Assembly (NCBI RefSeq): GCF_030758935.1
Contig: NZ_CP132333.1
Coordinates: forward strand, 806,992-870,991
Origin: Geothrix sp. PMB-07
Lineage (GTDB): Bacteria > Acidobacteriota > Holophagae > Holophagales > Holophagaceae
Reading direction: 5' to 3'
Length of the DNA stretch: 64,000 nucleotides
Shown here: in pieces, positions 1-64,000 of the stretch
Numbering within the stretch: the stretch's first letter is position 1
Layout: the number at the start of each line of letters is the position of its first letter
Notes under the pieces: model-generated
What the model was told of the DNA's origin: nothing
Seen by the model: the letters and a program-made list of their open reading frames with translations, nothing else
Databases searched by the model: none
Made by a program: the position numbers and the translations under genes

Positions 1-402
1 GCGCATGGAGACGAGCTTGATCTTCTCGTGGATGAAGTCGTCGAACTCCAGCGGGTCCAGCTCGTCGCGGCCCTCGGCTTCGGCCTTCTTGTTGTAGGCC
101 AGGCGCAGGAAGGAGGCGTTGCTCACGCCGGGCACCTCGATGGGATGCTGGAAGCCCATGAAGAGGCCAGCCCGCGCGCGGGCATCGGCTTCCATCTCAA
201 AGAGGTTCTGGCCCTCGAAGAGGACTTCGCCGCCCGTCACTTCATAGGAGGGATGGCCCGCCAGCACCTTGCCCAGGGTGGACTTCCCGGAGCCGTTGGG
301 GCCCATGATGGCGTGGATCTCCCCGGCCTTGATCTCCAGATCGATGCCCTTCAGCACCGGCGTGCCGTTGATTGAAGCGGTGAGGTTTTTAATCGAGAGC
401 AT
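1..402 (-). CDS. sufC: SufC, Fe-S cluster assembly ATPase (C-terminus beyond window)
   Basis: This is the N-terminal 134 codons of an ABC-type ATPase that partners SufB in building Fe-S clusters in the cytosol. It begins MLSIKNLTASINGTPVLKGI and carries a complete Walker A motif, GPNGSGKST, near residue 33. The SufC-typical stretch GLFMGFQHPIEVPGVSN follows near residue 75. The signature motif, Walker B and the rest lie beyond the left edge. It is the second gene of a minus-strand operon, 96 bp after sufB, and that gap is filled by a long inverted repeat. The identity follows from the sequence plus the SufB neighbour. Confidence 0.93.
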   Translation of the reverse strand, partial: MLSIKNLTASINGTPVLKGIDLEIKAGEIHAIMGPNGSGKSTLGKVLAGHPSYEVTGGEVLFEGQNLFEMEADARARAGLFMGFQHPIEVPGVSNASFLRLAYNKKAEAEGRDELDPLEFDDFIHEKIKLVSMR

Positions 403-415
403 GAAAAGACTCCTA

Positions 416-493
416 GCCACAGATGAACACGGATGAACACAGATGAGCGGGGATCAGGGGTGGTATCCGTGTTGATCCGTGTTCATCTGTGGC
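416..493. repeat. 19-bp perfect inverted repeat between sufB and sufC
   Basis: The arm at 416-434 (GCCACAGATGAACACGGAT) is exactly reverse-complementary to 475-493, and pairing continues imperfectly inward toward about 444 and 465. The arms are internally repetitive (GAACACRGAT units). It fills most of the sufB-sufC gap, so a transcript would form a long hairpin there. A related single-arm sequence lies near 40450. It looks like a dispersed intergenic repeat rather than a classical terminator, because no T-run follows. Confidence 0.75.
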
Positions 494-498
494 AAATC

Positions 499-1938
499 TC
501 ATCCCACACTTCCTTCGAGTTTCAGCGAGAGCAGCTTGGTGGCTTCCACGGCGAATTCCATGGGGAGTTCGCGGAAGACGTCCTTGCAGAAGCCGTTGAT
601 GATCATGCTGATGGCTTCCTCGGCGGGGATGCCGCGCTGCTGGAAGTAGAAGAGCTGCTCTTCGCCGATCTTGCTGGTGGTGGCTTCGTGCTCCACCCGG
701 GCGCTGCGGTTCTGCACCTCGATGTAGGGGAAGGTGCTGGCACTGCAGGTCTGGCCGATGAGCATGGAGTCGCATTGGCTGAAGTTGCGGGCGCCCTCGG
801 CCTTGGGCTGGATCTTCACTAAGCCGCGGTAGCTGTTGGAGCTGTCACCGGCGCTGATGCCCTTGCTGACGATGGTGCTCTTGGTGTTGCGGCCGATGTG
901 CACCATCTTGGTGCCGGTGTCGGCCTGCTGCTTGTGGTTGGTGAGGGCCACGCTGTAGAACTCGCCGATGCTGTCGTCGCCCAGCAGGATGCAGCTGGGG
1001 TACTTCCAGGTGATGGCACTGCCGGTCTCCACCTGGGTCCAGCTGATGCGGGAGCCCTGGCCCTTGCAGAGGCCGCGCTTGGTCACGAAGTTGAAGATGC
1101 CGCCCACGCCATCCTTGTCGCCGGCATACCAGTTCTGCACGGTGCTGTATTTGATGGAGGCGTGATCGAGGGCCACCAGTTCCACCACCGCCGCATGCAG
1201 CTGGTTGGTGTCGAATTGGGGGGCCGTGCAGCCCTCCAGGTAGCTGACACTGGCGCCTTCCTCGGCCACGATGAGCGTGCGCTCGAACTGGCCCGATTCC
1301 TTGTTGTTGATGCGGAAGTAGGTGCTCAGGTCCATGGGGCAGGTGACGCCCTTGGGAATGAAGACGAAGCTGCCGTCCGTGAACACCGCACTGTTGAGCG
1401 CCGCGTAGAAGTTGTCGGCGGCGGGCACCACGCTGCCCAGGTATTTCTTGATCAGTTCGGGGTGTTCCTTTACGGCTTCGCTGAAGCTGCAGAAGATGAT
1501 CCCCACGGCGGCCAGCTTTTCCTTGTAGGTGGTGGTCACGCTGACGGAATCAAAGACCACGTCCACGGCCACACCCGCCAGGGAGGCCTGCTCGTTGATG
1601 GGCACGCCCAGCTTTTCAAAGGTACGCAGCAGCTCCGGATCCACCTCGTCCATGGAGGCGTACTTGGGTGCCTTCGCCTTCGGTGCGCTGTAGTAGACGA
1701 TCTTCTGGAAGTCAGGCCGGGGGTAGTGCACGTTGGCCCACTCGGGCTCGGTCAGGGTCAGCCAGTGGCGGTAGGCCTTGAGGCGGAACTCCAGCAGCCA
1801 ATCCGGCTCGCCCTTCTTGGCGGAGATGAAGCGGATCACGTCCTCGTTCAGGCCGGGCGCAACGCTGTCCGCCTCGATGTCCGTCACGAAGCCGTACTTG
1901 TATTCCTGGCTGGTGACCACGTTCAAGGTGGTGCTCAT
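499..1938 (-). CDS. sufB: SufB, Fe-S cluster scaffold protein
   Basis: This 479-residue protein is the scaffold on which the SufBCD complex assembles Fe-S clusters, taking sulfur from a SufS-type desulfurase. Its length is normal for SufB. The C-terminal beta-helix motif region [19 protein letters not shown] and the preceding [16 protein letters not shown] segment are typical, and [11 protein letters not shown] lies near the end. ATG at 1938 has a GGGAG ribosome site six bases upstream. It is the first gene of the operon, so no Rrf2 or sufR regulator gene precedes it here. An IscR-like operator overlaps its promoter. sufD and sufS are not visible and may follow sufC outside the window. Confidence 0.96.
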
Positions 1939-1959
1939 GGCCGTCTCCCGATTCCTTCC

Positions 1960-1987
1960 ATTCTGGAATCTCGACTAAAATTGTCAA
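1960..1987 (-). promoter_or_regulatory. sigma70-type promoter of suf operon
   Basis: On the minus strand a perfect -35 TTGACA (1982-1987) is followed after 16 bp by CAGAAT (1960-1965), a 4/6 match to the -10 consensus. Initiation would be near 1953, leaving a leader of about 15 nt with the GGGAG ribosome site just before sufB. The -35 box lies inside the IscR-like dyad. Confidence 0.6.
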
Positions 1988-1991
1988 CTTA
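1967..1991. promoter_or_regulatory. IscR/Rrf2-type operator upstream of sufB
   Basis: This 25-bp site has the layout of the IscR type-1 consensus: YYGAC, a seven-base A/T-rich centre, then GTCRR. Here it reads TCGAC-TAAAATT-GTCAA with flanking C on both sides, and only the outer bases and one central base deviate. It covers the -35 box, so binding by an Rrf2 protein carrying a cluster would block transcription, as IscR does at iscR-type promoters. The regulator gene is not in the window. Confidence 0.6.
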
Positions 1992-2019
1992 ATAGGCTGT
2001 GGCCTCGGTCACGAGCGCC

Positions 2020-3873
2020 TCAGGCTCGGGCGGACTCGTTCAGCTCCTGCAGCAGGCCTTTGATCTGCCCCTTGACGCCCTTGGCCTGGCTGTCGTTGAG
2101 ATCGCCGGGGTCGGCGTCCAGTCCGGCCCTCAGCAGGGCTCGGGCGCCTTCCCGGTCCCCCAGCCCCGCCAGGGCGGCCCCGAGCTGGAAGTGATGGATG
2201 AGGGTGGGTTCTTTTTCGATGAGGGGGTCGATGAGATCCACCACCTCCTGGTGGTGTTTGAGCGCCAGCAGGTATTGGCCCAGCAGGGTGCGGGCGCGGG
2301 GCTCCAGACCGGGCAGGGGGTGGGTGTGGAGGCGGCGGACTTCCTGGAGATCCTGCTCGGTGATCTGCCCGTTCATGAGGCGGTAGGCCTGGCGCATCAG
2401 GGCGGCTTCCCAGGCGCCGGTGCTCTTGGGATGGCGGCTCAGGTAGGTGTCCAGGGCCTTGGTGATCTCGGGTTCCCGCTTCTGTTCCATGAGGTGCTCC
2501 AGCACCAGGCGCAGGGCCAGGAAGCAGAGGCGCGGATGACGGTCAGAGGCGGCGAAGTCCAGGGCCGCCTTGAGCCGACCTTCGGGATCTTTCAAGAAGG
2601 CCAGGCGCAGGTCCAGCCACTCGGAGCGCTGGCTGCGCCCCTTGCGGCGCACCCGCTTGAGGAGCACTTCGGCCCCTTCGGTCTGATTCTCTTCAAGGAG
2701 GGCTTCGGCCTCATCCAGCAGCAGCTGGGTACCGGCCTTGCCATCCCGGGCCTCCCGCAGCTGGGGGTGGCTCTCGGCGTCAACCATGAGCAGCAGCTGG
2801 GGATCGCCGGGGTTCTGGAGGAGCAGTTCCTGGAGGATGGCGAAGGCTTTGGAGCGCTCTTCCTGAAGCAGGTAGGCCTCGGCGAGGGCTTCACGCACAT
2901 GCAGGTCGCCGGGCAGGTAGGCACTGGCCTCCTTGAGGGCGGGCACAGCCATGGCGCTCTCGCCGCGGGCGAGGTGCACCTGGCCCAGCAGCAGCAGGGT
3001 TTCGCCATCCTTGCGCCGGACCACGGCCTCCTGGGCGGCTTCGAGCGCCCCCTGCAGGTCGTCCTGGTCGAGGAGCAGCTCCGCCAGCATCATGCGGGGT
3101 TCGGCGTCTTCGGGGCGGAGGTCTGCGGCTTGGTGCAGGGCCTCGATGGCCTGGTCAGCCTGCTCGGGCAGCTCCTGCAGCAGCTTGCCCAGCAGCATCC
3201 AGGCTTCGAAGTGGCGGGGGCTGAGGCCCACGGCCTTCCGGGCCAGAGCCTCGGCTTCTTCGAAATTCTGTGAGGCTTCGTAGAGCGAGGCGGCGGTGAA
3301 GATCAGCTCGTAGTTCTTGGGATCCAGGGGCAGGGCCTGACCCAGGCGCTGAGCGGCGCCGGGCAGATCGGCGGCCTCCAGAAGGGCGGTGGTCTCCAAC
3401 AGGGCCCGCTTGAGCTGGGCCATGGATTTGGGCCGGGCGATGGGCAGGATGCGCGCGCGGTAGCGGGTGAACAGCTCCCGGGCGCTGATGAGGTGGAGGT
3501 TCTCCTCCACGAGGCTCTCCCAGCGCTCGGAAAAGGCGTGGGCATCCAGCTGGCGGTTCTGCTCCATTTCTTGGACCAGGGCCATGAGCCCGTTGCGGAG
3601 CATCACCTCGCTGCGCTCCAGCTTGCCCAACTGATCGGACACGGTCTCCAGGTAGGTCTCCACCCGGCGCATGGTTTCTTCCAGCCCGGTGATGCGCTCG
3701 AGGAGGTGTTCTTCCAGATCCTCGCCCTCTTCGCCGTCTTCGGGCTCATCCTCCCAGGTCTGGTCCCCGGCGAGGATGAGGAGCCGGGTGCCGCACTTGA
3801 GACAGGTCTCCCGATCCCCGGGGTTCCAGGAAAGACAGTTCTGGCAGTAGGAGCCTGGGAGATCGTTCGCCAT
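2020..3873 (-). CDS. TPR protein with N-terminal zinc ribbon
   Basis: The 617-residue protein opens with a four-cysteine ribbon (C10, C13, C24, C27, in SYCQNCLSWNPG and TCLKCG). A very acidic stretch, EDEPEDGEEGEDLEE, follows, then a coiled-coil of about 70 residues. From about residue 165 to the end it consists of degenerate tetratricopeptide repeats. There is no signal peptide or membrane segment, so it should be cytosolic. The ribbon probably binds zinc and the repeats probably scaffold partners, but no function can be assigned. It lies 81 bp upstream of sufB on the same strand, with the suf promoter in between, so it is probably a separate unit. Confidence 0.8.
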   Translation of the reverse strand: MANDLPGSYCQNCLSWNPGDRETCLKCGTRLLILAGDQTWEDEPEDGEEGEDLEEHLLERITGLEETMRRVETYLETVSDQLGKLERSEVMLRNGLMALVQEMEQNRQLDAHAFSERWESLVEENLHLISARELFTRYRARILPIARPKSMAQLKRALLETTALLEAADLPGAAQRLGQALPLDPKNYELIFTAASLYEASQNFEEAEALARKAVGLSPRHFEAWMLLGKLLQELPEQADQAIEALHQAADLRPEDAEPRMMLAELLLDQDDLQGALEAAQEAVVRRKDGETLLLLGQVHLARGESAMAVPALKEASAYLPGDLHVREALAEAYLLQEERSKAFAILQELLLQNPGDPQLLLMVDAESHPQLREARDGKAGTQLLLDEAEALLEENQTEGAEVLLKRVRRKGRSQRSEWLDLRLAFLKDPEGRLKAALDFAASDRHPRLCFLALRLVLEHLMEQKREPEITKALDTYLSRHPKSTGAWEAALMRQAYRLMNGQITEQDLQEVRRLHTHPLPGLEPRARTLLGQYLLALKHHQEVVDLIDPLIEKEPTLIHHFQLGAALAGLGDREGARALLRAGLDADPGDLNDSQAKGVKGQIKGLLQELNESARA

Positions 3874-3930
3874 GAAACCAGAATAGAAGGGAACGGGCCG
3901 GGGCCGCGCTCAATTTGGGCCATGAACAAA

Positions 3931-3959
3931 CCAGGGGCGCCGCAGAACGGCGCCCCTGG
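3931..3959 (-). terminator. Rho-independent terminator after pckG
   Basis: Perfect 11-bp stem, CCAGGGGCGCC at 3931-3941 pairing with 3949-3959, with a 7-nt loop. On the minus strand it starts 18 bp after the pckG stop and is followed by TTTGTT. Confidence 0.8.
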
Positions 3960-3977
3960 CGGTTGAAACGGTGTGGC

Positions 3978-5816
3978 CTACTTGTTGGGCGTGCGCCACA
4001 GGGCGGCCAGCAGCAGCTGGCGCATGGGCGGGAATTCCTTGGGCAGGCGGTCATAGACCTGCTCGAAGAGTTCCTCGTGCAGCAGCAGCTCCCGGCGCCA
4101 CTCATCCTTGTTGATGGCGGTGAGCTCCGCATAGCGGCTGTCGTCGAAGCCCTTGATGCCCGTGAGGTCGAGGTCTTCCTTGCGGGGCATCCAGCCCAGG
4201 GGCGTTTCCATGGCGAAGGCGCGGCCGTGGACGCGCTCCACCACCCAGTTCAGCACGCGCATGTTCTCGCTGTAGCCGGGCCAGAGGAACTTGCCGTCCT
4301 GGCCCTTGCGGAACCAGTTCACGAGGAAGATCTTCGGCGGGTTGGGCAGCTCGCGGCCCATCTGGAGCCAGTGGTCGAAGTAGCTGCCCATGTGGTAGCC
4401 GCAGAAGGGCAGCATGGCGAAGGGATCGCGGCGCACCTGGCCCAGGGTGCCAGCGGCGGCGGCGGTCATCTCGGAGCCGATGGTGGCGGCGAAGTAGACG
4501 CCGAAGTTCCAGTTCACGGGCTGCATGACCAGGGGCACGGTGGTGGCGCGGCGGCCGCCGAAGATGAAGGCGCTGATGGGCACGCCTGCGGGGTCCTCCC
4601 ACTTGGGATCGATGGTGGGGCACTGGGAGGCGGGGGCCGTGAAGCGGGCATTGGCGTGGGCGGCGGGCTTGCCGCTGGTCTTGTCGTGGGGCTGGCCCTG
4701 CCAGTTGGTGAGGCCGTCCGGCACCTCGTCCGTCATGCCTTCCCACCACACATCGCCGTCGGCCGTGAGGGCCACGTTGGTGAAGATGGTGTTCTTGGTG
4801 ATGGTGAGCATGGCGTTGGGGTTGGACTTCATGCCCGTGCCAGGCGCCACACCGAAGAAGCCCGCCTCGGGGTTGATGGCGTAGAGGCGGCCATCGGGGC
4901 CGGGCTTGATCCAGGCGATGTCATCGCCCACAGTGGTGACCTTGCAGTCCTTGAAGGCCTCGGGGCTCTGGATCATGGCGAAGTTGGTCTTGCCGCAGGC
5001 GCTGGGGAAGGCGGCGGCGACGTAGGTCTTCTCGGCCTTTCCTTGAGCGTTGGGCTTCTCCAGGCCCAGGATCAGCATGTGCTCGGCCAGCCAGCGCTCG
5101 TCGCGGGCCATGGTGCTGGCGATGCGCAGGGCGAAGCACTTCTTGCCGAGCAGGGCGTTGCCGCCGTAGCCGCTGCCGAAGCTCCAGATGCTGCGCTCTT
5201 CGGGGAAGTGCACGATGTACTTTTCAGCGTTGCAGGGCCAGGACACGTCCTTCTGGCCGGCGGCCAGGGGCATGCCCACGGAGTGGAGGGCGGGCACGAA
5301 GTCGCCGTTGCCGAGCACATCCCAGACCTTCTTCCCCATGCGGGTCATGATCTTCATGTTCACGGCCACGTAGGGCGAATCGGACAGTTCCACGCCGATC
5401 TGGGCGATGGGGCTGCCCAGGGGGCCCATGCTGAAGGGGATGACATAGAGGGTGCGGCCCTTCATGCAACCCTTGAAGAGGCCCCGGAGGAGGGTCTTCA
5501 TCTCCTCGGGATCCTTCCAGTTGTTGGTGGGACCGGCATCGGCCTTCTGCTTGCAGCAGATGAAGGTGCGGTCCTCCACGCGGGCCACGTCGATGGGATC
5601 GCTCCAGGCCAGGTAGCTGTTGGGCCGCTTGGCCGGGTTCAGCTTCCGGAAGGTGCCACCCTCGACCAGGCGCCCGCAGAGAAGGTCGAATTCCTCCTCG
5701 GAACCGTCGCACCAATGGATCGCATCGGGCTGGCAGAGGTCAACGACCTCCTTCAGCCACCCGGCGAATTTCTGATTCGCCACGTAGGCGGGAAGTTGAA
5801 GAAGGGTTGAATCCAT
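3978..5816 (-). CDS. pckG: Phosphoenolpyruvate carboxykinase (GTP)
   Basis: This enzyme interconverts oxaloacetate plus GTP with PEP plus CO2 and GDP, and serves gluconeogenesis or anaplerosis in the cytosol. At 612 residues it has the length of the GTP-type family. Motifs visible are [20 protein letters not shown], the P-loop [11 protein letters not shown] near residue 275, the metal-site VGDDIAWI, and the [12 protein letters not shown] segment that separates it from ATP-type PckA. The start at 5816 is preceded by a G-rich stretch (GGGGGTC). A strong hairpin terminator follows, so it is probably monocistronic. Confidence 0.97.
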
Positions 5817-5990
5817 GTTGGGACCCCCAATGAAAGAACTCAGGAGCCATATTAAACAGGAAACGGATTCAATGGCGAGGAAAGATGATGTGAAGGTTGT
5901 CTTTCGTAATGCGAGGGGTGAAACCCCCGATTGAGATTCCTGCTGAAGCGGCTGCCAAAGGCTTTATCCTGTGGGCGTCGAGGTCCACCC

Positions 5991-6512
5991 ATGAGCGACG
6001 CACAGGACAACAAAGACAAGCGCCAGGAGGCCATGGAGTGGGTGGGGAAGGCCTACCAGCTCCATATGAAGAACGAGGTGGAGAAGGCCATCGCCCTCTA
6101 CACCAAGTCCATCGAGATCCACCCCACGGCGGAGGCCTACACCTTCCGGGGCTGGGCCCGCTCCTTCGAGAAGGACTACGCCTCGGCCATCGAGGATTGC
6201 CACCGGGCCATCGATCTGGATCCCGAATTCGGCAACCCCTACAACGACATCGGCGCCTACTACGTGGAGCAGAACGAACCCGATGATGCCATTCCCTGGC
6301 TGCGCATGGCGCTGAAGGCCAAGCGCTACGAGAGCTACTGCTTCCCTCACTTCAACCTGGGCCGGGTCTACGAGGCCAAGGGCCAGCTCGACAAGGCGTT
6401 GGAACACTACCGCCACGCCCTGGAGGAGAACCCCCGCTACGCCCTGGCCGCCAAGGCCGTGGAACGGGTGAAGGGAAAGCTGGAGGCACGGAACCCCGAG
6501 GCCATCCGGTAG
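5991..6512 (+). CDS. Small TPR-repeat protein
   Basis: This 173-residue soluble protein is built almost wholly of tetratricopeptide repeats, about four units. Typical signatures are AIALYTKSIEIHPTAEAYTFRGWA, AIEDCHRAIDLDPEF and LGRVYEAKGQLDKALEHYRHALEENP. ATG at 5991 is chosen because it begins the hydrophilic, charged N-terminus and has GAGGTCC upstream. The reading frame stays open upstream, but that extension is unlike coding sequence. The gene is divergent from pckG and convergent with the kinase gene, whose stop lies five bases beyond its own. It is presumably an adaptor, with no specific role evident. Confidence 0.78.
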   Translation: MSDAQDNKDKRQEAMEWVGKAYQLHMKNEVEKAIALYTKSIEIHPTAEAYTFRGWARSFEKDYASAIEDCHRAIDLDPEFGNPYNDIGAYYVEQNEPDDAIPWLRMALKAKRYESYCFPHFNLGRVYEAKGQLDKALEHYRHALEENPRYALAAKAVERVKGKLEARNPEAIR

Positions 6513-6517
6513 ATTAT

Positions 6518-9500
6518 CTAAGGACTTCGTTGCCAGCGATCCATCACGATTTGCAGGCTCCTCCGCTCTTGGGGGTGCTGTTTGACCCACTGGCGGAGAC
6601 GGTTTAGTCCCGTCCGCTCGCGGGTAGCGGAGCCTTCGCATCGTGCCAGCAGGTAGCTGAGCATGTGTTCCGCGATGAGGGCTTCTTGATTGTGTGGCTT
6701 GCTTGCCAGGGCTTGTTGGGCAGATACCAGCCCCTCTTGAAGCAGAGGTTTGGGATCCGAGCCATGGGCTTGAAGCCCGGTGCCCACCCAGGTGGCGCCG
6801 TTCGCCAATTCGATTTGGGCGAAGGGGGCTCGCTCCGGATCCGCCTGGATACCCTCCCGGAAGGCGCTCATGGCCGCTTGATAGGCTGGAATGGGATCAC
6901 CTCCGGAGCGCTGAAGCTCTTCCGCCTTGAAGAGGCGGGCTTTCCCAAGGTGGGTGAGGCATAGCCTTCGGAGAGACTTCGCCGCAGGAACCAGGCGTGC
7001 GAGCAGGTCGATGGATTGCTGCTCCAGCCGAACCGGCGGCGTGGAAAAAGGCTCACCCAATTCCATCTCCCACTCGGCGATGTCAATCCTTTCCCGGAGC
7101 ACCCCCATTTCCCGGCTGATGCTTCCTGGCGCGAAACGCACCAGTTCCTCTGCCCAGCGCAGGGTTTCCCGGGCGAGGGGGAGGGGATCTTCACCATGGT
7201 CGAAGGCGGCAATGGCGCGGTTTTTGGAAAGGGCTACATGGAGGTTGCAGAGTTTTTCATCGGGCTGGAAGCGGCTGGTGAGTTCCTGCAGAACCTGGTT
7301 GGCCCGCTCAAGATCGGGGCGAGGGTCTCCGCCTAACTGTCCGATCCCCTGGGCCCGCCAGAGCAGGGCCTCGCAGAGCGCGGGGTTCATGCGATCCGCG
7401 GGCGTGTGGCGAAGGCCCTGCTCCGCCAGGGCCACTCCTCGGTCGTAGATGGGCAGGGGGCTTTCTCCACGCTGATCCGCAGCCCGGGCCATAGGTGCCA
7501 TCGTCGCGGACAGGTTTCCATAGGCCGCTGGAAAGCCGGGATCAGCCTGGAGCGCCATCTCGTACGATTGCGCCGCCCGCTCCATCCATGGCTGGGACTG
7601 ATCGGTGTTCCACAGATTCCAATGCGTGTCTCCCAGCACGATCCAATTTGAGGGATCGCTGGGGGCTATCCGCACCAGGTTTTCGGCGATGGCGAGTTTG
7701 GCCAGGTAGTGCCGCTGGGCAGCAGGATGATCACCGCTCAGCATCGCTTCCTTGGCTTGCTCATTGAGAATGGCGCAGCGGAGCAGGTCCGTTTGGTAGT
7801 GCCAGGACGCCTCACGGCTTGCCGCCTCGGCTTCGGCCATCGCCAGGGAACGGTCGCCCTTCAGGTAGGCCATCATGGCGTCCTGATAGCGGGTGTGGAG
7901 TCCGCCCTCACGGGCTGCCTGGAAGCTGGTCAGGGCGGGATCCCGGAATTCCACCTGGAGTTTCTGGGTTTCCTGTTGCCGCTGCTGGGGGTCCGCCACC
8001 CGGATGGCGGCTTTCCCTTGGACGAAGAGCCTGGTCAGCACCTCGCCCCAGGCCTGGGCACAGGCCGGGGTCCGGAAACCATGGCTCCAGGCTGCATGCA
8101 GCATGCTGCGGGCCTCGTCCCATTCTCCGAGGCTGGCATGGCCCATGCCCAGGGCATAGGCGCAGGGACCGAACGCCTCACGGCCGCCCGTGGCCATGTC
8201 CTGGAGGATGCGGGCCATGGTTTCCCGCACTTTGGCCACGGCGGGGCGGCGGTCGTGCAGGCGGGCGAGGTGGGCAAACCGCAGCTGCTGTTCCATGCCT
8301 TCCACGTCCTTGGCGCTGCGCTCCGCATGCAGAAGGTGGAGGGCCTGACGCCGTGCGGCGAGGAGGTTCCAGGCGCCCAGGCCGGTCAGCAACAGTAGGG
8401 TGGCGACCCCGAGAGAAGCCAGGCCGCGGTTCCGGAACGCCCACTTGCCCAGGACATAGGTTGCGCGAGCGGGCCGGGCGGAGACGGGCCGCCCTTCCAG
8501 GTAGCGCTGCAAATCATCCGCGAGAGCCTTGGCGGAGGGATAGCGGTCCTCGGGCTGCCGGTTCAGGCATTTGCGGGTGATGGCCTCAAGGTCCTCCGGC
8601 AGCTTGGCGTTCCGCCGCCTCAGAGGGACCGGGGTGGTGTGCTGTCGGGCCACCGGGTCCAATGTGTCAAAGGGGGGCGCGCCAGCCAGGACGGTGTAGA
8701 GGGTGGCGCCCAGGGCAAAGACATCGCTCCGCCGGTCGAGGCGCGCCGCGTCCCCAGCCAGCTGTTCAGGGCTGGCGTAGGGGATGGCGCCGAGGCATCG
8801 CTGGCCGCCCACCTGGGACGCCTCCATCACCTGGCCGAAATCAGTGAGGTAGGCCCAGGGCCGACCGGGATCCGAGGTGTCCACCAGGATGTTGTCGGGC
8901 TTCAGGTCGAGGTGGAGCAGACCCTGGTCGTGCGCGGCCTGGAGGCCTTCGGCGACATCCTTGATGAGGCGGGCCCGCGTTTCGATGGAGAAGGCGGAAG
9001 CGGTTTCCAGCAGGCTGCCGCCTTCCACGAGCTGGAGGGCGATGAAGGGACGATCCTGGTGCTCGCCCACCTCGAGCACCTTGAGGACGTGGGGATGGTC
9101 CACGCTGGCCTGGGCGCGGGCCTCCTTGAGCAGGTGCACCACGAAACGTCCCGCCTGGGGGAACTTCAAGGCCACCCAGCGACCCAGCTGGGGATCATGG
9201 GCCCGGTAGACCAGGGCGTTCACGCCTGCGCCGAGGATGCGGAGATCCTTGTAGCCCAGCCAGGACAGCGCCTCAGTGCCGCCCGGCTCGTCTCCAGGGC
9301 CCACCGTGGCCGTGAAACTGGGTTCCTGCAGAAGCTCGGCGATGAGGGCCTGAAGGTCGTGATGCTGGATCTGTCCAGACCTGAGCAGCGCGGATATCCG
9401 GGGACCGAAGTCCATCGATTCCGTGGTGAGGCCCTCCGCGCCGGAGGCAGGGAGGCCGGGATGGGTCGGCTGAGTCATCCCGGTTTCGGTCAGCAGGCCC

Positions 9501-9550
9501 CTCTGGCGGGCCAATTCGATCAGCCGGGATTCCAGGTCGGGGGCGCTCAC
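6518..9550 (-). CDS. Ser/Thr protein kinase with TPR-rich C-terminal region
   Basis: The 1010-residue protein has a Hanks-type kinase domain at about 95-350. It shows VALKFPQ (catalytic Lys), HLDLKPDNILV (catalytic loop), LTDFGQV and IPYASPEQL. A single membrane helix, GLASLGVATLLLLTGLGAW, lies near 375. About 600 residues of helical TPR-like repeats follow, probably extracytoplasmic. The catalytic loop has HLD instead of HRD and the glycine loop is LGAGVNALV, so it is a non-RD kinase with a weakened nucleotide loop, perhaps constitutive or impaired. It starts with GTG nine bases after the DUF1349 stop, suggesting co-transcription. The substrate is unknown. Confidence 0.88.
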   Translation of the reverse strand: MSAPDLESRLIELARQRGLLTETGMTQPTHPGLPASGAEGLTTESMDFGPRISALLRSGQIQHHDLQALIAELLQEPSFTATVGPGDEPGGTEALSWLGYKDLRILGAGVNALVYRAHDPQLGRWVALKFPQAGRFVVHLLKEARAQASVDHPHVLKVLEVGEHQDRPFIALQLVEGGSLLETASAFSIETRARLIKDVAEGLQAAHDQGLLHLDLKPDNILVDTSDPGRPWAYLTDFGQVMEASQVGGQRCLGAIPYASPEQLAGDAARLDRRSDVFALGATLYTVLAGAPPFDTLDPVARQHTTPVPLRRRNAKLPEDLEAITRKCLNRQPEDRYPSAKALADDLQRYLEGRPVSARPARATYVLGKWAFRNRGLASLGVATLLLLTGLGAWNLLAARRQALHLLHAERSAKDVEGMEQQLRFAHLARLHDRRPAVAKVRETMARILQDMATGGREAFGPCAYALGMGHASLGEWDEARSMLHAAWSHGFRTPACAQAWGEVLTRLFVQGKAAIRVADPQQRQQETQKLQVEFRDPALTSFQAAREGGLHTRYQDAMMAYLKGDRSLAMAEAEAASREASWHYQTDLLRCAILNEQAKEAMLSGDHPAAQRHYLAKLAIAENLVRIAPSDPSNWIVLGDTHWNLWNTDQSQPWMERAAQSYEMALQADPGFPAAYGNLSATMAPMARAADQRGESPLPIYDRGVALAEQGLRHTPADRMNPALCEALLWRAQGIGQLGGDPRPDLERANQVLQELTSRFQPDEKLCNLHVALSKNRAIAAFDHGEDPLPLARETLRWAEELVRFAPGSISREMGVLRERIDIAEWEMELGEPFSTPPVRLEQQSIDLLARLVPAAKSLRRLCLTHLGKARLFKAEELQRSGGDPIPAYQAAMSAFREGIQADPERAPFAQIELANGATWVGTGLQAHGSDPKPLLQEGLVSAQQALASKPHNQEALIAEHMLSYLLARCEGSATRERTGLNRLRQWVKQHPQERRSLQIVMDRWQRSP

Positions 9551-9558
9551 GGCGGGGC

Positions 9559-10257
9559 CTATTTGGCGGGCTCACCCGACCAGAATTCCGCCGGGGGCTT
9601 CGGCTTGTAAGAGATGTGGGAAAACACGGTCCGGCACTGATCCGAGACGGGGGCCTGCGAGGCGAAGCCGAGGCGCAGGGGGCCTTTGCTCGGGAACTTG
9701 AAGAGGCGGACGTAGGTCCAGCTTTTCCCGTCCAGGGAATCGTAGAAGGCCATCTCATCGCCGTTTCGGGTCACGCGCAGCCAGACGGTGTTGCCCGCGA
9801 TGTCGCCGTTCACGCAGTCATCCACCTCGCCCTTGGTGACGGCAGAGCACACCGAAGATGGGCCGTAGTGGCTCTTCTCGAAAAGCAGCTTGGTCCAGTG
9901 CTGATCGTCGGCCCAGGCCACCAGGAAGCCACCATCGAATTCTTTGCGGAAGTCCACCTTCACCTGCACCGTCAGTACGAAGGATTCGTCCGCGGGAAAC
10001 AGCAGCATGGGCGCGGTCGCATTGAGTTTGCCGTCCGAAGGATAGAGGTCCGTGCCCGTGGCGGCGGTGATGGCCAGCCCATCGTCTCCGATCACCTGGA
10101 AGGCCTTGGGCTGGTTCCTCCACGAGAGAGGGCGGGGCAGGGCCTTCAGGGTGACTGTGGCGGCTGGCTGGGCAGTCTCCGAGGCGAAGCCATAGCAACC
10201 CGCGGCCATCAGGGCAGCGGCGAGATGAAGGATCGTTCCACGGGTACGGATACGCAT
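9559..10257 (-). CDS. Secreted DUF1349-like (concanavalin-fold) protein
   Basis: The 232-residue protein has an N-terminal signal sequence (MRIRTRGTILHLAAALMAAG), followed by a beta-rich domain that resembles DUF1349 proteins: FVLTVQVKVDFRKEFDGGFLV, then VWLRVTRNGDEMAFYDSLDG and FKFPSKGPLRLGFASQAP. Such domains adopt a lectin/glucanase-like jelly roll, and their ligands are mostly unknown. ATG 10257 is preferred over GTG 10260 on spacing to GGAG. A lipobox-like AAGC is present but lacks the usual Leu, so secretion rather than lipidation is more likely. It lies in the kinase operon. Confidence 0.72.
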   Translation of the reverse strand: MRIRTRGTILHLAAALMAAGCYGFASETAQPAATVTLKALPRPLSWRNQPKAFQVIGDDGLAITAATGTDLYPSDGKLNATAPMLLFPADESFVLTVQVKVDFRKEFDGGFLVAWADDQHWTKLLFEKSHYGPSSVCSAVTKGEVDDCVNGDIAGNTVWLRVTRNGDEMAFYDSLDGKSWTYVRLFKFPSKGPLRLGFASQAPVSDQCRTVFSHISYKPKPPAEFWSGEPAK

Positions 10258-10355
10258 CACGGCACACTCCGGTGAAGGGGTTGAATGGCCCGGTGGGCGT
10301 TTACAGGGGGAGCCCCAGCATACCCGCCCCTTCGTGCGTGGGGTAGCGCTCTGGC

Positions 10356-13300
10356 TCAGAGCAGGGACTGTCGATTTTCTTGCCTCAGCGGAAAGCGCAG
10401 CACGAAGGTGGTGCCATGGCCTTCCTCGCTTTCCACGCGCACCTCCCCGGCATGGGCATCCATGATGCGCTTGACGATGGCCAGGCCCAGGCCCGCCCCG
10501 AGATCGGCATCCCGGGCCTGGATCTGCCGGTAGGGGTCAAAGAGCGTGGGCAGTTCTTCCTTGGGAATCCCCCGGCCCGTATCAGAGACCCTTACTTCCA
10601 TCCAACGGGGATCCTCGGGAACATCCAGTGAGGCGCTGATGCTGATGCGCCCGCCCTTGGGGGTGAACTTCAGGGCGTTGCCCACCAGGTTGGCGACGGC
10701 CCGCTCCACCTTGGCCCGGTCGCCGATGACCAGCGGCAGCTCCCAGTGGTAGTCCACATCCAAGGCGAGGCCCTTCTGGTGGGCCTGGGCCTGGTACGAG
10801 GCATAGGTGGCGCCCAGCACTTCGGGCAGGTGGATGGGGCCGCAATCCAGCACCATGTCCCGCTCCTGGGAGCGGAAGATGTCCAGCAGATCCGTCAGCA
10901 TGTCGATCATGCGGCGGCTGGCCAGGCGGCAGCGCTCGATGGCCGTGAGGTCAAACGTGCCTCGGTCTTCCAGGAGATCCAGGGTCGCGTGGATGGAGGT
11001 GAGCGGCGAGCGTAGGTCATGCACCAGCATGGCCGTGAGGCTTTCGCGCTGCTGATCCACTTCCAACAGCTTCTGATTGGCCGCCGCCAGGGCCTCGGTG
11101 CGCTGGGCCACGCGGGCTTCCAGTTCTGCGTTGTGGCTCCGCAGGCTGCGCAGGCGGTATTGGATGAGGCCGCCCACGCCGGCGACCAGGGCCAGCCCCG
11201 CAGCGAGCCGGAACCACCAGGTGCCCCACCAGGGGGGCAGCACCTTGATTCGCAGTTGGAGAGGTTCCGGGTTCCACTGGCCATCGCAGTTGGACGCCCG
11301 CACCTTCAGGGTGTACTGGCCCGGGGGCAGGGTGGAATAGGTGACGAAGTTGCGTTCGCCTGCTTCGCTCCAGCCCTGCTCCAGGCCCTCCATGGTGTAG
11401 GTGTAAGTGTTGCGGCCTGGGGCGACGTAGTGCAGGGCTGCGAATTCCAGGGAGAACACCAAGTCCCCGTGGGTGAGGGTGATCTCCGGGCTCTCCGTGA
11501 TGGACCGTTCCAGGGCCGTCCTCCCCCGGAACGGCGTCAGCACGGGCACCGGCTGATTGAGGATCTGGAAACCCGTCATGGCCAGGCGGGGCGGTTCGGG
11601 GTTGAGTTTCAGATCCTCCGGGTGAAACACGTTCAAGCCCTTCGTGCCCCCGAAGAACATCTCACCCTCGGGGGTCATGAAGGAGGCGTTCCGCACGTAC
11701 TCATTGCCCAGGTGGTTCTCCTGCCAGCCCAGGTTCCGGCCCCGGCCCGGCTCGGGATCGAAGGCGCAGAGGGCTCGGCTGGTGCTGAGCCACAGCGTGC
11801 CATGCCGGTCTTCCAGAATGCTCTCCACCACGTTGCTGGGCAGCCCGTCTGCCGTTCCAAAATGGGCGAACGTGGGTTCCGGGCCCTGCCAGGGCGGAAT
11901 CACAGTGCGGCAGAGGCCACCGCCATTGGTGCCGATCCACAGCACCCCGGTTGGACTGAGGTGCAGGGCGAAGGCATTGGGATGGCTGAGGGAGCCGGGT
12001 CGGCCATTGGCCCGGTAGGCCCTGACCTCACCGGTGTCGGGGCGGAAGCGGAGCACGCCTTCCAGGGTGCCCAGCCAAAGCGTCCCAAAGGCGTCTTCCA
12101 CCATCGAATACACGCTGTTGGTGCCGGGCTCGCCTTTGGGTGCCAGGGCAACCCGAGTGAAGGTGCCCTTGTCGGGATGGAACTGGTGAAGGCCGCCATC
12201 CACCGTGCCCACCCAGAGGCGCCCACGGCGATCCTGGAGGATGCACTCCACGAAGTTGCTGGCCATGGAATCCGCGCGCTTGGGATCGTTCTTGTAATGG
12301 GTGAAACGGGGTGGCCCGGCCGGTGCTTTCTGTTCGATGCGGATCAGGCCGCCCATGTAGGACCCCGCCCAGAGACGGCCCTCCCGGTCCTCATAGAGGG
12401 TGGTGATGACCTCATCCTGCAGGGCTCCGGGCTGGCCGATGGAGGCGCGGATGCGCTCGAAGGCGAGGCGCTCGCCCCTGGGTGTGCCGCGGTTGAGCCC
12501 TGCGCCTTCGGTGCCCACCCAGAGCTGGCCACGGCGGTCTACCAGCACGGCATTCACGGCTCCGCCATTGAGGCTGGTCGGGTCCGCCGGTGCATGCCGG
12601 AACTGGCTCAGCGGATGGCGTTCCCGCACGACTTTCTCATCGCGGTTGAGGACGAGCTTGTTCAGGCCCGACACATAGGAGCCCACCCAGAGCACCCCGG
12701 AGGCATCCTCCATGATCGACTCCACGCCGTTCGCGGCCAGGCTGGAAGCATCGGCGTTGTCGTGAAGGAAGGCCTTGAATCGGGGCTGGTCGCCGGGCCT
12801 GGGCCGCGGGAGCATGCGCTGCAGGCCACCACCATCGGTACCGACCCAGATCACCCCGGCGCCATCCCGGTAGACCCGCCGGACCACATCCATGCCCAGG
12901 CTCTCCTTGTCGGCCGGGCGATGGACATGCCGCTGCCATCCAGACTCGCCGGGAACCCAGGCGAACAGGCCATGGTCATCTCCCACCCACACCACGCCCT
13001 GGTCATCCTCGGCGATGCTGTTCACGTTGGTGGGCGCGCTTTGGTGCAACCGCTGGTCCTCGGTGTCCAGGCGCTCGAAGCGGGGGGTTCCGTGGGCTGT
13101 GCCGCGCATCAGCCGCACGGCCCCGCCATCCTGGAAGCCGATCCAGAGATCGCCGCGGCTGTCCGTGAAGATGGCGTGCACATTGATCCCTGGCAGGTCG
13201 CTGGGCCTTCCCGGAGTGGGCTCGAAATGGCGGAAGGTCGGCTGCGGCCGCCCCAGCTGATCCTTGGCGGCCATCAGGAGGCCGCGGCCGTAAGTGCCGA

Positions 13301-13664
13301 CCCAGAGATTGCCTTCGGCATCCAGGCCCATGGCCGTGACATCCAGGGTGGGGTTGCCGCCACCGGAAGGGGCCGTGGGGAGGAAACGCTGGATGCGCTC
13401 GGTGGCCCGATCCAGGCGGTTGATACCGCCGGCCATGGTGCCGATCCACAGGTTCCGGTGCGGATCCTCCACCAGGCTGGTGACCCAATTGCCACCGAGG
13501 CTGGCGGGGTTTCCCTCCTCCCTGCGGAAGACCTTGAAGCGCACCCCGTCGTAGCGGTTCAGGCCGTCCTCCGTGCCGAACCACAGGAACCCACGACTAT
13601 CCTGCAGGCTGCAATATACGGTGCTCTGCGATAGGCCTTGGGCCATGGTCAGGTGCTCGAACAC
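10356..13664 (-). CDS. Beta-propeller (reg_prop/Y_Y_Y) sensor histidine kinase, signal peptide separated by a stop codon
   Basis: From GTG 13664 the protein is 1102 residues long. About 700 residues of two-component propeller repeats (repeated LWIGT/LWVGT motifs) lead into a Y_Y_Y domain ending in YTLKVRASNCDGQWN. One membrane helix lies near 820 (WFRLAAGLALVAGVGGLIQY). A coiled linker is followed by HisKA (VHDLRSPLTSIH, phospho-accepting His) and HATPase_c (NLVGNALKFT, DTGRGIPKEE, GAGLGLAIVKRI). No receiver or DNA-binding domain follows. The propeller must be periplasmic, yet this reading frame has no signal peptide: a convincing one lies in the same frame seven codons upstream, beyond a TAG. 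The gene may therefore be inactivated or misread. Confidence 0.85.
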   Translation of the reverse strand: MFEHLTMAQGLSQSTVYCSLQDSRGFLWFGTEDGLNRYDGVRFKVFRREEGNPASLGGNWVTSLVEDPHRNLWIGTMAGGINRLDRATERIQRFLPTAPSGGGNPTLDVTAMGLDAEGNLWVGTYGRGLLMAAKDQLGRPQPTFRHFEPTPGRPSDLPGINVHAIFTDSRGDLWIGFQDGGAVRLMRGTAHGTPRFERLDTEDQRLHQSAPTNVNSIAEDDQGVVWVGDDHGLFAWVPGESGWQRHVHRPADKESLGMDVVRRVYRDGAGVIWVGTDGGGLQRMLPRPRPGDQPRFKAFLHDNADASSLAANGVESIMEDASGVLWVGSYVSGLNKLVLNRDEKVVRERHPLSQFRHAPADPTSLNGGAVNAVLVDRRGQLWVGTEGAGLNRGTPRGERLAFERIRASIGQPGALQDEVITTLYEDREGRLWAGSYMGGLIRIEQKAPAGPPRFTHYKNDPKRADSMASNFVECILQDRRGRLWVGTVDGGLHQFHPDKGTFTRVALAPKGEPGTNSVYSMVEDAFGTLWLGTLEGVLRFRPDTGEVRAYRANGRPGSLSHPNAFALHLSPTGVLWIGTNGGGLCRTVIPPWQGPEPTFAHFGTADGLPSNVVESILEDRHGTLWLSTSRALCAFDPEPGRGRNLGWQENHLGNEYVRNASFMTPEGEMFFGGTKGLNVFHPEDLKLNPEPPRLAMTGFQILNQPVPVLTPFRGRTALERSITESPEITLTHGDLVFSLEFAALHYVAPGRNTYTYTMEGLEQGWSEAGERNFVTYSTLPPGQYTLKVRASNCDGQWNPEPLQLRIKVLPPWWGTWWFRLAAGLALVAGVGGLIQYRLRSLRSHNAELEARVAQRTEALAAANQKLLEVDQQRESLTAMLVHDLRSPLTSIHATLDLLEDRGTFDLTAIERCRLASRRMIDMLTDLLDIFRSQERDMVLDCGPIHLPEVLGATYASYQAQAHQKGLALDVDYHWELPLVIGDRAKVERAVANLVGNALKFTPKGGRISISASLDVPEDPRWMEVRVSDTGRGIPKEELPTLFDPYRQIQARDADLGAGLGLAIVKRIMDAHAGEVRVESEEGHGTTFVLRFPLRQENRQSLL

Positions 13665-13685
13665 CGCAGGCCGGTCAAATCGGGT

Positions 13686-13751
13686 CTAGTGCCGTGGCGG
13701 CTGAGACCACAGGTTCAAGGCCAGCAAGCCGAGGGCGAGTCGTCCGGCCAT
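13686..13751 (-). pseudogene. In-frame signal-peptide fragment cut from the sensor kinase by TAG
   Basis: ATG at 13749-13751 opens MAGRLALGLLALNLWSQPPRH, a textbook signal peptide with one Arg, a hydrophobic core and a polar end. A TAG at 13686-13688 follows. The same frame continues as TRFDRPAVFEHLTMAQGLSQ, the usual junction into the first propeller repeat in this sensor class. The position and frame match a 5' exon-like remnant of the gene at 10356-13664. A nonsense mutation or a base-call error explains it best. Confidence 0.6.
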
Positions 13752-13947
13752 CCGCCGGATCGAAGCCCTGCCTTCCTGTGTTCGACGTCCTTTCCCGCCG
13801 AGCAACCAGCCTCCTCGTTTCTGCCTTCTCGGGCCAACACCCGAAGTGTATGAGGCTTGGCTTGATACCTGCCTCACAGTTTCCTGCGCCGGTCCCTCCG
13901 GGGGCGGCTCCGGCCAAAGTGTGCTGAACTGGAGGTCGAGGACCGCC

Positions 13948-14766
13948 ATGACCGCCAAGACGTTCACCATCGCTCACAGCCCTGATTCCGACGATGCCTA
14001 CATGATGGCGCCCCTGGCCCTGGGCTGGCTGGATCCGGAAGGCTTCGACATCGAGTTCATCCGCAAGGACATCGAGCAGCTCAATGCCGAGGCCACCGAA
14101 AGCCGCTACGACGTGACGGCCATCAGCTTCGGCGCCTACCCCGAGCTGAAGGACCGCTACGACCTGCTGACCGCTGGTTCCAGCATCCAGGAGGGCACGG
14201 GGCCCCTGGTGGTGAGCCGCACGCCCCTGGATATGGCCGCCCTCAAGGGCCTGCGCATCGCCATTCCGGGCCGCCGCACCAGCGCCTACCTCTCCATGCG
14301 GAAGTGGTGTGCCGAGCACGGCTTCGAGCCCCAGGTGGAACTGCTGTCCTTCGATCAGATTCTGCCTGCCGTGGTGGAAGGCCGCTTTGAAGCGGGCCTG
14401 CTCATCCACGAGAGCCAGCTCATGTACCGCGATGCGGGCCTGCGCCTGGTCGTCGACCTGGGCGCCTGGTGGAAGCACGCCTACGATCTGCCCCTGCCCA
14501 TGGGCGGCAACGCCATCCGCAAGGATCTGCCCGCCGACGTGAAACAGCGCTTCGCCATCCTCATGCGCAAGAGCGTCGAGCTGGCGCGGGAGCGGCACTG
14601 GGAGAGCGTGGACTACAGCCAATCCTTCGGCCGCGGCATGGACCGCGAAATGATCGGCCGCTACGTGAACGCCTGGGTGAACGATTTCACGGTGGATCCA
14701 GGCCCGCGCGGGCGCGAAGCGGTGACCAAGCTGCTGGGGCTTGAGCCCGTCTGGATCCAGGGCTGA
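13948..14766 (+). CDS. mqnD: 1,4-dihydroxy-6-naphthoate synthase
   Basis: MqnD converts cyclic dehypoxanthine futalosine to 1,4-dihydroxy-6-naphthoate in the futalosine route to menaquinone. The 272-residue protein has the periplasmic-binding-like fold of the family. Its N-terminal AHSPDSDDAYMMAPLALG motif is diagnostic, and TAISFGAYPEL, GPLVVSRTPL, FDQILPAVVEGRFEAGLLIHE and LPLPMGGNAIRKDL follow. ATG 13948 has GGAGG 12 bases upstream. The other mqn genes are not in the window. It implies that menaquinone is the respiratory quinone. A hairpin follows, separating it from the hydrogenase genes. Confidence 0.93.
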   Translation: MTAKTFTIAHSPDSDDAYMMAPLALGWLDPEGFDIEFIRKDIEQLNAEATESRYDVTAISFGAYPELKDRYDLLTAGSSIQEGTGPLVVSRTPLDMAALKGLRIAIPGRRTSAYLSMRKWCAEHGFEPQVELLSFDQILPAVVEGRFEAGLLIHESQLMYRDAGLRLVVDLGAWWKHAYDLPLPMGGNAIRKDLPADVKQRFAILMRKSVELARERHWESVDYSQSFGRGMDREMIGRYVNAWVNDFTVDPGPRGREAVTKLLGLEPVWIQG

Positions 14767-14786
14767 GGCCGTTTCACCAAGGGCCA

Positions 14787-14807
14787 AGACCACCCACCTG
14801 GTGGTCT
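14787..14807 (+). terminator. Hairpin after mqnD
   Basis: AGACCACC (14787-14794) pairs perfectly with GGTGGTCT (14800-14807) around a 5-nt loop, 20 bp after the mqnD stop. The following sequence is only moderately T-rich (GTTGAATCG), so termination is plausible rather than certain. Confidence 0.5.
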
Positions 14808-14991
14808 GTTGAATCGTGGTTGAATTGTTGTTGACTTATGGGTTGTTTTTGGCTGAGGATGGGCCCGCCCCAGCCCAGACATGCATGCCGCCTGCCCTCG
14901 GGGCGTCACCAGGTGAATAGCTTTCCAGGTTCTTGATGCGGGACTGAGTCGCGCACAGGTCGACCGCTCCCGCCCCTTCATCGGAGGGTGT

Positions 14992-15492
14992 ATGAACGGC
15001 TGTGGCGTGTGTTCCTGCGGAGGCGCAACTGGCGAGGCGGACCTGATGCTGCGCCTGGATGAAACGATTCAGCAGTACCAGACCGTGCCGGGGGGCCTCA
15101 TCCCCGTGCTGCAGATCGCCCAGGGCATCTACGGTCACCTGCCAGAGCCCGCGCTCCTGCGGATCTGCTCGGGGCTGAACAAGTCCTACAGCGAGGTGGC
15201 GGGCGTGGTGAGCTTCTACAGCTTCTTCTCCACGGAGCCGCGGGGCCGCCACACCATCCGTGTCTGCCTGGGTACGGCCTGCTATGTGCGCGGCGCCCAC
15301 CGCGTGCTGGCCGCCCTCAAGCAAACCCTGGGGGTCGAGGTGGGGCAAACCACGCCCAACCTCCAGTTCACGCTGGAGGTGGCGCGCTGCCTCGGCGCCT
15401 GCGGCATCGCGCCCGCCTGCATGGTGGATAGCGTGGTGCACCAGAGCATCAAGCCCAACCAGATCGCTTCGATCCTCCAATCCTACGAATGA
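14992..15492 (+). CDS. hydC: HydC/NuoE-like [2Fe-2S] subunit of [FeFe] hydrogenase
   Basis: This 166-residue thioredoxin-like [2Fe-2S] subunit passes electrons within the trimeric hydrogenase. Cluster ligands are visible as VCLGTACYV (C-x4-C) and RCLGACGIAPAC (C-x3-C). The helical N-terminal portion has the NuoE-type SYSEVAGVVSFYSFF motif. It begins MNGCGVCSCGG, an unusual extra CxxCxC before the normal start of the fold. ATG 14992 follows GGAGG. The stop is ten bases before hydB, so the three genes form one operon. The NuoE family also serves complex I and formate dehydrogenases; the HydA neighbour decides the assignment. Confidence 0.92.
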   Translation: MNGCGVCSCGGATGEADLMLRLDETIQQYQTVPGGLIPVLQIAQGIYGHLPEPALLRICSGLNKSYSEVAGVVSFYSFFSTEPRGRHTIRVCLGTACYVRGAHRVLAALKQTLGVEVGQTTPNLQFTLEVARCLGACGIAPACMVDSVVHQSIKPNQIASILQSYE

Positions 15493-15502
15493 GGAGGCGG
15501 CC

Positions 15503-18500
15503 ATGACGACCATCCAGGCCCTCCATCTGTGTTCCGGCGCTGGCTGTGTAGCCGCAGGCGCGGTGCCCTTGGGCGCGGCCCTCCGGGCAGCGCTGGCCCA
15601 CCGGAGCCTCGACGTGAGGCTGGTGGAGACCGGCTGCCTGGGCCCCTGCGCGGGTGGGCCCGTGCTCCTGTGCGAACCCGAAGGCATCCTCTACCAGGGC
15701 ATCGCCCTGGCGGATGTGGTCGAGATCATCGAACGTACGGTGGTGAATGGCGAGGTCATCGACCGCCTGGTCTGCCACAAGCCCGATACGGGGGCCGCCA
15801 TGGCCCGGGTGCAGGACAATCCCTTCTTCCACCGCCAGGTGAAGATCGCCCTGCGCAACTGCGGCGTCATCGATCCGCTCAGCATCGAGGACGCCATCGC
15901 GCACCAGGGCTACGAGGCCCTCAAGAAAGTGCTGCGCACCATGTCGAGTGACGAGGTGATCTCGGAAATCAAGGCCTCAGGTCTGCGGGGTCGGGGCGGG
16001 GCGGGCTTTCCCACGGGGCTGAAGTGGCAGCTTTGCCGCCGCTCGCCCGGCGCTGTGAAGTACGTGCTCTGCAACGGCGACGAGGGCGACCCCGGCGCCT
16101 TCATGGACCGCAGCATCCTGGAGGGCGATCCCCACAGCGTCATCGAGGCCATGGCCATCGCGGGCTATGCCATCGGGGCGGGGCAGGGCTATGCCTATGT
16201 CCGCGCCGAGTACCCGCTGGCCGTGGAGCGCCTGGGCATCGCCATCAAGCAGGCGCGGCAGCGGGGCTTCCTGGGGACGAACATCCTGGGCAGCGGCTTC
16301 TCCTTCGATCTGGAGATCCGCATGGGCTCCGGCGCCTTCGTGTGCGGCGAGGAAACGGCGCTCATGACCTCCATCGAGGGCAAGCGCGGTGAGCCGCGGC
16401 CCCGGCCGCCCTTCCCGGCGCAGGCGGGGCTCTGGGGCAAGCCCAGCATGCTGAACAACGTCGAGACCTACGCCAGCATCCCCGCCATCCTCCTGCGCGG
16501 CGCCGCCTGGTACGCCAGCTTCGGCACCGAACAGTCGAAAGGTACGAAGGTCTTCGCCCTGGCGGGTACCGTGCGCAACACCGGCCTGGTGGAGATCCCC
16601 ATCGGCACGCCCCTGGGCGACATCATCTACGAGCTGGGCGGCGGCATTCCCGGCGGCAAGAAGTTCAAGGCCGCGCAGCTGGGCGGTCCCTCGGGCGGCT
16701 GCATCCCCGTGCAGCACCTGAACGTGCCTGTGGACTACGAAGCCTTGCAGGAGCTGGGCGCCATCATGGGTTCCGGCGGCCTCATCGTCATGGACGAGGA
16801 CACCTGCATGGTGGACATGGCGCGGTTCTTCCTCGACTTCGTGCAGGATGAATCCTGCGGCAAGTGCCCGCCCTGCCGCATCGGCAGCAAGCGCATGCTG
16901 GAGATCGTGGATCGCATCTGCACCGGCAAGGGCGAGGAAGGCGACATCGAAAAACTGGAGGAGCTGGGCCGCATCATCCGCGAGACCTCCCTCTGCGGCC
17001 TGGGCCAGACGGCGCCCAACCCGGTGCTGTCCACCATCCGCCACTTCCGGGCCGAGTACGAGGCCCACATCCGGGAGAAGCGCTGCGCCGCAGGCGTCTG
17101 CCCCGAGCTGGTGCGGGCCCCCTGCCAGAGCGCCTGCCCGGCCAACGTGGACGTGCCGGGCTTCATCGCCCTGGTGGGCCAGAACCGCATCGCCGAGGCC
17201 CTGCGCCTGCACCGCGAGCGCAACCCCTTCGCGGCCGTGTGCGCCCGCGTCTGCTTCCACACCTGCGAGGACAAGTGCCGACGCGGCATGGTGGACGAGG
17301 CCCTCTCCATCCGCGGCATCAAGCGCTACATGGTGGATGAGGAAGCCACCATGCAGCACCCGGAAATCAGGCCCAGCGAGACCAACGCCAAGCGGAAGGT
17401 GGCCATCATCGGCGCGGGCCCCGCGGGTCTCTCCTGTGCCTACTTCCTGGCGCGCCTGGGCTACCGGCCCCAGGTCTTCGAGGCCGAAAGCCGTCCCGGC
17501 GGCATGCCCGTGCAGACCATTCCGGCCTACCGGCTGCCGCGGGAAATCCTGTCGCTCGAAGTGCGCATGATCGAGCGCATGGGCGTGCGCATCACCACCA
17601 ACGCGCGTCTGGGCCGCGACTTCACGCTGGAAAGCCTGCGGAGCGAAGGCTACGAGTCCGTGTTCCTGGCCGTGGGCGCACCCAAGGGCCAGCACCTGGG
17701 CGTTCCCGGCGAGGATGCCATCGGTGTGGAGGACGCCATCCGCTTCCTCCGCGACTACAACATCCGGGGCTCGGTTCCCGTGGGTCAGCAGGTGGTGGTC
17801 ATCGGCGGCGGCAATGCGGCCATCGATACCGCCCGCACGGCCATCCGCCTCGGCGCGGAATCGGTCACCGTGCTCTACCGTCGCACCCGGGAGGAGATGC
17901 CCGCCTACGCGGAGGAGATCGAAGAGGCCGAGAACGAAGGCGTGAAGATCCGCGTGCTCACCGCGCCCCTGGAGATCCTGACCTGGGAGGGCATGGTGAG
18001 CGGCGTGTCCTGCCAGGCCATGACGCTGGGCGAGTTCGACCGCAGTGGCCGCCGCCGACCCACCGCCGCGCCGGAGCCCCCCTTCGTCATCCTGGCCGAT
18101 CAGGTCATCACCGCCATCGGGCAGCGCCTGGAAGCGGCGGAGATCCTGGGTGGCCTCAAAGTGCCCCTCACCCGCGAGGGCTTCATCGCCGCAGACGCCC
18201 ACACGGGGCGCACCTGCCTCGACTGGCTCTTCTCCGGCGGGGATGCCGTGACCGGCCCCGCCTCCGTGGTGGAAGCCGTGGCGGCAGGCGAGCGGGCGGC
18301 GGTGGCCATGGACGCCCAGTTCACGGGTGCCGAGCATGCCTTCTGGCAAAAGGAGAAGACCTGCGAGGTGCCCTTCGATCCCGATGCCGAGCCCGCTCAC
18401 TACCCCCGCGCCCGCATGGAGTTGCTGCCTGTGGAGCGCCGCCGCGAGAACTTCAACGAGGTGGAGCAGTCCTGGACCGGGCAGGTGGCCGTTTGCGAAG

Positions 18501-18544
18501 CCCGCCGCTGCCTCCGCTGCGACTACCGGGAATCGGAGGACTGA
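15503..18544 (+). CDS. hydB: HydB/NuoF-GltD fusion: flavin and NAD(P)-binding subunit of [FeFe] hydrogenase
   Basis: This 1013-residue fusion starts with a [2Fe-2S] thioredoxin-like domain (C10, C15, C45, C49). A NuoF domain follows (about 110-560), with GLRGRGGAGFPTG for NADH/FMN, CNGDEGDPGAF, and the [4Fe-4S] motif ESCGKCPPCRIGS. In place of the usual HydB ferredoxin tail there is a GltD/DPD-like module. This has two cysteine clusters (CAAGVC...CQSAC and CARVCFHTCEDKC), the FAD motif IIGAGPAGLSCAY near 635, the nucleotide motif IGGGNAAIDTA near 768 with YRRTREEMPA (NADP type), and a terminal RCLRCD. It probably docks NAD(H), FMN and a second FAD/NADP(H) site. ATG 15503 has GGAGG. Its stop overlaps the hydA start (ATGA). 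Confidence 0.93.
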   Translation: MTTIQALHLCSGAGCVAAGAVPLGAALRAALAHRSLDVRLVETGCLGPCAGGPVLLCEPEGILYQGIALADVVEIIERTVVNGEVIDRLVCHKPDTGAAMARVQDNPFFHRQVKIALRNCGVIDPLSIEDAIAHQGYEALKKVLRTMSSDEVISEIKASGLRGRGGAGFPTGLKWQLCRRSPGAVKYVLCNGDEGDPGAFMDRSILEGDPHSVIEAMAIAGYAIGAGQGYAYVRAEYPLAVERLGIAIKQARQRGFLGTNILGSGFSFDLEIRMGSGAFVCGEETALMTSIEGKRGEPRPRPPFPAQAGLWGKPSMLNNVETYASIPAILLRGAAWYASFGTEQSKGTKVFALAGTVRNTGLVEIPIGTPLGDIIYELGGGIPGGKKFKAAQLGGPSGGCIPVQHLNVPVDYEALQELGAIMGSGGLIVMDEDTCMVDMARFFLDFVQDESCGKCPPCRIGSKRMLEIVDRICTGKGEEGDIEKLEELGRIIRETSLCGLGQTAPNPVLSTIRHFRAEYEAHIREKRCAAGVCPELVRAPCQSACPANVDVPGFIALVGQNRIAEALRLHRERNPFAAVCARVCFHTCEDKCRRGMVDEALSIRGIKRYMVDEEATMQHPEIRPSETNAKRKVAIIGAGPAGLSCAYFLARLGYRPQVFEAESRPGGMPVQTIPAYRLPREILSLEVRMIERMGVRITTNARLGRDFTLESLRSEGYESVFLAVGAPKGQHLGVPGEDAIGVEDAIRFLRDYNIRGSVPVGQQVVVIGGGNAAIDTARTAIRLGAESVTVLYRRTREEMPAYAEEIEEAENEGVKIRVLTAPLEILTWEGMVSGVSCQAMTLGEFDRSGRRRPTAAPEPPFVILADQVITAIGQRLEAAEILGGLKVPLTREGFIAADAHTGRTCLDWLFSGGDAVTGPASVVEAVAAGERAAVAMDAQFTGAEHAFWQKEKTCEVPFDPDAEPAHYPRARMELLPVERRRENFNEVEQSWTGQVAVCEARRCLRCDYRESED

Positions 18545-20388
18545 TGCCCACCACGACGGTTCGCCCCTCGTCTCCAACCGACGCTTCCGCCCGACCGGGT
18601 CAGGGGGTTTCGATGATCAAGCTCACGATCGACCAATGCGAGGTGGTGGTGCCCGAGGGCACCTCGGTGCTCAACGCGGCCCGCCAGGCGGGCATCCGCA
18701 TCCCCTCGCTGTGCTACCTCGAAGGGGTGCACGTGGTGGGCGGATGCCGGGTCTGCCTGGTGGAGGTGGAGGGGGCCAAGGCCCTGCAGGCCTCCTGCTC
18801 CATGCCTGTGGCGGAGGGCCTCAAGATCCGCACGGCCACGCCCAAGGTGCGGGCCGCCCGCCGAACAGTGATGGAGTTGCTGCTGTCGGACCACGAAGGC
18901 GACTGCCAAACCTGCGTGCGCTCCCATGACTGCGAATTCCTGGCCGAAGCTCGGGATCTCGACATCCGCGAGCTGCATTTCACCGGCGCCAAGCACCACC
19001 GCATCATTGATCAGAGCACGCCGGCCCTGGATCGCGATTCCGCCAAGTGCATCATGTGCCGTCGCTGCATCACCGTGTGCAGTGACATCCAGGCCACGGG
19101 CGCCCTCTGGGCCCAGGACCGCGGTTTTGAATGCGTGGCGGCCCCGGCTTTCGGCCAGATGCTGGATCGCGTGGCCTGCGTGCAGTGCGGGCAGTGCGCG
19201 GCGGTGTGCCCCACAGCGGCCATCACGGAGAAGGATCACATCGAGCGGGTGTGGGCCGCCCTCAGCGATCCCACCAAGCGCGTGATCGTGCAGACGGCCC
19301 CCGCCATTCGTGCGGGGCTGGGCGAATGCTTCGGCATGTCCGCGGGCAGCCTGGTCACCGGCAAGATGTCCGCGGCCTTGCATCGCCTGGGTTTCGATGC
19401 GGTCTTCGATACCAACTTCACGGCGGACCTCACCATCCTGGAGGAAGGCACGGAGCTGCTCATGCGCCTGAAGACGGCGCTGGTGGATCATGCACCTGTG
19501 GCGTTGCCGCAGTTCACCAGCTGCTGCCCAGGCTGGATCAAGTTCGCGGAGCACTACCATGAGGATCTGCTGCCGAACCTGTCCACGGCCAAGTCACCGC
19601 AGCAGATGTTCGGCGCCCTGGCCAAGACCTACTACGCCGAATCCATCGGCTGCCGACCCGAGGACCTCTACGTGGTGTCGGTGATGCCCTGCACCGCCAA
19701 GAAGTTCGAGGCGCAGCGGCCCGAGATGAATGCCAGCGGCTTCCAGGATGTGGATGCGGTGCTCACCACCCGGGAGCTGGGGCGCATGATCACCCAGTCG
19801 GGCCTGGATTTCGCGGCCCTTCCCGATGAGCCCATGGATCAGCCCATGGGCATGAGCTCTGGCGCAGCGGACATCTTCGCCAACACCGGGGGCGTCATGG
19901 AGGCGGCGCTGCGCACGGTGTGGTGCCTGGTCACCGGTCAGCCCTTCCCCTTCGAGCAGCTGCACGTGGCTCCCATCGAAGGCCTGGAAGGCGTCAAGGA
20001 GATCGCCATCACCATTCCGAGTGCGGTGCCCGAGTGGAGCTTCCTGACAGGCCAGACGCTGAACGTGGCCGTGGCCCACGGCCTGGCCAATGCCGAGAAA
20101 CTCATTGAGCAGGTGCAGTCCGGCCAGAAGGCCTACCACTTCATCGAGGTGATGTCCTGTCCCGGTGGCTGCATCGGCGGCGGCGGTCAGCCCCGCTTCA
20201 CCACCAATGAGGTGCGCCGGGAGCGCATGAAGGCCATCTTCGCCGAAGACGAGGGCAAGCAGGTGCGCATGTCTCATGAGAACCCGTCCATCGCGGCTCT
20301 GTATGAGGGCTTCCTGGGCGCTCCTCTGGGCGAGACATCGCACCGCCTGCTGCACACCCACTACCACGCGAGGGGCATGCATCACTGA
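18544..20388 (+). CDS. hydA: [FeFe] hydrogenase catalytic subunit HydA (group A3)
   Basis: The 614-residue subunit makes or oxidises H2 at the H-cluster. The order is: [2Fe-2S] domain (CYLEGVHVVGGCRVC); a His/Cys-ligated cluster (HEGDCQTCVRSHDC); two [4Fe-4S] clusters (CIMCRRCITVC, CVQCGQCAAVC); then the H-cluster motifs TSCCPGW (about 325), MPCTAKKFE (about 380) and MSCPGGCIGGGGQP (about 536). The proton-relay cysteine of TSCCPGW is present, so it looks catalytically complete. ATG 18544 overlaps the hydB stop and has GGAGG. ATG 18613 (MIKLTIDQCE) is the family-like alternative, with AGGGGG upstream. The maturases hydE, hydF and hydG are not in the window. Confidence 0.96.
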   Translation: MPTTTVRPSSPTDASARPGQGVSMIKLTIDQCEVVVPEGTSVLNAARQAGIRIPSLCYLEGVHVVGGCRVCLVEVEGAKALQASCSMPVAEGLKIRTATPKVRAARRTVMELLLSDHEGDCQTCVRSHDCEFLAEARDLDIRELHFTGAKHHRIIDQSTPALDRDSAKCIMCRRCITVCSDIQATGALWAQDRGFECVAAPAFGQMLDRVACVQCGQCAAVCPTAAITEKDHIERVWAALSDPTKRVIVQTAPAIRAGLGECFGMSAGSLVTGKMSAALHRLGFDAVFDTNFTADLTILEEGTELLMRLKTALVDHAPVALPQFTSCCPGWIKFAEHYHEDLLPNLSTAKSPQQMFGALAKTYYAESIGCRPEDLYVVSVMPCTAKKFEAQRPEMNASGFQDVDAVLTTRELGRMITQSGLDFAALPDEPMDQPMGMSSGAADIFANTGGVMEAALRTVWCLVTGQPFPFEQLHVAPIEGLEGVKEIAITIPSAVPEWSFLTGQTLNVAVAHGLANAEKLIEQVQSGQKAYHFIEVMSCPGGCIGGGGQPRFTTNEVRRERMKAIFAEDEGKQVRMSHENPSIAALYEGFLGAPLGETSHRLLHTHYHARGMHH

Positions 20389-20459
20389 AGCGGTTTCAGC
20401 GAGCCACTATGGCGCGGGCGGGAGAATGGCCGTAGCTTGGTCCACTCCCAGGACCGCCC

Positions 20460-20894
20460 ATGCCCAGTCACCGCGTCAGCACGCCCGTGTTCGCCTCGGC
20501 GGAATCGGTCTGGGCGGTGCTCCTGGACAAGATGGAGCACCCCCAGCGTTACATCGAGGATGCCCTCGACGTGGACATCCTCGAGCGGGAGCCCGAGGGG
20601 CTGGTTCGGCAGCTGGTGCTTCCGGGCGGGGTGACGTTCCGGGAGAGGGTGGTGTCCCACCCCGCCACGCGGACCATGACCTTTACCCTGCTGGACCATC
20701 CGCTGTATGACGGCTGGGTGCTCAACCGCCTGCAGAAGGATGCCGAGGGCCGGACCGAGCTGGTCTTTGAGCTGGAGTGGACCCTGCGCCCAGGCTGCGT
20801 GGAAGTGAGGGATCCCGGTGAGGTGCTGGACCTCATCCGCAGCTCGGTGCTGCACACCAAGCGCATCGCCGAAGCCTTGGAAAACGGCTCTTGA
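20460..20894 (+). CDS. SRPBCC-fold protein (DUF1857/AtaL-like)
   Basis: The 144-residue soluble protein has the layout of small START/Bet v1-like ligand-binding proteins. It starts HRVSTPVFASAESVWAVLLDKMEHPQRYI, continues into a beta meander (REPEGLVRQLVLPGGVTFRERVV, ATRTMTFTLLDHP, RTELVFELEWTLRPG) and ends in a long helix (LDLIRSSVLHTKRIAEALE). It is most like the DUF1857 group, whose function is unknown. It lies 72 bp after hydA on the same strand and converges with the htrA gene. There is no evidence for a role in the hydrogenase. Confidence 0.65.
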   Translation: MPSHRVSTPVFASAESVWAVLLDKMEHPQRYIEDALDVDILEREPEGLVRQLVLPGGVTFRERVVSHPATRTMTFTLLDHPLYDGWVLNRLQKDAEGRTELVFELEWTLRPGCVEVRDPGEVLDLIRSSVLHTKRIAEALENGS

Positions 20895-20898
20895 AGAC

Positions 20899-21993
20899 CT
20901 AGTCCCTCGCCGCCTGAAGCTTGAGCTGAACCTTCAGCCGACGTCCCTCTCGCTCCACATCCAGGGCCACGCTGCTGCCCAACGGCTGGGCTTCCACCAC
21001 ATCCAGCAGGCTGTCCCAGTCTTCGACCGTCTTGCCGTTCACGGCCTGGATGAGGTCGCCGGGCAGGACGCGCCGCCCTTCGGTACCCACGCCTTGCAGG
21101 CCCGCCCGATCCGCGGCGCCGCCGCGCTGCACCTTGCCCACCATGATGCCCTTCTGGGCGCCGAAGGCCCGCTCCACCAGGCGGGGCGCCACGGGCTCGA
21201 AGCCGAGGTCCGGACGCTCCAGGCGGCCCCGGGCGATGAGCTGGGGCACCACGCGGTTCACCGTGTCCGCGGGCACCGCGAAGCCGATGCCGGCGCTGGC
21301 GCCGCTGGGGCTTTGGATGGCGGTGTTCACGCCGATGAGACGGCCCGCACTGTCCAACAGTGGGCCGCCGCTGTTGCCGGGGTTGATGGCGGCATCGGTC
21401 TGGATGACGCCACTGATGCGGCGGCGGGTGACGCTCTGGATCTCGCGGCCCAGGGCCGACACCACGCCGGTGGTGAGGGTCTGATCGAGGCCGAAGGGGT
21501 TGCCGATGGCCAGCACGGCCTGGCCCACCTGCAGATCCGCGCTGGTGCCCAGGGGAATGGGGTGGAGGTTGGTGGGAGTCTTCGCCAGTTGCAGGACGGC
21601 CAGATCCTTGTCCGGCGCACCGCCCACGTAGGCGGCTTCGTGGCGGCTGCCGTCGGACAGGGTGATGTAGGCGCGTACGGCCCCCTGGATGACATGAAAA
21701 TTCGTCACCACGTGGCCTTCGGTATCCCAGATGAAGCCCGAGCCTGAGCCCGCGGGCACCTCGACCACCTCCATCCCGAAGAAGTCGCGGCTGCGCTCCT
21801 CGGTGGTGGTGATGTAGACCACGCTGGGGGAGGCCTCCTTGAAGCGGCGGATGGAGACCTGTTCCCATTCGGGCAGGGGGCCCCGGGGCTCCACGGCGCG
21901 CGGTTTGGCGGGGTTGGGGGTCAGGGCATGGCCGCACCAACCCGCGAGGATGCCCATGGCAATGAGTCCAGCCACCAGGATGTTCCGACGCAT
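20899..21993 (-). CDS. DegP/HtrA-type serine protease with PDZ domain
   Basis: This 364-residue periplasmic protease or chaperone is anchored by an N-terminal helix (MRRNILVAGLIAMGILAGW). The S1C catalytic triad is visible as VVTNFHVI (His), APDKDLAVLQL (Asp) and NPGNSGGPLLD (Ser). A single PDZ domain at about 265-355 includes GIMVGKVQRGGAADRAGL and DLIQAVNGKTVEDWDSLLD, as in DegS-like proteins with one PDZ. ATG 21993 is chosen because GGAGG lies seven bases upstream and the signal/anchor begins there. It is divergent from hsp20, which fits a shared protein-stress locus. Confidence 0.92.
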   Translation of the reverse strand: MRRNILVAGLIAMGILAGWCGHALTPNPAKPRAVEPRGPLPEWEQVSIRRFKEASPSVVYITTTEERSRDFFGMEVVEVPAGSGSGFIWDTEGHVVTNFHVIQGAVRAYITLSDGSRHEAAYVGGAPDKDLAVLQLAKTPTNLHPIPLGTSADLQVGQAVLAIGNPFGLDQTLTTGVVSALGREIQSVTRRRISGVIQTDAAINPGNSGGPLLDSAGRLIGVNTAIQSPSGASAGIGFAVPADTVNRVVPQLIARGRLERPDLGFEPVAPRLVERAFGAQKGIMVGKVQRGGAADRAGLQGVGTEGRRVLPGDLIQAVNGKTVEDWDSLLDVVEAQPLGSSVALDVEREGRRLKVQLKLQAARD

Positions 21994-22082
21994 AAGACCT
22001 CCGAACGGAGCCAATCTACCTGCCCCACGGTGGGTGTCAAGGCCTGCAAAACATGGAGTTAACAAGATTTTTTCGATCCTAC

Positions 22083-22110
22083 TTGACATGTGACTTCATC
22101 GCGCTAAGAT
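22083..22110 (+). promoter_or_regulatory. sigma70-type promoter of hsp20
   Basis: Perfect -35 TTGACA (22083-22088), 16-bp spacer, then TAAGAT (22105-22110, 4/6). Initiation would be near 22117, leaving a leader of about 57 nt. No CIRCE or other recognisable heat-shock operator was seen nearby. Confidence 0.6.
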
Positions 22111-22173
22111 TTTATTCGGAAACGACATCATGGGCTCGCCCCGGTCGTTCTCCCTCATCTCATGGAGGACCTC

Positions 22174-22635
22174 ATGACCATCCTTCGCACCCGCACTCCC
22201 CAGGCGGTCCCCGCCACGGCCGCCTCCCTGGAGCCCTTCCGCCTCATGCGCGACTTCCTGCGCTGGGATCCGCTCCTGGACTACAACACTCCCGGCGCCC
22301 CCACCGCCTTCATGCCCAGCTTCGACGTGAAGGAAAGCCCTGATGCCTACCAGTTCCGGGCCGATCTGCCGGGCATTCTGGAGGCGGACCTGGAAATCAG
22401 CCTCGAAGGCAACCGCCTGACGGTGGCTGGCAAGCGCGAGGAGGAAGCCCTCAAGGATGGCGAGCGCATCCACTTGGCCGAGCGCAGCCATGGCCGCTTC
22501 AGCCGCACCTTCACCCTGCCCGAAGACGTGGAAGGGGAGAAGGTGGTGGCGGAACTTCGCAACGGCGTGCTGACGCTGATGGTGCCCAAGCGCCCCGAAG
22601 TGCGGCCGCGCAAGATCAACGTCAGTCTTGGCTGA
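22174..22635 (+). CDS. Hsp20 family small heat shock protein
   Basis: This 153-residue alpha-crystallin chaperone holds unfolding proteins in the cytosol. The core domain spans about 45-145. It begins PSFDVKESPDAYQFRADLPG and contains LEISLEGNRLTVAGKREEE and the signature LRNGVLTLMVPKRPE. The start is ATG 22174 rather than the in-frame ATG 22162, because GGAGG (22164-22168) lies five bases before the former and would be inside the gene otherwise. It is divergent from htrA and followed by a strong bidirectional terminator. Confidence 0.95.
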   Translation: MTILRTRTPQAVPATAASLEPFRLMRDFLRWDPLLDYNTPGAPTAFMPSFDVKESPDAYQFRADLPGILEADLEISLEGNRLTVAGKREEEALKDGERIHLAERSHGRFSRTFTLPEDVEGEKVVAELRNGVLTLMVPKRPEVRPRKINVSLG

Positions 22636-22657
22636 GGTCGGACCGCAGCTTTTCTGC

Positions 22658-22690
22658 ACCAAAGAGCCCCGGATCCCGGGGCTCTTTGGT
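22658..22690. terminator. Bidirectional terminator between hsp20 and FG-GAP gene
   Basis: A perfect 15-bp stem (22658-22672 with 22676-22690) with a 3-nt loop. The stem ends in CTCTTTGGT on one side and its complement on the other, and it sits between two convergent genes, one base from the FG-GAP stop region. Confidence 0.85.
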
Positions 22691-22691
22691 G

Positions 22692-23891
22692 TCAGTTGTA
22701 GAAGAAGTTGGGCGGACCGAAGGTGCCGGGCGCCGTGGCACTGTTCAGTCGCACCACGATGCCGCCGTCCGCCAGCACCAGATCGGGACGGCCATCGCCA
22801 TCCATGTCGGCAATGGCCACGCCCATGGGGCCCCAGGCGCCGCGGTAGTTCACGGCGGCGGCCAGGCTGCCCGGCGTGGCGGGATCCTGGAGAAAGACGG
22901 AGACGGCCCCGGGGGAACCAGACAGCCCTTCCGCCGCCAGGGCCACATCCAGCTTGCCGTCGCCGTTCAGATCGCCCACGGCCAGGGCAGTGGCGCGGTA
23001 CTCGGTGGTGTAGTGCACGGGCGCGGCGAATACTCCGGGCGCCGTCTGGCTCAGCACGCTCAGGCCCTGGGTGCCGGGGTTGGCATCCGCCCCCCAGTTG
23101 GCGGTGAGGAGATCCAGCTTGCTGGTGCCGTGCAGATCGGCGGCCTTGATGGCCACGGGGTGGACGCCCGTGGGGTAGTCCACGGCACTCTGGGCCACGA
23201 AGGTGGGGGCGAAGCTGAGCTGCCGCAGCACGGACACGGAGTTGGCGGCTGTGGCCACGGCGATGTCCATATGGCCGTCCCCATCCAGATCCGCCACGGT
23301 CACGGCCTGAGGATCGCCGCCCACGGGCAGGGAAAGCGGGGCGCTGAAGCTGCCGGTCGCGTTCTGCGTGAAGACCAGCACTGTGTTGGCGCCGCTGGCC
23401 GCCACCACGATGTCAGCGCGGCCATCGCCATCCAGATCGCCCACCGCCACATCCAACGGCGTGCGACCCGGTGTGGCCAGCACGGTGGCGGGCAGGAAGG
23501 CGCCGGGTTGCGCCGGGTCGGCCAGGCGCACCGAGATGCTCTGGTCATCGGCGTTGGCCACCACCAGATCGGGTCGCCCGTCGCCGTTCACATCCGCCAC
23601 CACCAGGTTGGCGGGGCCGCGGCCCACACCGAACCGCGTGGGCAGCACGAAGCTGCCTGCGGTGTCCTGGAGCCGGGTGGACACATAGCCCTGGGCATTC
23701 TTGCCGTCGATGTCAGTGGACACGAGGCCGAGGATGTCGGCCCGCCCGTTGCCGTCAATGTCGGCCACGGCCATGGCATTCACCACTTCGCCGTAGGAAG
23801 GGCCATGGGATGTGCTGGAGCTGGAGCAGCCGAGCAGGGCCAGCAAGCCGAGCGTGCCAAGAATGGAACGGGGGAGCAGGCGGGGATTCAT
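22692..23891 (-). CDS. FG-GAP/VCBS repeat lipoprotein
   Basis: The 399-residue protein has a lipoprotein signal ending in ALLGC-SSSS (lipobox LLGC at about residues 19-22), so it should be tethered to a membrane outside the cytosol. The rest consists of about six or seven FG-GAP repeats with calcium-loop motifs: DIDGNGRADIL, DVNGDGRPDLV, DLDGDGRADIV, DLDGDGHMDIA, DLNGDGKLDVA, DMDGDGRPDLV. These form an integrin-alpha-like beta-propeller stabilised by calcium. Its function is unknown; adhesion or extracellular binding is plausible. ATG 23891 follows GGAG. It stands alone. Confidence 0.85.
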   Translation of the reverse strand: MNPRLLPRSILGTLGLLALLGCSSSSTSHGPSYGEVVNAMAVADIDGNGRADILGLVSTDIDGKNAQGYVSTRLQDTAGSFVLPTRFGVGRGPANLVVADVNGDGRPDLVVANADDQSISVRLADPAQPGAFLPATVLATPGRTPLDVAVGDLDGDGRADIVVAASGANTVLVFTQNATGSFSAPLSLPVGGDPQAVTVADLDGDGHMDIAVATAANSVSVLRQLSFAPTFVAQSAVDYPTGVHPVAIKAADLHGTSKLDLLTANWGADANPGTQGLSVLSQTAPGVFAAPVHYTTEYRATALAVGDLNGDGKLDVALAAEGLSGSPGAVSVFLQDPATPGSLAAAVNYRGAWGPMGVAIADMDGDGRPDLVLADGGIVVRLNSATAPGTFGPPNFFYN

Positions 23892-23999
23892 GGGAACTCC
23901 TTGAACCGGAATCTAAGGGTGTGGATTTGAACGATGGGTCGCAAGGCTGCAGGTGTTGGACCGGGGTTTGCCGCGTACGGTTGAACCGGGGATGTGATT

Positions 24000-25436
24000 T
24001 TAGATGCCGGGCCTATCGGTGTGTCGTCTCTGGCTTGGATCGGGGGCCTTGGGCCGTGGCAGCCGCAGGCTCCCCAGCAGATGCTCCACGCTGTGGGCGT
24101 AGTAGTCCAGCAGCGGTGTCTTGTGAGGCGGAAGGAGCAGCTGGCCTTCCTGGGCAACGAGGATACGGCGCAACAAAAGCACGCGCAGGCCCACCTCGAA
24201 GGTGCGCTGGAAGGAACCCCGGGGCAGGTAGAGAGGCAGGTTCCGCTCCTGTGCCGCGGCCAGGACATCCAGCAGGTGGTCGCGCAGCTGGGCGCGGCCT
24301 GGCGCCTCAGCGCCCAGGTTACGGAACGCCCAGGCCACGGCGGCCACGGGGGGAATGGGCACCTCGGTGCTCACGGCCCGCAGCAGCGAATCCGCCACTG
24401 CTTCCAGCAGGGGACGGCGGGCCTCCCAGTCCAGGGCGCGGAGGTCCACCCCTTCGAGGGCCGCACGGGCATGGATGGGCTGGCCGAAGTTGGCCACGGC
24501 ATAACCGAAGCGGTGGAAGCGTCCTGTGGCACCCCGCCAGATCAAGCCCAGCAGCCACAACGACGTGCGGCGCAGCAGGGCCAATGGGCTGCGGCGGGGC
24601 TTGCCCAGGGCTTCGCGCACCAGGTTGCTGTCCTCCACCACGCGGTCGTAGTTGATGCCCACCGGGATGAATACCAGGTCCTTGGCACCAGCGCGGAGCA
24701 TGTAATCCAGCAGGCCCAGCTTGGGCCCCTGCAGGCGGCCGTCCCGGCTCAGGCCGCCCTCGATGAAAATGCCCTGGGTGGTGCCCTGGGCCACGGCCCG
24801 CTGCACGTAGCGCTCCAGCACCGCATGGTAGAGCGGATCGCGAAAGCGCCGCCGCACGAAGAAGGAGCCGAAGCTGCGGAAGAGGCGCTCCAGGGGCCAG
24901 ACCCGCGCCCATTCGCCCACGGCGTATGAGATGGACACGCGGCTGGAAAGCAGGAAGGCCACCAGCAGGTAGTCCGCATTGCTGCGGTGGTTCATGACGT
25001 AGACCACGGAAGCATCGCGCGGGATGCGGTTCAGGGCCGCCTCCGCGCTGCGGCCGATGCGCACGCGGTAGCAGGTGCGCAGCGCCCAGCCCGCCAGCTG
25101 CTTGCCGAAGCCGTAGGTGGTGATGAGGTTGAAATTCGGGATGATCTCGTCGAGGTAGAGACTCACATCCGCCAGCAGGCTCGCCTCGTCCCGTCCTGTT
25201 TCCGTGACCATGCTGGCGACGCGGCTGCTCAGATCGGGATCGGCCAGCAGCTCTGCCTTCAGGCGCTGCTTTCGTGTGACGGTTATCGGGTTCAGGCGGA
25301 AGCCCAGCTCCCGCCGTGTCCGCAGCGCCTGGCGCCAGATCCAGCGGCGGAAGACACGCCGTCCCACCCTGCGCAGCAGGAGCAAAAGCGTCAGCCCCGC
25401 CGCGGCGAGGAGCCACCATCCATGTCGGGACATCAT
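24000..25436 (-). CDS. PlsB-like glycerol-3-phosphate acyltransferase
   Basis: The 478-residue membrane protein has an N-terminal helix (WWLLAAAGLTLLLLLRRV) and a PlsB/PlsC acyltransferase domain. Block I is VVYVMNHRSNADYLL (HX4D), block III IFIEGGLSRDG and block IV LVFIPVGINYDRVVED. The FxEGG and SRDG spacing resembles the PlsB/DHAPAT group that acylates the sn-1 position of glycerol-3-phosphate, rather than the shorter PlsC. At 478 residues it is much shorter than E. coli PlsB. No clear ribosome site precedes ATG 25436. A PlsC candidate lies at 60013, so both acylation steps may be represented. Confidence 0.8.
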   Translation of the reverse strand: MMSRHGWWLLAAAGLTLLLLLRRVGRRVFRRWIWRQALRTRRELGFRLNPITVTRKQRLKAELLADPDLSSRVASMVTETGRDEASLLADVSLYLDEIIPNFNLITTYGFGKQLAGWALRTCYRVRIGRSAEAALNRIPRDASVVYVMNHRSNADYLLVAFLLSSRVSISYAVGEWARVWPLERLFRSFGSFFVRRRFRDPLYHAVLERYVQRAVAQGTTQGIFIEGGLSRDGRLQGPKLGLLDYMLRAGAKDLVFIPVGINYDRVVEDSNLVREALGKPRRSPLALLRRTSLWLLGLIWRGATGRFHRFGYAVANFGQPIHARAALEGVDLRALDWEARRPLLEAVADSLLRAVSTEVPIPPVAAVAWAFRNLGAEAPGRAQLRDHLLDVLAAAQERNLPLYLPRGSFQRTFEVGLRVLLLRRILVAQEGQLLLPPHKTPLLDYYAHSVEHLLGSLRLPRPKAPDPSQRRHTDRPGI

Positions 25437-25584
25437 GCAGCGAGTATGGCTGTTTCCATTCTGTTGTGCTTAAAAGAGAAACTTCCACCTTCGTGAGGCA
25501 GGAACGGCTGACTTTTGAAGGACGGCAGTGCAGACGCTGTATCCGCGGTTCTGGATCAGCCCAGCGGGCGTCTTTTGGCGGTCC

Positions 25585-26676
25585 TCAATGGGTTCCATGC
25601 ATGGAGGGCGTGTTATCGGCGCGCATCCGGAAACGAAACCGTTTCAGTTCCTCTAAGCTTCCGATTTTTGCTGGAAGGCCTTGGGGGGAGTCTGGCCGCA
25701 GATCCCCCGTTTCAGGGTCCAGGCGCCAATAAAGAACATCCGGCCATGCTTTCACCGAATTCCGCTGCTCAGGAATGAATGCTTTCTCGGCATCGAACGG
25801 GTTCTGTCCCGGCAGAAGTTTATCCGGAGAACTCGGAAACAGTTTCCTTGAATGGAGGACAGCATCCTCGATGCGGGCCGCGATGAGCAGATCTCCATCC
25901 CTGGTGGGCTGCAGGCAAAGCAGGCCGACCTCAAGGGTCGCCCCGTCCTTTTTTATCCGTTCTTCATCGATGCTCGAGTAGACCTTCACGGTTCTCTTCA
26001 GGGAGCCGTCCTCACGCTTGAAAACAAGCACCCACCCTGTTTGGCGGTTAAAGACGCAAATAAAATCCTTCAACACGACAGGAGGCTCGAAGAAGGTCTG
26101 CTGGATCACCATCCATTGACCCGGGATTTCAAAGAAGGGTTTTCCTTCCGGGCTGCGTTTGCCCGTGAATTGGCACAGGGGTACGGAAAGGGGGTATGGC
26201 ACCAGGGAATCCTGGATCAAGTCTCCTTTGTCGTTCTTCCTGAAAAGGGCCATGTGGCTGCCGGTCTTTCCGTCCGTCAAGCTCTCCAAAGACACATAGG
26301 CAAAAAACCGCCCGTTGCCCAATGGCACGAACCCCGTGATATCCCCACCGATTTTGCCAACAGGAGTCCAGCTCTTGCCATCGGTGGAGGAGAAAATGAC
26401 ACAGCTCCGTCCCGAGGCGCCGTTCTCCCGCCGCATGGCGTAATGGGCTCCCTCGGTGAACGCCAGGTAGCGGAACCCATCAGGCAGCTGGTGAGATCGT
26501 CCATTCCTGGGAAGGCCAGGGCCTTCGACCTTGATGTTTCGATCCGTGACAGAAACGGTAATCAGTTTTTGGTCATCCCAAAATTGACGGTCGGAAACGG
26601 CTTCAGGCCAAATCTGCGCTTGAAGTGAAACACCAAGCAGGCAAATTGAAAACACATGCACAAATTTGATTTGCAC
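25585..26676 (-). CDS. Putative secreted protein of unknown function in low-GC island
   Basis: The 363-residue protein has a good signal sequence if started at GTG 26676 (VQIKFVHVFSICLLGVSLQAQ); TTG 26694 is an alternative start that overlaps the upstream gene. The mature part is beta-rich with BNR-like strands (SCVIFSSTDGKSWTPVGKIG, GWVLVFKREDGSLKR), which hints at a propeller, but I recognise no family. GC content is visibly lower than in flanking genes and codons are less biased to C/G in third positions. It directly follows the Cys-rich peptide gene and probably shares its promoter. It may have been acquired horizontally. Confidence 0.6.
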   Translation of the reverse strand: MQIKFVHVFSICLLGVSLQAQIWPEAVSDRQFWDDQKLITVSVTDRNIKVEGPGLPRNGRSHQLPDGFRYLAFTEGAHYAMRRENGASGRSCVIFSSTDGKSWTPVGKIGGDITGFVPLGNGRFFAYVSLESLTDGKTGSHMALFRKNDKGDLIQDSLVPYPLSVPLCQFTGKRSPEGKPFFEIPGQWMVIQQTFFEPPVVLKDFICVFNRQTGWVLVFKREDGSLKRTVKVYSSIDEERIKKDGATLEVGLLCLQPTRDGDLLIAARIEDAVLHSRKLFPSSPDKLLPGQNPFDAEKAFIPEQRNSVKAWPDVLYWRLDPETGDLRPDSPQGLPAKIGSLEELKRFRFRMRADNTPSMHGTH

Positions 26677-26684
26677 AGGCGACC

Positions 26685-26879
26685 CTAGTCGCAAAAATTG
26701 CGCGCGTAGAAGGTGTACCCATCATCCCGCACCACCCGGCAAGAGCCATCGATGCAGTAGACACTGTAGGTGTGGTTGCCACTCGAAACGAGGCAGATGC
26801 TGCGCATGGCGTCGACCGGAGTGGTTGAAAAAGCTACCAAGCCGAAGGCAAGGACGGGCATTACCCGAAGCCGCTTCAT
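26685..26879 (-). CDS. Small secreted cysteine-containing peptide
   Basis: This 64-residue protein has a signal peptide (MKRLRVMPVLAFGLVAFSTTPVDA) followed by about 40 mature residues with four cysteines (SICLVSSG, VYCIDGSC, RNFC), enough for two disulfides. ATG 26879 is chosen because GGAGGATC precedes it. A longer frame upstream (from 26963) would place the signal internally and run through the promoter. I recognise no family. It has a good sigma70-type promoter with a direct repeat just upstream, and the 363-residue secreted protein follows. Toxin, inhibitor or surface roles are only speculation. Confidence 0.6.
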   Translation of the reverse strand: MKRLRVMPVLAFGLVAFSTTPVDAMRSICLVSSGNHTYSVYCIDGSCRVVRDDGYTFYARNFCD

Positions 26880-26905
26880 GGATCCTCCTGGAAGGTTTTG
26901 GAGGA

Positions 26906-26933
26906 AGAATAGTGTTGGTTTATTGGATGTCAA
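26906..26933 (-). promoter_or_regulatory. sigma70-type promoter of Cys-rich peptide gene
   Basis: On the minus strand TTGACA (26928-26933) is followed after 16 bp by TATTCT (26906-26911, 4/6). Initiation would be near 26899, about 20 nt before the ATG and just before the GGAGG site. Confidence 0.6.
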
Positions 26934-26940
26934 TAAACAA

Positions 26941-26978
26941 ATGCACCAGTTTTCTACGATCATGCACCAACTGTTCTA
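26941..26978 (-). repeat. Tandem direct repeat upstream of the -35 box
   Basis: ATGCACCAGTTTTCTA (26941-26956) and ATGCACCAACTGTTCTA (26962-26978) are near-identical copies with a 21-bp period, about two DNA turns. They lie 8 to 45 bp upstream of the -35 hexamer, the usual place for an activator that binds as a direct-repeat dimer. Confidence 0.5.
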
Positions 26979-27126
26979 TATCGAAATGATTGATAAACGG
27001 CACCCTGTTCTGACCCGTTTGCGAATCCCGGCTCCGGGGCATGGAAGAAGGGCGATGCGGTCATCAAAGGACGTCAACCCCGAAGGACATCCCTCTGTTC
27101 AGGTCAGGCCAATCCGCATGGGCGAA

Positions 27127-27142
27127 GGCCAGCACCCTGGCC
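27127..27142 (-). terminator. Possible terminator after export operon
   Basis: GGCCAG (27127-27132) pairs with CTGGCC (27137-27142) around a 4-nt loop, about 10 bp past the permease stop on the minus strand. No real T-run follows, so this is tentative. Confidence 0.35.
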
Positions 27143-27151
27143 CCCTTTGTT

Positions 27152-28449
<1,298 letters not shown>

Positions 28450-28453
<4 letters not shown>

Positions 28454-29676
28454 TTGGTGGCCTCCGCCTTGGCCAGCTTCACCTTCTTGCCAGTGGCCAG
28501 GGTGGCGAGGCCCTTGGTGGGGCCGGTGATGACCTGCTCGCCTTCTTTGACGCCCTCCAGCACCTGGGCCTGGCGCCGGGTGGAGGCGCCCAGCTTGAGG
28601 GTGCGTTCCTCCACCACGCCATCCTTGACCACGAAGATGGTCGTTCGTGTTCGGGCCACGAGGCCCAGGCCCCCGCTCCGTTCCTCGCGCTCCAGCACCG
28701 ACTGGAGTGGTACCGCCACGGTCTGTTTGATCTCATTGGCGAGGATGGCCACCCGGGCGCTCATGCCAGGGCGAAGACGGTCGAGGTCGGCCTGGCTGCC
28801 TTCGAGCTGCACGCGTACCTTGTAGTTCTGCGCCTCCTGGGAGTTGGACATGCCGCTGCTCTGGGAGCGGTCCACGCTGTTGGCCACGTTGAAGACCTTG
28901 GCCTGGAACACGAGGCCGGGCAGGGCGTCCACCTGCACTTCGGCAGGCTGGCCGGCGCGCAGCTTGGAGACCTCCAACTCACCCACTTTGGCCTCGGCCA
29001 GCATCTCGCCCATGTCCGAGATCACCATGAGGGTGGCGCCCGCCAGGTTGGTCTGGCCCGCGATGGCCATCTCGCCCTTTTCAGCCTTCAGGCCGGTCAC
29101 TCGGCCCGTCATCGGAGCGCGCAGCACGGTCTTGTCCAGGGCATCCTTGGAAAGCGCCACCTGGGCCTGGGCCTGCTGCACCGCCACCTTGGCCCGCTGA
29201 AGGGCGATGTCGGCGCTGTCGCGGGCCAGCTTGGAATCCTGGAACTGATCCACCGAAATGAGGCTCTGCTTGAACAGGGCCTCCTGCCGCTGGAAGGTCG
29301 CCTCCTGCTTCTTGAAGGTGGCCTCGGCCGTGTCCTGGTCCTGCCGCGCCATGCGCAGGCTCAGGTCGGCGCGGTTGAGATCCTGGATGAAACGCTCCTG
29401 GTCGAGGGTCACCAGGAGGTCGCCAGCCCTCACGGTCTGACCATCCTTCACATGGATCTGCTTGATCTCGCCCGTCACGGTGGTGCCCACGTTCACTTTG
29501 GACAGGGCCTGGATTTCACCGTTGGCCGTGACGCTTTCCCTCACATCCTGACGGCGGATGGTCTCCACGGTGAAGGGCACATCGGCTTCCGAGGAAGTGG
29601 CGATGGCCTTCCATCCGATCAGTCCTCCTACCAGGAGAAGGGCGCTGCCAGCGTACATCCAGGGCTTGAGCTTCAT
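28450..29676 (-). CDS. MacA-like periplasmic adaptor (cassette 2)
   Basis: The 408-residue protein is a membrane-fusion adaptor with an N-terminal anchor (KPWMYAGSALLLVGGLIGW). A lipoyl-like half motif (VNVGTTVTGEIKQIHVKDGQTVRAGDLL) and a coiled-coil hairpin at about 105-185 follow, then the second lipoyl half (LRAPMTGRVTGLKAEKGEMAI) and beta-barrel domains. It links an inner-membrane permease to an outer-membrane channel. ATG 29676 is taken as the start because the anchor begins there; the upstream open frame lacks a signal. It overlaps the next permease by four bases. Confidence 0.9.
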
Positions 29677-29797
29677 GGCGTTTCCCAAAGGCAGGGCTCG
29701 GCAGATGGGATTCTGCAGGGCGGGGGTGCCTCCATTCTGCTTGGGAAAGAACGCCTGTTCAAAATATCTGAACGGGGCTGATGCTGAGCCTTCACTC

Positions 29798-29923
29798 ACT
29801 CGTAGCGGAGCGCCTCGATGGGACGGGGCCCCATCCGTGAGGCGAGGCCGAACGGGAGGACACGCCGGGGGCGTGTCCGATCTGGGGGTTGTCGGCGAAG
29901 CCGCGGGATCCAGAGGCGAACCG

Positions 29924-29951
<28 letters not shown>
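29798..29951. repeat. 26-bp direct repeat flanking the inter-cassette gap
   Basis: The sequence beginning ACTCGTAGCGGAGCGCCTCG occurs at 29798-29823 and again at 29926-29951. The second copy is the true 3' end of the permease gene at 29924. The first lies in the gap and, read on the minus strand, still encodes PIEALRYE plus a stop. It is a leftover permease tail, marking the joint of a tandem duplication or a deletion between cassettes. Confidence 0.8.
29858..29878 (-). terminator. Hairpin between export cassettes
   Basis: GGACACGCC (29858-29866) pairs perfectly with GGCGTGTCC (29870-29878) around a 3-nt loop, about 45 bp after the upstream permease stop. There is no T-run on the minus strand, so it may attenuate transcription or stabilise mRNA rather than terminate. 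Confidence 0.45.
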
Positions 29952-31149
<1,198 letters not shown>

Positions 31150-31150
<1 letters not shown>

Positions 31151-32397
31151 TACTTCTTCGATTCCTTGGTCTTCGCCAGCTCACTGTCGGACCGTGCCCT
31201 CAGGGAGGCAGGGGCCTTATCTTTCAACTCCTTCAGCTTTCGGATGGGGCCTGTGAGCACCTTGTCGCCCTCGGCCAGGCCCGATTTCAGCTCGAAGTAC
31301 TGGGTGTTGGCAATGCCGACATCCACAGGCCGTTCCAGGGCCTTTCCATCCTTGAACAGCAGGACGATGTTGCGATTCGTGGGAGCCAGAAGGCCCTGCT
31401 TCTGGGCCTCCTCCAGGCTGCCCTCCCGCTCCAGCACCGCCTGCAGGGGCACCCGCAGGACATTCTTGGCTTCCTGGGTGAGGATGACGGCGCGGGTGCT
31501 CATACCCGGCCGGAGGTTGTCGAGGTCGGCGCGTTGGCCCGAGAGGACGACCTTCACCTTGTAGAGGTTCGCATCTGAACCTGTCTTCTCCGTGCCCGTG
31601 GCCACTTCGATCACCCGGCCCTGGAAGACCTTGCCAGGCAGGGACTCCACGGAGACCTGCGCGGTCTGGCCCACCTTGGTGCGTACCACCTCGCTTTCGT
31701 TGACCTTGATCTCGGCCTGCATCTCGCTCATGTCGGAAATGATCATGAGCAGGGCGCCGGACACATTGCTCATGCCTGGAATGGCGGTCTCGCCCTTCTC
31801 CGCCTTCAGGCTGGTGACTCGGCCGGAAATCGGGGCCCGGAGCGTGGCCTTGGAGAGGCCATCCTGCATGGCTTTCAGGTTGGCGTCGTTCTGGGCGACG
31901 TTGGCCTTGGCGCTGTTATAGGACAGGACGGCGCTTTCCATGGCCAGCTTCTGCTGCTGGAAATCCTCGTCGGAGACGAGCCCCTGTTTGCGCAGGGCCT
32001 CGTAGCGGCTGTAGCTCTCCCGGCTCCGTCGCATGGCGGCTTCCAGCCGGGCCGCATCCTGGCGGGCGCCATCCAGGATGCTCTGGGCTTGGGCCATGGA
32101 TTGCTTGAGGCGCTCCTGGTCGATGGTGACCAGCAGATCGCCCGCGGCCACGTTCTGGCCATCCTTGACGTGGATGGCCTTGATTTCGCCCGCCACGGAG
32201 GTGCCGATGTTGATCTGGGTCTTGGCACGGATCTCACCGCTGGCGCTGATGGTTTCGCGGATATCGCCCTTGGCCACCGTATCCCAGGAGAAGGAGCTGT
32301 CCTCATCCTTGGCGCCGCCGAAGGCGAGGCCGAAGACGATCAGGAGAACGAGGGCGCCGACGCCTCCGAAGATGAGTTTGGTCTTTTTGGATGCCAT
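31150..32397 (-). CDS. MacA-like periplasmic adaptor (cassette 1)
   Basis: This 415-residue membrane-fusion protein is paralogous to the adaptor at 28450. It has an N-terminal anchor (LIFGGVGALVLLIVFGLAFG) and a first lipoyl half (INIGTSVAGEIKAIHVKDGQNVAAGDLL). A coiled-coil hairpin follows, then the second half (LRAPISGRVTSLKAEKGETAI), a beta-barrel and a proximal domain. It has a Lys/Glu-rich end. Its ATG directly abuts the stop of the Yip1 gene upstream (TAGATG), so the Yip1 protein, adaptor and permease form one operon. Confidence 0.9.
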
Positions 32398-33138
32398 CTA
32401 CTTGGCTCCCAGGATGCGCATGCCAATGCTCAGGAGCAGAGGCACGAGCACGCAGATCAGCGCGCCGGGGACCTTGATCCGGGTCAGGTAGCGCAGGGCC
32501 AGGTAGATCAGGAAAGCCTCAGCGAAGTAGAAAAGGTCGAGGCTGAACAGGAAGGCCTGGAGCTTGATGCTGTCCACGTGGATGAAGTAGCCGAGAGAGG
32601 TCGGTGCGATCTTTTCCGGCGTGAGACCGCCAATGGGGCGCATCAGGCAGATGACGAACAGCAGCAGCGCATGGGGCAGCTTGACCAAACTTGGCACCAC
32701 GGCGGCACTCAGCGCCTGGGGGTAGGTCGGGGCCTCGCCCTCTGGCATGGCCTTTCCGATCAGCCAGTAGAAGAGGGCCAGCAGGGCGGCGACCGCCGGG
32801 GCCCCGATGACCGCGAAGAGAATTCCGAAAGGCAGAATGAATTTCTTCTGCATCTCGATGATCATGTCGATCTGGGCGGCCTGAATCTGAGGGTTGCGTT
32901 CCAGCGCCGGACGGATCATCTCGTCCACATCCACCTTCCGACCCCACACGAAGGTGACCGCCAGTGCGCTGATCACGAGCAGGCCCAAAGCCCAGCCCCA
33001 GGCGGGGGTCTTGTTGAGCCGCTGGAAAAGTTCCACCGGGCTGGTGAACACGCCGAGGATCTGATCCATCAGGCCGGGCGCAGGGGGGCGAGGGCCTTCG
33101 GGTTGGTCGCCGTACAGGGAGGTGGGCTGGTCGCTCAT
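32398..33138 (-). CDS. Yip1-domain membrane protein
   Basis: The 246-residue protein has a short cytosolic proline-rich N-terminus followed by LMDQILGVFTSPVELFQRL, which is the usual lead-in to bacterial Yip1 domains. About five membrane helices follow (for example WALGLLVISALAVTFVWG, ILPFGILFAVIGAPAVAALLALF, ALLLFVICLM). ATG 33138 has GGAG upstream; the in-frame ATG 33159 lacks one. It heads the export operon and may help membrane assembly of the adaptor-permease complex, which is inference from position. A second Yip1 protein is at 55010. Confidence 0.8.
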   Translation of the reverse strand: MSDQPTSLYGDQPEGPRPPAPGLMDQILGVFTSPVELFQRLNKTPAWGWALGLLVISALAVTFVWGRKVDVDEMIRPALERNPQIQAAQIDMIIEMQKKFILPFGILFAVIGAPAVAALLALFYWLIGKAMPEGEAPTYPQALSAAVVPSLVKLPHALLLFVICLMRPIGGLTPEKIAPTSLGYFIHVDSIKLQAFLFSLDLFYFAEAFLIYLALRYLTRIKVPGALICVLVPLLLSIGMRILGAK

Positions 33139-33194
33139 GGGGGGCTCCGTGGCATTCACGATAAGGGGGGTGAAGGGTATTGTTGCAGCCTCCC

Positions 33195-33222
33195 GGCCAA
33201 CGGTGGGATTCCACCGCTGGCC
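33195..33222. repeat. Inverted repeat between Yip1 gene and rocD
   Basis: GGCCAACGGTGG (33195-33206) pairs with CCACCGCTGGCC (33211-33222) with one mismatch and a 4-nt loop. A second short dyad (GTCCCCGGGGGAC, 33231-33243) follows. They lie in a divergent promoter region, so regulatory hairpins or operators are possible. Confidence 0.45.
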
Positions 33223-33279
33223 GGAAGTCCGTCCCCGGGGGACGGGCCCTGACGGTTCGTCAAGGATTCTGGCTGAAAC

Positions 33280-33308
33280 CTGACAAGGCTATCCCTTGGG
33301 CCTAGACT
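33280..33308 (+). promoter_or_regulatory. sigma70-type promoter of ornithine aminotransferase gene
   Basis: CTGACA (33280-33285, 5/6), a 17-bp spacer, then TAGACT (33303-33308, 4/6). Initiation would be near 33315, leaving a leader of about 45 nt to the AAGGAGG ribosome site. Confidence 0.55.
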
Positions 33309-33360
33309 GTTGCCTTCTCGTGTGTCCCTGTTCTCAATTCCTATTTCCCAAGGAGGCCCC

Positions 33361-34572
33361 ATGGCCACCCCCACAGGCAAGTCCGCCGCCCTCATCGCGC
33401 AGGAAAACGAGTTCGGCGCCCACAACTACCATCCCCTCGACGTCGTGTGCACGAAGGGCGAGGGCGTCTACCTCACCGACGTGGACGGCAAGCAGTACAT
33501 GGATTTCCTGGCGGCCTACTCCGCGGTGAACCAGGGCCACAACCACCCCAAGATCGGCGAGGCGATGATCGCGCAGGTCAAGAAGCTGGCCCTGACCAGC
33601 CGCGCCTTCCGCAACGACCAGTTCCCCCCGCTGCTTGAAAAGCTCTGCAAGATCACCGGCTTCGAGAAGGCCCTGCTCATGAACAGCGGCGCCGAAGCGG
33701 TTGAAACCGCGCTGAAGGCCATGCGCAAGTGGGGCTACGACAAGAAGGGCATCGAGTACGGCAAGGCCGAGATCATCGTGGCCGATGGCAACTTCCACGG
33801 CCGCACCATCTCCATCGTGGGCTTCAGCACCGATCCCGACAGCAGCAGCAAGTTCGGCCCCTTCACCCCCGGCTTCAAGATCGTGCCCTACGGCGATCTG
33901 GAAGCGGTGAAGCAGGCCATCACCCCCAACACCTGCGCCATCTTCATGGAGCCCATTCAGGGCGAGGGCGGCGTGGTGATTCCGCCCGACGGTTTCCTCG
34001 AGGGCCTCCGTGAAGTCGCAACGAAGAACAACTGCCTGCTGGTGCTGGACGAGATCCAGTCCGGCCTGGGCCGCACGGGCAAGTGGTTCGCCTTCGAGCA
34101 CGAGGGCATCCGTCCCGACGGCATCACCATCGGCAAGGCCCTCAGCGGCGGCTACTACCCCGTGAGCGCCTTCCTGGCCTCCAACGAGGTCATGGACGTC
34201 TTCACCCCCGGCATCCACGGCAGCACCTACGGCGGCAACCCGCTGGCCTGCGCCGTGGCCAGCGCCGCGCTGGATGTGCTGGTGGACGAGAAGCTGGTGG
34301 AGCGCGCCGCCGAGCTGGGCGAGTACTTCGCCAAGCGCCTGAAGGGCATGAAGTCCGACAAGGTGGAGCTGGTGCGCGTTCGCGGCCTGTGGGCCGGCGT
34401 GCAGCTCAAGGAGAGCGCCGGCAAGGCCCGCCCCTACTGCTACCAGCTCAAGGACCGCGGCATGCTCTGCAAGGACACCCACGAGCAGATCATCCGTCTG
34501 GCGCCCCCCCTCGTGATCACCAAGGAGCAGATCGACTGGGCGGTGGATCAACTGGAAGCCGTGCTGGCCTAA
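33361..34572 (+). CDS. rocD: Ornithine--oxo-acid aminotransferase
   Basis: This 403-residue PLP enzyme transfers the delta-amino group of ornithine to 2-oxoglutarate, giving glutamate semialdehyde and linking arginine/ornithine to proline and glutamate. It starts near NYHPLDVVCTKGEGVYLTDV, as ornithine aminotransferases do. It has LLMNSGAEAVETALK (PLP phosphate), LVLDEIQSGLGRTGKWF (Asp/Gln contacts) and TIGKALSGGYYP with the Schiff-base lysine. ATG 33361 is fixed by AAGGAGG four bases upstream. It has its own promoter and a strong terminator, so it is monocistronic. Related acetylornithine aminotransferases are possible but less like the N-terminal motif. Confidence 0.93.
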   Translation: MATPTGKSAALIAQENEFGAHNYHPLDVVCTKGEGVYLTDVDGKQYMDFLAAYSAVNQGHNHPKIGEAMIAQVKKLALTSRAFRNDQFPPLLEKLCKITGFEKALLMNSGAEAVETALKAMRKWGYDKKGIEYGKAEIIVADGNFHGRTISIVGFSTDPDSSSKFGPFTPGFKIVPYGDLEAVKQAITPNTCAIFMEPIQGEGGVVIPPDGFLEGLREVATKNNCLLVLDEIQSGLGRTGKWFAFEHEGIRPDGITIGKALSGGYYPVSAFLASNEVMDVFTPGIHGSTYGGNPLACAVASAALDVLVDEKLVERAAELGEYFAKRLKGMKSDKVELVRVRGLWAGVQLKESAGKARPYCYQLKDRGMLCKDTHEQIIRLAPPLVITKEQIDWAVDQLEAVLA

Positions 34573-34599
34573 ACGCCCTTCTCCGTTTTCTCTTTGACG

Positions 34600-34629
34600 A
34601 GGAACCAGGCATTCGCCTGGTTCCTTTTT
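34600..34629 (+). terminator. Rho-independent terminator after rocD
   Basis: Perfect 11-bp stem (34600-34610 with 34615-34625), loop ATTC, followed by TTTTT. Textbook intrinsic terminator 27 bp after the stop. Confidence 0.92.
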
Positions 34630-34770
34630 GCATGTCAAATCACTTGCTGATCCTCTGAGCGAAGCTGCAGCCTCTGCCTAGAAATGCCATGTATGACATG
34701 GCTTTTTGGCCTCGTCGAGGGGCGTCTCTTGAGAGACAATGGCTGATTCGCCCCAAATTAGGAGGTCCAC

Positions 34771-37353
34771 GTGTGGCAGAGGCTCCGCCAGCTCTTGTGC
34801 AGCGTTGCTCAGGTCGCTTTGCTGGCCTTGATGCTGCTGCTGGCGGGAGGTTTGTCCGCGGCGGATTCGCCGGGCAAATTCGATTTCCACACGTTTCCAC
34901 CTGCGGCGGGACAAACCTTGGGTGTGGCCTCGCGGCCCATCTCCGATGGCGAAGGAGGCTTCTGGTTCCTCAACCAGTCGGCCATTTGGCGTTTCGATGC
35001 CCGGGGCTACCGGGCGCTGGGGAAGGCCGAAGGCTTCCCGGAGGCGCCCGTGGACCAGGCCCATCCTGAGCCCTCCAGCGGCATGTGGTTCCACGCCGGG
35101 AAGGCCTGGTACCACCTGGATCAGACCGGGCTGCGGCCGGTGCCAACCATCCCAGAACCCGATGACGGCGAAACTCGGCATTTTTTTGCGGTGCGCAACG
35201 AAGGTTTCGCTGTCGTCGAGAAGGGCCGCGTCTTCATCTACAGCTCTTCGCAGAAGGCCCCGCTGGATCTGCCGGCGCCGGCTCCCGGGCGCTGGACCCG
35301 GGGATGGCGTGATCCGCAGACCAACCACCGCCTGCTGGTGGGTGATGCGGGGCTGGCGACCTGGGTGGCCTCCTCCTGGCGGGTGCAATCTCTGAAAGGG
35401 CTGCTGGCGGGCCGTCCGGCGGATGTGGTGCGGGATCACCGGGGAGTCGTGTGGATCCGCAGTGATCGCGATCTCATCCAGGCCGGGCCCGCGCCGAAGC
35501 GGTTCGCGAAGCAGCTCGGGTTCACGCGGAATTCCTTCGTGAGCCTTGAGCTCGATGGGTTCGGCCGGGTGTGGACCAACGGGCCCGAAGGACTCGCCTG
35601 CATCGATGGGGAAGAGGTGTCACGCCTCGGGGTGCAGGAAGGACTCTACGGGTACCAGGGCTACTGGCCCATCGCCTTTGATCGGCAGGGCTCCCTCTGG
35701 ACCATTTCGGCCGGAGGGTTCCAGTGCCTCAAGGGAGGGTTCCTGTGGCGGGTCCTGGAAGAACCCCATGGCCTGCCCCGGGCCATGACCTTCAGCATCC
35801 GCCGCCTCCAGCGGGACCATGGCCTTTACGTGGGCACGCACGACGGCCTCTACCGGCAGGGGGCGACCAAGTGGGAGCTGGTCAAAGGTACCGAAGGCTG
35901 GGCGATGTTCTCCATTGCCGAGCATCCTGGGGGTGAAATCTGGGTCTGCGGCAATCCTCCCGAGGCAAAGGACCAGGCGGTGCTGCGCATCCCACCGGGC
36001 CAGTCGGCGCAGCGGGTGGCCATCCAGGGATTTCCGGAGGGGACCTGGGCCCTGACGCTGCGCTGGTCGGATGCCAGCACCCTCTGGTGCGGAACCATGA
36101 AGGGGCTGTTCCGAGTGCACGCCGAGGGTTCACGCTGGGTGGCGGACCGGATCACCCTTCCCGGGCAAAGCCCCACCTTGCCCACGGGTGACCTTTTGCG
36201 CACCGAAGATGGGCTGCTCTGGGCGGCCACAGAGCACGGCCTGTTCAGATTCAATGGCACTGCCTGGGCTGCCATCGGGAAGGCGGAAGGCCTGCTGGCC
36301 GACGACGTGGCGGGGATCTTCCTGGGCCCCCAGGGGGCGCTTTGGGTCTGCCATGGGGCGGCCATCACCTGCCTGAAGCGGAGTGGGCAAAGCTGGGTGG
36401 TCGCCGAACGGATGGAGAAGGATCACCCCCTGGCCAGCCTGGGGATCTCCGAAGGCTGGACGGATCCCAAGGGACTCATGTGGCTGCTCAACGGCCACGA
36501 AGTCATCCGCTGGGATGGTCGCAAAGCAGAGCGCCACACCCGGGCCTTCGGCCTGCCCGTCGACACCGTGAGTGGCATCTGGGGTGAACCGGATGGCCGC
36601 CTGTGGGTCGGTTCCATTTCCGGGCTCATCTCCTTCGATCCGCGCTTCTACCGCCCGATTCCCGATCCCCCCGCGATTGTGCTGGGGCCGGCCTTGGATG
36701 GGGATGGCGCGGCCTTCAAACCCGGGGACCAGGTGCCCTATCGAAAGCCTGGCGTCTCCTTCAACCTCCAGCTGCCCCTCGTGGAAGGTGTGGAAGACCT
36801 TGACCTGCAGACCCGCCTGGTGGGGCTGGATGAGGCATGGCGGCGCCTGGAGGGGAACGAACTGCGCTTCCCGGGGCTGCCTGCAGGGAAGTACGTGCTG
36901 GAAGCCCGTGCGGCGCGCCGAGATGGCCAGATGGGCCCCACGCGGTCCGTGCCCTTCACGGTGCTGCCGCCTTGGTACCAGCGTCCTCTGGCCAAGGTCG
37001 TCTGGGGGTTGCTGGCGGCGGGCCTCCTCCTGCTGGCGTTCCGTTGGCGCCTCCAATCGCTGATGAGGGAAAAAGTCCGGCTGGCCCGCTTGGTGGAGGA
37101 GCGCACCGTGGATCTCCTGAACGCCAACGATTCCTTGGCAGGGGCTCTCCGGGATGTGAAAACCCTCAAGGGGCTGGTGCCCATCTGTTCCTACTGCAAA
37201 AAAATCCGGGATGATGCCGGGTTCTGGACCCAGCTGGAACAGGTGCTGGCCACCCGCACCGAGGCGCAGCTGTCCCACGGCATCTGTCCGGACTGCGCCA
37301 CCCACGTGATGGAAGAGTTCAAATCGGAACAGCAGAATGGAAGCCCCGCCTGA
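34771..37353 (+). CDS. Beta-propeller sensor with C-terminal four-cysteine module, no kinase
   Basis: The 860-residue protein starts with GTG 34771, supported by AGGAGG six bases upstream, and has a signal sequence (VALLALMLLLAGGLSAAD). About 620 residues of propeller repeats (LWCGT, LLWAAT, LWVGS) and a Y_Y_Y domain (GKYVLEARAARRDGQMG) lie outside. One helix near 744 (WGLLAAGLLLLAF) and a coiled linker follow. The cytosolic tail has no kinase; it is a compact module with C806, C809, C839 and C842 (PICSYCKKIRDD, SHGICPDC). The receptor at 47131 ends in the same module. The four cysteines probably bind a metal. The ligand and output are unknown. The gene ends 29 bp before the next sensor. Confidence 0.82.
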   Translation: MWQRLRQLLCSVAQVALLALMLLLAGGLSAADSPGKFDFHTFPPAAGQTLGVASRPISDGEGGFWFLNQSAIWRFDARGYRALGKAEGFPEAPVDQAHPEPSSGMWFHAGKAWYHLDQTGLRPVPTIPEPDDGETRHFFAVRNEGFAVVEKGRVFIYSSSQKAPLDLPAPAPGRWTRGWRDPQTNHRLLVGDAGLATWVASSWRVQSLKGLLAGRPADVVRDHRGVVWIRSDRDLIQAGPAPKRFAKQLGFTRNSFVSLELDGFGRVWTNGPEGLACIDGEEVSRLGVQEGLYGYQGYWPIAFDRQGSLWTISAGGFQCLKGGFLWRVLEEPHGLPRAMTFSIRRLQRDHGLYVGTHDGLYRQGATKWELVKGTEGWAMFSIAEHPGGEIWVCGNPPEAKDQAVLRIPPGQSAQRVAIQGFPEGTWALTLRWSDASTLWCGTMKGLFRVHAEGSRWVADRITLPGQSPTLPTGDLLRTEDGLLWAATEHGLFRFNGTAWAAIGKAEGLLADDVAGIFLGPQGALWVCHGAAITCLKRSGQSWVVAERMEKDHPLASLGISEGWTDPKGLMWLLNGHEVIRWDGRKAERHTRAFGLPVDTVSGIWGEPDGRLWVGSISGLISFDPRFYRPIPDPPAIVLGPALDGDGAAFKPGDQVPYRKPGVSFNLQLPLVEGVEDLDLQTRLVGLDEAWRRLEGNELRFPGLPAGKYVLEARAARRDGQMGPTRSVPFTVLPPWYQRPLAKVVWGLLAAGLLLLAFRWRLQSLMREKVRLARLVEERTVDLLNANDSLAGALRDVKTLKGLVPICSYCKKIRDDAGFWTQLEQVLATRTEAQLSHGICPDCATHVMEEFKSEQQNGSPA

Positions 37354-37382
37354 AGGGGCAGGCTGGCCGCAGGATTTGAGGG

Positions 37383-40300
37383 GTGGGCTTCCGGGGCCGA
37401 TCCATCCGGATGAGGCCGTTCCTGCGGAACCCCATGCTCACCGGTATTGCGTGTCGAATCCTGCTCGGGATGATTCTGGCCACCGCCGGAATGGGCCTAA
37501 CCGCGCAAGGAACCGGCCGCCTCACCTTCCGCACCTTTGGCACCGAGGAAGGTCTGAACAGCCTGACGGTCACCGCCCTGGTGCAGGATCGGCAAGGCGT
37601 CGTCTGGGCCGGCACTGAGGCGGGTCTGCATCGGTTCACCGGCCGGGGTTTCGAGGTGGATCCGCTGCCGCTCCCCCATCATCGCATCCAGAATCTGCTG
37701 GCGGCGCCGGATGGCAGCCTGTGGATCAGCACCATGAAGGGGTTGTCCCGCTGGGTGGATGGGCATGTGGAAAGGGTGGCACCCGAGCAGGGGCTGCCCC
37801 AGGGCAATACCTGGGATCTGGGCCTGGATGCCAGGGACCGTCTGTGGGTGCTGACTCAAAAGGGCCCTTACGTCCAACAGGCCGATGGCCAGTTCCAGCT
37901 GGCGCCCGGCTGGCCCGAGGGCAGCCATGCCTGGGGCCTATTCGTGCGTCCTCGCGCAACTGTGATGGCGGTGGGCGGCAAGAAGGTGTGGACGCTGCGC
38001 CCCTCGGGGGGATGGGAGGCGGTCAGCATTCCCTCTCAGTACGCCAACGAGGATCTCTTTTCCGTGGCCGAAGACGGCCAGCGCCATCGTTGGGCCCTCA
38101 GCGACCAGGGGCTCTGGCATTGCCCGCCCGGCGGCACTTGGTCCCGCGATGCCCGGGTGCGCGGGCCCATGCCCTTTTACGCGGCCATGGATCGGGACCG
38201 CGAGGGCTGGGTTTGGCTGAACTGCCTGGAGGGGCGCTTCCGGATTCAGGGCGACGACTGGCAGCGGCTGGATCTGGGCAAGCCGCTGACAGGAGGTTCC
38301 ACGGGGTTCGTGGACCGCAGCGGGGGCCTGTGGGTGTCCTCCTTTGGCGTCCAGCTCATTCTCGGGCAGGGCTTGTGGCGAGCCTACGACGAGAGCCACG
38401 GCCTGCCCAGCCGCCTGGCCTGGAACATCCGGCGGGATCTGCAGGGACGGCTCTGGGTGGCCACCGAAGCGGGGCTTTGCCTGGGCACCGCCACGGGCTT
38501 CCGGGTCATCCAGGCGGCCAACGTCACCCGGGTGCTGGTGGCCCGGGATGGCGCGATCTGGGCGGCGGGCAAACCCGGCGGAACGCTCTATCGGGTCGAT
38601 CCCCACACGCTGGCCGTTCAGCAGGTGACCATCGATCCCGCTGTCAGAAGTTCACGCATCCGGGGTTTGGGCCAGGATGCCTCCGGCGCCCTCTGGGTTC
38701 TCCATGAGACGAGCGAACTCTATCAAGGGGTTCCGAACGGAAGGGGGTACACCTGGCGGCGGGTCAGCCCCTTCGGCAAAGAGCACTTCGGGGCATGGTC
38801 CTTTTTCCAGGGCCCCAAGGGCCGCATCCTCGTGGGCCGGAACGCCACCCTGCTGTGCTGGGATGGCCAGTCCTGGCAGCCCGTGGAGGGGATGCTGGAC
38901 GGCATTCCCATGGCCTTCACCGCCACGGCCGACGGAGACATTTTCATCGGCTACGCGGTGGGTGCGGCCATTACGCGGCACCGCCTGGGGCCCAGGGGCT
39001 TTCAGTGGGTAGAAACCCTCGAGCCCTTTGGCAAGCAGGCGCAGATGGTCATCTACTGCCTGGCGGCGGACCGCCTGAACCGGCTATGGATCGGCACGGG
39101 AAATGGAATCGGGCGAGTGCCCCTGGATGGGCCGCACACCCTCACCCGCTTCTATCCGGGCGAGGGCATTCCCGGTGCGGATACCGGCGAGAACGCCATG
39201 CTGGTGGAGGACAACCTGGATCTCTGGGTGGGCACCAGCGAAGGTTTGGGTCTCTATCACGCGGCCAAGGAACAACCACCGGGCCCGCTGCCAGCCCCCT
39301 TGGTCCTTTCCGCAGAGACCTCTGGCCAGCCCCTGGACCTGGCTCACCCCCTGCGGGTGCGCCGCGCGGACCGCAACCTGGGCATCCGGTTTCTGGTGCC
39401 GGACTACCTGCATCCCGCCTCCCTCAGCTACCAGGTTCGGATTCCGGGCGTGGATCCAGACTGGGTGTCGCTTGATCGGCCCGAGGCGCGTTGGAGCGGC
39501 CTCTCACCGGGACACTACACCATCGAGATCCGCGGACGGCTGAAAGACGGCACCGAAGGCGCCACCACCCGCCTGCCCTTCTCAGTCATGCCTGCCTGGT
39601 GGGAACACATCCTCGCGAAGATCCTCTGGGGCCTGCTGTCATTGCTCGCGGTGGCGGGTCTGGCCGCCTGGTGGACTCGGCGGCTGCGCTGGAGGAACCT
39701 GGAACTCGAACGGGAAGTGGAGCGGCGCACCGAGGAATTGCGGCTGGCCTCCCAGGCCAAGAGCGCCTTCCTGGCGGATATGAGCCACGAGCTGCGCACC
39801 CCGCTGAATGCCATCCTGCTCTACACCGAACTCATCCACAGCGAAGCCCACGATCGGGGCGACAACTCCCTGGAGAGCGACAGCCTGAAGATCCATAGCG
39901 CCGGGCGCCACCTGCTGTCCCTTCTCAACGGCATTCTGGATCTCTCCAAGATCGAAGCTGGACGCATGGAAGGGCATTTCGAGGACCTCGACCTGACCAT
40001 TCTGATGCGGGAAGTGCAGCACACCTTGGAACCCCTGGCGGAGCAGAAGGGGCTGGACGTGCGCATGGACCTTCCCGCGGAATCGCTGACCTTCCGAACA
40101 GACGGGATGAAGGTGAAGCAGATCCTCATGAACCTCGGCGGCAACGCCATCAAGTTCACCGCCCAGGGGCGCATCACCCTCAGTCTCCGACCCCATTCCG
40201 AAGGGGTGGCCCTCGCCGTGGCGGACACCGGCGTGGGCATGTCGGAGGCTCAGATCCAACGTGTGTTCAAGGCCTATCAGCAGGCGGAGATCGACACCCA

Positions 40301-40445
40301 GAACAAGTACGGCGGCACCGGGCTGGGCCTGACCATTTCGAAGAAACTGGCGGAGATGATGGGGGGTCGCATCGACGTGGAATCCGAGCCTGGGGCGGGC
40401 TCCATCTTCAGGCTCATCCTGCCGCGGCGAGAAAGCGGGGCCTGA
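37383..40445 (+). CDS. Beta-propeller (reg_prop/Y_Y_Y) sensor histidine kinase
   Basis: The 1020-residue sensor has a signal region (ACRILLGMILATAGMGLTAQG), propeller repeats over about 650 residues, and a Y_Y_Y domain (GHYTIEIRGRLKDG). One membrane helix follows near 745 (ILWGLLSLLAVAGLAAWW), then HisKA (DMSHELRTPLNAILL, phospho-His) and HATPase_c (NLGGNAIKFT, DTGVGMSEAQ, GGTGLGLTISKKLAEMMGG). It ends without a receiver domain, so a separate response regulator is required. None lies nearby. The start is uncertain: GTG 37383, ATG 37410 and ATG 37434 are in frame and all leave the signal intact. It probably shares an operon with the preceding propeller protein. Confidence 0.88.
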   Translation: MGFRGRSIRMRPFLRNPMLTGIACRILLGMILATAGMGLTAQGTGRLTFRTFGTEEGLNSLTVTALVQDRQGVVWAGTEAGLHRFTGRGFEVDPLPLPHHRIQNLLAAPDGSLWISTMKGLSRWVDGHVERVAPEQGLPQGNTWDLGLDARDRLWVLTQKGPYVQQADGQFQLAPGWPEGSHAWGLFVRPRATVMAVGGKKVWTLRPSGGWEAVSIPSQYANEDLFSVAEDGQRHRWALSDQGLWHCPPGGTWSRDARVRGPMPFYAAMDRDREGWVWLNCLEGRFRIQGDDWQRLDLGKPLTGGSTGFVDRSGGLWVSSFGVQLILGQGLWRAYDESHGLPSRLAWNIRRDLQGRLWVATEAGLCLGTATGFRVIQAANVTRVLVARDGAIWAAGKPGGTLYRVDPHTLAVQQVTIDPAVRSSRIRGLGQDASGALWVLHETSELYQGVPNGRGYTWRRVSPFGKEHFGAWSFFQGPKGRILVGRNATLLCWDGQSWQPVEGMLDGIPMAFTATADGDIFIGYAVGAAITRHRLGPRGFQWVETLEPFGKQAQMVIYCLAADRLNRLWIGTGNGIGRVPLDGPHTLTRFYPGEGIPGADTGENAMLVEDNLDLWVGTSEGLGLYHAAKEQPPGPLPAPLVLSAETSGQPLDLAHPLRVRRADRNLGIRFLVPDYLHPASLSYQVRIPGVDPDWVSLDRPEARWSGLSPGHYTIEIRGRLKDGTEGATTRLPFSVMPAWWEHILAKILWGLLSLLAVAGLAAWWTRRLRWRNLELEREVERRTEELRLASQAKSAFLADMSHELRTPLNAILLYTELIHSEAHDRGDNSLESDSLKIHSAGRHLLSLLNGILDLSKIEAGRMEGHFEDLDLTILMREVQHTLEPLAEQKGLDVRMDLPAESLTFRTDGMKVKQILMNLGGNAIKFTAQGRITLSLRPHSEGVALAVADTGVGMSEAQIQRVFKAYQQAEIDTQNKYGGTGLGLTISKKLAEMMGGRIDVESEPGAGSIFRLILPRRESGA

Positions 40446-40447
40446 TT

Positions 40448-40476
40448 CCGATTCACACAGATGGACACGGATTCCT
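40448..40476. repeat. Partial copy of the suf-operon repeat unit
   Basis: TTCACACAGATGGACACGGATTC resembles one arm of the inverted repeat at 416-493 (shared CACAGATG-ACACGGAT). No facing arm was seen, so it is a single, diverged unit directly after the sensor kinase stop. Confidence 0.45.
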
Positions 40477-40516
40477 GGGCGCCAGGGGGCAGGTCCGTCA
40501 GGCGGCCTTCATCCCT

Positions 40517-40590
40517 ATCCCTTCCATCCCCTTCATCCAGGCCAAAGAGAACAAGAACTGTTCAGCCATGATGAAGGGGATGAAAGGGAT
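40517..40590. repeat. 21-bp inverted repeat, CATCCCCTTCATC family
   Basis: Arms 40517-40537 and 40570-40590 are reverse complements with one mismatch, around a 32-nt loop. Each arm is a run of CATCCCTT-like units. It lies between a plus-strand sensor gene and the convergent MFS gene, and may end both transcripts, but it looks like a dispersed intergenic repeat. Confidence 0.7.
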
Positions 40591-40686
40591 GGAGCAGGTG
40601 CATTTAGGCCGGGTGTCCGGACCATGGCCGATCCACCTTCATCCACTCTCCTCGGCGCATCTTTTGCGATGGAAGGAGCAGCGGCA

Positions 40687-41871
40687 TCAGCCGCTGGACT
40701 GGCCGTTTTTCTCCGGTGTTCGGAACCGCAGCAGCATCAGGCCCGCGCCGCCCGCGAGGACGAAGGTGGAGAGCCAGAGCGCCTGGGGCCCAGCCTTGGC
40801 GTAGGCCAGCACGCCGAGCCAGGGGCCCAGCGCCAGGGCGGCAGCAAAGCTGAGGGAGAGCAGGCCCATGTACTCGCCTCGGCGGTCCGAAGGCGCCAGT
40901 GTGGCCACCGCATCGCTCATGGCCGGAAAGAGGATCATCTCGCCGAAGGTCCAGATGATGGTGGTGAGGATCAAGGTGGCGTAGGTGCGGGCCCAGCCCA
41001 TGGTGCCGAAGCCCACGGCGACGCAGAGACTGCCTAGCAGCAGCTGGCGGCCGTGGCGCCAGTGGGCCATGGCGAGGTTCAAGGGCACTTCCAGCACCAC
41101 GATGAGCAGGGTGTTCACGGTGAACAGCAAGCCAAAGAAGCGGCTGCCCAGGCCCAGATCGCGCACCACCCACAGGGGCAGCGTGCCTTCGATCTGGAAG
41201 AACACCATCAGCGCCAGGATGAAGGGCAGCAGCAGGAAGGCGAGGCGCCGGTCCCGCCAGGGGCTATGGCCGGGCGTGTGATCGTGGGGCAGGGGCGTGG
41301 CAGGCGGCGCCTTCAGGAGCAGACCCAGGAGAATGGCGCCCGCCAGGGTGCTGAGGCCGTCGGTCCAGAACACCCAGCGGTAGCTGTGGTGGGCGATGAG
41401 GCCGCCCATGGCGGGGCCCACGGCCATGCCCAGGTTGACGGAGAGCCGGTGCAGCGCGAAGACGGCCTTGCGCTGTTCCGGCGCAGCCAGGCCCGTGAGC
41501 AGGGCCATGGCGCTGGGCCAGAAGGCCTGGGTGAGGCCCGCCCACAGGAAGATCAGAGTGAAGAGCATCGGCTTCGTGGTGGCGTAGGGCAGCAGCAGCA
41601 GGAGGGCGCCGGAACTCCAGAGGCTGGCCCGTAGCACGTGCACGTGGCCCAGACGATCCGCCAGGCGGCCCGAGAAGGGCCCGGCCACCAGGGCGCCGCC
41701 CCCGTAGACCATCATGCCGTAGCCGGCCTCCGCCGGCGTCCAGTGCCGACCCTCGGTGAGGTACAGCACCAGGAAGGGCAGGGCCATGGTGCCCAGGCGA
41801 TTGATGAGGGTGCTGAGGCAGACCAGCCACACCTCGCGGGGGAGGCCCTTGAGGCCCTTCCATGGGTTCAC
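40687..41871 (-). CDS. Major facilitator superfamily transporter
   Basis: The 394-residue membrane protein has about 12 predicted helices in two halves of six, the MFS norm. The loop 2-3 motif is seen as GPFSGRLADRLGHVHVLRA, and helix 5 has LGMAVGPAMGGLIAHHSYRWVFW. It is most like the drug/proton antiporter-type branch, but the substrate cannot be inferred. Its start overlaps the stop of the molybdopterin oxidoreductase gene by four bases, so it is the third gene of a coupled operon after a sulfurtransferase. Export or uptake of a small metabolite of that enzyme is a reasonable guess only. Confidence 0.88.
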   Translation of the reverse strand: MNPWKGLKGLPREVWLVCLSTLINRLGTMALPFLVLYLTEGRHWTPAEAGYGMMVYGGGALVAGPFSGRLADRLGHVHVLRASLWSSGALLLLLPYATTKPMLFTLIFLWAGLTQAFWPSAMALLTGLAAPEQRKAVFALHRLSVNLGMAVGPAMGGLIAHHSYRWVFWTDGLSTLAGAILLGLLLKAPPATPLPHDHTPGHSPWRDRRLAFLLLPFILALMVFFQIEGTLPLWVVRDLGLGSRFFGLLFTVNTLLIVVLEVPLNLAMAHWRHGRQLLLGSLCVAVGFGTMGWARTYATLILTTIIWTFGEMILFPAMSDAVATLAPSDRRGEYMGLLSLSFAAALALGPWLGVLAYAKAGPQALWLSTFVLAGGAGLMLLRFRTPEKNGQSSG

Positions 41872-43916
41872 CGGACATCCTGAGCAGAGGTCAGCCGCGC
41901 CACTTCCACGCGGGCATCGTTGTAGCAGGCGCCGCCCGAGGTGGGCTCCAGGTGGGCAGGCGAGAGTGCTGCGGCCGTACGGCCATTGGCGGAGGTCTTC
42001 ATCCAGGCGCCCTTGGGCAGCACCACCACACCCGGCCGCACGCGGTCCGTGAGATCGAGGGGACAGTGCACTTCGCCCAGTCCGTTCCAGACCTTCACCA
42101 TGTCATCTTGCGCGAGGCTTCGGGCCGCGGCGTCGGCGGGGTTCATGGCCAGGCGCAGCTGCGGGTAGTTGAATTCGCCGAAGGTGCTGGAGGTCATCCT
42201 GGAACTGGCTGGACTGAGCAGGGCCAGGGGGAAACCGTCGACCTGCACGGGCTCGAAGCGGTAGGGCTCCTCCCCTAGAAAGGCCGGAGCGAGATGTCCG
42301 CGTTCATCCGGCGTGCGCGGCATCACGGTGTCGAACTGGATGGGGGTGCCGCCCGCAAAGGTGGCCGCCTGGATGCCGCCATCCAGGCAGGTGTCGGCTT
42401 GAGCTTGCAGGCCGGTGAGGGCCCCGGCCATGCGCCGAATCAGGGTTTCCGTGTCCCAGGTGAAGATCTCGTCGGTGAAGCCGAGCCGCGCGGCCAGCGC
42501 GGAGAACACCGCCTCGTTGGGGCGCGCTTCGCCTTCGGGGGCCACGGCGGGGCGCACGCCGCCCACCACGTAGCTGCCATAGCCGCGCTTGATCTCGTGC
42601 TGCTCCAGAAACGTGACGGCGGGCAGCACGATGTCGGCATAGCGGGCCGTATCGGTCATGACCTGCTCGTGGACCACGGTGAAGAGATCCTCGCGCTGCA
42701 GGCCCTGGATGACGGCGTTCTGATCCGGCGCCGTGGCCACGGGGTTGCAGTTGTAGACGTAGAGCGCGGCAATCGGCGGAGCCAAAGGTGACGTTTGCCG
42801 CTCCTGCAGCAGGGCGCCCAGGCGGCTCATGTTCAGCACTCGGCTGGTCCAGGGCGGCATCTCGCATAGGGCCGAGGTTTCCAGCCTCACGGCGCCGCTG
42901 TTGCTGAGGGCGTAGCCCCCGCCCTTCACGCCGAACTTTCCATAGAGGGCAGGCAGGGCCAGGATGGCAGCCACGGCGCGCGCGCCGTTCTGGTTGCGCT
43001 CCAACCCCCAGCCACAGCGGATGAGGGCGGGCGAGGCCTTCTGGTAGGCCCGGGCCAGTTGCCGGATGGCCTCGACGTCGACGCCGCAGGTGTGGGCCGC
43101 ACGGGGGAGATCCCAATCTTTGGCCGCGGCCAGGAGGGTATCGGCGCCGGTGGTGTGGGTCTCAAGGAAAGCCCGATCCAACCAGCCCTGCGTGTCGGCT
43201 TCGTGGGCGAGGGCCAGCGCCAGGGGCAGGTCCGTGCCGGGCAGGATGGGCAGATGAAGGTCCATGTCCGCCGCCGGAAAAGTGCGCAGGGGATCCACCA
43301 CGGCCACGAAGGCACCGCGGCGGCGGGCCTCCTTGAGGTAGGGCAGGAGGTGGATGTTGGACACCCGGGGGTTGGCGCCCCAGATGATGATGCAGCGCGC
43401 GTGGACGAAATCCTCGAAGGCCGTGGTGGGCATCTTGCCGTAGAGGCCCTTGGCCGCCTCGCCCGTGGGGGCCGCGCAGAAGGTCTTCGCCAGTCGAGAG
43501 GCGCCAAGCCGCGCGAAGAAGAGGTCGTCCACGGGGCCATCCCCCAGGAAGCCGTTGGAGCCGCCGTATTTGAAGGGGAGGATGGCCTCGCCACCGAAAC
43601 GGTCACGCACCTCGCGGAAGCGCTGCGCGATCTCATCAAGGGCCGCGTCCCAGGAGATGGCCTCGAACCGACCTTCACCCTTGGGGCCGGTGCGGCGCAA
43701 GGGGTGGAGGATGCGGGAGGGATGGTAGAGCCGCTCCTGGAAGCGACTCACCTTTTCGCAGATGAAACCAGCCGTGTCGGGGTGATCACGTCGGCCATGC
43801 AGGGCCACCACGCGGCCATCCCGCACGGTCACGTCCAGTGCGCAGGTGTCGGGGCAGTCCATGGTGCAAGTGGTGGGGACGGTGCAGGTGGTGGGAACGA
43901 TGTGCTCCTGGCTCAT
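41868..43916 (-). CDS. Molybdopterin-dependent oxidoreductase
   Basis: This 682-residue DMSO-reductase-family enzyme has no Tat signal, so it is cytosolic. An N-terminal [4Fe-4S] site has CTMDCPDTC and a fourth Cys in GFICEKVSRF. Further on are LPFKYGGSNGFLGDG, a probable Mo/W-ligand Cys147 in KTFCAAPTGEA, IIIWGANPRVSNIH, VVDPLRTFPA and the C-terminal dinucleotide-binding domain (RMTSSTFGEFNYP). The substrate is unknown; formate dehydrogenase, nitrate or sulfur-compound reductase relatives share this layout. ATG 43916 overlaps the sulfurtransferase stop. The N-terminus contains a tandem duplication (VPTTCT twice) that adds a cysteine. Confidence 0.87.
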   Translation of the reverse strand: MSQEHIVPTTCTVPTTCTMDCPDTCALDVTVRDGRVVALHGRRDHPDTAGFICEKVSRFQERLYHPSRILHPLRRTGPKGEGRFEAISWDAALDEIAQRFREVRDRFGGEAILPFKYGGSNGFLGDGPVDDLFFARLGASRLAKTFCAAPTGEAAKGLYGKMPTTAFEDFVHARCIIIWGANPRVSNIHLLPYLKEARRRGAFVAVVDPLRTFPAADMDLHLPILPGTDLPLALALAHEADTQGWLDRAFLETHTTGADTLLAAAKDWDLPRAAHTCGVDVEAIRQLARAYQKASPALIRCGWGLERNQNGARAVAAILALPALYGKFGVKGGGYALSNSGAVRLETSALCEMPPWTSRVLNMSRLGALLQERQTSPLAPPIAALYVYNCNPVATAPDQNAVIQGLQREDLFTVVHEQVMTDTARYADIVLPAVTFLEQHEIKRGYGSYVVGGVRPAVAPEGEARPNEAVFSALAARLGFTDEIFTWDTETLIRRMAGALTGLQAQADTCLDGGIQAATFAGGTPIQFDTVMPRTPDERGHLAPAFLGEEPYRFEPVQVDGFPLALLSPASSRMTSSTFGEFNYPQLRLAMNPADAAARSLAQDDMVKVWNGLGEVHCPLDLTDRVRPGVVVLPKGAWMKTSANGRTAAALSPAHLEPTSGGACYNDARVEVARLTSAQDVR

Positions 43917-44749
43917 GGCGCGGATTCCTTGGCCTTGGGCCGGTCGCTGCGGCACCACTCACTCCAGCTGCCCACATAGAGCGACGCGCCGCCCAGTCCC
44001 GCCACTTCCAGGGCCAGCAAGGTATGGCAGGCGGTGACGCCGCTGCCGCAATGGACGGTGAGCTGCCTGGGCGAGGTGCCCTGCAGCAGGGCTTCGTACT
44101 GGCGGCGCAGCAGGTCAGGCGCTTTGAAGCAGCCCGAGGCATCCAGGTTGTCGTTCCAGGCGAGGTTGAGGGAGCCGGGAATGTGGCCCGCCACCGGATC
44201 AAGGGTTTCGGTGTCTCCGCGCCAGCGCTCGGGGGCGCGCACGTCCAACAGCTTCCTGGAGTCATCCTGGCGGATGGCGTCGACAGCCTGCGCGTCCACC
44301 GTGGGCCATTGCCATGCGTGCGCGGGATAGGGCCCTACGGGGGAAGTGATGGCTGCTTCCGCAGTCAGGGTGAGGCCAGCCGCGAGGGCTGCCGGAAGGC
44401 CGCCATCGAGCACCGCGACGCGCTCGTGGCCCAGGGCCCGCAGCATCCACCAGAGCCGGGCGGCGGCATTGCCGCCCCCGTTGGCATCGTAGACGACCAC
44501 TTCCGTTTCGGGCTCGATGCCCCAGGCGCCCAGCTGGGCGGTGAAACGCGCCAGGGGCGGCAGGGGATGGCGGCCGCCCTGGGCCGGATCATGGCCGGGA
44601 TCGGAGGCTCTGCTCAGTTGGCGGTTCAGATCGGCGTGAATCGCCCCGGGCAGGTGGCCCGCCTGGTATTCCTCGGGGGAGGGCCGGGCATCGAGCAGAC
44701 GGACGGTGCCGATCTTGGCACGGAGGGCGGGGGCGGAGATGAGTGGCAT
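43913..44749 (-). CDS. sseA: 3-mercaptopyruvate/thiosulfate sulfurtransferase
   Basis: The 278-residue protein has two rhodanese domains. The first (about 1-125) is catalytically silent. The second contains the active-site loop VHCGSGVTAC with nucleophile C234. The CG[ST]GVT loop is the mercaptopyruvate type rather than the CRxGx[RT] thiosulfate type. It transfers sulfane sulfur to a thiol or cyanide acceptor. It starts a three-gene operon with a molybdopterin enzyme and an MFS carrier, overlapping by ATGA. It could supply sulfur for maturing the Mo/W site, but that is inference. Confidence 0.9.
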   Translation of the reverse strand: MPLISAPALRAKIGTVRLLDARPSPEEYQAGHLPGAIHADLNRQLSRASDPGHDPAQGGRHPLPPLARFTAQLGAWGIEPETEVVVYDANGGGNAAARLWWMLRALGHERVAVLDGGLPAALAAGLTLTAEAAITSPVGPYPAHAWQWPTVDAQAVDAIRQDDSRKLLDVRAPERWRGDTETLDPVAGHIPGSLNLAWNDNLDASGCFKAPDLLRRQYEALLQGTSPRQLTVHCGSGVTACHTLLALEVAGLGGASLYVGSWSEWCRSDRPKAKESAP

Positions 44750-44809
44750 CCCATCAGTATGAAGCGAGCCCGGGCGGGGGTACCCTCAAGACTCCATTTC
44801 GGAGGTCCC

Positions 44810-45364
44810 ATGTCCGACGCCTATGTTCCCGAGTCGCGCTGGCGTATGACGTTGGCGGCCCTGCTGGTGGGCGGTGGCCTCCTGCTGGGCGGGGTGGTCG
44901 TGGTGCGGGGGATGTTCGGGGGAGGAAGCGAAGGGGCCTCCAGCGGCACGGATGTGCGCCGCGTGGCCTTCGTGGACGCCGAGGGCAACCGCCGCACCCT
45001 GGCGGATTTCCAGGGCAAGGTCGTGCTGGTGGATGTCTGGGCCACCTGGTGCCCCCCCTGCCGGAAATCCCTGCCGGAGGTGGCCGAGCTGCAGAAGGCG
45101 GGCGGCGACGGCTACGTGGTGCTGCCGATCTCTGTGGACAACGGCGGTTGGGGCGATGTGAAGCCCTTCCTGGCCCAGAATCCCCAGTTGGGCCTCACCG
45201 CCTACCTGCCGGATGGCGCGAAAGCGCTGGAGCCCTTCGGTGAGATCAGCGGCATTCCCACCACGATCCTGGTGGATCGGCGGGGGAGGCTGGTGCAGCG
45301 GTGGTCCGGCTACGCCGAGGGCATGGCCCAGCGCGCCCTGGATGAGGCGCTGAAGGCGAAGTGA
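44810..45364 (+). CDS. Membrane-anchored TlpA-like thioredoxin
   Basis: The 184-residue protein has an N-terminal anchor (LAALLVGGGLLLGGVVVV) and a thioredoxin fold facing the periplasm. The active site is VDVWATWCPPCRKSLPE, and the cis-proline region is SGIPTTILVDRRGRLV. The CPPC dipeptide and the ResA/TlpA-type arrangement suggest a reductant for cysteines of exported proteins or cytochrome c maturation. ATG 44810 has GGAGG five bases upstream. Its stop overlaps the start of the Sel1 gene (ATGA), so the two are coupled. No cytochrome c maturation genes lie close by. Confidence 0.9.
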   Translation: MSDAYVPESRWRMTLAALLVGGGLLLGGVVVVRGMFGGGSEGASSGTDVRRVAFVDAEGNRRTLADFQGKVVLVDVWATWCPPCRKSLPEVAELQKAGGDGYVVLPISVDNGGWGDVKPFLAQNPQLGLTAYLPDGAKALEPFGEISGIPTTILVDRRGRLVQRWSGYAEGMAQRALDEALKAK

Positions 45365-46605
45365 TGCGGGCCTTCGCGGATCGGCACAGGGCTTGGCTGA
45401 AGGGCCTCCTCGCCCTGGGCCTGATCCTCTTCCTACCCTTCCTGCTGCTGGCCACTCCTCTGGCGCCGCTGGCGCGGCTGTGGCGGGCCCTGCTGGTGCT
45501 GGCGCTGTTCGGCACCGCCTTTGCGGCCATCCTTGGGGCCATGGCCGGGGCCAGCCTGCCGGTACTGGTCTGGGTGGAAGGGCACCTGCGTGGCTGGATT
45601 GCCCGATTCGCTGCGGATCCCGAGGGGCTCTGGCTCCACTGGGCCCGGCATGCGCATCATCCCCAGGCGGCGCGGAAATACCTGGATCAGGCCGTGCGCC
45701 TCGGTGGGCCCGAGGCCCTGTTCCAGGAGGCCCTGGTGTACCTGGAAGGCGGTTGGGGCGCCGGAGGCCACTCGGGTGGCGTGGAGCGCCTGCGCCATGC
45801 GGCGCTGAAGGGGCATGCTGAGGCCGCCTTCCGTCTGGCGGATGCCCTGCGGACCGGGCATGGCAGCGTCGGGCCTGATCCCTTGGAGGCGGAGCGATGG
45901 TACCTGCGGGCCGCAGCCCTGGGCCATGGCCGCGCGGCCGCTTGGCTGGCCCATGCCTACGCTTGTGGCGATGGCGTGGAAGCCGACGAGGCGAAGGCGG
46001 CCATGTGGGCTTCGGAAGCCCGAAGCCGGGAGCCTCATCCAGCCCCTGCCCGCAGCCTGCTCCGCCATGATGCGGCACCAGCCGACCCCCTGCTGAGGTT
46101 CACCGCGGCTTCGGTGGAAGGGGCCGAAGCGGCAGCGGACCGGGTGGTGAGCCACGCCGCCGGGCGCCGGATCCTGCTCCTCGGAGTGGCAGCCTTGGTG
46201 GTGGTAAGCCTGGGTGGTTTGGGATGGCTGTTCTGGGTGGGCTCGGCGACCTTCTACCACATGCCCCTGATCGCGGCGACAGCCCTCGTGCTGGTGCTGG
46301 TTTGGCAGACCCGGCAGTTGCGAAAGGATCGGCCCCGGACCGGACGGGATCGCTTGGCAGAGGCCGCCGCAGGTGGGGATCCCGAGGCCTGCTACCAGTT
46401 AGGCCTGGCCCATCGTCGCGGTGAACCCCACCGGCCCAAGGATGATCTCACCGCGGCCATCTGGTTCCGCAGGGCCGCGGAGACGGGCCATGCGGGTGCC
46501 ATGCAGGCCCTGGCGGAGGCCTATCTGGGCGGGCATGGTGTGCTGCGCGATCCGCGCGAAGCGGCCCGCTGGACCGAGGCCGCACGCCGCGAGTCAACTT
46601 CCTGA
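45364..46605 (+). CDS. Sel1-repeat membrane protein
   Basis: The 413-residue protein has two N-terminal membrane helices (GLLALGLILFLPFLLLA and LVLALFGTAFAAILGAM). A block of Sel1-like repeats at about 85-225 follows (AEAAFRLADALRTGHGSVGPDPLEAERWYLRAAALGHG has the family pattern). Two more helices near 270-310 precede another pair of Sel1 repeats at the end (AIWFRRAAETGHAGAMQALAEAYLGGHGV). Such repeats mediate protein interactions. No function can be named. It is translationally coupled to the thioredoxin gene and is followed by a lipoprotein gene. Confidence 0.78.
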   Translation: MRAFADRHRAWLKGLLALGLILFLPFLLLATPLAPLARLWRALLVLALFGTAFAAILGAMAGASLPVLVWVEGHLRGWIARFAADPEGLWLHWARHAHHPQAARKYLDQAVRLGGPEALFQEALVYLEGGWGAGGHSGGVERLRHAALKGHAEAAFRLADALRTGHGSVGPDPLEAERWYLRAAALGHGRAAAWLAHAYACGDGVEADEAKAAMWASEARSREPHPAPARSLLRHDAAPADPLLRFTAASVEGAEAAADRVVSHAAGRRILLLGVAALVVVSLGGLGWLFWVGSATFYHMPLIAATALVLVLVWQTRQLRKDRPRTGRDRLAEAAAGGDPEACYQLGLAHRRGEPHRPKDDLTAAIWFRRAAETGHAGAMQALAEAYLGGHGVLRDPREAARWTEAARRESTS

Positions 46606-46637
46606 TGGGGAAGTCCGATGACAAAACAGGGGGAGTC

Positions 46638-47144
46638 ATGTCCCGTGTCTGGTTGAGCCTCATGCTGCTGGTGGCCCTCACGGGCTGCAAGGATGATCCG
46701 CGCCGCATCGAGAACGACAACCTGGGCATTGCCGCCACCTTCCCTGGCCCGCCCAAGCTGCACCGGCACACGGATCCCGGGCCCTACGGTGAAGTGGAGT
46801 GGTTTGATCTGGCCATGAGCCCTGCGGGCCGCCTGGATGAAACCTTCAGCGTGGCCGTGGGCAACCTTCCCCGGGGCGATAAGGGCGGCACCACGCCCCG
46901 CGAGATTCTCACCACCTTCCAGAACTTCCTGGGTTACCGATTTGGCGCCATCCAGCGCACAGAACTGGCCGCGGATAAGGGGCCGGGCTTCCGCTACAAA
47001 GCCAAAGGCCCCAACGGCGGCGTCATTGAGGGCATTGTGGTGGTGCGCCGGGGGCGTCTGCATCACGTGCAGGCCATCGTGCGCAAGGACCACGATCCGC
47101 GGACGGCGGCCCTGCTGGATGATTTCGAGGTCACGACCCGGTAG
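46638..47144 (+). CDS. Small lipoprotein of unknown function
   Basis: The 168-residue protein starts at ATG 46638, which has GGGGGAG upstream, rather than at the in-frame ATG 46605. The lipoprotein signal MSRVWLSLMLLVALTGC ends in lipobox ALTGC, with Lys-Asp-Asp after the cysteine. The mature domain contains NLGIAATFPGPPKLHRHTDPG and GFRYKAKGPNGGVIEGIVVV, a beta-rich layout reminiscent of small PsbP-like lipoproteins that I cannot place firmly. Its 3' end overlaps the opposing receptor gene by 14 bp. Confidence 0.7.
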   Translation: MSRVWLSLMLLVALTGCKDDPRRIENDNLGIAATFPGPPKLHRHTDPGPYGEVEWFDLAMSPAGRLDETFSVAVGNLPRGDKGGTTPREILTTFQNFLGYRFGAIQRTELAADKGPGFRYKAKGPNGGVIEGIVVVRRGRLHHVQAIVRKDHDPRTAALLDDFEVTTR

Positions 47145-48564
47145 GTGGCGTTTTGCGAGGGAAGTGCCGTTCCCGGCACTGGGGGCAGATGCCGTGGCTG
47201 AACTGGGCCTCGGTGTGATCCTGGATGTACATGTACTGCTCCAGTTGCCACCAGCTGCCGCTGTCATCGCGGATCTGCTTGCAGTACCCGCAAATGGGGA
47301 TCATGCCCTCGAGGCGCTTCATGTCCGCGAGGGCCTGTTCCAGGTCGCGGGTGCGCTGGTGGACCAGCCCTTCCAGGTTTTCCTGGTGACTCTGGATGGT
47401 GTCGGCCATGGCGTTGAAGGTGCGGGCCAGCACATCGAGCTCCCGGTGGGTTTGGATCGGGGCCCGGGATCGGCTGTCGCCCCGGCCGAAGGCGGTGATG
47501 GCTGAAGCCAGGGTTCGCAGCGGGCGCAGGAGCAGACGCACCAGGCCCAGGGCCAGCAAAAAGGCCGCCGTGGAGGTGATGAGCCCCACCGTGAGGGTGT
47601 CCATCCAAACGGCCCGGGTGGGGCCCAGGATGTCCATTTCCGGCGTGGCCACCACAGCCACCCAGGGCTGCCCCTTGATGGGGCTGAAGGCGCCCCACTT
47701 GGTCAGCTTGGCCAGCCGGTACCGGGCAAGCCGGGGGGCGCCTTCCTCCAGGGTCTGGTGGATGGCGGCGGGAAACTCGGGGGAGAGGGCATCCGTGGGA
47801 AGGGAGCGGCCCAGGAACTGGCGGTTGCGATCCAGCTCATCTCGCACCGGAGGGGGAAGGGGCTCGATGGTGTGGTAGGTCCGGCTGGGGTCGCTGTGGG
47901 AAAGGACGATGCCCTGACGGTTTACCAGCATCACTGAGCAGCCGGGCTGGGCGAAGGTGTGGATGGTATGTTCCAGCTCGGTCACGTCGTATTCAGTGAC
48001 CAGCACACCCAGGATGCGGGTGCCCACATGCACCGGCGCCGCGGAAAAGAGGCGAGGCGTCTGGGTTACCGCCCCAATGGTCCAATCGCTGACACAGGGG
48101 TTGCCCGACAGGGCCTCCTGGAAGTAGGGCCGGAAGCCGAAGTTGCGACCCACGAAGGCGCGTTGGCTGCTGGCCAGGCAGGTGCCATCCCGTCCGAGCA
48201 CGAACACGGCCGAGGTGCCTGGTGTTTGCGCGGCCTGCCTGGTCAGCCAGGTGGTGAAGGCCTCGGCCCGGGCTCCCCTTGGACGGGAGGCGAGGAAAGC
48301 GGCCGCATCCTGGGTGAGGGCCAGGTGGCGGGCCAGGTTCCGGGTGGTGGAAAGATCGGTGTCCACCTGGCCGGCCAGGCGCTCTGAAAGCAGGGCCAGG
48401 GTGGTGAGTTCCTCCTGGTTGGCCTGCTGGCGGACCCGCTTGCTGCTGTAGATGCCCATGCCCAGCACGCCCAGCAGCAGCACGGCGGCGAAGGCGCTGC
48501 TCAGCTTGAGGGAAACTGACTGGGTCGCGAACCAGGCGGCCAGCGGGTTCTTGCGCATCGTCAC
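47131..48564 (-). CDS. dCache-HAMP receptor with C-terminal four-cysteine module
   Basis: The 477-residue membrane receptor has helix 1 (LSSAFAAVLLLGVLGMGIY) and a periplasmic dCache-type domain of about 275 residues (AVFVLGRDGTCLASSQ, FGFRPYFQEALSG, GVLVTEYDVTELE). Helix 2 lies near 325 and is followed by HAMP (LLLRPLRTLASAITAFGRGD). In place of a kinase, cyclase or methyl-accepting domain it ends with C425, C428, C460 and C463 (PICGYCKQIRDD, SHGICPQC), the module also found at the end of the 34771 protein. The output is unknown. Its start overlaps the HAD phosphatase stop by four bases, so the two are coupled. Confidence 0.85.
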   Translation of the reverse strand: MTMRKNPLAAWFATQSVSLKLSSAFAAVLLLGVLGMGIYSSKRVRQQANQEELTTLALLSERLAGQVDTDLSTTRNLARHLALTQDAAAFLASRPRGARAEAFTTWLTRQAAQTPGTSAVFVLGRDGTCLASSQRAFVGRNFGFRPYFQEALSGNPCVSDWTIGAVTQTPRLFSAAPVHVGTRILGVLVTEYDVTELEHTIHTFAQPGCSVMLVNRQGIVLSHSDPSRTYHTIEPLPPPVRDELDRNRQFLGRSLPTDALSPEFPAAIHQTLEEGAPRLARYRLAKLTKWGAFSPIKGQPWVAVVATPEMDILGPTRAVWMDTLTVGLITSTAAFLLALGLVRLLLRPLRTLASAITAFGRGDSRSRAPIQTHRELDVLARTFNAMADTIQSHQENLEGLVHQRTRDLEQALADMKRLEGMIPICGYCKQIRDDSGSWWQLEQYMYIQDHTEAQFSHGICPQCRERHFPRKTPPTGS

Positions 48565-49235
48565 AAGCGGGGCCCCAGGGCCGCTTCGACGGCGGCGACA
48601 AGGCGATCCGCCTCGGCATCAGAGGGCACGCAGGCATGCACCCCGGGAACGGCGTCCCCGACGCCGACGAAGGGCAGACCCGCCCGCTGGGCCGCTTCCA
48701 GATCGTGCGGCCGATCGCCCACATAGAGGTGCGGGCCGGGACAGTCTTGCAGCGCCCGCTTCAGAAGGCCGGCCCGGTCGTGGCGGGGCAGGGAGCCCAG
48801 GCGCGGAATGGAGGAATCGATGCCCAAGACCTCGGCCTTGAAGGTGAGCACGGCGGGGGCGTTGCCGGAGACCAGCCACACGGGCCAGCGTTGGGCCAGG
48901 CGATGCATGCCTTCCAGCACGCCCGCAAAGGCTTCGGCCTCCCAGCCGCCGGGCGCGAAGGCACGCTGGAAGTGGGACAGGCAGGCCGTCTCGTAGATCG
49001 CATAGTCGGCTTCATTCAGGCCGCGGCCAAAACGCATCCGGTGCAGATCGTCGACGATCTCCCAATCGGTGGAGCCTTTGCAAAGCGTCAATTCAGCAGG
49101 CGTGGGTGCCTGGCCCCAAATGTCGCCCAAGGCTTGGCGCAGAAGCACGAAGCCCGAGCTGAAGTGCCCCAGGGTCCCATCCAGATCGAAACAAATCGGC
49201 ACCAGCCATCTCCCCGCGCTGGCCCAGGATCTCAT
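48561..49235 (-). CDS. HAD-superfamily phosphatase
   Basis: This 224-residue phosphoglycolate-phosphatase-like HAD hydrolase has motif I CFDLDGTLGHF (nucleophile and acid/base Asp) and an alpha-helical cap. Motif II is VWLVSGNAPAV, motif III the Lys in RHDRAGLLKRAL, and motif IV VGDRPHDLEAA. All catalytic residues are present. The substrate is unknown. ATG 49235 lacks a clear ribosome site; GTG 49202 is in frame, has GGGGAG seven bases upstream and puts motif I at the usual distance from the N-terminus, so it may be the real start. It is coupled to the receptor gene and divergent from a secreted protein gene. Confidence 0.82.
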   Translation of the reverse strand: MRSWASAGRWLVPICFDLDGTLGHFSSGFVLLRQALGDIWGQAPTPAELTLCKGSTDWEIVDDLHRMRFGRGLNEADYAIYETACLSHFQRAFAPGGWEAEAFAGVLEGMHRLAQRWPVWLVSGNAPAVLTFKAEVLGIDSSIPRLGSLPRHDRAGLLKRALQDCPGPHLYVGDRPHDLEAAQRAGLPFVGVGDAVPGVHACVPSDAEADRLVAAVEAALGPRL

Positions 49236-49266
49236 GGGATGGCACCCTGGAAGGGAAGGTGGTCTC

Positions 49267-49860
49267 GTGCGTTCTTTGGCTCTCCTGTTTCTTCTGGCCT
49301 TTTCGCTGCCGGTCTGTGCCCAGGAAGGACTCCGCTACCGGATGCAGCTGTGGATGCGGGACGACTCCCAGCCGTTGGAGACCCAGTTCCGCCTGCAGGC
49401 CACGGCGGCAACGCGCACCCAGAACAAGGTGCAGAAACCGCGCATGGGCGGCTGGCGGTTGGAAGCCGACCGCTCCCAGGGCACCGCCTACGCGCAGGCC
49501 ATGCTGCTGGGCCGCGCGGAGCGCCTGCTCTACCTCGCCGGACCCTCGCCACAGACCAGGCCGGAGCCCATCCTTCTCCGCTTTGGAAACCGCAGCCTGC
49601 CCGTGTGGAGCCTCCAAATTCCGGAGGGCATCCACGCCTCGACCGTGCTGGTGGAAGTGGCGCCGAAGCTGCTGGCCCTCTGCGATCTCAGCGCCCGTTT
49701 CGAGCAGGGCGACGTGGCCCGCATCGAGTTGCATCTGGAAGGCCTGGACAGCACCGCGGGCCTGATTCCCACGGAGGCGGGCACCACCCTGCTCAGCACG
49801 TTGCGGTCCATGGCCCAGGAGGCCCAGCAGGAGGCCAGCTCCACCGTGATGGTGCGCTGA
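49267..49860 (+). CDS. Secreted protein of unknown function
   Basis: The 197-residue protein begins at GTG 49267 (GGAAGG just upstream) with a signal peptide, RSLALLFLLAFSLPVCAQEG. The mature part is beta-rich, with conserved-looking segments RLLYLAGPSPQTRPEPILLRFG and LLALCDLSARFEQGDVARIELHLEGLD. I recognise no family. The frame is open further upstream, but that part lies over the opposing HAD gene and lacks a signal. It precedes purF by 73 bp on the same strand, though shared transcription is not certain. Confidence 0.62.
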   Translation: MRSLALLFLLAFSLPVCAQEGLRYRMQLWMRDDSQPLETQFRLQATAATRTQNKVQKPRMGGWRLEADRSQGTAYAQAMLLGRAERLLYLAGPSPQTRPEPILLRFGNRSLPVWSLQIPEGIHASTVLVEVAPKLLALCDLSARFEQGDVARIELHLEGLDSTAGLIPTEAGTTLLSTLRSMAQEAQQEASSTVMVR

Positions 49861-49933
49861 CCGGCTGGCCGAGCTGGAACTGCCGGTTCGGCTTCCGCCG
49901 TCGGGGCGGTATCCTGAAAGACTCGGAGGGATC

Positions 49934-51310
49934 ATGGCGTTCAGGGATGAATGCGGGGTATTCGGAATCTGCCACCAGGCGGAGGCCTCCCGCCAGACGT
50001 ACCTGGGCCTCTACGCCCTGCAGCATCGCGGCCAGGAGGCGGCGGGCATCTGCTCCGGCGATGAAAAAGGCCTGCACCTTCACAAGGCTCAGGGCTATGT
50101 GGCGGATGTGTTCACCGAGGCCGTGCTGGACGCCCTGCCCGGCGATGCGGCCATCGGCCACACCCGCTACTCCACCACCGGCGGCAATGTGGCCTCGGCG
50201 GCCCATCCCTTCCTCATCCATGGCCGCTTCGGCCAGGTGGCGCTCTGCCACAACGGCAACCTGACCAACACCGAAGCGCTGCGCGCCAGCCTCATCACTG
50301 ATGGCCACACCTTCACCAGCCCCTCCGACAGCGAGGTGCTGCTGGCCCTCATCAACCGCGCCCAGGCGGACAGTTTGGAAGAGGCCGTGGTGATGGCCCT
50401 GCGCCAGGCCAAGGGCGCCTTCTCGCTGCTGATCCTCACGGAGGATGCGCTCATCGCCGCCCGTGATCCCCACGGCTTCAGGCCCCTGGCCATGGGACGC
50501 ATGGGTGAGACCCACGCGTTCAGCTCTGAGACCTGCGCCTTCGACCTGGTGGGGGTTCAGTACGAGCGGGATGTGGAGCCCGGTGAGATGGTGGTGGTCT
50601 CCCGGAAGAACGGTGAGATCCGCTCGCGCTTCCCGCTGCCCAAGGTGCAGGCTCGGCCCTGCGTGTTCGAGCACATCTACTTCGCCCGGCCCGATTCCCT
50701 CGTTTACGGGCGGAGCGTCATGGTGGCGCGCCGCGAGATGGGGCGCCGCCTGGCCATGCGCCATCCGGTGGAAGCGGATCTCATCGTGCCCGTGCCCGAC
50801 AGCGGCGTCAGCGCGGCCCTGGGTTATTCCGAGTATTCGGGCATCCCCTTTGATTTCGGCATCATCCGCAACCACTACGTGGGCCGCACTTTCATCGAGC
50901 CCAAGCAGAACATCCGCAGCTTCGGCGTGAAGGTGAAGCTGAATCCCGTGCGGCACCTGCTGGCGGGCAAGCGCGTGGTGCTGGTGGATGACAGCATCGT
51001 GCGCGGCACCACCAGCAAGAAGATTGTGCAGATGGTGAAAGAGGCCGGCGCCAGGGAAGTGCACATGCGCATCGCCTGTCCGCCCACCACGCATTCCTGT
51101 TTCTACGGCATCGACACGCCCAAGCGACAGCACCTCATCGCTTCCTACATGAACCTGAAGGAGATCACCGAGTTCGTGGAGGCCGACACCCTGGGCTACC
51201 TGGATCTGGAGGATCTGGAAGGGTGCATGGGCGATGATGGCCCCGGGCACGGCAAGGGCTTCTGCTACGCCTGCTTCACCGGTGATTACCCTGTGCCCCC
51301 AGGCGAATGA
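49934..51310 (+). CDS. purF: Amidophosphoribosyltransferase
   Basis: This 458-residue enzyme catalyses the first step of purine synthesis, PRPP plus glutamine to phosphoribosylamine. The N-terminal nucleophile Cys7 (MAFRDE-CGVFGI) implies a six-residue propeptide. GHTRYSTTGG and CHNGNLTN form the glutaminase site, and VVLVDDSIVRGTTS is the PRPP site. Cysteines at ARPCVFEH, SCFYGID and GFCYACF match the four ligands of the [4Fe-4S] cluster in the Bacillus-type enzyme. GGAGG precedes ATG 49934. No other pur genes are in the window. Confidence 0.96.
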   Translation: MAFRDECGVFGICHQAEASRQTYLGLYALQHRGQEAAGICSGDEKGLHLHKAQGYVADVFTEAVLDALPGDAAIGHTRYSTTGGNVASAAHPFLIHGRFGQVALCHNGNLTNTEALRASLITDGHTFTSPSDSEVLLALINRAQADSLEEAVVMALRQAKGAFSLLILTEDALIAARDPHGFRPLAMGRMGETHAFSSETCAFDLVGVQYERDVEPGEMVVVSRKNGEIRSRFPLPKVQARPCVFEHIYFARPDSLVYGRSVMVARREMGRRLAMRHPVEADLIVPVPDSGVSAALGYSEYSGIPFDFGIIRNHYVGRTFIEPKQNIRSFGVKVKLNPVRHLLAGKRVVLVDDSIVRGTTSKKIVQMVKEAGAREVHMRIACPPTTHSCFYGIDTPKRQHLIASYMNLKEITEFVEADTLGYLDLEDLEGCMGDDGPGHGKGFCYACFTGDYPVPPGE

Positions 51311-51348
51311 GCCGCCCCTCATGAGCCCTGGTCCATGAGTCCAAGTCC

Positions 51349-51681
51349 ATGAGTACGGGCCCCTCAGGATCTCTGCAGGCCCGCTTCGAGGATGGCCTCC
51401 GCTTCCTGGCGACAGCCCTGGCCTTGGACGTGGATCACCGCCACAGCGCCGCCATCGTCTCCACGGCCTGCGATGCCATCCAGTGCTTCCTGCTGGTGTT
51501 CGAGGCCGCGGCCCAGCAGCACCTGGCGGACCCGGAGGGCGAAACCGCCCGGCTGCGGGGCCAGCTCGAGGCCCTCCTCACGCCCAGCCAATCTGCGGAT
51601 GAGGCCGCCCGCCATGCCATCGAGGCTGCCCGCCTGGCCCGGGACCAGGCCGCCAGGGTGCTGCCGCGGCTGATGGGTTAG
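51349..51681 (+). CDS. Small helical protein of unknown function
   Basis: The 110-residue protein is predicted almost entirely helical and rich in Ala, with FLATALALDVDHRHSAAIVSTACDAIQCFLLVFEAAAQQHL in its first half and SADEAARHAIEAARLARDQAARVLPRL at the end. It lacks a signal peptide. It loosely recalls small HEPN-type helical bundles, but no RxxxxH motif is present. No ribosome site is visible; a short direct repeat (TCCATGAGT twice) surrounds the start. It follows purF by 38 bp on the same strand. Confidence 0.5.
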   Translation: MSTGPSGSLQARFEDGLRFLATALALDVDHRHSAAIVSTACDAIQCFLLVFEAAAQQHLADPEGETARLRGQLEALLTPSQSADEAARHAIEAARLARDQAARVLPRLMG

Positions 51682-51859
51682 AAGGCACGAGTCTTTCACT
51701 CCGACGCCACCCGGGCCGCCCTGTCGCCATGCGCGTCTCATCGCAAAGGATCGACCCCTTGGGGCCCTGGCCCAACTGCCCGCCGAGAAAACCGACTTGC
51801 ACCCATGAATTCGTGAGGAAGGCCTGACCACTCGCCGGGCTTACCTTTACACTTCCCCC

Positions 51860-52954
51860 ATGCATCGATCCTTCAAACGCCCGCTTTGGATTCTTCTCGC
51901 CCTGGCCTCGATCCCGCGGGCCTTTTGCAGCGATCCACTCGTCCCGACGGCGGCTGCGGCAGTGGACAAGGTGGTGGCGGACAACGCCTTGAAACATGGC
52001 ATTCCGGCCCAGGCGGTCGTCGTCTTGCACAATGGCGAGCCCATATATCGCCACGCCTCGGGGAAAGTCACGGTCGATGGAACGTCGCCCGTGACCTTTG
52101 AGACCATCTTCCCGGCCTACTCCGTGAGCAAACTCGTCGCCTCCGTTCTGCTCCTGCAGCTTGTGGAGGAAGGGAAGGTGGCGCTGGATGCGCCGGCTTC
52201 GCGCTATGTCACCAATCTTCCGCAAGGCTGGCGAGCGATTACCGTCGAGCAATTTCTCAACCATGTTTCGGGCGTCCCCGAATTTTTTGATCCGGGAAAC
52301 CCTTCGGCGCCCTTTCCACCTTCCGCGCCTGCCGCATTCGAGCGGCTCGCCCACACGCCGCTCGTGGATCCGCCTGACACGCGCACCCGCTACACGGGAA
52401 CAGACTTCCTGGTCATCGGGGCCATTCTTGAATCCGTCACTGGAATCAAGTACGGCGACCTGGCCCGCAGCCGCATCTTTTCCCCTCTGGGCCTGCGCCA
52501 CACCTGGCTCGGCCTCGAGAACGTGCCGCAGGGTCGACTGGTGGCCTCCTATCACGGCGAGGGGGGCCGCCTGGTTCCAGATGTTCCCGTGGCGTGGCCT
52601 GCCTACAGCGTGGCCCATGGCGAGCTGTTCAGCACTGCTGACGATCTGGCGACCTTTCTCGGTGCCGTGGCGCGAGGCAAGCTGGTTTCCCAAAAAGCCT
52701 TGCTGCGTTTCTGGCGACCCCATGCGTTTCCCAATGGGGACCTCGGTTACTTCTCATCCGGGTGGGAATACGGCGAGAACGGCACCTGGCATGAGGTGGG
52801 CCACGATGGGGGCGCCAAGGTGCGGGTTCGCATCCGATTCCAGCCGGACCTGAAGGATCACTTCGTCTTCGTCTACCTCGTCAACGGCAGCCGGGATAAC
52901 GTCTGGTCCCGCACGCTGGTCGAATCCGTTGAACGGATCGTGGTCCCTCAATAG
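51860..52954 (+). CDS. Class C beta-lactamase-like serine hydrolase
   Basis: The 364-residue secreted protein has a signal sequence (PLWILLALASIPRAFC) and a penicillin-binding-like fold. The SxxK motif is YSVSKLVASVLLLQL (nucleophile Ser), the second motif is RYTGTDFLVIG and the third is likely GHDGGAK. FLNHVSGVPEFFDPG and FSTADDLATFLGAVARG are typical of the EstB/LACTB-type family, whose members are esterases or peptidases more often than true beta-lactamases. It has no clear ribosome site. Codon use is a little less GC-rich than in its neighbours. It converges with a small secreted protein gene. Confidence 0.85.
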   Translation: MHRSFKRPLWILLALASIPRAFCSDPLVPTAAAAVDKVVADNALKHGIPAQAVVVLHNGEPIYRHASGKVTVDGTSPVTFETIFPAYSVSKLVASVLLLQLVEEGKVALDAPASRYVTNLPQGWRAITVEQFLNHVSGVPEFFDPGNPSAPFPPSAPAAFERLAHTPLVDPPDTRTRYTGTDFLVIGAILESVTGIKYGDLARSRIFSPLGLRHTWLGLENVPQGRLVASYHGEGGRLVPDVPVAWPAYSVAHGELFSTADDLATFLGAVARGKLVSQKALLRFWRPHAFPNGDLGYFSSGWEYGENGTWHEVGHDGGAKVRVRIRFQPDLKDHFVFVYLVNGSRDNVWSRTLVESVERIVVPQ

Positions 52955-52964
52955 GCCCCGCCAA

Positions 52965-53002
52965 CTGGCACGGGGCGATGCCTCCAAGGCTTCCCGTGCC
53001 AG
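52965..53002. terminator. Possible bidirectional terminator
   Basis: CTGGCACGGG (52965-52974) pairs with CCCGTGCCAG (52993-53002) around an 18-nt loop, between two convergent genes. No T-run is present, so function is tentative. Confidence 0.4.
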
Positions 53003-53012
53003 GGGCGGCGAC

Positions 53013-53396
53013 CTAGAAACCGCCGCGGCCCAGAGGCACGTTCCGGGGCACGGGATTGCCGCCGAAGCGCTCCACGGGCAGGCTGGCGGCGGCCAAGTCC
53101 GGGGCTGGGCCTGTGTAGCCGTGGTTCCGCCAGAAGCGTCGCAAGTCCTGGTGGAACCACACGAGGAATTCCTGGAAGGCGACCTGGCGGAGCTCATCCT
53201 TGGTGTATTCGCCCACTACCTCGACCACGGCCGAGGCGGAATCCTCCGGCACCCGGAACGTCTTCCAAGGCTTGGCGCCCTGTTCGGCATCCGAAAGGAT
53301 GTGCGCGAGGAAGGTGCGGTCCAGTCCGGGCCGCGGCGGCTCTCCCGCCTGAAGGCCGGCGGCGAGGCAGAGGCATGAGCAGAGCAGGGCACGCAT
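53013..53396 (-). CDS. Small secreted protein of unknown function
   Basis: The 127-residue protein has a signal peptide (MRALLCSCLCLAAGLQAGE). Its mature part contains TFLAHILSDAEQGAKPWKTF, SASAVVEVVGEYTKDELRQVAF and FLVWFHQDLRRFWRNHGYTG. No family is recognised. ATG 53396 is chosen because the signal begins there; a longer open frame to 53663 runs over miaA and has no coding character. It is divergent from miaA with about 75 bp between the starts. Confidence 0.58.
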   Translation of the reverse strand: MRALLCSCLCLAAGLQAGEPPRPGLDRTFLAHILSDAEQGAKPWKTFRVPEDSASAVVEVVGEYTKDELRQVAFQEFLVWFHQDLRRFWRNHGYTGPAPDLAAASLPVERFGGNPVPRNVPLGRGGF

Positions 53397-53470
53397 GGAC
53401 TTCAAGTGAGGCCAGGGCTGAGGAGGTTCCCGGCGCCTCATCGGGGCCCGGCAGATGGTAATTTTGACCC

Positions 53471-54352
53471 ATGTCCATTGTGATCCTCGGCCCCACCGCT
53501 TCCGGCAAATCCGCCCTGGCCGTGGCCGTGGCTCGGCACCTGGGCGGCACCGTGGTGAATGGGGATCCCTACCAGGCCATCGAGGGCCTCGCCATCGGCA
53601 CGGGGCAGCCCGATGCGGCCGAGCGAGGGGGTGTGCCTCACGTGGGCTATGGCGCGCTGCCACTGTCTGCGCGGCCGAATCCCAAGGATTTTGGTCAGTT
53701 GGTGCGCGGCTGGCTCCAGGCCAGCCACGAGCCGGTGCTGGTGACGGGCTCGGGCTTGTACCTGCGGGGCATCTGGCAGCAGCTCAGCGACCTGCCGCCC
53801 GTGGCCCCCCTTCTGGTGGAGCGGGTGCGCGGGTGGGCGGAGCGCCTGGGCACGCCCCGCCTGCACCGGTACCTGGCGGCGGTGGATGCGGCGCGGGCAG
53901 CCGCCCTCCATCCCAACGACAGCGCCCGGGTGCAGCGGGCCCTGGCTTTGCACTTGGCCACGGGGCGAGCGCCTTCCGGCCTGCTGACCGGCCCTGGGAC
54001 CGGCCTTCCGCCCGGCTGGCGCGCCCTGGTGGTGGCGCCCACGCGGGAGCGGCAACGGGCCCGGGTGGCGGCGCGCGTGGCCGCCCAGGTGCGCGCCGGC
54101 TGGCGCGATGAGGTGGCGCAGCTCGTGGCAGCGGGCCATGGCGAGGATCTGGCCACCCTGCGGCCCCTGGGTTATTCGAATTGGATGGCCGGAGGCGACG
54201 CGGAAGCCATCGAAGCCGCCGTGGTGATGGAAACCCAGGCCTATGCCAAGCGGCAGGCCACATGGTTCCGCAATCAGCTGCCCGAAGTGCCCACCTGGGA
54301 CCCCGATGCGGAACTTTTGGCGGCGGCGCTGGACCGCCTGGGCCTTGCATGA
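53471..54352 (+). CDS. miaA: tRNA dimethylallyltransferase
   Basis: This 293-residue enzyme adds dimethylallyl to N6 of A37 in tRNAs that read UNN codons. The P-loop is LGPTASGKSALA at the N-terminus, followed by NGDPYQAIEGLAIGTGQP (the usual DSxQxY is changed to GDPYQ), VLVTGSGLYLRGI and the C-terminal YAKRQATWFRNQ. Length is slightly short but within range. Its stop overlaps the start of the crotonase gene by ATGA. Its allyl donor comes from the isoprenoid pathway represented by ispG at 62341. Confidence 0.94.
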   Translation: MSIVILGPTASGKSALAVAVARHLGGTVVNGDPYQAIEGLAIGTGQPDAAERGGVPHVGYGALPLSARPNPKDFGQLVRGWLQASHEPVLVTGSGLYLRGIWQQLSDLPPVAPLLVERVRGWAERLGTPRLHRYLAAVDAARAAALHPNDSARVQRALALHLATGRAPSGLLTGPGTGLPPGWRALVVAPTRERQRARVAARVAAQVRAGWRDEVAQLVAAGHGEDLATLRPLGYSNWMAGGDAEAIEAAVVMETQAYAKRQATWFRNQLPEVPTWDPDAELLAAALDRLGLA

Positions 54353-55029
54353 GGCCCGGACTTCCAAGCCCGGCAACCTGGTACGAGGGGCGCACGTCGC
54401 TGGACCTCCTGCGCGGTGAAGCCTGGGCCTGGATCGGCCTCCGCTCCGGAGATGGCCTCCACCGTCTGCACAGCGACTTGCTGGTGGCCCTGGACCGCCT
54501 CCTGGTGGAGTTGCGCTGGGCGGGCATCCGCCGCTTGGCCCTCAGTGGCGCAGGATGGATGACGGGGCAAGGCCATCACTTCTCCGCCGGGGCCGATCTG
54601 CATGAAGTCGGCGCACTGGATGCCAGCTCGGCCGAGCCCTTTGCCCGCCGGGGGCAGCGGATCATGAACCACCTGCTCTGGCCCGGCTGGCAGAGCCTCA
54701 CGGTGATCTCGGGCGTGGCCATGGGGGGCGGCTGTGATCTGGCGCTGCATGGGCAGGAACGCTGGGCCGTGGCGGCGAATGAGCTCGGGAAAGGCGGATT
54801 GCGGCTGGCCCATCCCGCGGCGAAACACGGCATCCTCACGGGCTTTGGCGGCACGGTACGGCTCCCGGAGCTGCTGGGGCGCAAAGGTGCCGATCGCTTG
54901 TTCAGGGGTTTTGAAACCTGGGATGAGCAGACCGCGCTGCAGGCTGGTGCCGCCCACCGGATCGTCGCCCCCATCGGTGTGGCGGACCATGCCTTCGAGT
55001 GGCTGGATCCTACCGGTTCGCGGCGATGA
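54349..55029 (+). CDS. Enoyl-CoA hydratase/isomerase family protein
   Basis: This 226-residue crotonase-fold protein has the first oxyanion-hole segment GHHFSAGADLHEVG and the second, GVAMGGGCDLALHG. PAAKHGILTGFGGTVRLPELLG corresponds to the usual P-E-x-x-x-G region, with Lys-His where Glu is often found, so hydratase activity is uncertain; isomerase or hydrolase activity is possible. It is somewhat shorter than typical (about 255). It is coupled to miaA by ATGA and overlaps the opposing Yip1 gene by 20 bp at the 3' end. Confidence 0.82.
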   Translation: MRPGLPSPATWYEGRTSLDLLRGEAWAWIGLRSGDGLHRLHSDLLVALDRLLVELRWAGIRRLALSGAGWMTGQGHHFSAGADLHEVGALDASSAEPFARRGQRIMNHLLWPGWQSLTVISGVAMGGGCDLALHGQERWAVAANELGKGGLRLAHPAAKHGILTGFGGTVRLPELLGRKGADRLFRGFETWDEQTALQAGAAHRIVAPIGVADHAFEWLDPTGSRR

Positions 55030-55801
55030 TGGCCGGAATGCTGAAGGCCAGAAGGACCGCGCAGCAGCAGGCCAGGAACAGCGGGGTCAGCACCGCGCAG
55101 ATGCCGCGCCAGGTGTCGGTCTTGTGCATGCGAGCCATGCCCATGCCCACGGCGATGAGGCCGGCCAGCTGGATGAGGATGCCCAGGTAGGGGATGATGC
55201 CGCCCAGCTGGATGAAGGCAGAGGCATAGCCGTAGGCCCGGATGCTCTGGCTGGTGCCTGCGCCGGGTTTGAGCCCGCCCCACATCCAGAGGAAGAAGTG
55301 GTTCAGAGCGCCGCCGATGACCATGCCCAGGAAGCTGAACAGCGGCATCAGCAGCAGCATGGCTCCGAAGATCACGGGAACCAGGGTCGCCAGCATCTTG
55401 CTGTCACTCTTCCCGGCCTGCTCCAGGGCCGCGAACATCGCTCCCATCCCGATGAGGAAGAAGAACAGGGCCATGAACAGAAACACGGGGATCGACATCA
55501 GCATCAGGAAGCGCCAGGGCGCGCTGAGGCCTTCAGTCACGGGCACCCGCTCGAAGAGCTCCATGGGGTTCCGGAATACCAGCTGAAACATGCCCCCCAC
55601 CCGCGACCAGAACGTGGGATAGGTGTCGTGATCCTCGAAGGGCACGGGCCGCAATGGCTCGTCCGGCAAGGGCGGCGGAATCAGGGAGGGGGCGGCCATG
55701 GAGGGTGGCGGCGCCCATACGGATTGGACCGGAGGAAGGGCCGGGGGCGGGTCAGGAACCTCCGGCGGCAGGGCGTCATTGGGGCCGGTGATCTTACTCA
55801 T
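55010..55801 (-). CDS. Yip1-domain membrane protein
   Basis: The 263-residue protein has a long proline-rich cytosolic N-terminus (PPEVPDPPPALPPVQ). The Yip1 lead-in FWSRVGGMFQLVFRNPMELFERV and five membrane helices follow (for example FLMLMSIPVFLFMALFFFLIG, LATLVPVIFGAMLLLMPLFSFLGMVI, GICAVLTPLFLACCCAVLLAFSI). It is similar in layout to the Yip1 protein at 32398. The function is unknown; bacterial relatives are often next to secretion or signalling genes. Here it is next to a sigma-54 regulator on the same strand, but 27 bp separate them, so co-transcription is possible. Confidence 0.78.
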   Translation of the reverse strand: MSKITGPNDALPPEVPDPPPALPPVQSVWAPPPSMAAPSLIPPPLPDEPLRPVPFEDHDTYPTFWSRVGGMFQLVFRNPMELFERVPVTEGLSAPWRFLMLMSIPVFLFMALFFFLIGMGAMFAALEQAGKSDSKMLATLVPVIFGAMLLLMPLFSFLGMVIGGALNHFFLWMWGGLKPGAGTSQSIRAYGYASAFIQLGGIIPYLGILIQLAGLIAVGMGMARMHKTDTWRGICAVLTPLFLACCCAVLLAFSIPAIIAANR

Positions 55802-55828
55802 GCTGCACTCCGGTGGGGGCTAAACCTA

Positions 55829-57367
<1,539 letters not shown>

Positions 57368-57379
57368 CTCTGGCCTGAT

Positions 57380-57395
57380 TCTCGATATTTCGAGA
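57380..57395. promoter_or_regulatory. Palindrome between sigma-54 activator and kinase gene
   Basis: TCTCGA-TATT-TCGAGA is a perfect 6-bp dyad 13 bp upstream of the activator start, in a 104-bp divergent region. It could be an operator, perhaps for autoregulation. It has no GG-N10-GC spacing of a sigma-54 promoter. Confidence 0.4.
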
Positions 57396-57471
57396 GAGAG
57401 GTCAAGAACTTACCCTCAGTCAAACAGTTCCCTCAACCCAAAGGTATACTCGCCTATCTCTGTCTAGAAGG

Positions 57472-60009
57472 ATGCGCTTGAACCAGGATCCCTCCCACTT
57501 CGGTTCCTACCGGTTGCTCTCCCGTCTGGGTGAGGGGGCCATGGGCGAAGTCTGGCGGGCCCTGGACCTGCGTCTCGAGCGCGAAGTGGCCATCAAGATC
57601 CTGAAGGATGCCGACGATCTGCGCCGCAAGGCGCTCATCGGCGAGGCCAAGCTGGCCTGCCAGCTGAACCACCCCAACATCGCCCACATCTACGACGCGG
57701 GCGAAGTGGATGGCACCCCCTTCATCGCCATGGAGTTGGTGGAGGGTCGCACCTTGCGGGCCCTGGTGGGCCAGCCCCTGGAGGGCGAAGCGCTGCTCGA
57801 TCTGGCTCGCCAGGCGGCTTCGGCCCTTTCCCACGCCCACCAGAAGGGCATCGTCCACCGCGATATCAAGCCCGAGAACCTGCTGCTGACCGACGAGGGG
57901 CAGCTGAAGATCCTGGATTTCGGCATCGCCCGGCGGGGCGTGGAGGATTTGCCCTCGGGGGCCACCTCCCACCACATGACCCTGGTGGAGCGCACGGCGC
58001 CGGGCTACAGCCAGGGCACCCCCGCCTACATGAGCCCCGAGCAGGCCAACGGCCAGGCGCTCACGGGCCAATCCGATCAGTTCAGCCTGGGCGTGGTGCT
58101 CTACGAACTGGCCACGGCGGTGCATCCCTTCCTGCGGGGCAGCCTCGTGGACACGCTCTACGCCGTGACGCGGGATGAACCCCGGCCGCTGTCCGAAGCC
58201 CGGCCCGATCTGCCGCGCACGGTGCAGGACGCCATCCACCGCCTCATGGCCAAGGCGCCCAAGGATCGCTTCCCCAACCTGCAGGCCCTGGCGGCTGGCC
58301 TTTCCGAAAACGTGGCCACGGCCATGGTTTCGCATCTGAGTCGACCGGTGCCCACCCTGCGCCGAAAAGGGCGGCGCTGGCTGCTGCCCGCTGTGGGCGC
58401 CACCCTCGTCGTGGGGGCCGCCGCCGGTCTGTGGCTGTGGCGCCGCTCGGACGGCACGGGACTGGGTGAAGCGCGTCGCGCCTCCCGGGAGGATTTCACC
58501 AAGGGCCGCCGCGTGGTGGCAGTGCTGCCCCTGGAGCAGATGCAGCCTGATTCAGAACACGCTTGGCTGAGCAACAGTTTCGCCGACGCCATGGCCTTTG
58601 GCCTGGTGCGGCGCGAGGACATGGCCGTGGTGGATCGCCTTCGCGTGGTGGAGGCCATGCATCAGTTGGGTGACACGCCGGGCCAGGCGCCCAAGGCCGT
58701 GGGGGAACTGGGCCGCCAGCTCAAGGCCGAGTTGCTGGTGCTGGGCAGTTATCAAGTGGTTGGCGGTCAGCTGCGCATGGGCGTGCGCGTGCTCGACGCA
58801 GTGCGCGGCGCGACCCTGCACCAATTCCAGCTGGATCGCCCTGTGGCAGACCTGCTGAAGCTCGAGGACGAACTGCAGCAACGACTGCCCCAGGAGATGG
58901 GACTGGGCAGCGATCCGGGTTCCCTGCGTTCCCAGGCCAAGCTGCCGCGCACGCGGGAGCTCTACACCAAGGCGCTGCAGGTCATCACCGATGGCAACCA
59001 GGATTCGATCCGCCTGGCCAATTCCCTGTTGGCCACGGCCATCGAGGGCGAACCGGACTATGCCCCGGCTCGCGCCGAGTATGCCTGGACCCTGGCCGAA
59101 CTGGGCGCCACCACGGCCCTCAGCCAGGGCCGCTATGACGAGGCCCAGACCCTGCTGCGTCAGGGCAAGCAGGCGGCGGAACAGGCCATCGCCCTGGATC
59201 CCAGCGCCTCCCAGGCCTACCGGGCCCTGGCTTCCATCCAGCTCCGCATGGGCGATCTGGAAGGCTCCAGCCGGGCTGCGTTGCAGGCCGTGCGCCTTGA
59301 TCCCGCGGACCACAAGGCCTACGACGTGCTGGCGGATGTGTTCGCCGGGCTCGAAGGTGACGACAACCATCAGGCGGCGCGCCGCTACTTCGAGAAGTCC
59401 CTGGCCCTGTTCCCGGAGGGCTGGCAGGCCCATCACCGTCTGGGTGTCTTCCTCCAGAACGAAGGGGAACTGCCCCTGGCCTTGCAGCACGCGGACCGTG
59501 CCTTGGCGCTGAGACCTGCGGCCGAGTACGCCTACGTGACCGCCGCAGATGCGCTGCTGTGGATGGGTCGCAGCCAGGAGGCCGAATTACGGCTGCGCGC
59601 GGGCCTGCGCGAAATCCCCGGTTCCAACGTGCTGCGCAGCCTCATGGCCTATACGGCCTGGGATCGGAGCGACCGGGCCTCTGCGGAAAGCTACCTGCGG
59701 GAACTGGAAGGCGTGTGGCCGCCAGACCACTCGAACACCGTGCTGATGACGGGGTTGAAGCAGGCCTTGGCGGGAGATCGCGCCGGAGCCAAGGCCACCT
59801 TCGAGGCCTATCGGCAGAAGCTGGCCGCCATCGACCTTTCCCAGCGCAAGCACAACGAACGGCGGGTGATTTCCGTGAACCTCTACTTCATGGCCCGCGT
59901 GGTGGCCCGGCTGGGCGATCGGGCCGCCGCCCAGGCCCTGGTGGAATTGGCGGACCGCTTCCACCCCGGCAAGCTCAAGGTCGCCCAGCAGGACCCGGTG
60001 TTCCATTAG
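57472..60009 (+). CDS. Ser/Thr protein kinase with membrane helix and TPR region
   Basis: The 845-residue PknB-type kinase has a complete catalytic domain (about 12-275): LGEGAMGEVWRA, VAIKILK, HRDIKPENLLL, LDFGIARRG and GTPAYMSPEQA. One membrane helix lies near 303-323. The part beyond starts with a FlgO-like segment (VVAVLPLEQMQPDSEHAWLSNSFADAMAFGL) and continues in TPR repeats to the end. All catalytic residues are present, unlike the kinase at 6518. ATG 57472 follows AGAAGG; a -10-like TATACT is at 57445-57450. It diverges from the sigma-54 activator, which might be a signalling partner. Confidence 0.92.
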   Translation: MRLNQDPSHFGSYRLLSRLGEGAMGEVWRALDLRLEREVAIKILKDADDLRRKALIGEAKLACQLNHPNIAHIYDAGEVDGTPFIAMELVEGRTLRALVGQPLEGEALLDLARQAASALSHAHQKGIVHRDIKPENLLLTDEGQLKILDFGIARRGVEDLPSGATSHHMTLVERTAPGYSQGTPAYMSPEQANGQALTGQSDQFSLGVVLYELATAVHPFLRGSLVDTLYAVTRDEPRPLSEARPDLPRTVQDAIHRLMAKAPKDRFPNLQALAAGLSENVATAMVSHLSRPVPTLRRKGRRWLLPAVGATLVVGAAAGLWLWRRSDGTGLGEARRASREDFTKGRRVVAVLPLEQMQPDSEHAWLSNSFADAMAFGLVRREDMAVVDRLRVVEAMHQLGDTPGQAPKAVGELGRQLKAELLVLGSYQVVGGQLRMGVRVLDAVRGATLHQFQLDRPVADLLKLEDELQQRLPQEMGLGSDPGSLRSQAKLPRTRELYTKALQVITDGNQDSIRLANSLLATAIEGEPDYAPARAEYAWTLAELGATTALSQGRYDEAQTLLRQGKQAAEQAIALDPSASQAYRALASIQLRMGDLEGSSRAALQAVRLDPADHKAYDVLADVFAGLEGDDNHQAARRYFEKSLALFPEGWQAHHRLGVFLQNEGELPLALQHADRALALRPAAEYAYVTAADALLWMGRSQEAELRLRAGLREIPGSNVLRSLMAYTAWDRSDRASAESYLRELEGVWPPDHSNTVLMTGLKQALAGDRAGAKATFEAYRQKLAAIDLSQRKHNERRVISVNLYFMARVVARLGDRAAAQALVELADRFHPGKLKVAQQDPVFH

Positions 60010-60012
60010 CCT

Positions 60013-60771
60013 CTAAGCGTGTGCTGGGGCGCTGCTTCGGGCCTCGGTCACCAGGGCTTCGATGCGGGCCCGCACTTCCTTCATGAGGGCTTCCCGGTCG
60101 CCGTATTCGGAAGGGTGCACCGGTGCGCCCATCCGCAGCTGGTAGCGGCCGGGGCGGATTCGCATGCTGCCCGGGGGAAGCACCTGATGGCCACCGAGGG
60201 TGGCCATGGGCACGATGGGTACTCCGGCATCCAGGGCCAGGGCGAAACCGCCCTTCTTGAAGGGCAGCATGGTGCCCGTGCGACTGCGGGTGCCCTCGGG
60301 AAAGATCACCACGTTCTTGCCGCCGCGGATCTGCTGGGCGGCGTCGTGGATGCTGCGGATGGCCCGCTCCCGGTCACCGCGGTCGATGAAGATCACGCCC
60401 GCAGCCCAGCCGGCCCAGCCGATGAAGGGCACGTATTTCAGTTCTTTTTTGGCGATGTAAACCGCGGGCACGGGCAGGGCGGCCACGAGCATGGGCGGGT
60501 CCAGCTGGCTTTCATGGTTCGACATGAAGATGACGGATTGGCGGCCCTGGCGGATGTCCTCCGGCAACTGCTCCCAACCCTGCAGTGTGAATGGCACGCG
60601 GCAGAACCACGCAAGGCCCCGGGCGAACAGGGGGCCGACGGTGAAAAAGGCCCGGCGCCGCCCGAGGAAGGGAACGGCCAGGAGAATGGCGACCACGGTC
60701 AGGGGTACGGTGGCCAGGGCCCAGGCCGCCATCACTGCACCACCGAATCCTGTATCCCGCCAGCTGGCCAC
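60013..60771 (-). CDS. plsC: 1-acyl-sn-glycerol-3-phosphate acyltransferase
   Basis: This 252-residue membrane enzyme acylates lysophosphatidic acid to phosphatidic acid. It has an N-terminal helix (WALATVPLTVVAILLAVPFL), the catalytic block IFMSNHESQLDPP (HX4D) and GWAAGVIFIDRGDRERAIRS. The glycerol-phosphate block is VVIFPEGTRSRTG, followed by GVPIVPMATLG. GTG 60771 has GGAGG seven bases upstream. It ends three bases beyond the kinase stop, convergent. Together with the PlsB-like enzyme at 24000 it would complete phosphatidate synthesis. Confidence 0.92.
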   Translation of the reverse strand: MASWRDTGFGGAVMAAWALATVPLTVVAILLAVPFLGRRRAFFTVGPLFARGLAWFCRVPFTLQGWEQLPEDIRQGRQSVIFMSNHESQLDPPMLVAALPVPAVYIAKKELKYVPFIGWAGWAAGVIFIDRGDRERAIRSIHDAAQQIRGGKNVVIFPEGTRSRTGTMLPFKKGGFALALDAGVPIVPMATLGGHQVLPPGSMRIRPGRYQLRMGAPVHPSEYGDREALMKEVRARIEALVTEARSSAPAHA

Positions 60772-60818
60772 GCCGCCTCCTCCGTGCTATCTAAAACTAG
60801 CAGTTATGGAGGTCTCCC

Positions 60819-61037
60819 GTGGGCATCACCGAGCAGATCCTGGCCGACCACGCCGCGCGCAAAGATGCGGAGGGCATCACTTGGTTCACCGCCGATGACC
60901 TCAAGCGTCTGGGCATCCAGGACCGTCTGTTCACCATCATGCAGACCGTGCAGCACACCTTGCGTCTGAGGAAGGCACACCAGGTGGTCGAGAGCCATGG
61001 CTGCACCGACCGCTGGAGTCTGCAGGACGTGCACTGA
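60819..61037 (+). CDS. Small protein of unknown function
   Basis: The 72-residue protein starts with GTG 60819, supported by GGAGG six bases upstream. It looks like a compact helical domain: TEQILADHAARKDAEGITWF, DDLKRLGIQDRLFTIMQTVQHTLRL and VVESHGCTDRW. It has no signal peptide and no recognisable family. It is divergent from plsC and followed by a repeat-rich intergenic stretch. The strong ribosome site and coding-like composition support it. Confidence 0.5.
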   Translation: MGITEQILADHAARKDAEGITWFTADDLKRLGIQDRLFTIMQTVQHTLRLRKAHQVVESHGCTDRWSLQDVH

Positions 61038-61067
61038 CACCGTTCTCCCTCAATCGTAAAGGAGCCA

Positions 61068-61147
61068 CCACGGAGACACGGAGCATGGGCCAATGGCCTG
61101 CCCATGACGGAGAAGCACGGAGGTCTCCGTGCCACATCGGTGGGCTC
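61068..61147. repeat. CACGGAGACACGGAG-type intergenic repeat
   Basis: The stretch contains CCACGGAGACACGGAG, an inverted pair CATGGGC/GCCCATG (61084-61090, 61100-61106), and a dyad CACGGA-GGTC-TCCGTG (61116-61131). It lies between the 72-residue protein and RIC. It resembles a dispersed noncoding repeat. No open reading frame with coding character is present. Confidence 0.55.
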
Positions 61148-61196
61148 AGTGCCTCCGTGATGGATCAGTCTCCTTGATGGCAGTTTGAAAGGAAAG

Positions 61197-61907
61197 TCAG
61201 CTCTGGCGGGCCGCTTCCATGGCGGTTGCGCGCGGATGGAGCACCTGGTTCTCCAGGAAGATGTGGAGGTGGAGATCCGCCTCCAGTTCCTTCAACCCTT
61301 CGTAGAGCGCACGGAAAGTGGCGCAGCCATCCGCGGGAACGGTGTAATCGCTGGTGCGGACCCGCAGCTTGACCAGCAGCCCGCCGACGATCTCGTGCTC
61401 GGATTCCATGACACGGATGGGGCTCTGCACGGTGCCGAAGCAGGCCTGGGCCGGGGCGCCGGATTCCATGGAGCGGATGAAGGGGAAGAGGATCTGCTCC
61501 TCCTTGAGCAGGTGCGGCATGAGGTCCATGGAGAGCTCCTGGAAGAGGTCGAACACCTCGTCCAGCTCGGGATGGTTTTCGCTGTGGGCGCCCAGCACCT
61601 TCTCCAGCAGCAGCTCCAGCCGTGGCAATTCGGAACGCAGGTAGGCGTGGTGGGTGGCCTCAATGTGGGCCATGAGCTCAGTCAGGGAAGCCTCTGCCCA
61701 GTTCCGGGCCGGGGCCGCGCTGGAATCGCCCAAGGTCGCCAGACCCGCGAGCACCTCGGCGGGGGAACGTCCGGCCACCTCGCAGGCCTCGCGCAGGGAG
61801 CGGTGCCCGCCGCAGCAGTAATCCACGCCCTGGCCTTCCAGGTACCGCATGGTTTCAGGGTGGGCCAGCACCAGCGCGCCAACCTTGGTGTCGAGATTGA
61901 GGGTCAT
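61197..61907 (-). CDS. Di-iron protein for repair of Fe-S clusters (RIC/YtfE/ScdA family)
   Basis: The 236-residue protein repairs Fe-S clusters damaged by oxidation or nitric oxide. It has an N-terminal ScdA domain with DYCCGGHRSLREAC and a hemerythrin-like four-helix domain whose metal ligands appear in HHAYLRSELPRLE, LLKEEQILFPF, MESEHEIVGG and HLHIFLENQVLHPRA. ATG 61907 has GGAGG six bases upstream. An IscR-like dyad sharing CGACTAAAA-NN-GTC with the suf operator lies about 70 bp upstream, which fits nitrosative or Fe-S stress control by an Rrf2 regulator. Confidence 0.93.
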   Translation of the reverse strand: MTLNLDTKVGALVLAHPETMRYLEGQGVDYCCGGHRSLREACEVAGRSPAEVLAGLATLGDSSAAPARNWAEASLTELMAHIEATHHAYLRSELPRLELLLEKVLGAHSENHPELDEVFDLFQELSMDLMPHLLKEEQILFPFIRSMESGAPAQACFGTVQSPIRVMESEHEIVGGLLVKLRVRTSDYTVPADGCATFRALYEGLKELEADLHLHIFLENQVLHPRATAMEAARQS

Positions 61908-61971
61908 GGTGCCTCCGCGGGAATGGCTCCCTGCCTCCACGATGGGGGGCCTGGGCAGTGCATGGGGTCAC

Positions 61972-61996
61972 ATATACGACTAAAAAGGTCTGATTT
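61972..61996. promoter_or_regulatory. Rrf2/IscR-like operator upstream of RIC gene
   Basis: The core CGACTAAAAAGGTC (61977-61990) has GAC-N7-GTC spacing and matches the suf operator at 12 of 14 core positions (CGACTAAAA-NN-GTC). Flanks are less symmetrical than at suf. It lies 65-90 bp upstream of the RIC start on the minus strand, within a locally AT-rich promoter region. Confidence 0.5.
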
Positions 61997-62042
61997 TCTT
62001 TAAATGTTCAAACCGGTCATTCACACCCTTGCGCAACAAGGT

Positions 62043-62357
62043 CTACGGCACGGGGTCGATACCGCCCCGGGTGAAGGGAGAGCAGCGCAGCAGACGCCAA
62101 CTGGTGAGCAGGCCGCCGCGGAGGGTGCCGTATTTCTGGATGCAGCCCAAGCCGTAGTGGCTGCAGGTGGGGGTGAACTTGCACTGGGTGGGCAGGTGGC
62201 TCGACAGCGTGGCTTGGTAGGCGCGGATGGCGCCGCGGCACAGCCAGGCCGTGGGCTGGAAGCGCACGGGCAGGAAGGCCTCCAAAGCGAGGGCGAGCCC
62301 CAGGGCCGCGAAGGGGTGGGCCAGCAGCCAGTCCACGGACTTAGACCTTGGCCGCAT
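62043..62357 (-). CDS. yidD: Membrane protein insertion efficiency factor YidD
   Basis: This 104-residue inner-membrane-associated protein is thought to assist YidC-mediated insertion. The family signature is complete: CKFTPTCSHYGLGCIQKYG followed by GGLLTSWRLLRCSPFTRGGIDPVP. An N-terminal hydrophobic segment (AHPFAALGLALALEAFL) replaces the shorter usual start. ATG 62357 overlaps the end of ispG by 17 bp; GTG 62336 is an alternative. YidD is usually found in the rpmH-rnpA-yidC cluster, so the position after ispG is atypical. Confidence 0.92.
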   Translation of the reverse strand: MRPRSKSVDWLLAHPFAALGLALALEAFLPVRFQPTAWLCRGAIRAYQATLSSHLPTQCKFTPTCSHYGLGCIQKYGTLRGGLLTSWRLLRCSPFTRGGIDPVP

Positions 62358-63447
62358 CCGCCTCGGCCTTGACCTTGCGCGCCTCTTCCAGGAAAGCGGG
62401 CACGAGGTCTTCCTCTTTTACCTTCCGGATGAGTTCGCCCTTGCGGTAGATGAGTCCCTCACCGGCGCCGCCCGCCACGCCCAGATCAGCATCCTTGGCT
62501 TCGCCGGGGCCGTTCACGACACAGCCCATGACCGCGTAGGTGATGTTCTCGTGGTTGATCTGCTTCAGGCCTTCCTCGATCTCGTTGGCGACGCGGTTGA
62601 GGTCGATCTGCACCCGGCCGCAGCTGGGGCAGCTCACCATGCGGAAGCCGCCGCTCCGCAGGGCCAGGGAGCGCAGCATCTCGTGGCCCACGCGGCATTC
62701 ATCCTCGCCCTCGCCCGTGAGGGACACGCGGATGGTATCGCCCAGGCCCTCCGCCAGCAGAATGCCCATGCCCACGCTGGACCGGATGGTGCCGCCGAAG
62801 GGCGTGCCCGCCTCGGTGATGCCCAGGTGAAAGGGATAGTCCACCTGCTTCGCAAGCAGCCGGTAGGCCTGCACGGTGCGAATGACGTCGCTGGCCTTGA
62901 GGCTGATCTTGATGTCGTGGAAACCCTCGCGCTCCAGCACCTCGATGTGGCGCAGGGCGCTCTCCACCATGGCTTCGGGCGTGGCGGTGCCGAACTTCTC
63001 CAGCAGGTCCTTCTCCAGGCTGCCGCCGTTCACGCCGATTCGGATGGGGATGCCCTTGGACCCGGCCTTGTCCACCACGGCCTTCACGCGATCCTGGCCA
63101 CCGATGTTGCCGGGATTGATGCGCAGGCAGGCCGCACCGCCATCGGCGGCCACCAGGGCCAGCCGGTAGTCGAAGTGGATGTCGGCCACCACGGGGATGG
63201 GGCTGCGGTCGCAGATCTCATGGAAGACTTCGCCAGCCTTCTTGGTGGGCACGCTCACCCGCACGATCTCGCAGCCCGCGTTGGCATAGCCGTAGATCTG
63301 GTTGACGGTGGCTTCCACATCCCGCGTATCCGTCTTGGTCATGCTCTGGACGCTGATGGGGGCATCGCCGCCCACAGGCACCTTGCCCACCATGATCTGG
63401 CGGGTCTTCCGGCGGGGGCTGAGGGGCTGGGGTTCCTGCTCGGACAT
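62341..63447 (-). CDS. ispG: 4-hydroxy-3-methylbut-2-en-1-yl diphosphate synthase
   Basis: IspG (GcpE) converts MEcPP to HMBPP in the non-mevalonate isoprenoid pathway, using a [4Fe-4S] cluster. The 368-residue protein begins with RRKTRQIMVGKVPVGGDAPI, then SVQSMTKTDTRD, VADIHFDYRLAL, RINPGNIGG and the cluster motif SCPSCGRVQIDL. A further ligand Cys lies in MGCVVNGPGEAKDADLG. This is the shorter bacterial form without an insert. ATG 63447 follows GAGG. It needs Fe-S cluster supply, so its proximity to RIC and suf is coherent, though these are not one operon. Confidence 0.96.
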   Translation of the reverse strand: MSEQEPQPLSPRRKTRQIMVGKVPVGGDAPISVQSMTKTDTRDVEATVNQIYGYANAGCEIVRVSVPTKKAGEVFHEICDRSPIPVVADIHFDYRLALVAADGGAACLRINPGNIGGQDRVKAVVDKAGSKGIPIRIGVNGGSLEKDLLEKFGTATPEAMVESALRHIEVLEREGFHDIKISLKASDVIRTVQAYRLLAKQVDYPFHLGITEAGTPFGGTIRSSVGMGILLAEGLGDTIRVSLTGEGEDECRVGHEMLRSLALRSGGFRMVSCPSCGRVQIDLNRVANEIEEGLKQINHENITYAVMGCVVNGPGEAKDADLGVAGGAGEGLIYRKGELIRKVKEEDLVPAFLEEARKVKAEADAAKV

Positions 63448-63480
63448 GGGGCCTCGGTCAAAGGCTCCAGTGTAATCCTG

Positions 63481-64000
63481 TCAGGACCGGGACGCGTCCT
63501 GCGCCGTTTCGGGGCGGCTGCTCTGGGCCAGATCCAAGATGTGGCCATCGGCGTACGGCTTGGTCACATAGGTGTGAAGGTTCTGGATCTGCCGCAGAAT
63601 CTGGGCGGTCTGCTGAAGGAAAGCGCCCAGCTGATCCAGCTGCTCCTGGGAGGCCGGGGCATTCTGCTTGGCCAGCTGATCCGCGAGGATCTGCGCCGCC
63701 GCCAACGGCTGGGCCAGGGCATGGGCGGCGCCGCCAGCCACCTCGATGAGGGCCTGCTGCCGCTCGTGGGCCATGAGGGCTTCGTTCTGCCGCGAGAGGC
63801 GCACCATCATGCGCAGCTTGGCAAGGAGTTCCGGAAACGAGTAGGGCTTGGTCAGGTAGTCCATGCCGCCGGCTTCGAGGCCCTGGGTCACCCAGCCTTC
63901 GCCCACGCGCATGGCGCTGAGGAAGATGACCGGGGTGTGAGTGTTGAGCCCCTTCTGGCGAAGGTGCCGGCAGACTTCGATGCCATCCATCTCCGGCAGG
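63481..64000 (-). CDS. Response-regulator receiver fused to a histidine-kinase dimerisation domain (N-terminus beyond window)
   Basis: The C-terminal 173 codons are visible. The receiver part shows LPEMDGIEVCRHL, TPVIFLSAM (conserved Ser) and DYLTKPYSFPELL (conserved Lys). The phospho-acceptor Asp lies beyond the right edge. A coiled linker leads to a HisKA-like segment, GGAAHALAQPLAAAQ, which keeps the histidine of the GGxAHExNQPL family but has Ala for Glu and Asn. The protein then ends after about 85 residues, with no ATPase domain. It could receive and pass on phosphoryl groups like an HPt, or be degenerate. It precedes ispG by 33 bp on the same strand. Confidence 0.8.
   Translation of the reverse strand, partial: LPEMDGIEVCRHLRQKGLNTHTPVIFLSAMRVGEGWVTQGLEAGGMDYLTKPYSFPELLAKLRMMVRLSRQNEALMAHERQQALIEVAGGAAHALAQPLAAAQILADQLAKQNAPASQEQLDQLGAFLQQTAQILRQIQNLHTYVTKPYADGHILDLAQSSRPETAQDASRS

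Follow-up and report, generated by a model that had tools for sequence, protein, structure and literature searches.

The element that precedes the ric gene of Geothrix sp. PMB-07 is probably an operator of the Rrf2 family, of the IscR/RisR kind, that unites the suf genes, ric, a peroxiredoxin gene (prx) and most likely the gene of the regulator itself. The sites, their conservation, their placement relative to promoter-like hexamers and the gene families that they precede were observed directly. Judging from the sequence comparison, we regard the underlying small, conserved regulon of the IscR/RisR kind as real. The window analysed here is the whole stretch of 64,000 nucleotides, G000:C1:806992-870991, within the 4.24-Mb single-contig genome of this organism.

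The predicted operator core and its background frequency

The predicted core before ric reads GACCTTTTTAGTC towards the gene, lies at 61978..61990 on the minus strand and is conserved in the genus. The 14-mer at this site (61977-61990) is CGACTAAAAAGGTC on the plus strand and GACCTTTTTAGTCG towards ric. The predicted core before sufB, GACAATTTTAGTC, is located at 1973..1985 on the minus strand, where it overlaps a TTGACA -35-like hexamer; its 14-mer (1972-1985) is CGACTAAAATTGTC, or GACAATTTTAGTCG when read towards sufB. The first-pass annotation had proposed that the two sites share CGACTAAAA-NN-GTC and that both genes serve Fe-S homeostasis, and both proposals are borne out. With zero mismatches, this pattern has two matches in the window, and the same two are the sole exact matches in the whole genome. 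The gene ric (61197..61907, minus strand, coding start 61907) encodes an iron-sulfur cluster repair di-iron protein with ScdA_N and hemerythrin domains (TIGR03652, PF01814, PF04405), and its product exceeds the TIGR03652 equivalog cut-off for RIC (227.6 bits against 204.7). The gene sufB (499..1938, minus strand) is identified by PF01458 (SUFBD_core, E 9.8e-78) and by a TIGR01980 match at G000:C1:807520-808896. It is followed by the start of an ABC ATPase gene cut by the window edge (1..402, minus strand; PF00005, E 7.1e-15), which we infer to be sufC from its place after sufB.

A genome-wide search for GAC-N7-GTC had been suggested as a check, with occurrence at random frequency counting against the idea. 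In this form the check was negative: the window contains eight copies of the bare motif where 14.6 are expected, and allowing up to two mismatches in the 14-mer yields 56 matches in the genome, compared with 185 for the reversed pattern. The loose motif is unenriched, and GAC-N7-GTC as written is too loose for finding members. The stricter class GACNNWTTTRGTC, in contrast, has 71 matches in 37 genus genomes compared with 33 for the reversed control, and in 53 cases the match is located no more than 300 bp ahead of sufB (35 cases), ric (14) or prx (4). The 18 matches found elsewhere are fewer than those of the reversed control. Defined this strictly, the motif exceeds background, and the random frequency that would have counted against the idea was not observed. 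Within the single Geothrix genome, KACNNWTTTRGTC has five matches (prx, suf, ric and two non-promoter places), the same number as its reversed control; since this count is not above background, the argument is carried by the genus and by gene context.

Two one-mismatch copies of the 14-mer exist in the genome, one of them before prx, which encodes an AhpC/TSA peroxiredoxin. The other (L004) lies within a long ORF and was rejected as a regulon member, as were a match in a 298-aa ORF that is glycosyltransferase-like by eye (L019), a match inside another ORF (L223) and a match lying where two convergent ORFs face each other with their 3' ends (L224). Orthologous promoters share common descent, so the conservation counts given below are not independent, and some of the matrices include the very sites that they recover. 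When one promoter was left out, a 31-bp matrix scored chance sites in AT-rich DNA, and the omitted ric (in its own orientation) and prx sites were absent from the best nine; the shared element that we claim is therefore the core alone. A covariance model returned three matches only, all of them training sites, and did not report the site before the candidate regulator gene rrf2.

Conservation at the suf, ric and prx promoters

The suf promoter is the most widely retained context. TTGAC-N7-GTC and the block that follows it are kept in all 14 genus suf loci read, and the element occupies the same place in all 13 more distant loci read, ending in GTC in eight and in GTA in five. For ric, 30 loci among the matches listed were read, 28 from the genus and two from other families. 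A common promoter type is present in 23 of the 28 genus loci listed, and the other five have unrelated upstream DNA. The core is exact in 14 of these 23 promoters, carries one or two base changes in six and is degenerate in three. Among 11 more distant loci, GAC-N7-GTC precedes ric in four, three of which continue with one base and then GATATT, and it is absent from seven. The expectation that the motif would be conserved upstream of RIC orthologues thus holds for 20 of the 23 genus promoters of the same type and fails for the five remaining genus loci and for most of the distant ones. The more distant relatives appear to represent other genera, as indicated by 68-78% identity and by record titles. 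Given that the suf element is found in 13/13 distant loci and the ric box in 4/11, the link to suf is the older and wider one, and that to ric is chiefly a genus-level trait. A regular expression for Rrf2 genes recognised none beside the five RIC loci that lack the box. By their coordinates, two of these five nonetheless have an Rrf2 match lying divergently beside ric (G005:C94:11603-12724 and G034:C235:893-2014), as if it were a local ric regulator there. The prx promoter carries KAC-N7-GTC in 30/30 genus loci listed (GAC in four, TAC in 26), and in all 30 a distance of 9-11 bp separates the box from a conserved promoter-like element further downstream, TTGANN-N17-TAGCCTG.

The ric promoter also has a second conserved dyad, GTGACCCCATGCAC (61958..61971, minus strand), of the CRP/FNR-like form GTG-N8-CAC; the right half of this copy is weak. 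GTG-N8-CAC follows the ric box in 22 of the 23 genus promoters of the same type. Upstream of the suf operator, a GTG-N8-CAC dyad is found at 1999..2012 on the minus strand (GTGACCGAGGCCAC) and recurs in 12 of 14 genus suf loci; before prx it occurs in one of the 30 genus loci listed. Throughout the genome, TGTGA-N6-TCACA with up to one mismatch occurs at 40 places, compared with 17 for the control. The presence of the dyad in both the ric and suf promoters, this genomic enrichment and a TGTGA-N6-TCACA copy directly before a CRP/FNR-family gene (site 1501-1516 of L330, G000:C1:397750-400765) make it likely that ric and suf receive an input of the CRP/FNR type. Five TGTGA-N6-TCACA places lie around three Rrf2 genes in the 399-427 kb region. 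A different, FNR/DNR-like dyad, TTGA-N6-TCAA, is present approximately 70-150 bp upstream in 10 of 11 distant ric promoters (L284, L286-L293, L301) and is missing from all 30 loci in the first RIC set.

These observations bear on two other explanations of the ric site. According to one, an HcpR-like activator of the CRP/FNR type is the main controller of ric and uses GTG-N8-CAC, and the GAC-N7-GTC beside it makes little difference. The dyad is indeed steadier than the exact Rrf2 core (22/23 against 14/23 ric promoters), its consensus is enriched in the genome, and the distant ric promoters mostly carry TTGA-N6-TCAA. HcpR, a member of the CRP/FNR family, is described in certain bacteria as a regulator of the ric orthologue dnrN, acting through wTGTGAnnnnnnTCACAw (PMC1274295), which the second dyad of ric resembles in sequence. 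Such an activator would, however, leave unexplained that a 13-bp core is kept beside the dyad and recurs before suf and prx, and the dyad copy in the Geothrix genome is weak in its right half. We consider this explanation unlikely; it is also compatible with an Rrf2 operator, and both can hold together. Even less credit is due to the idea that two AT-rich, -35-like regions match by coincidence. In its favour, GAC falls at suf and rrf2 inside a TTGAC hexamer, itself the -35 consensus, and the loose motif is unenriched. Yet the GTC half and the seven intervening bases are conserved as well, GAC lies outside any TTGAC hexamer at ric and prx, and 53 of 71 matches in the 37 genomes precede just three gene families, so that we regard a coincidence as very improbable.

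The candidate Rrf2 regulator

The Geothrix genome encodes seven Rrf2 proteins, and we infer that the likely binder of the box is the one encoded by rrf2 at G000:C1:1735149-1735652, outside the window. A matrix trained on the suf, ric and prx sites alone scores 17.1 and 12.9 (in the two orientations) before this gene and at most 10.0 before the other six Rrf2 loci; in a 172-kb sample of the genome, AT-rich DNA contains chance sites that score up to 22.6, more than the rrf2 site. The rrf2 promoter carries CTTGAC-N7-[AC]TCA[AG]GAAT in 30/30 genus loci listed, and among 19 more distant rrf2 promoters TTGAC-N7-GTC occurs in five and TTGAC-N7-NTC in 12. When 170 TTGAC-led 18-mers of the sample were ranked, the rrf2 site came third, behind suf and the coding match in L019; on the same ranking, 18 more distant versions of the site came third in 13 cases, fourth in one and lower in four. 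A strong orthologue of the candidate is present in 35 of the 37 genus genomes; the two genomes that lack it have a completeness of 71% and 80%. The closest named protein records are from Geothrix and Holophagaceae, with up to 98% identity. Two metagenome-assembled records titled Deltaproteobacteria (L199) and Bacillota (L200) contain a Holophagaceae-type rrf2 with 78% and 74% identity, respectively, and these titles may be wrong. The earlier suggestion that one Rrf2 regulator may govern both suf and ric gains support from the third predicted target, prx, and from the related element before rrf2.

The candidate clearly belongs to the Rrf2 superfamily (TIGR00738, 113.2 bits, cut-off 73.3; PF02082, 108.8 bits, cut-off 30). 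The best named model is that of IscR (TIGR02010), with a score of 122.8 bits that nonetheless stays far below the equivalog cut-off of 207.55; the scores for CymR (NF047409, 99 bits, cut-off 195) and NsrR (NF008240, 37 bits, cut-off 182) are likewise below their cut-offs. In the PDB, the most similar sequences belong to IscR chains, and the IscR DNA-contact residues E43, Q44 and R59 are invariant in 17/17 aligned rows. The cluster ligands C92, C98, C104 and H107 are absent in all 16 Holophagaceae rows when these are compared with L219, a row that bears the cysteines, and with the sequence of the IscR structure 4hf0. All 16 rows instead have the C-terminal motif C-X7-C-X2-C-X-C (C133-X7-C141-X2-C144-X-C146) together with C71; an additional near-terminal cysteine is missing in L213 and L212. 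A structure model of the candidate has a mean pLDDT of 74.9, with values below 50 at residues 135-143 and 162-168, and therefore provides no reliable tail geometry for the C-terminal cysteines.

The regulon could also be real and be read by a different Rrf2 protein encoded in the genome, such as one with C-X6-C-X5-C that senses clusters in the manner of RisR or NsrR. This motif is present in the canonical loop of five of the seven Rrf2 proteins and places three cysteines where RisR and IscR, both of which bind such sites, use them. In sister families, moreover, an Rrf2 gene adjoins suf, recognisable by regular expression in four of 11 stretches. Against this, none of the other six Rrf2 genes has an upstream matrix score that approaches that of the candidate (10.0 at best, compared with 17.1). 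Across 20 promoters of relatives from four other Rrf2 groups (not those of L034 and L037), GAC-N7-GTC occurs in one (L344), and each of the four groups shows its own, different shared promoter sequence. A different binder thus seems to us rather improbable. NsrR, which elsewhere controls RIC genes, was rejected as the reader of the ric site in the Geothrix genome, since the box is common to suf and the best of the seven Rrf2 proteins scores 54.7 against the cut-off of 182. In four loci from other families of the class (L315, L316, L317, L322), an Rrf2 gene with canonical-loop cysteines lies upstream of sufB; the promoters of these Rrf2 genes carry a sequence other than GAC-N7-GTC.

Proposed mode of control and relation to known systems

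Returning to the candidate rrf2 product as the binder, we propose the following hypothetical scheme, in which the direction of control and the signal are deduced in the same way as the identity of the binder: (i) the Rrf2 protein would bind as a dimer to the imperfect palindrome GAC-N7-GTC; (ii) at suf and rrf2, where the box covers the TTGAC -35-like hexamer, the bound protein would exclude RNA polymerase; (iii) when clusters become scarce or damaged, binding would be lost, and assembly, repair and the regulator itself would be raised; (iv) at prx, where the box lies upstream of the -35-like element, the bound protein could also aid the polymerase, a position that could suit activation; (v) at ric, where the box stands beside the CRP/FNR-like dyad, two inputs would act on repair. 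In the ric promoter, no -35/-10 pair could be assigned convincingly. The position over TTGAC at suf and rrf2 fits repression and resembles that of Myxococcus xanthus RisR, whose footprinted site is reported as Tt/gGAC-N7-GTCCt/a over the -35 and -10 elements of suf (PMC9973013).

Control of suf by an Rrf2 protein through GAC-N7-GTC is already known from RisR and from the type-1 sites of IscR. Like the system proposed here, RisR acts on suf via an imperfect GAC-N7-GTC palindrome at the promoter, and its Rrf2 group, IS6, is described as including Acidobacteria (PMC9973013). A RisR-type GAC-N7-GTC lies over the suf promoter in 14/14 genus loci. This likeness concerns the operator and the suf target. 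As described in the same source, RisR has three cluster cysteines, Cys92, Cys102 and Cys108, which the candidate lacks, and controls isc and suf, whereas in Geothrix ric and prx carry the site. The type-1 IscR sequence of Escherichia coli and Pseudomonas aeruginosa, ATASYYGACTRWWWYAGTCRRSTAT, contains GACT-N5-AGTC and hence GAC-N7-GTC; such sites coincide in part with the polymerase site and serve autoregulation, and site B of P. aeruginosa IscR, ATAGTTGACCTAATTACTCGGATAA, resembles the form found in the Geothrix rrf2 promoter (PMC3899308). Compared with ATASYYGACTRWWWYAGTCRRSTAT, the Geothrix promoters have the GAC-N7-GTC core, with flanks that match in part and vary between promoters. In contrast to IscR, whose [2Fe-2S] cluster is reported to be ligated by C92, C98, C104 and H107 (PMC3899308), the candidate has none of these ligands, and its gene lies outside any isc operon.

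For ric, the closest parallel is the control of ytfE/dnrN, the ric orthologue, by the Rrf2 protein NsrR (PMC1274295), with the difference that ric in Geothrix carries the same box as suf rather than an NsrR site of its own. A peroxiredoxin gene has likewise been reported as an IscR target (PMC11475020). The system concerned belongs to another phylum and has a regulator other than that of Geothrix. A separate paper on this kind of control reportedly deals with prx3 of Vibrio vulnificus. In a limited search, we found no literature joining Geothrix with Rrf2 or IscR, and the combination of Rrf2, Acidobacteria and the suf operon led to the RisR paper only.

The new aspect, as far as sequence comparison can indicate, is a joint suf/ric/prx regulon under a regulator without canonical ligands. 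In the sources cited, ric-type genes are placed under the NO regulators NsrR and HcpR (PMC1274295) and suf under IscR or RisR; here, in an acidobacterial lineage, a single conserved operator would link cluster assembly and repair with the scavenging of peroxide. We tentatively go one step further, to a possibility that we hold to be somewhat less probable than its opposite: the candidate might be a Holophagaceae master regulator in charge of building and repairing Fe-S clusters and of defence against peroxide. Such a regulator would have given up the canonical cluster site and would sense instead through the C-X7-C-X2-C-X-C motif, relocated to its C-terminus; once a cluster or metal is lost there, or the thiols are oxidised, the operators of suf, prx, ric and its own gene would be freed. 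If this is true, the C-terminal four-cysteine motif would constitute a new sensing module for the Rrf2 family. The conserved C-terminal cysteines, in a protein without the sensing cysteines of IscR, make a second mode of Fe-S or redox sensing in Rrf2 proteins testable. The candidate rrf2 gene also overlaps a TtcA-like tRNA thiolation gene (524-1507 and 1396-1902 in L031). TtcA is an Fe-S enzyme, and the TtcA-like gene product is placed right at the model cut-off (272.1 bits against 272).
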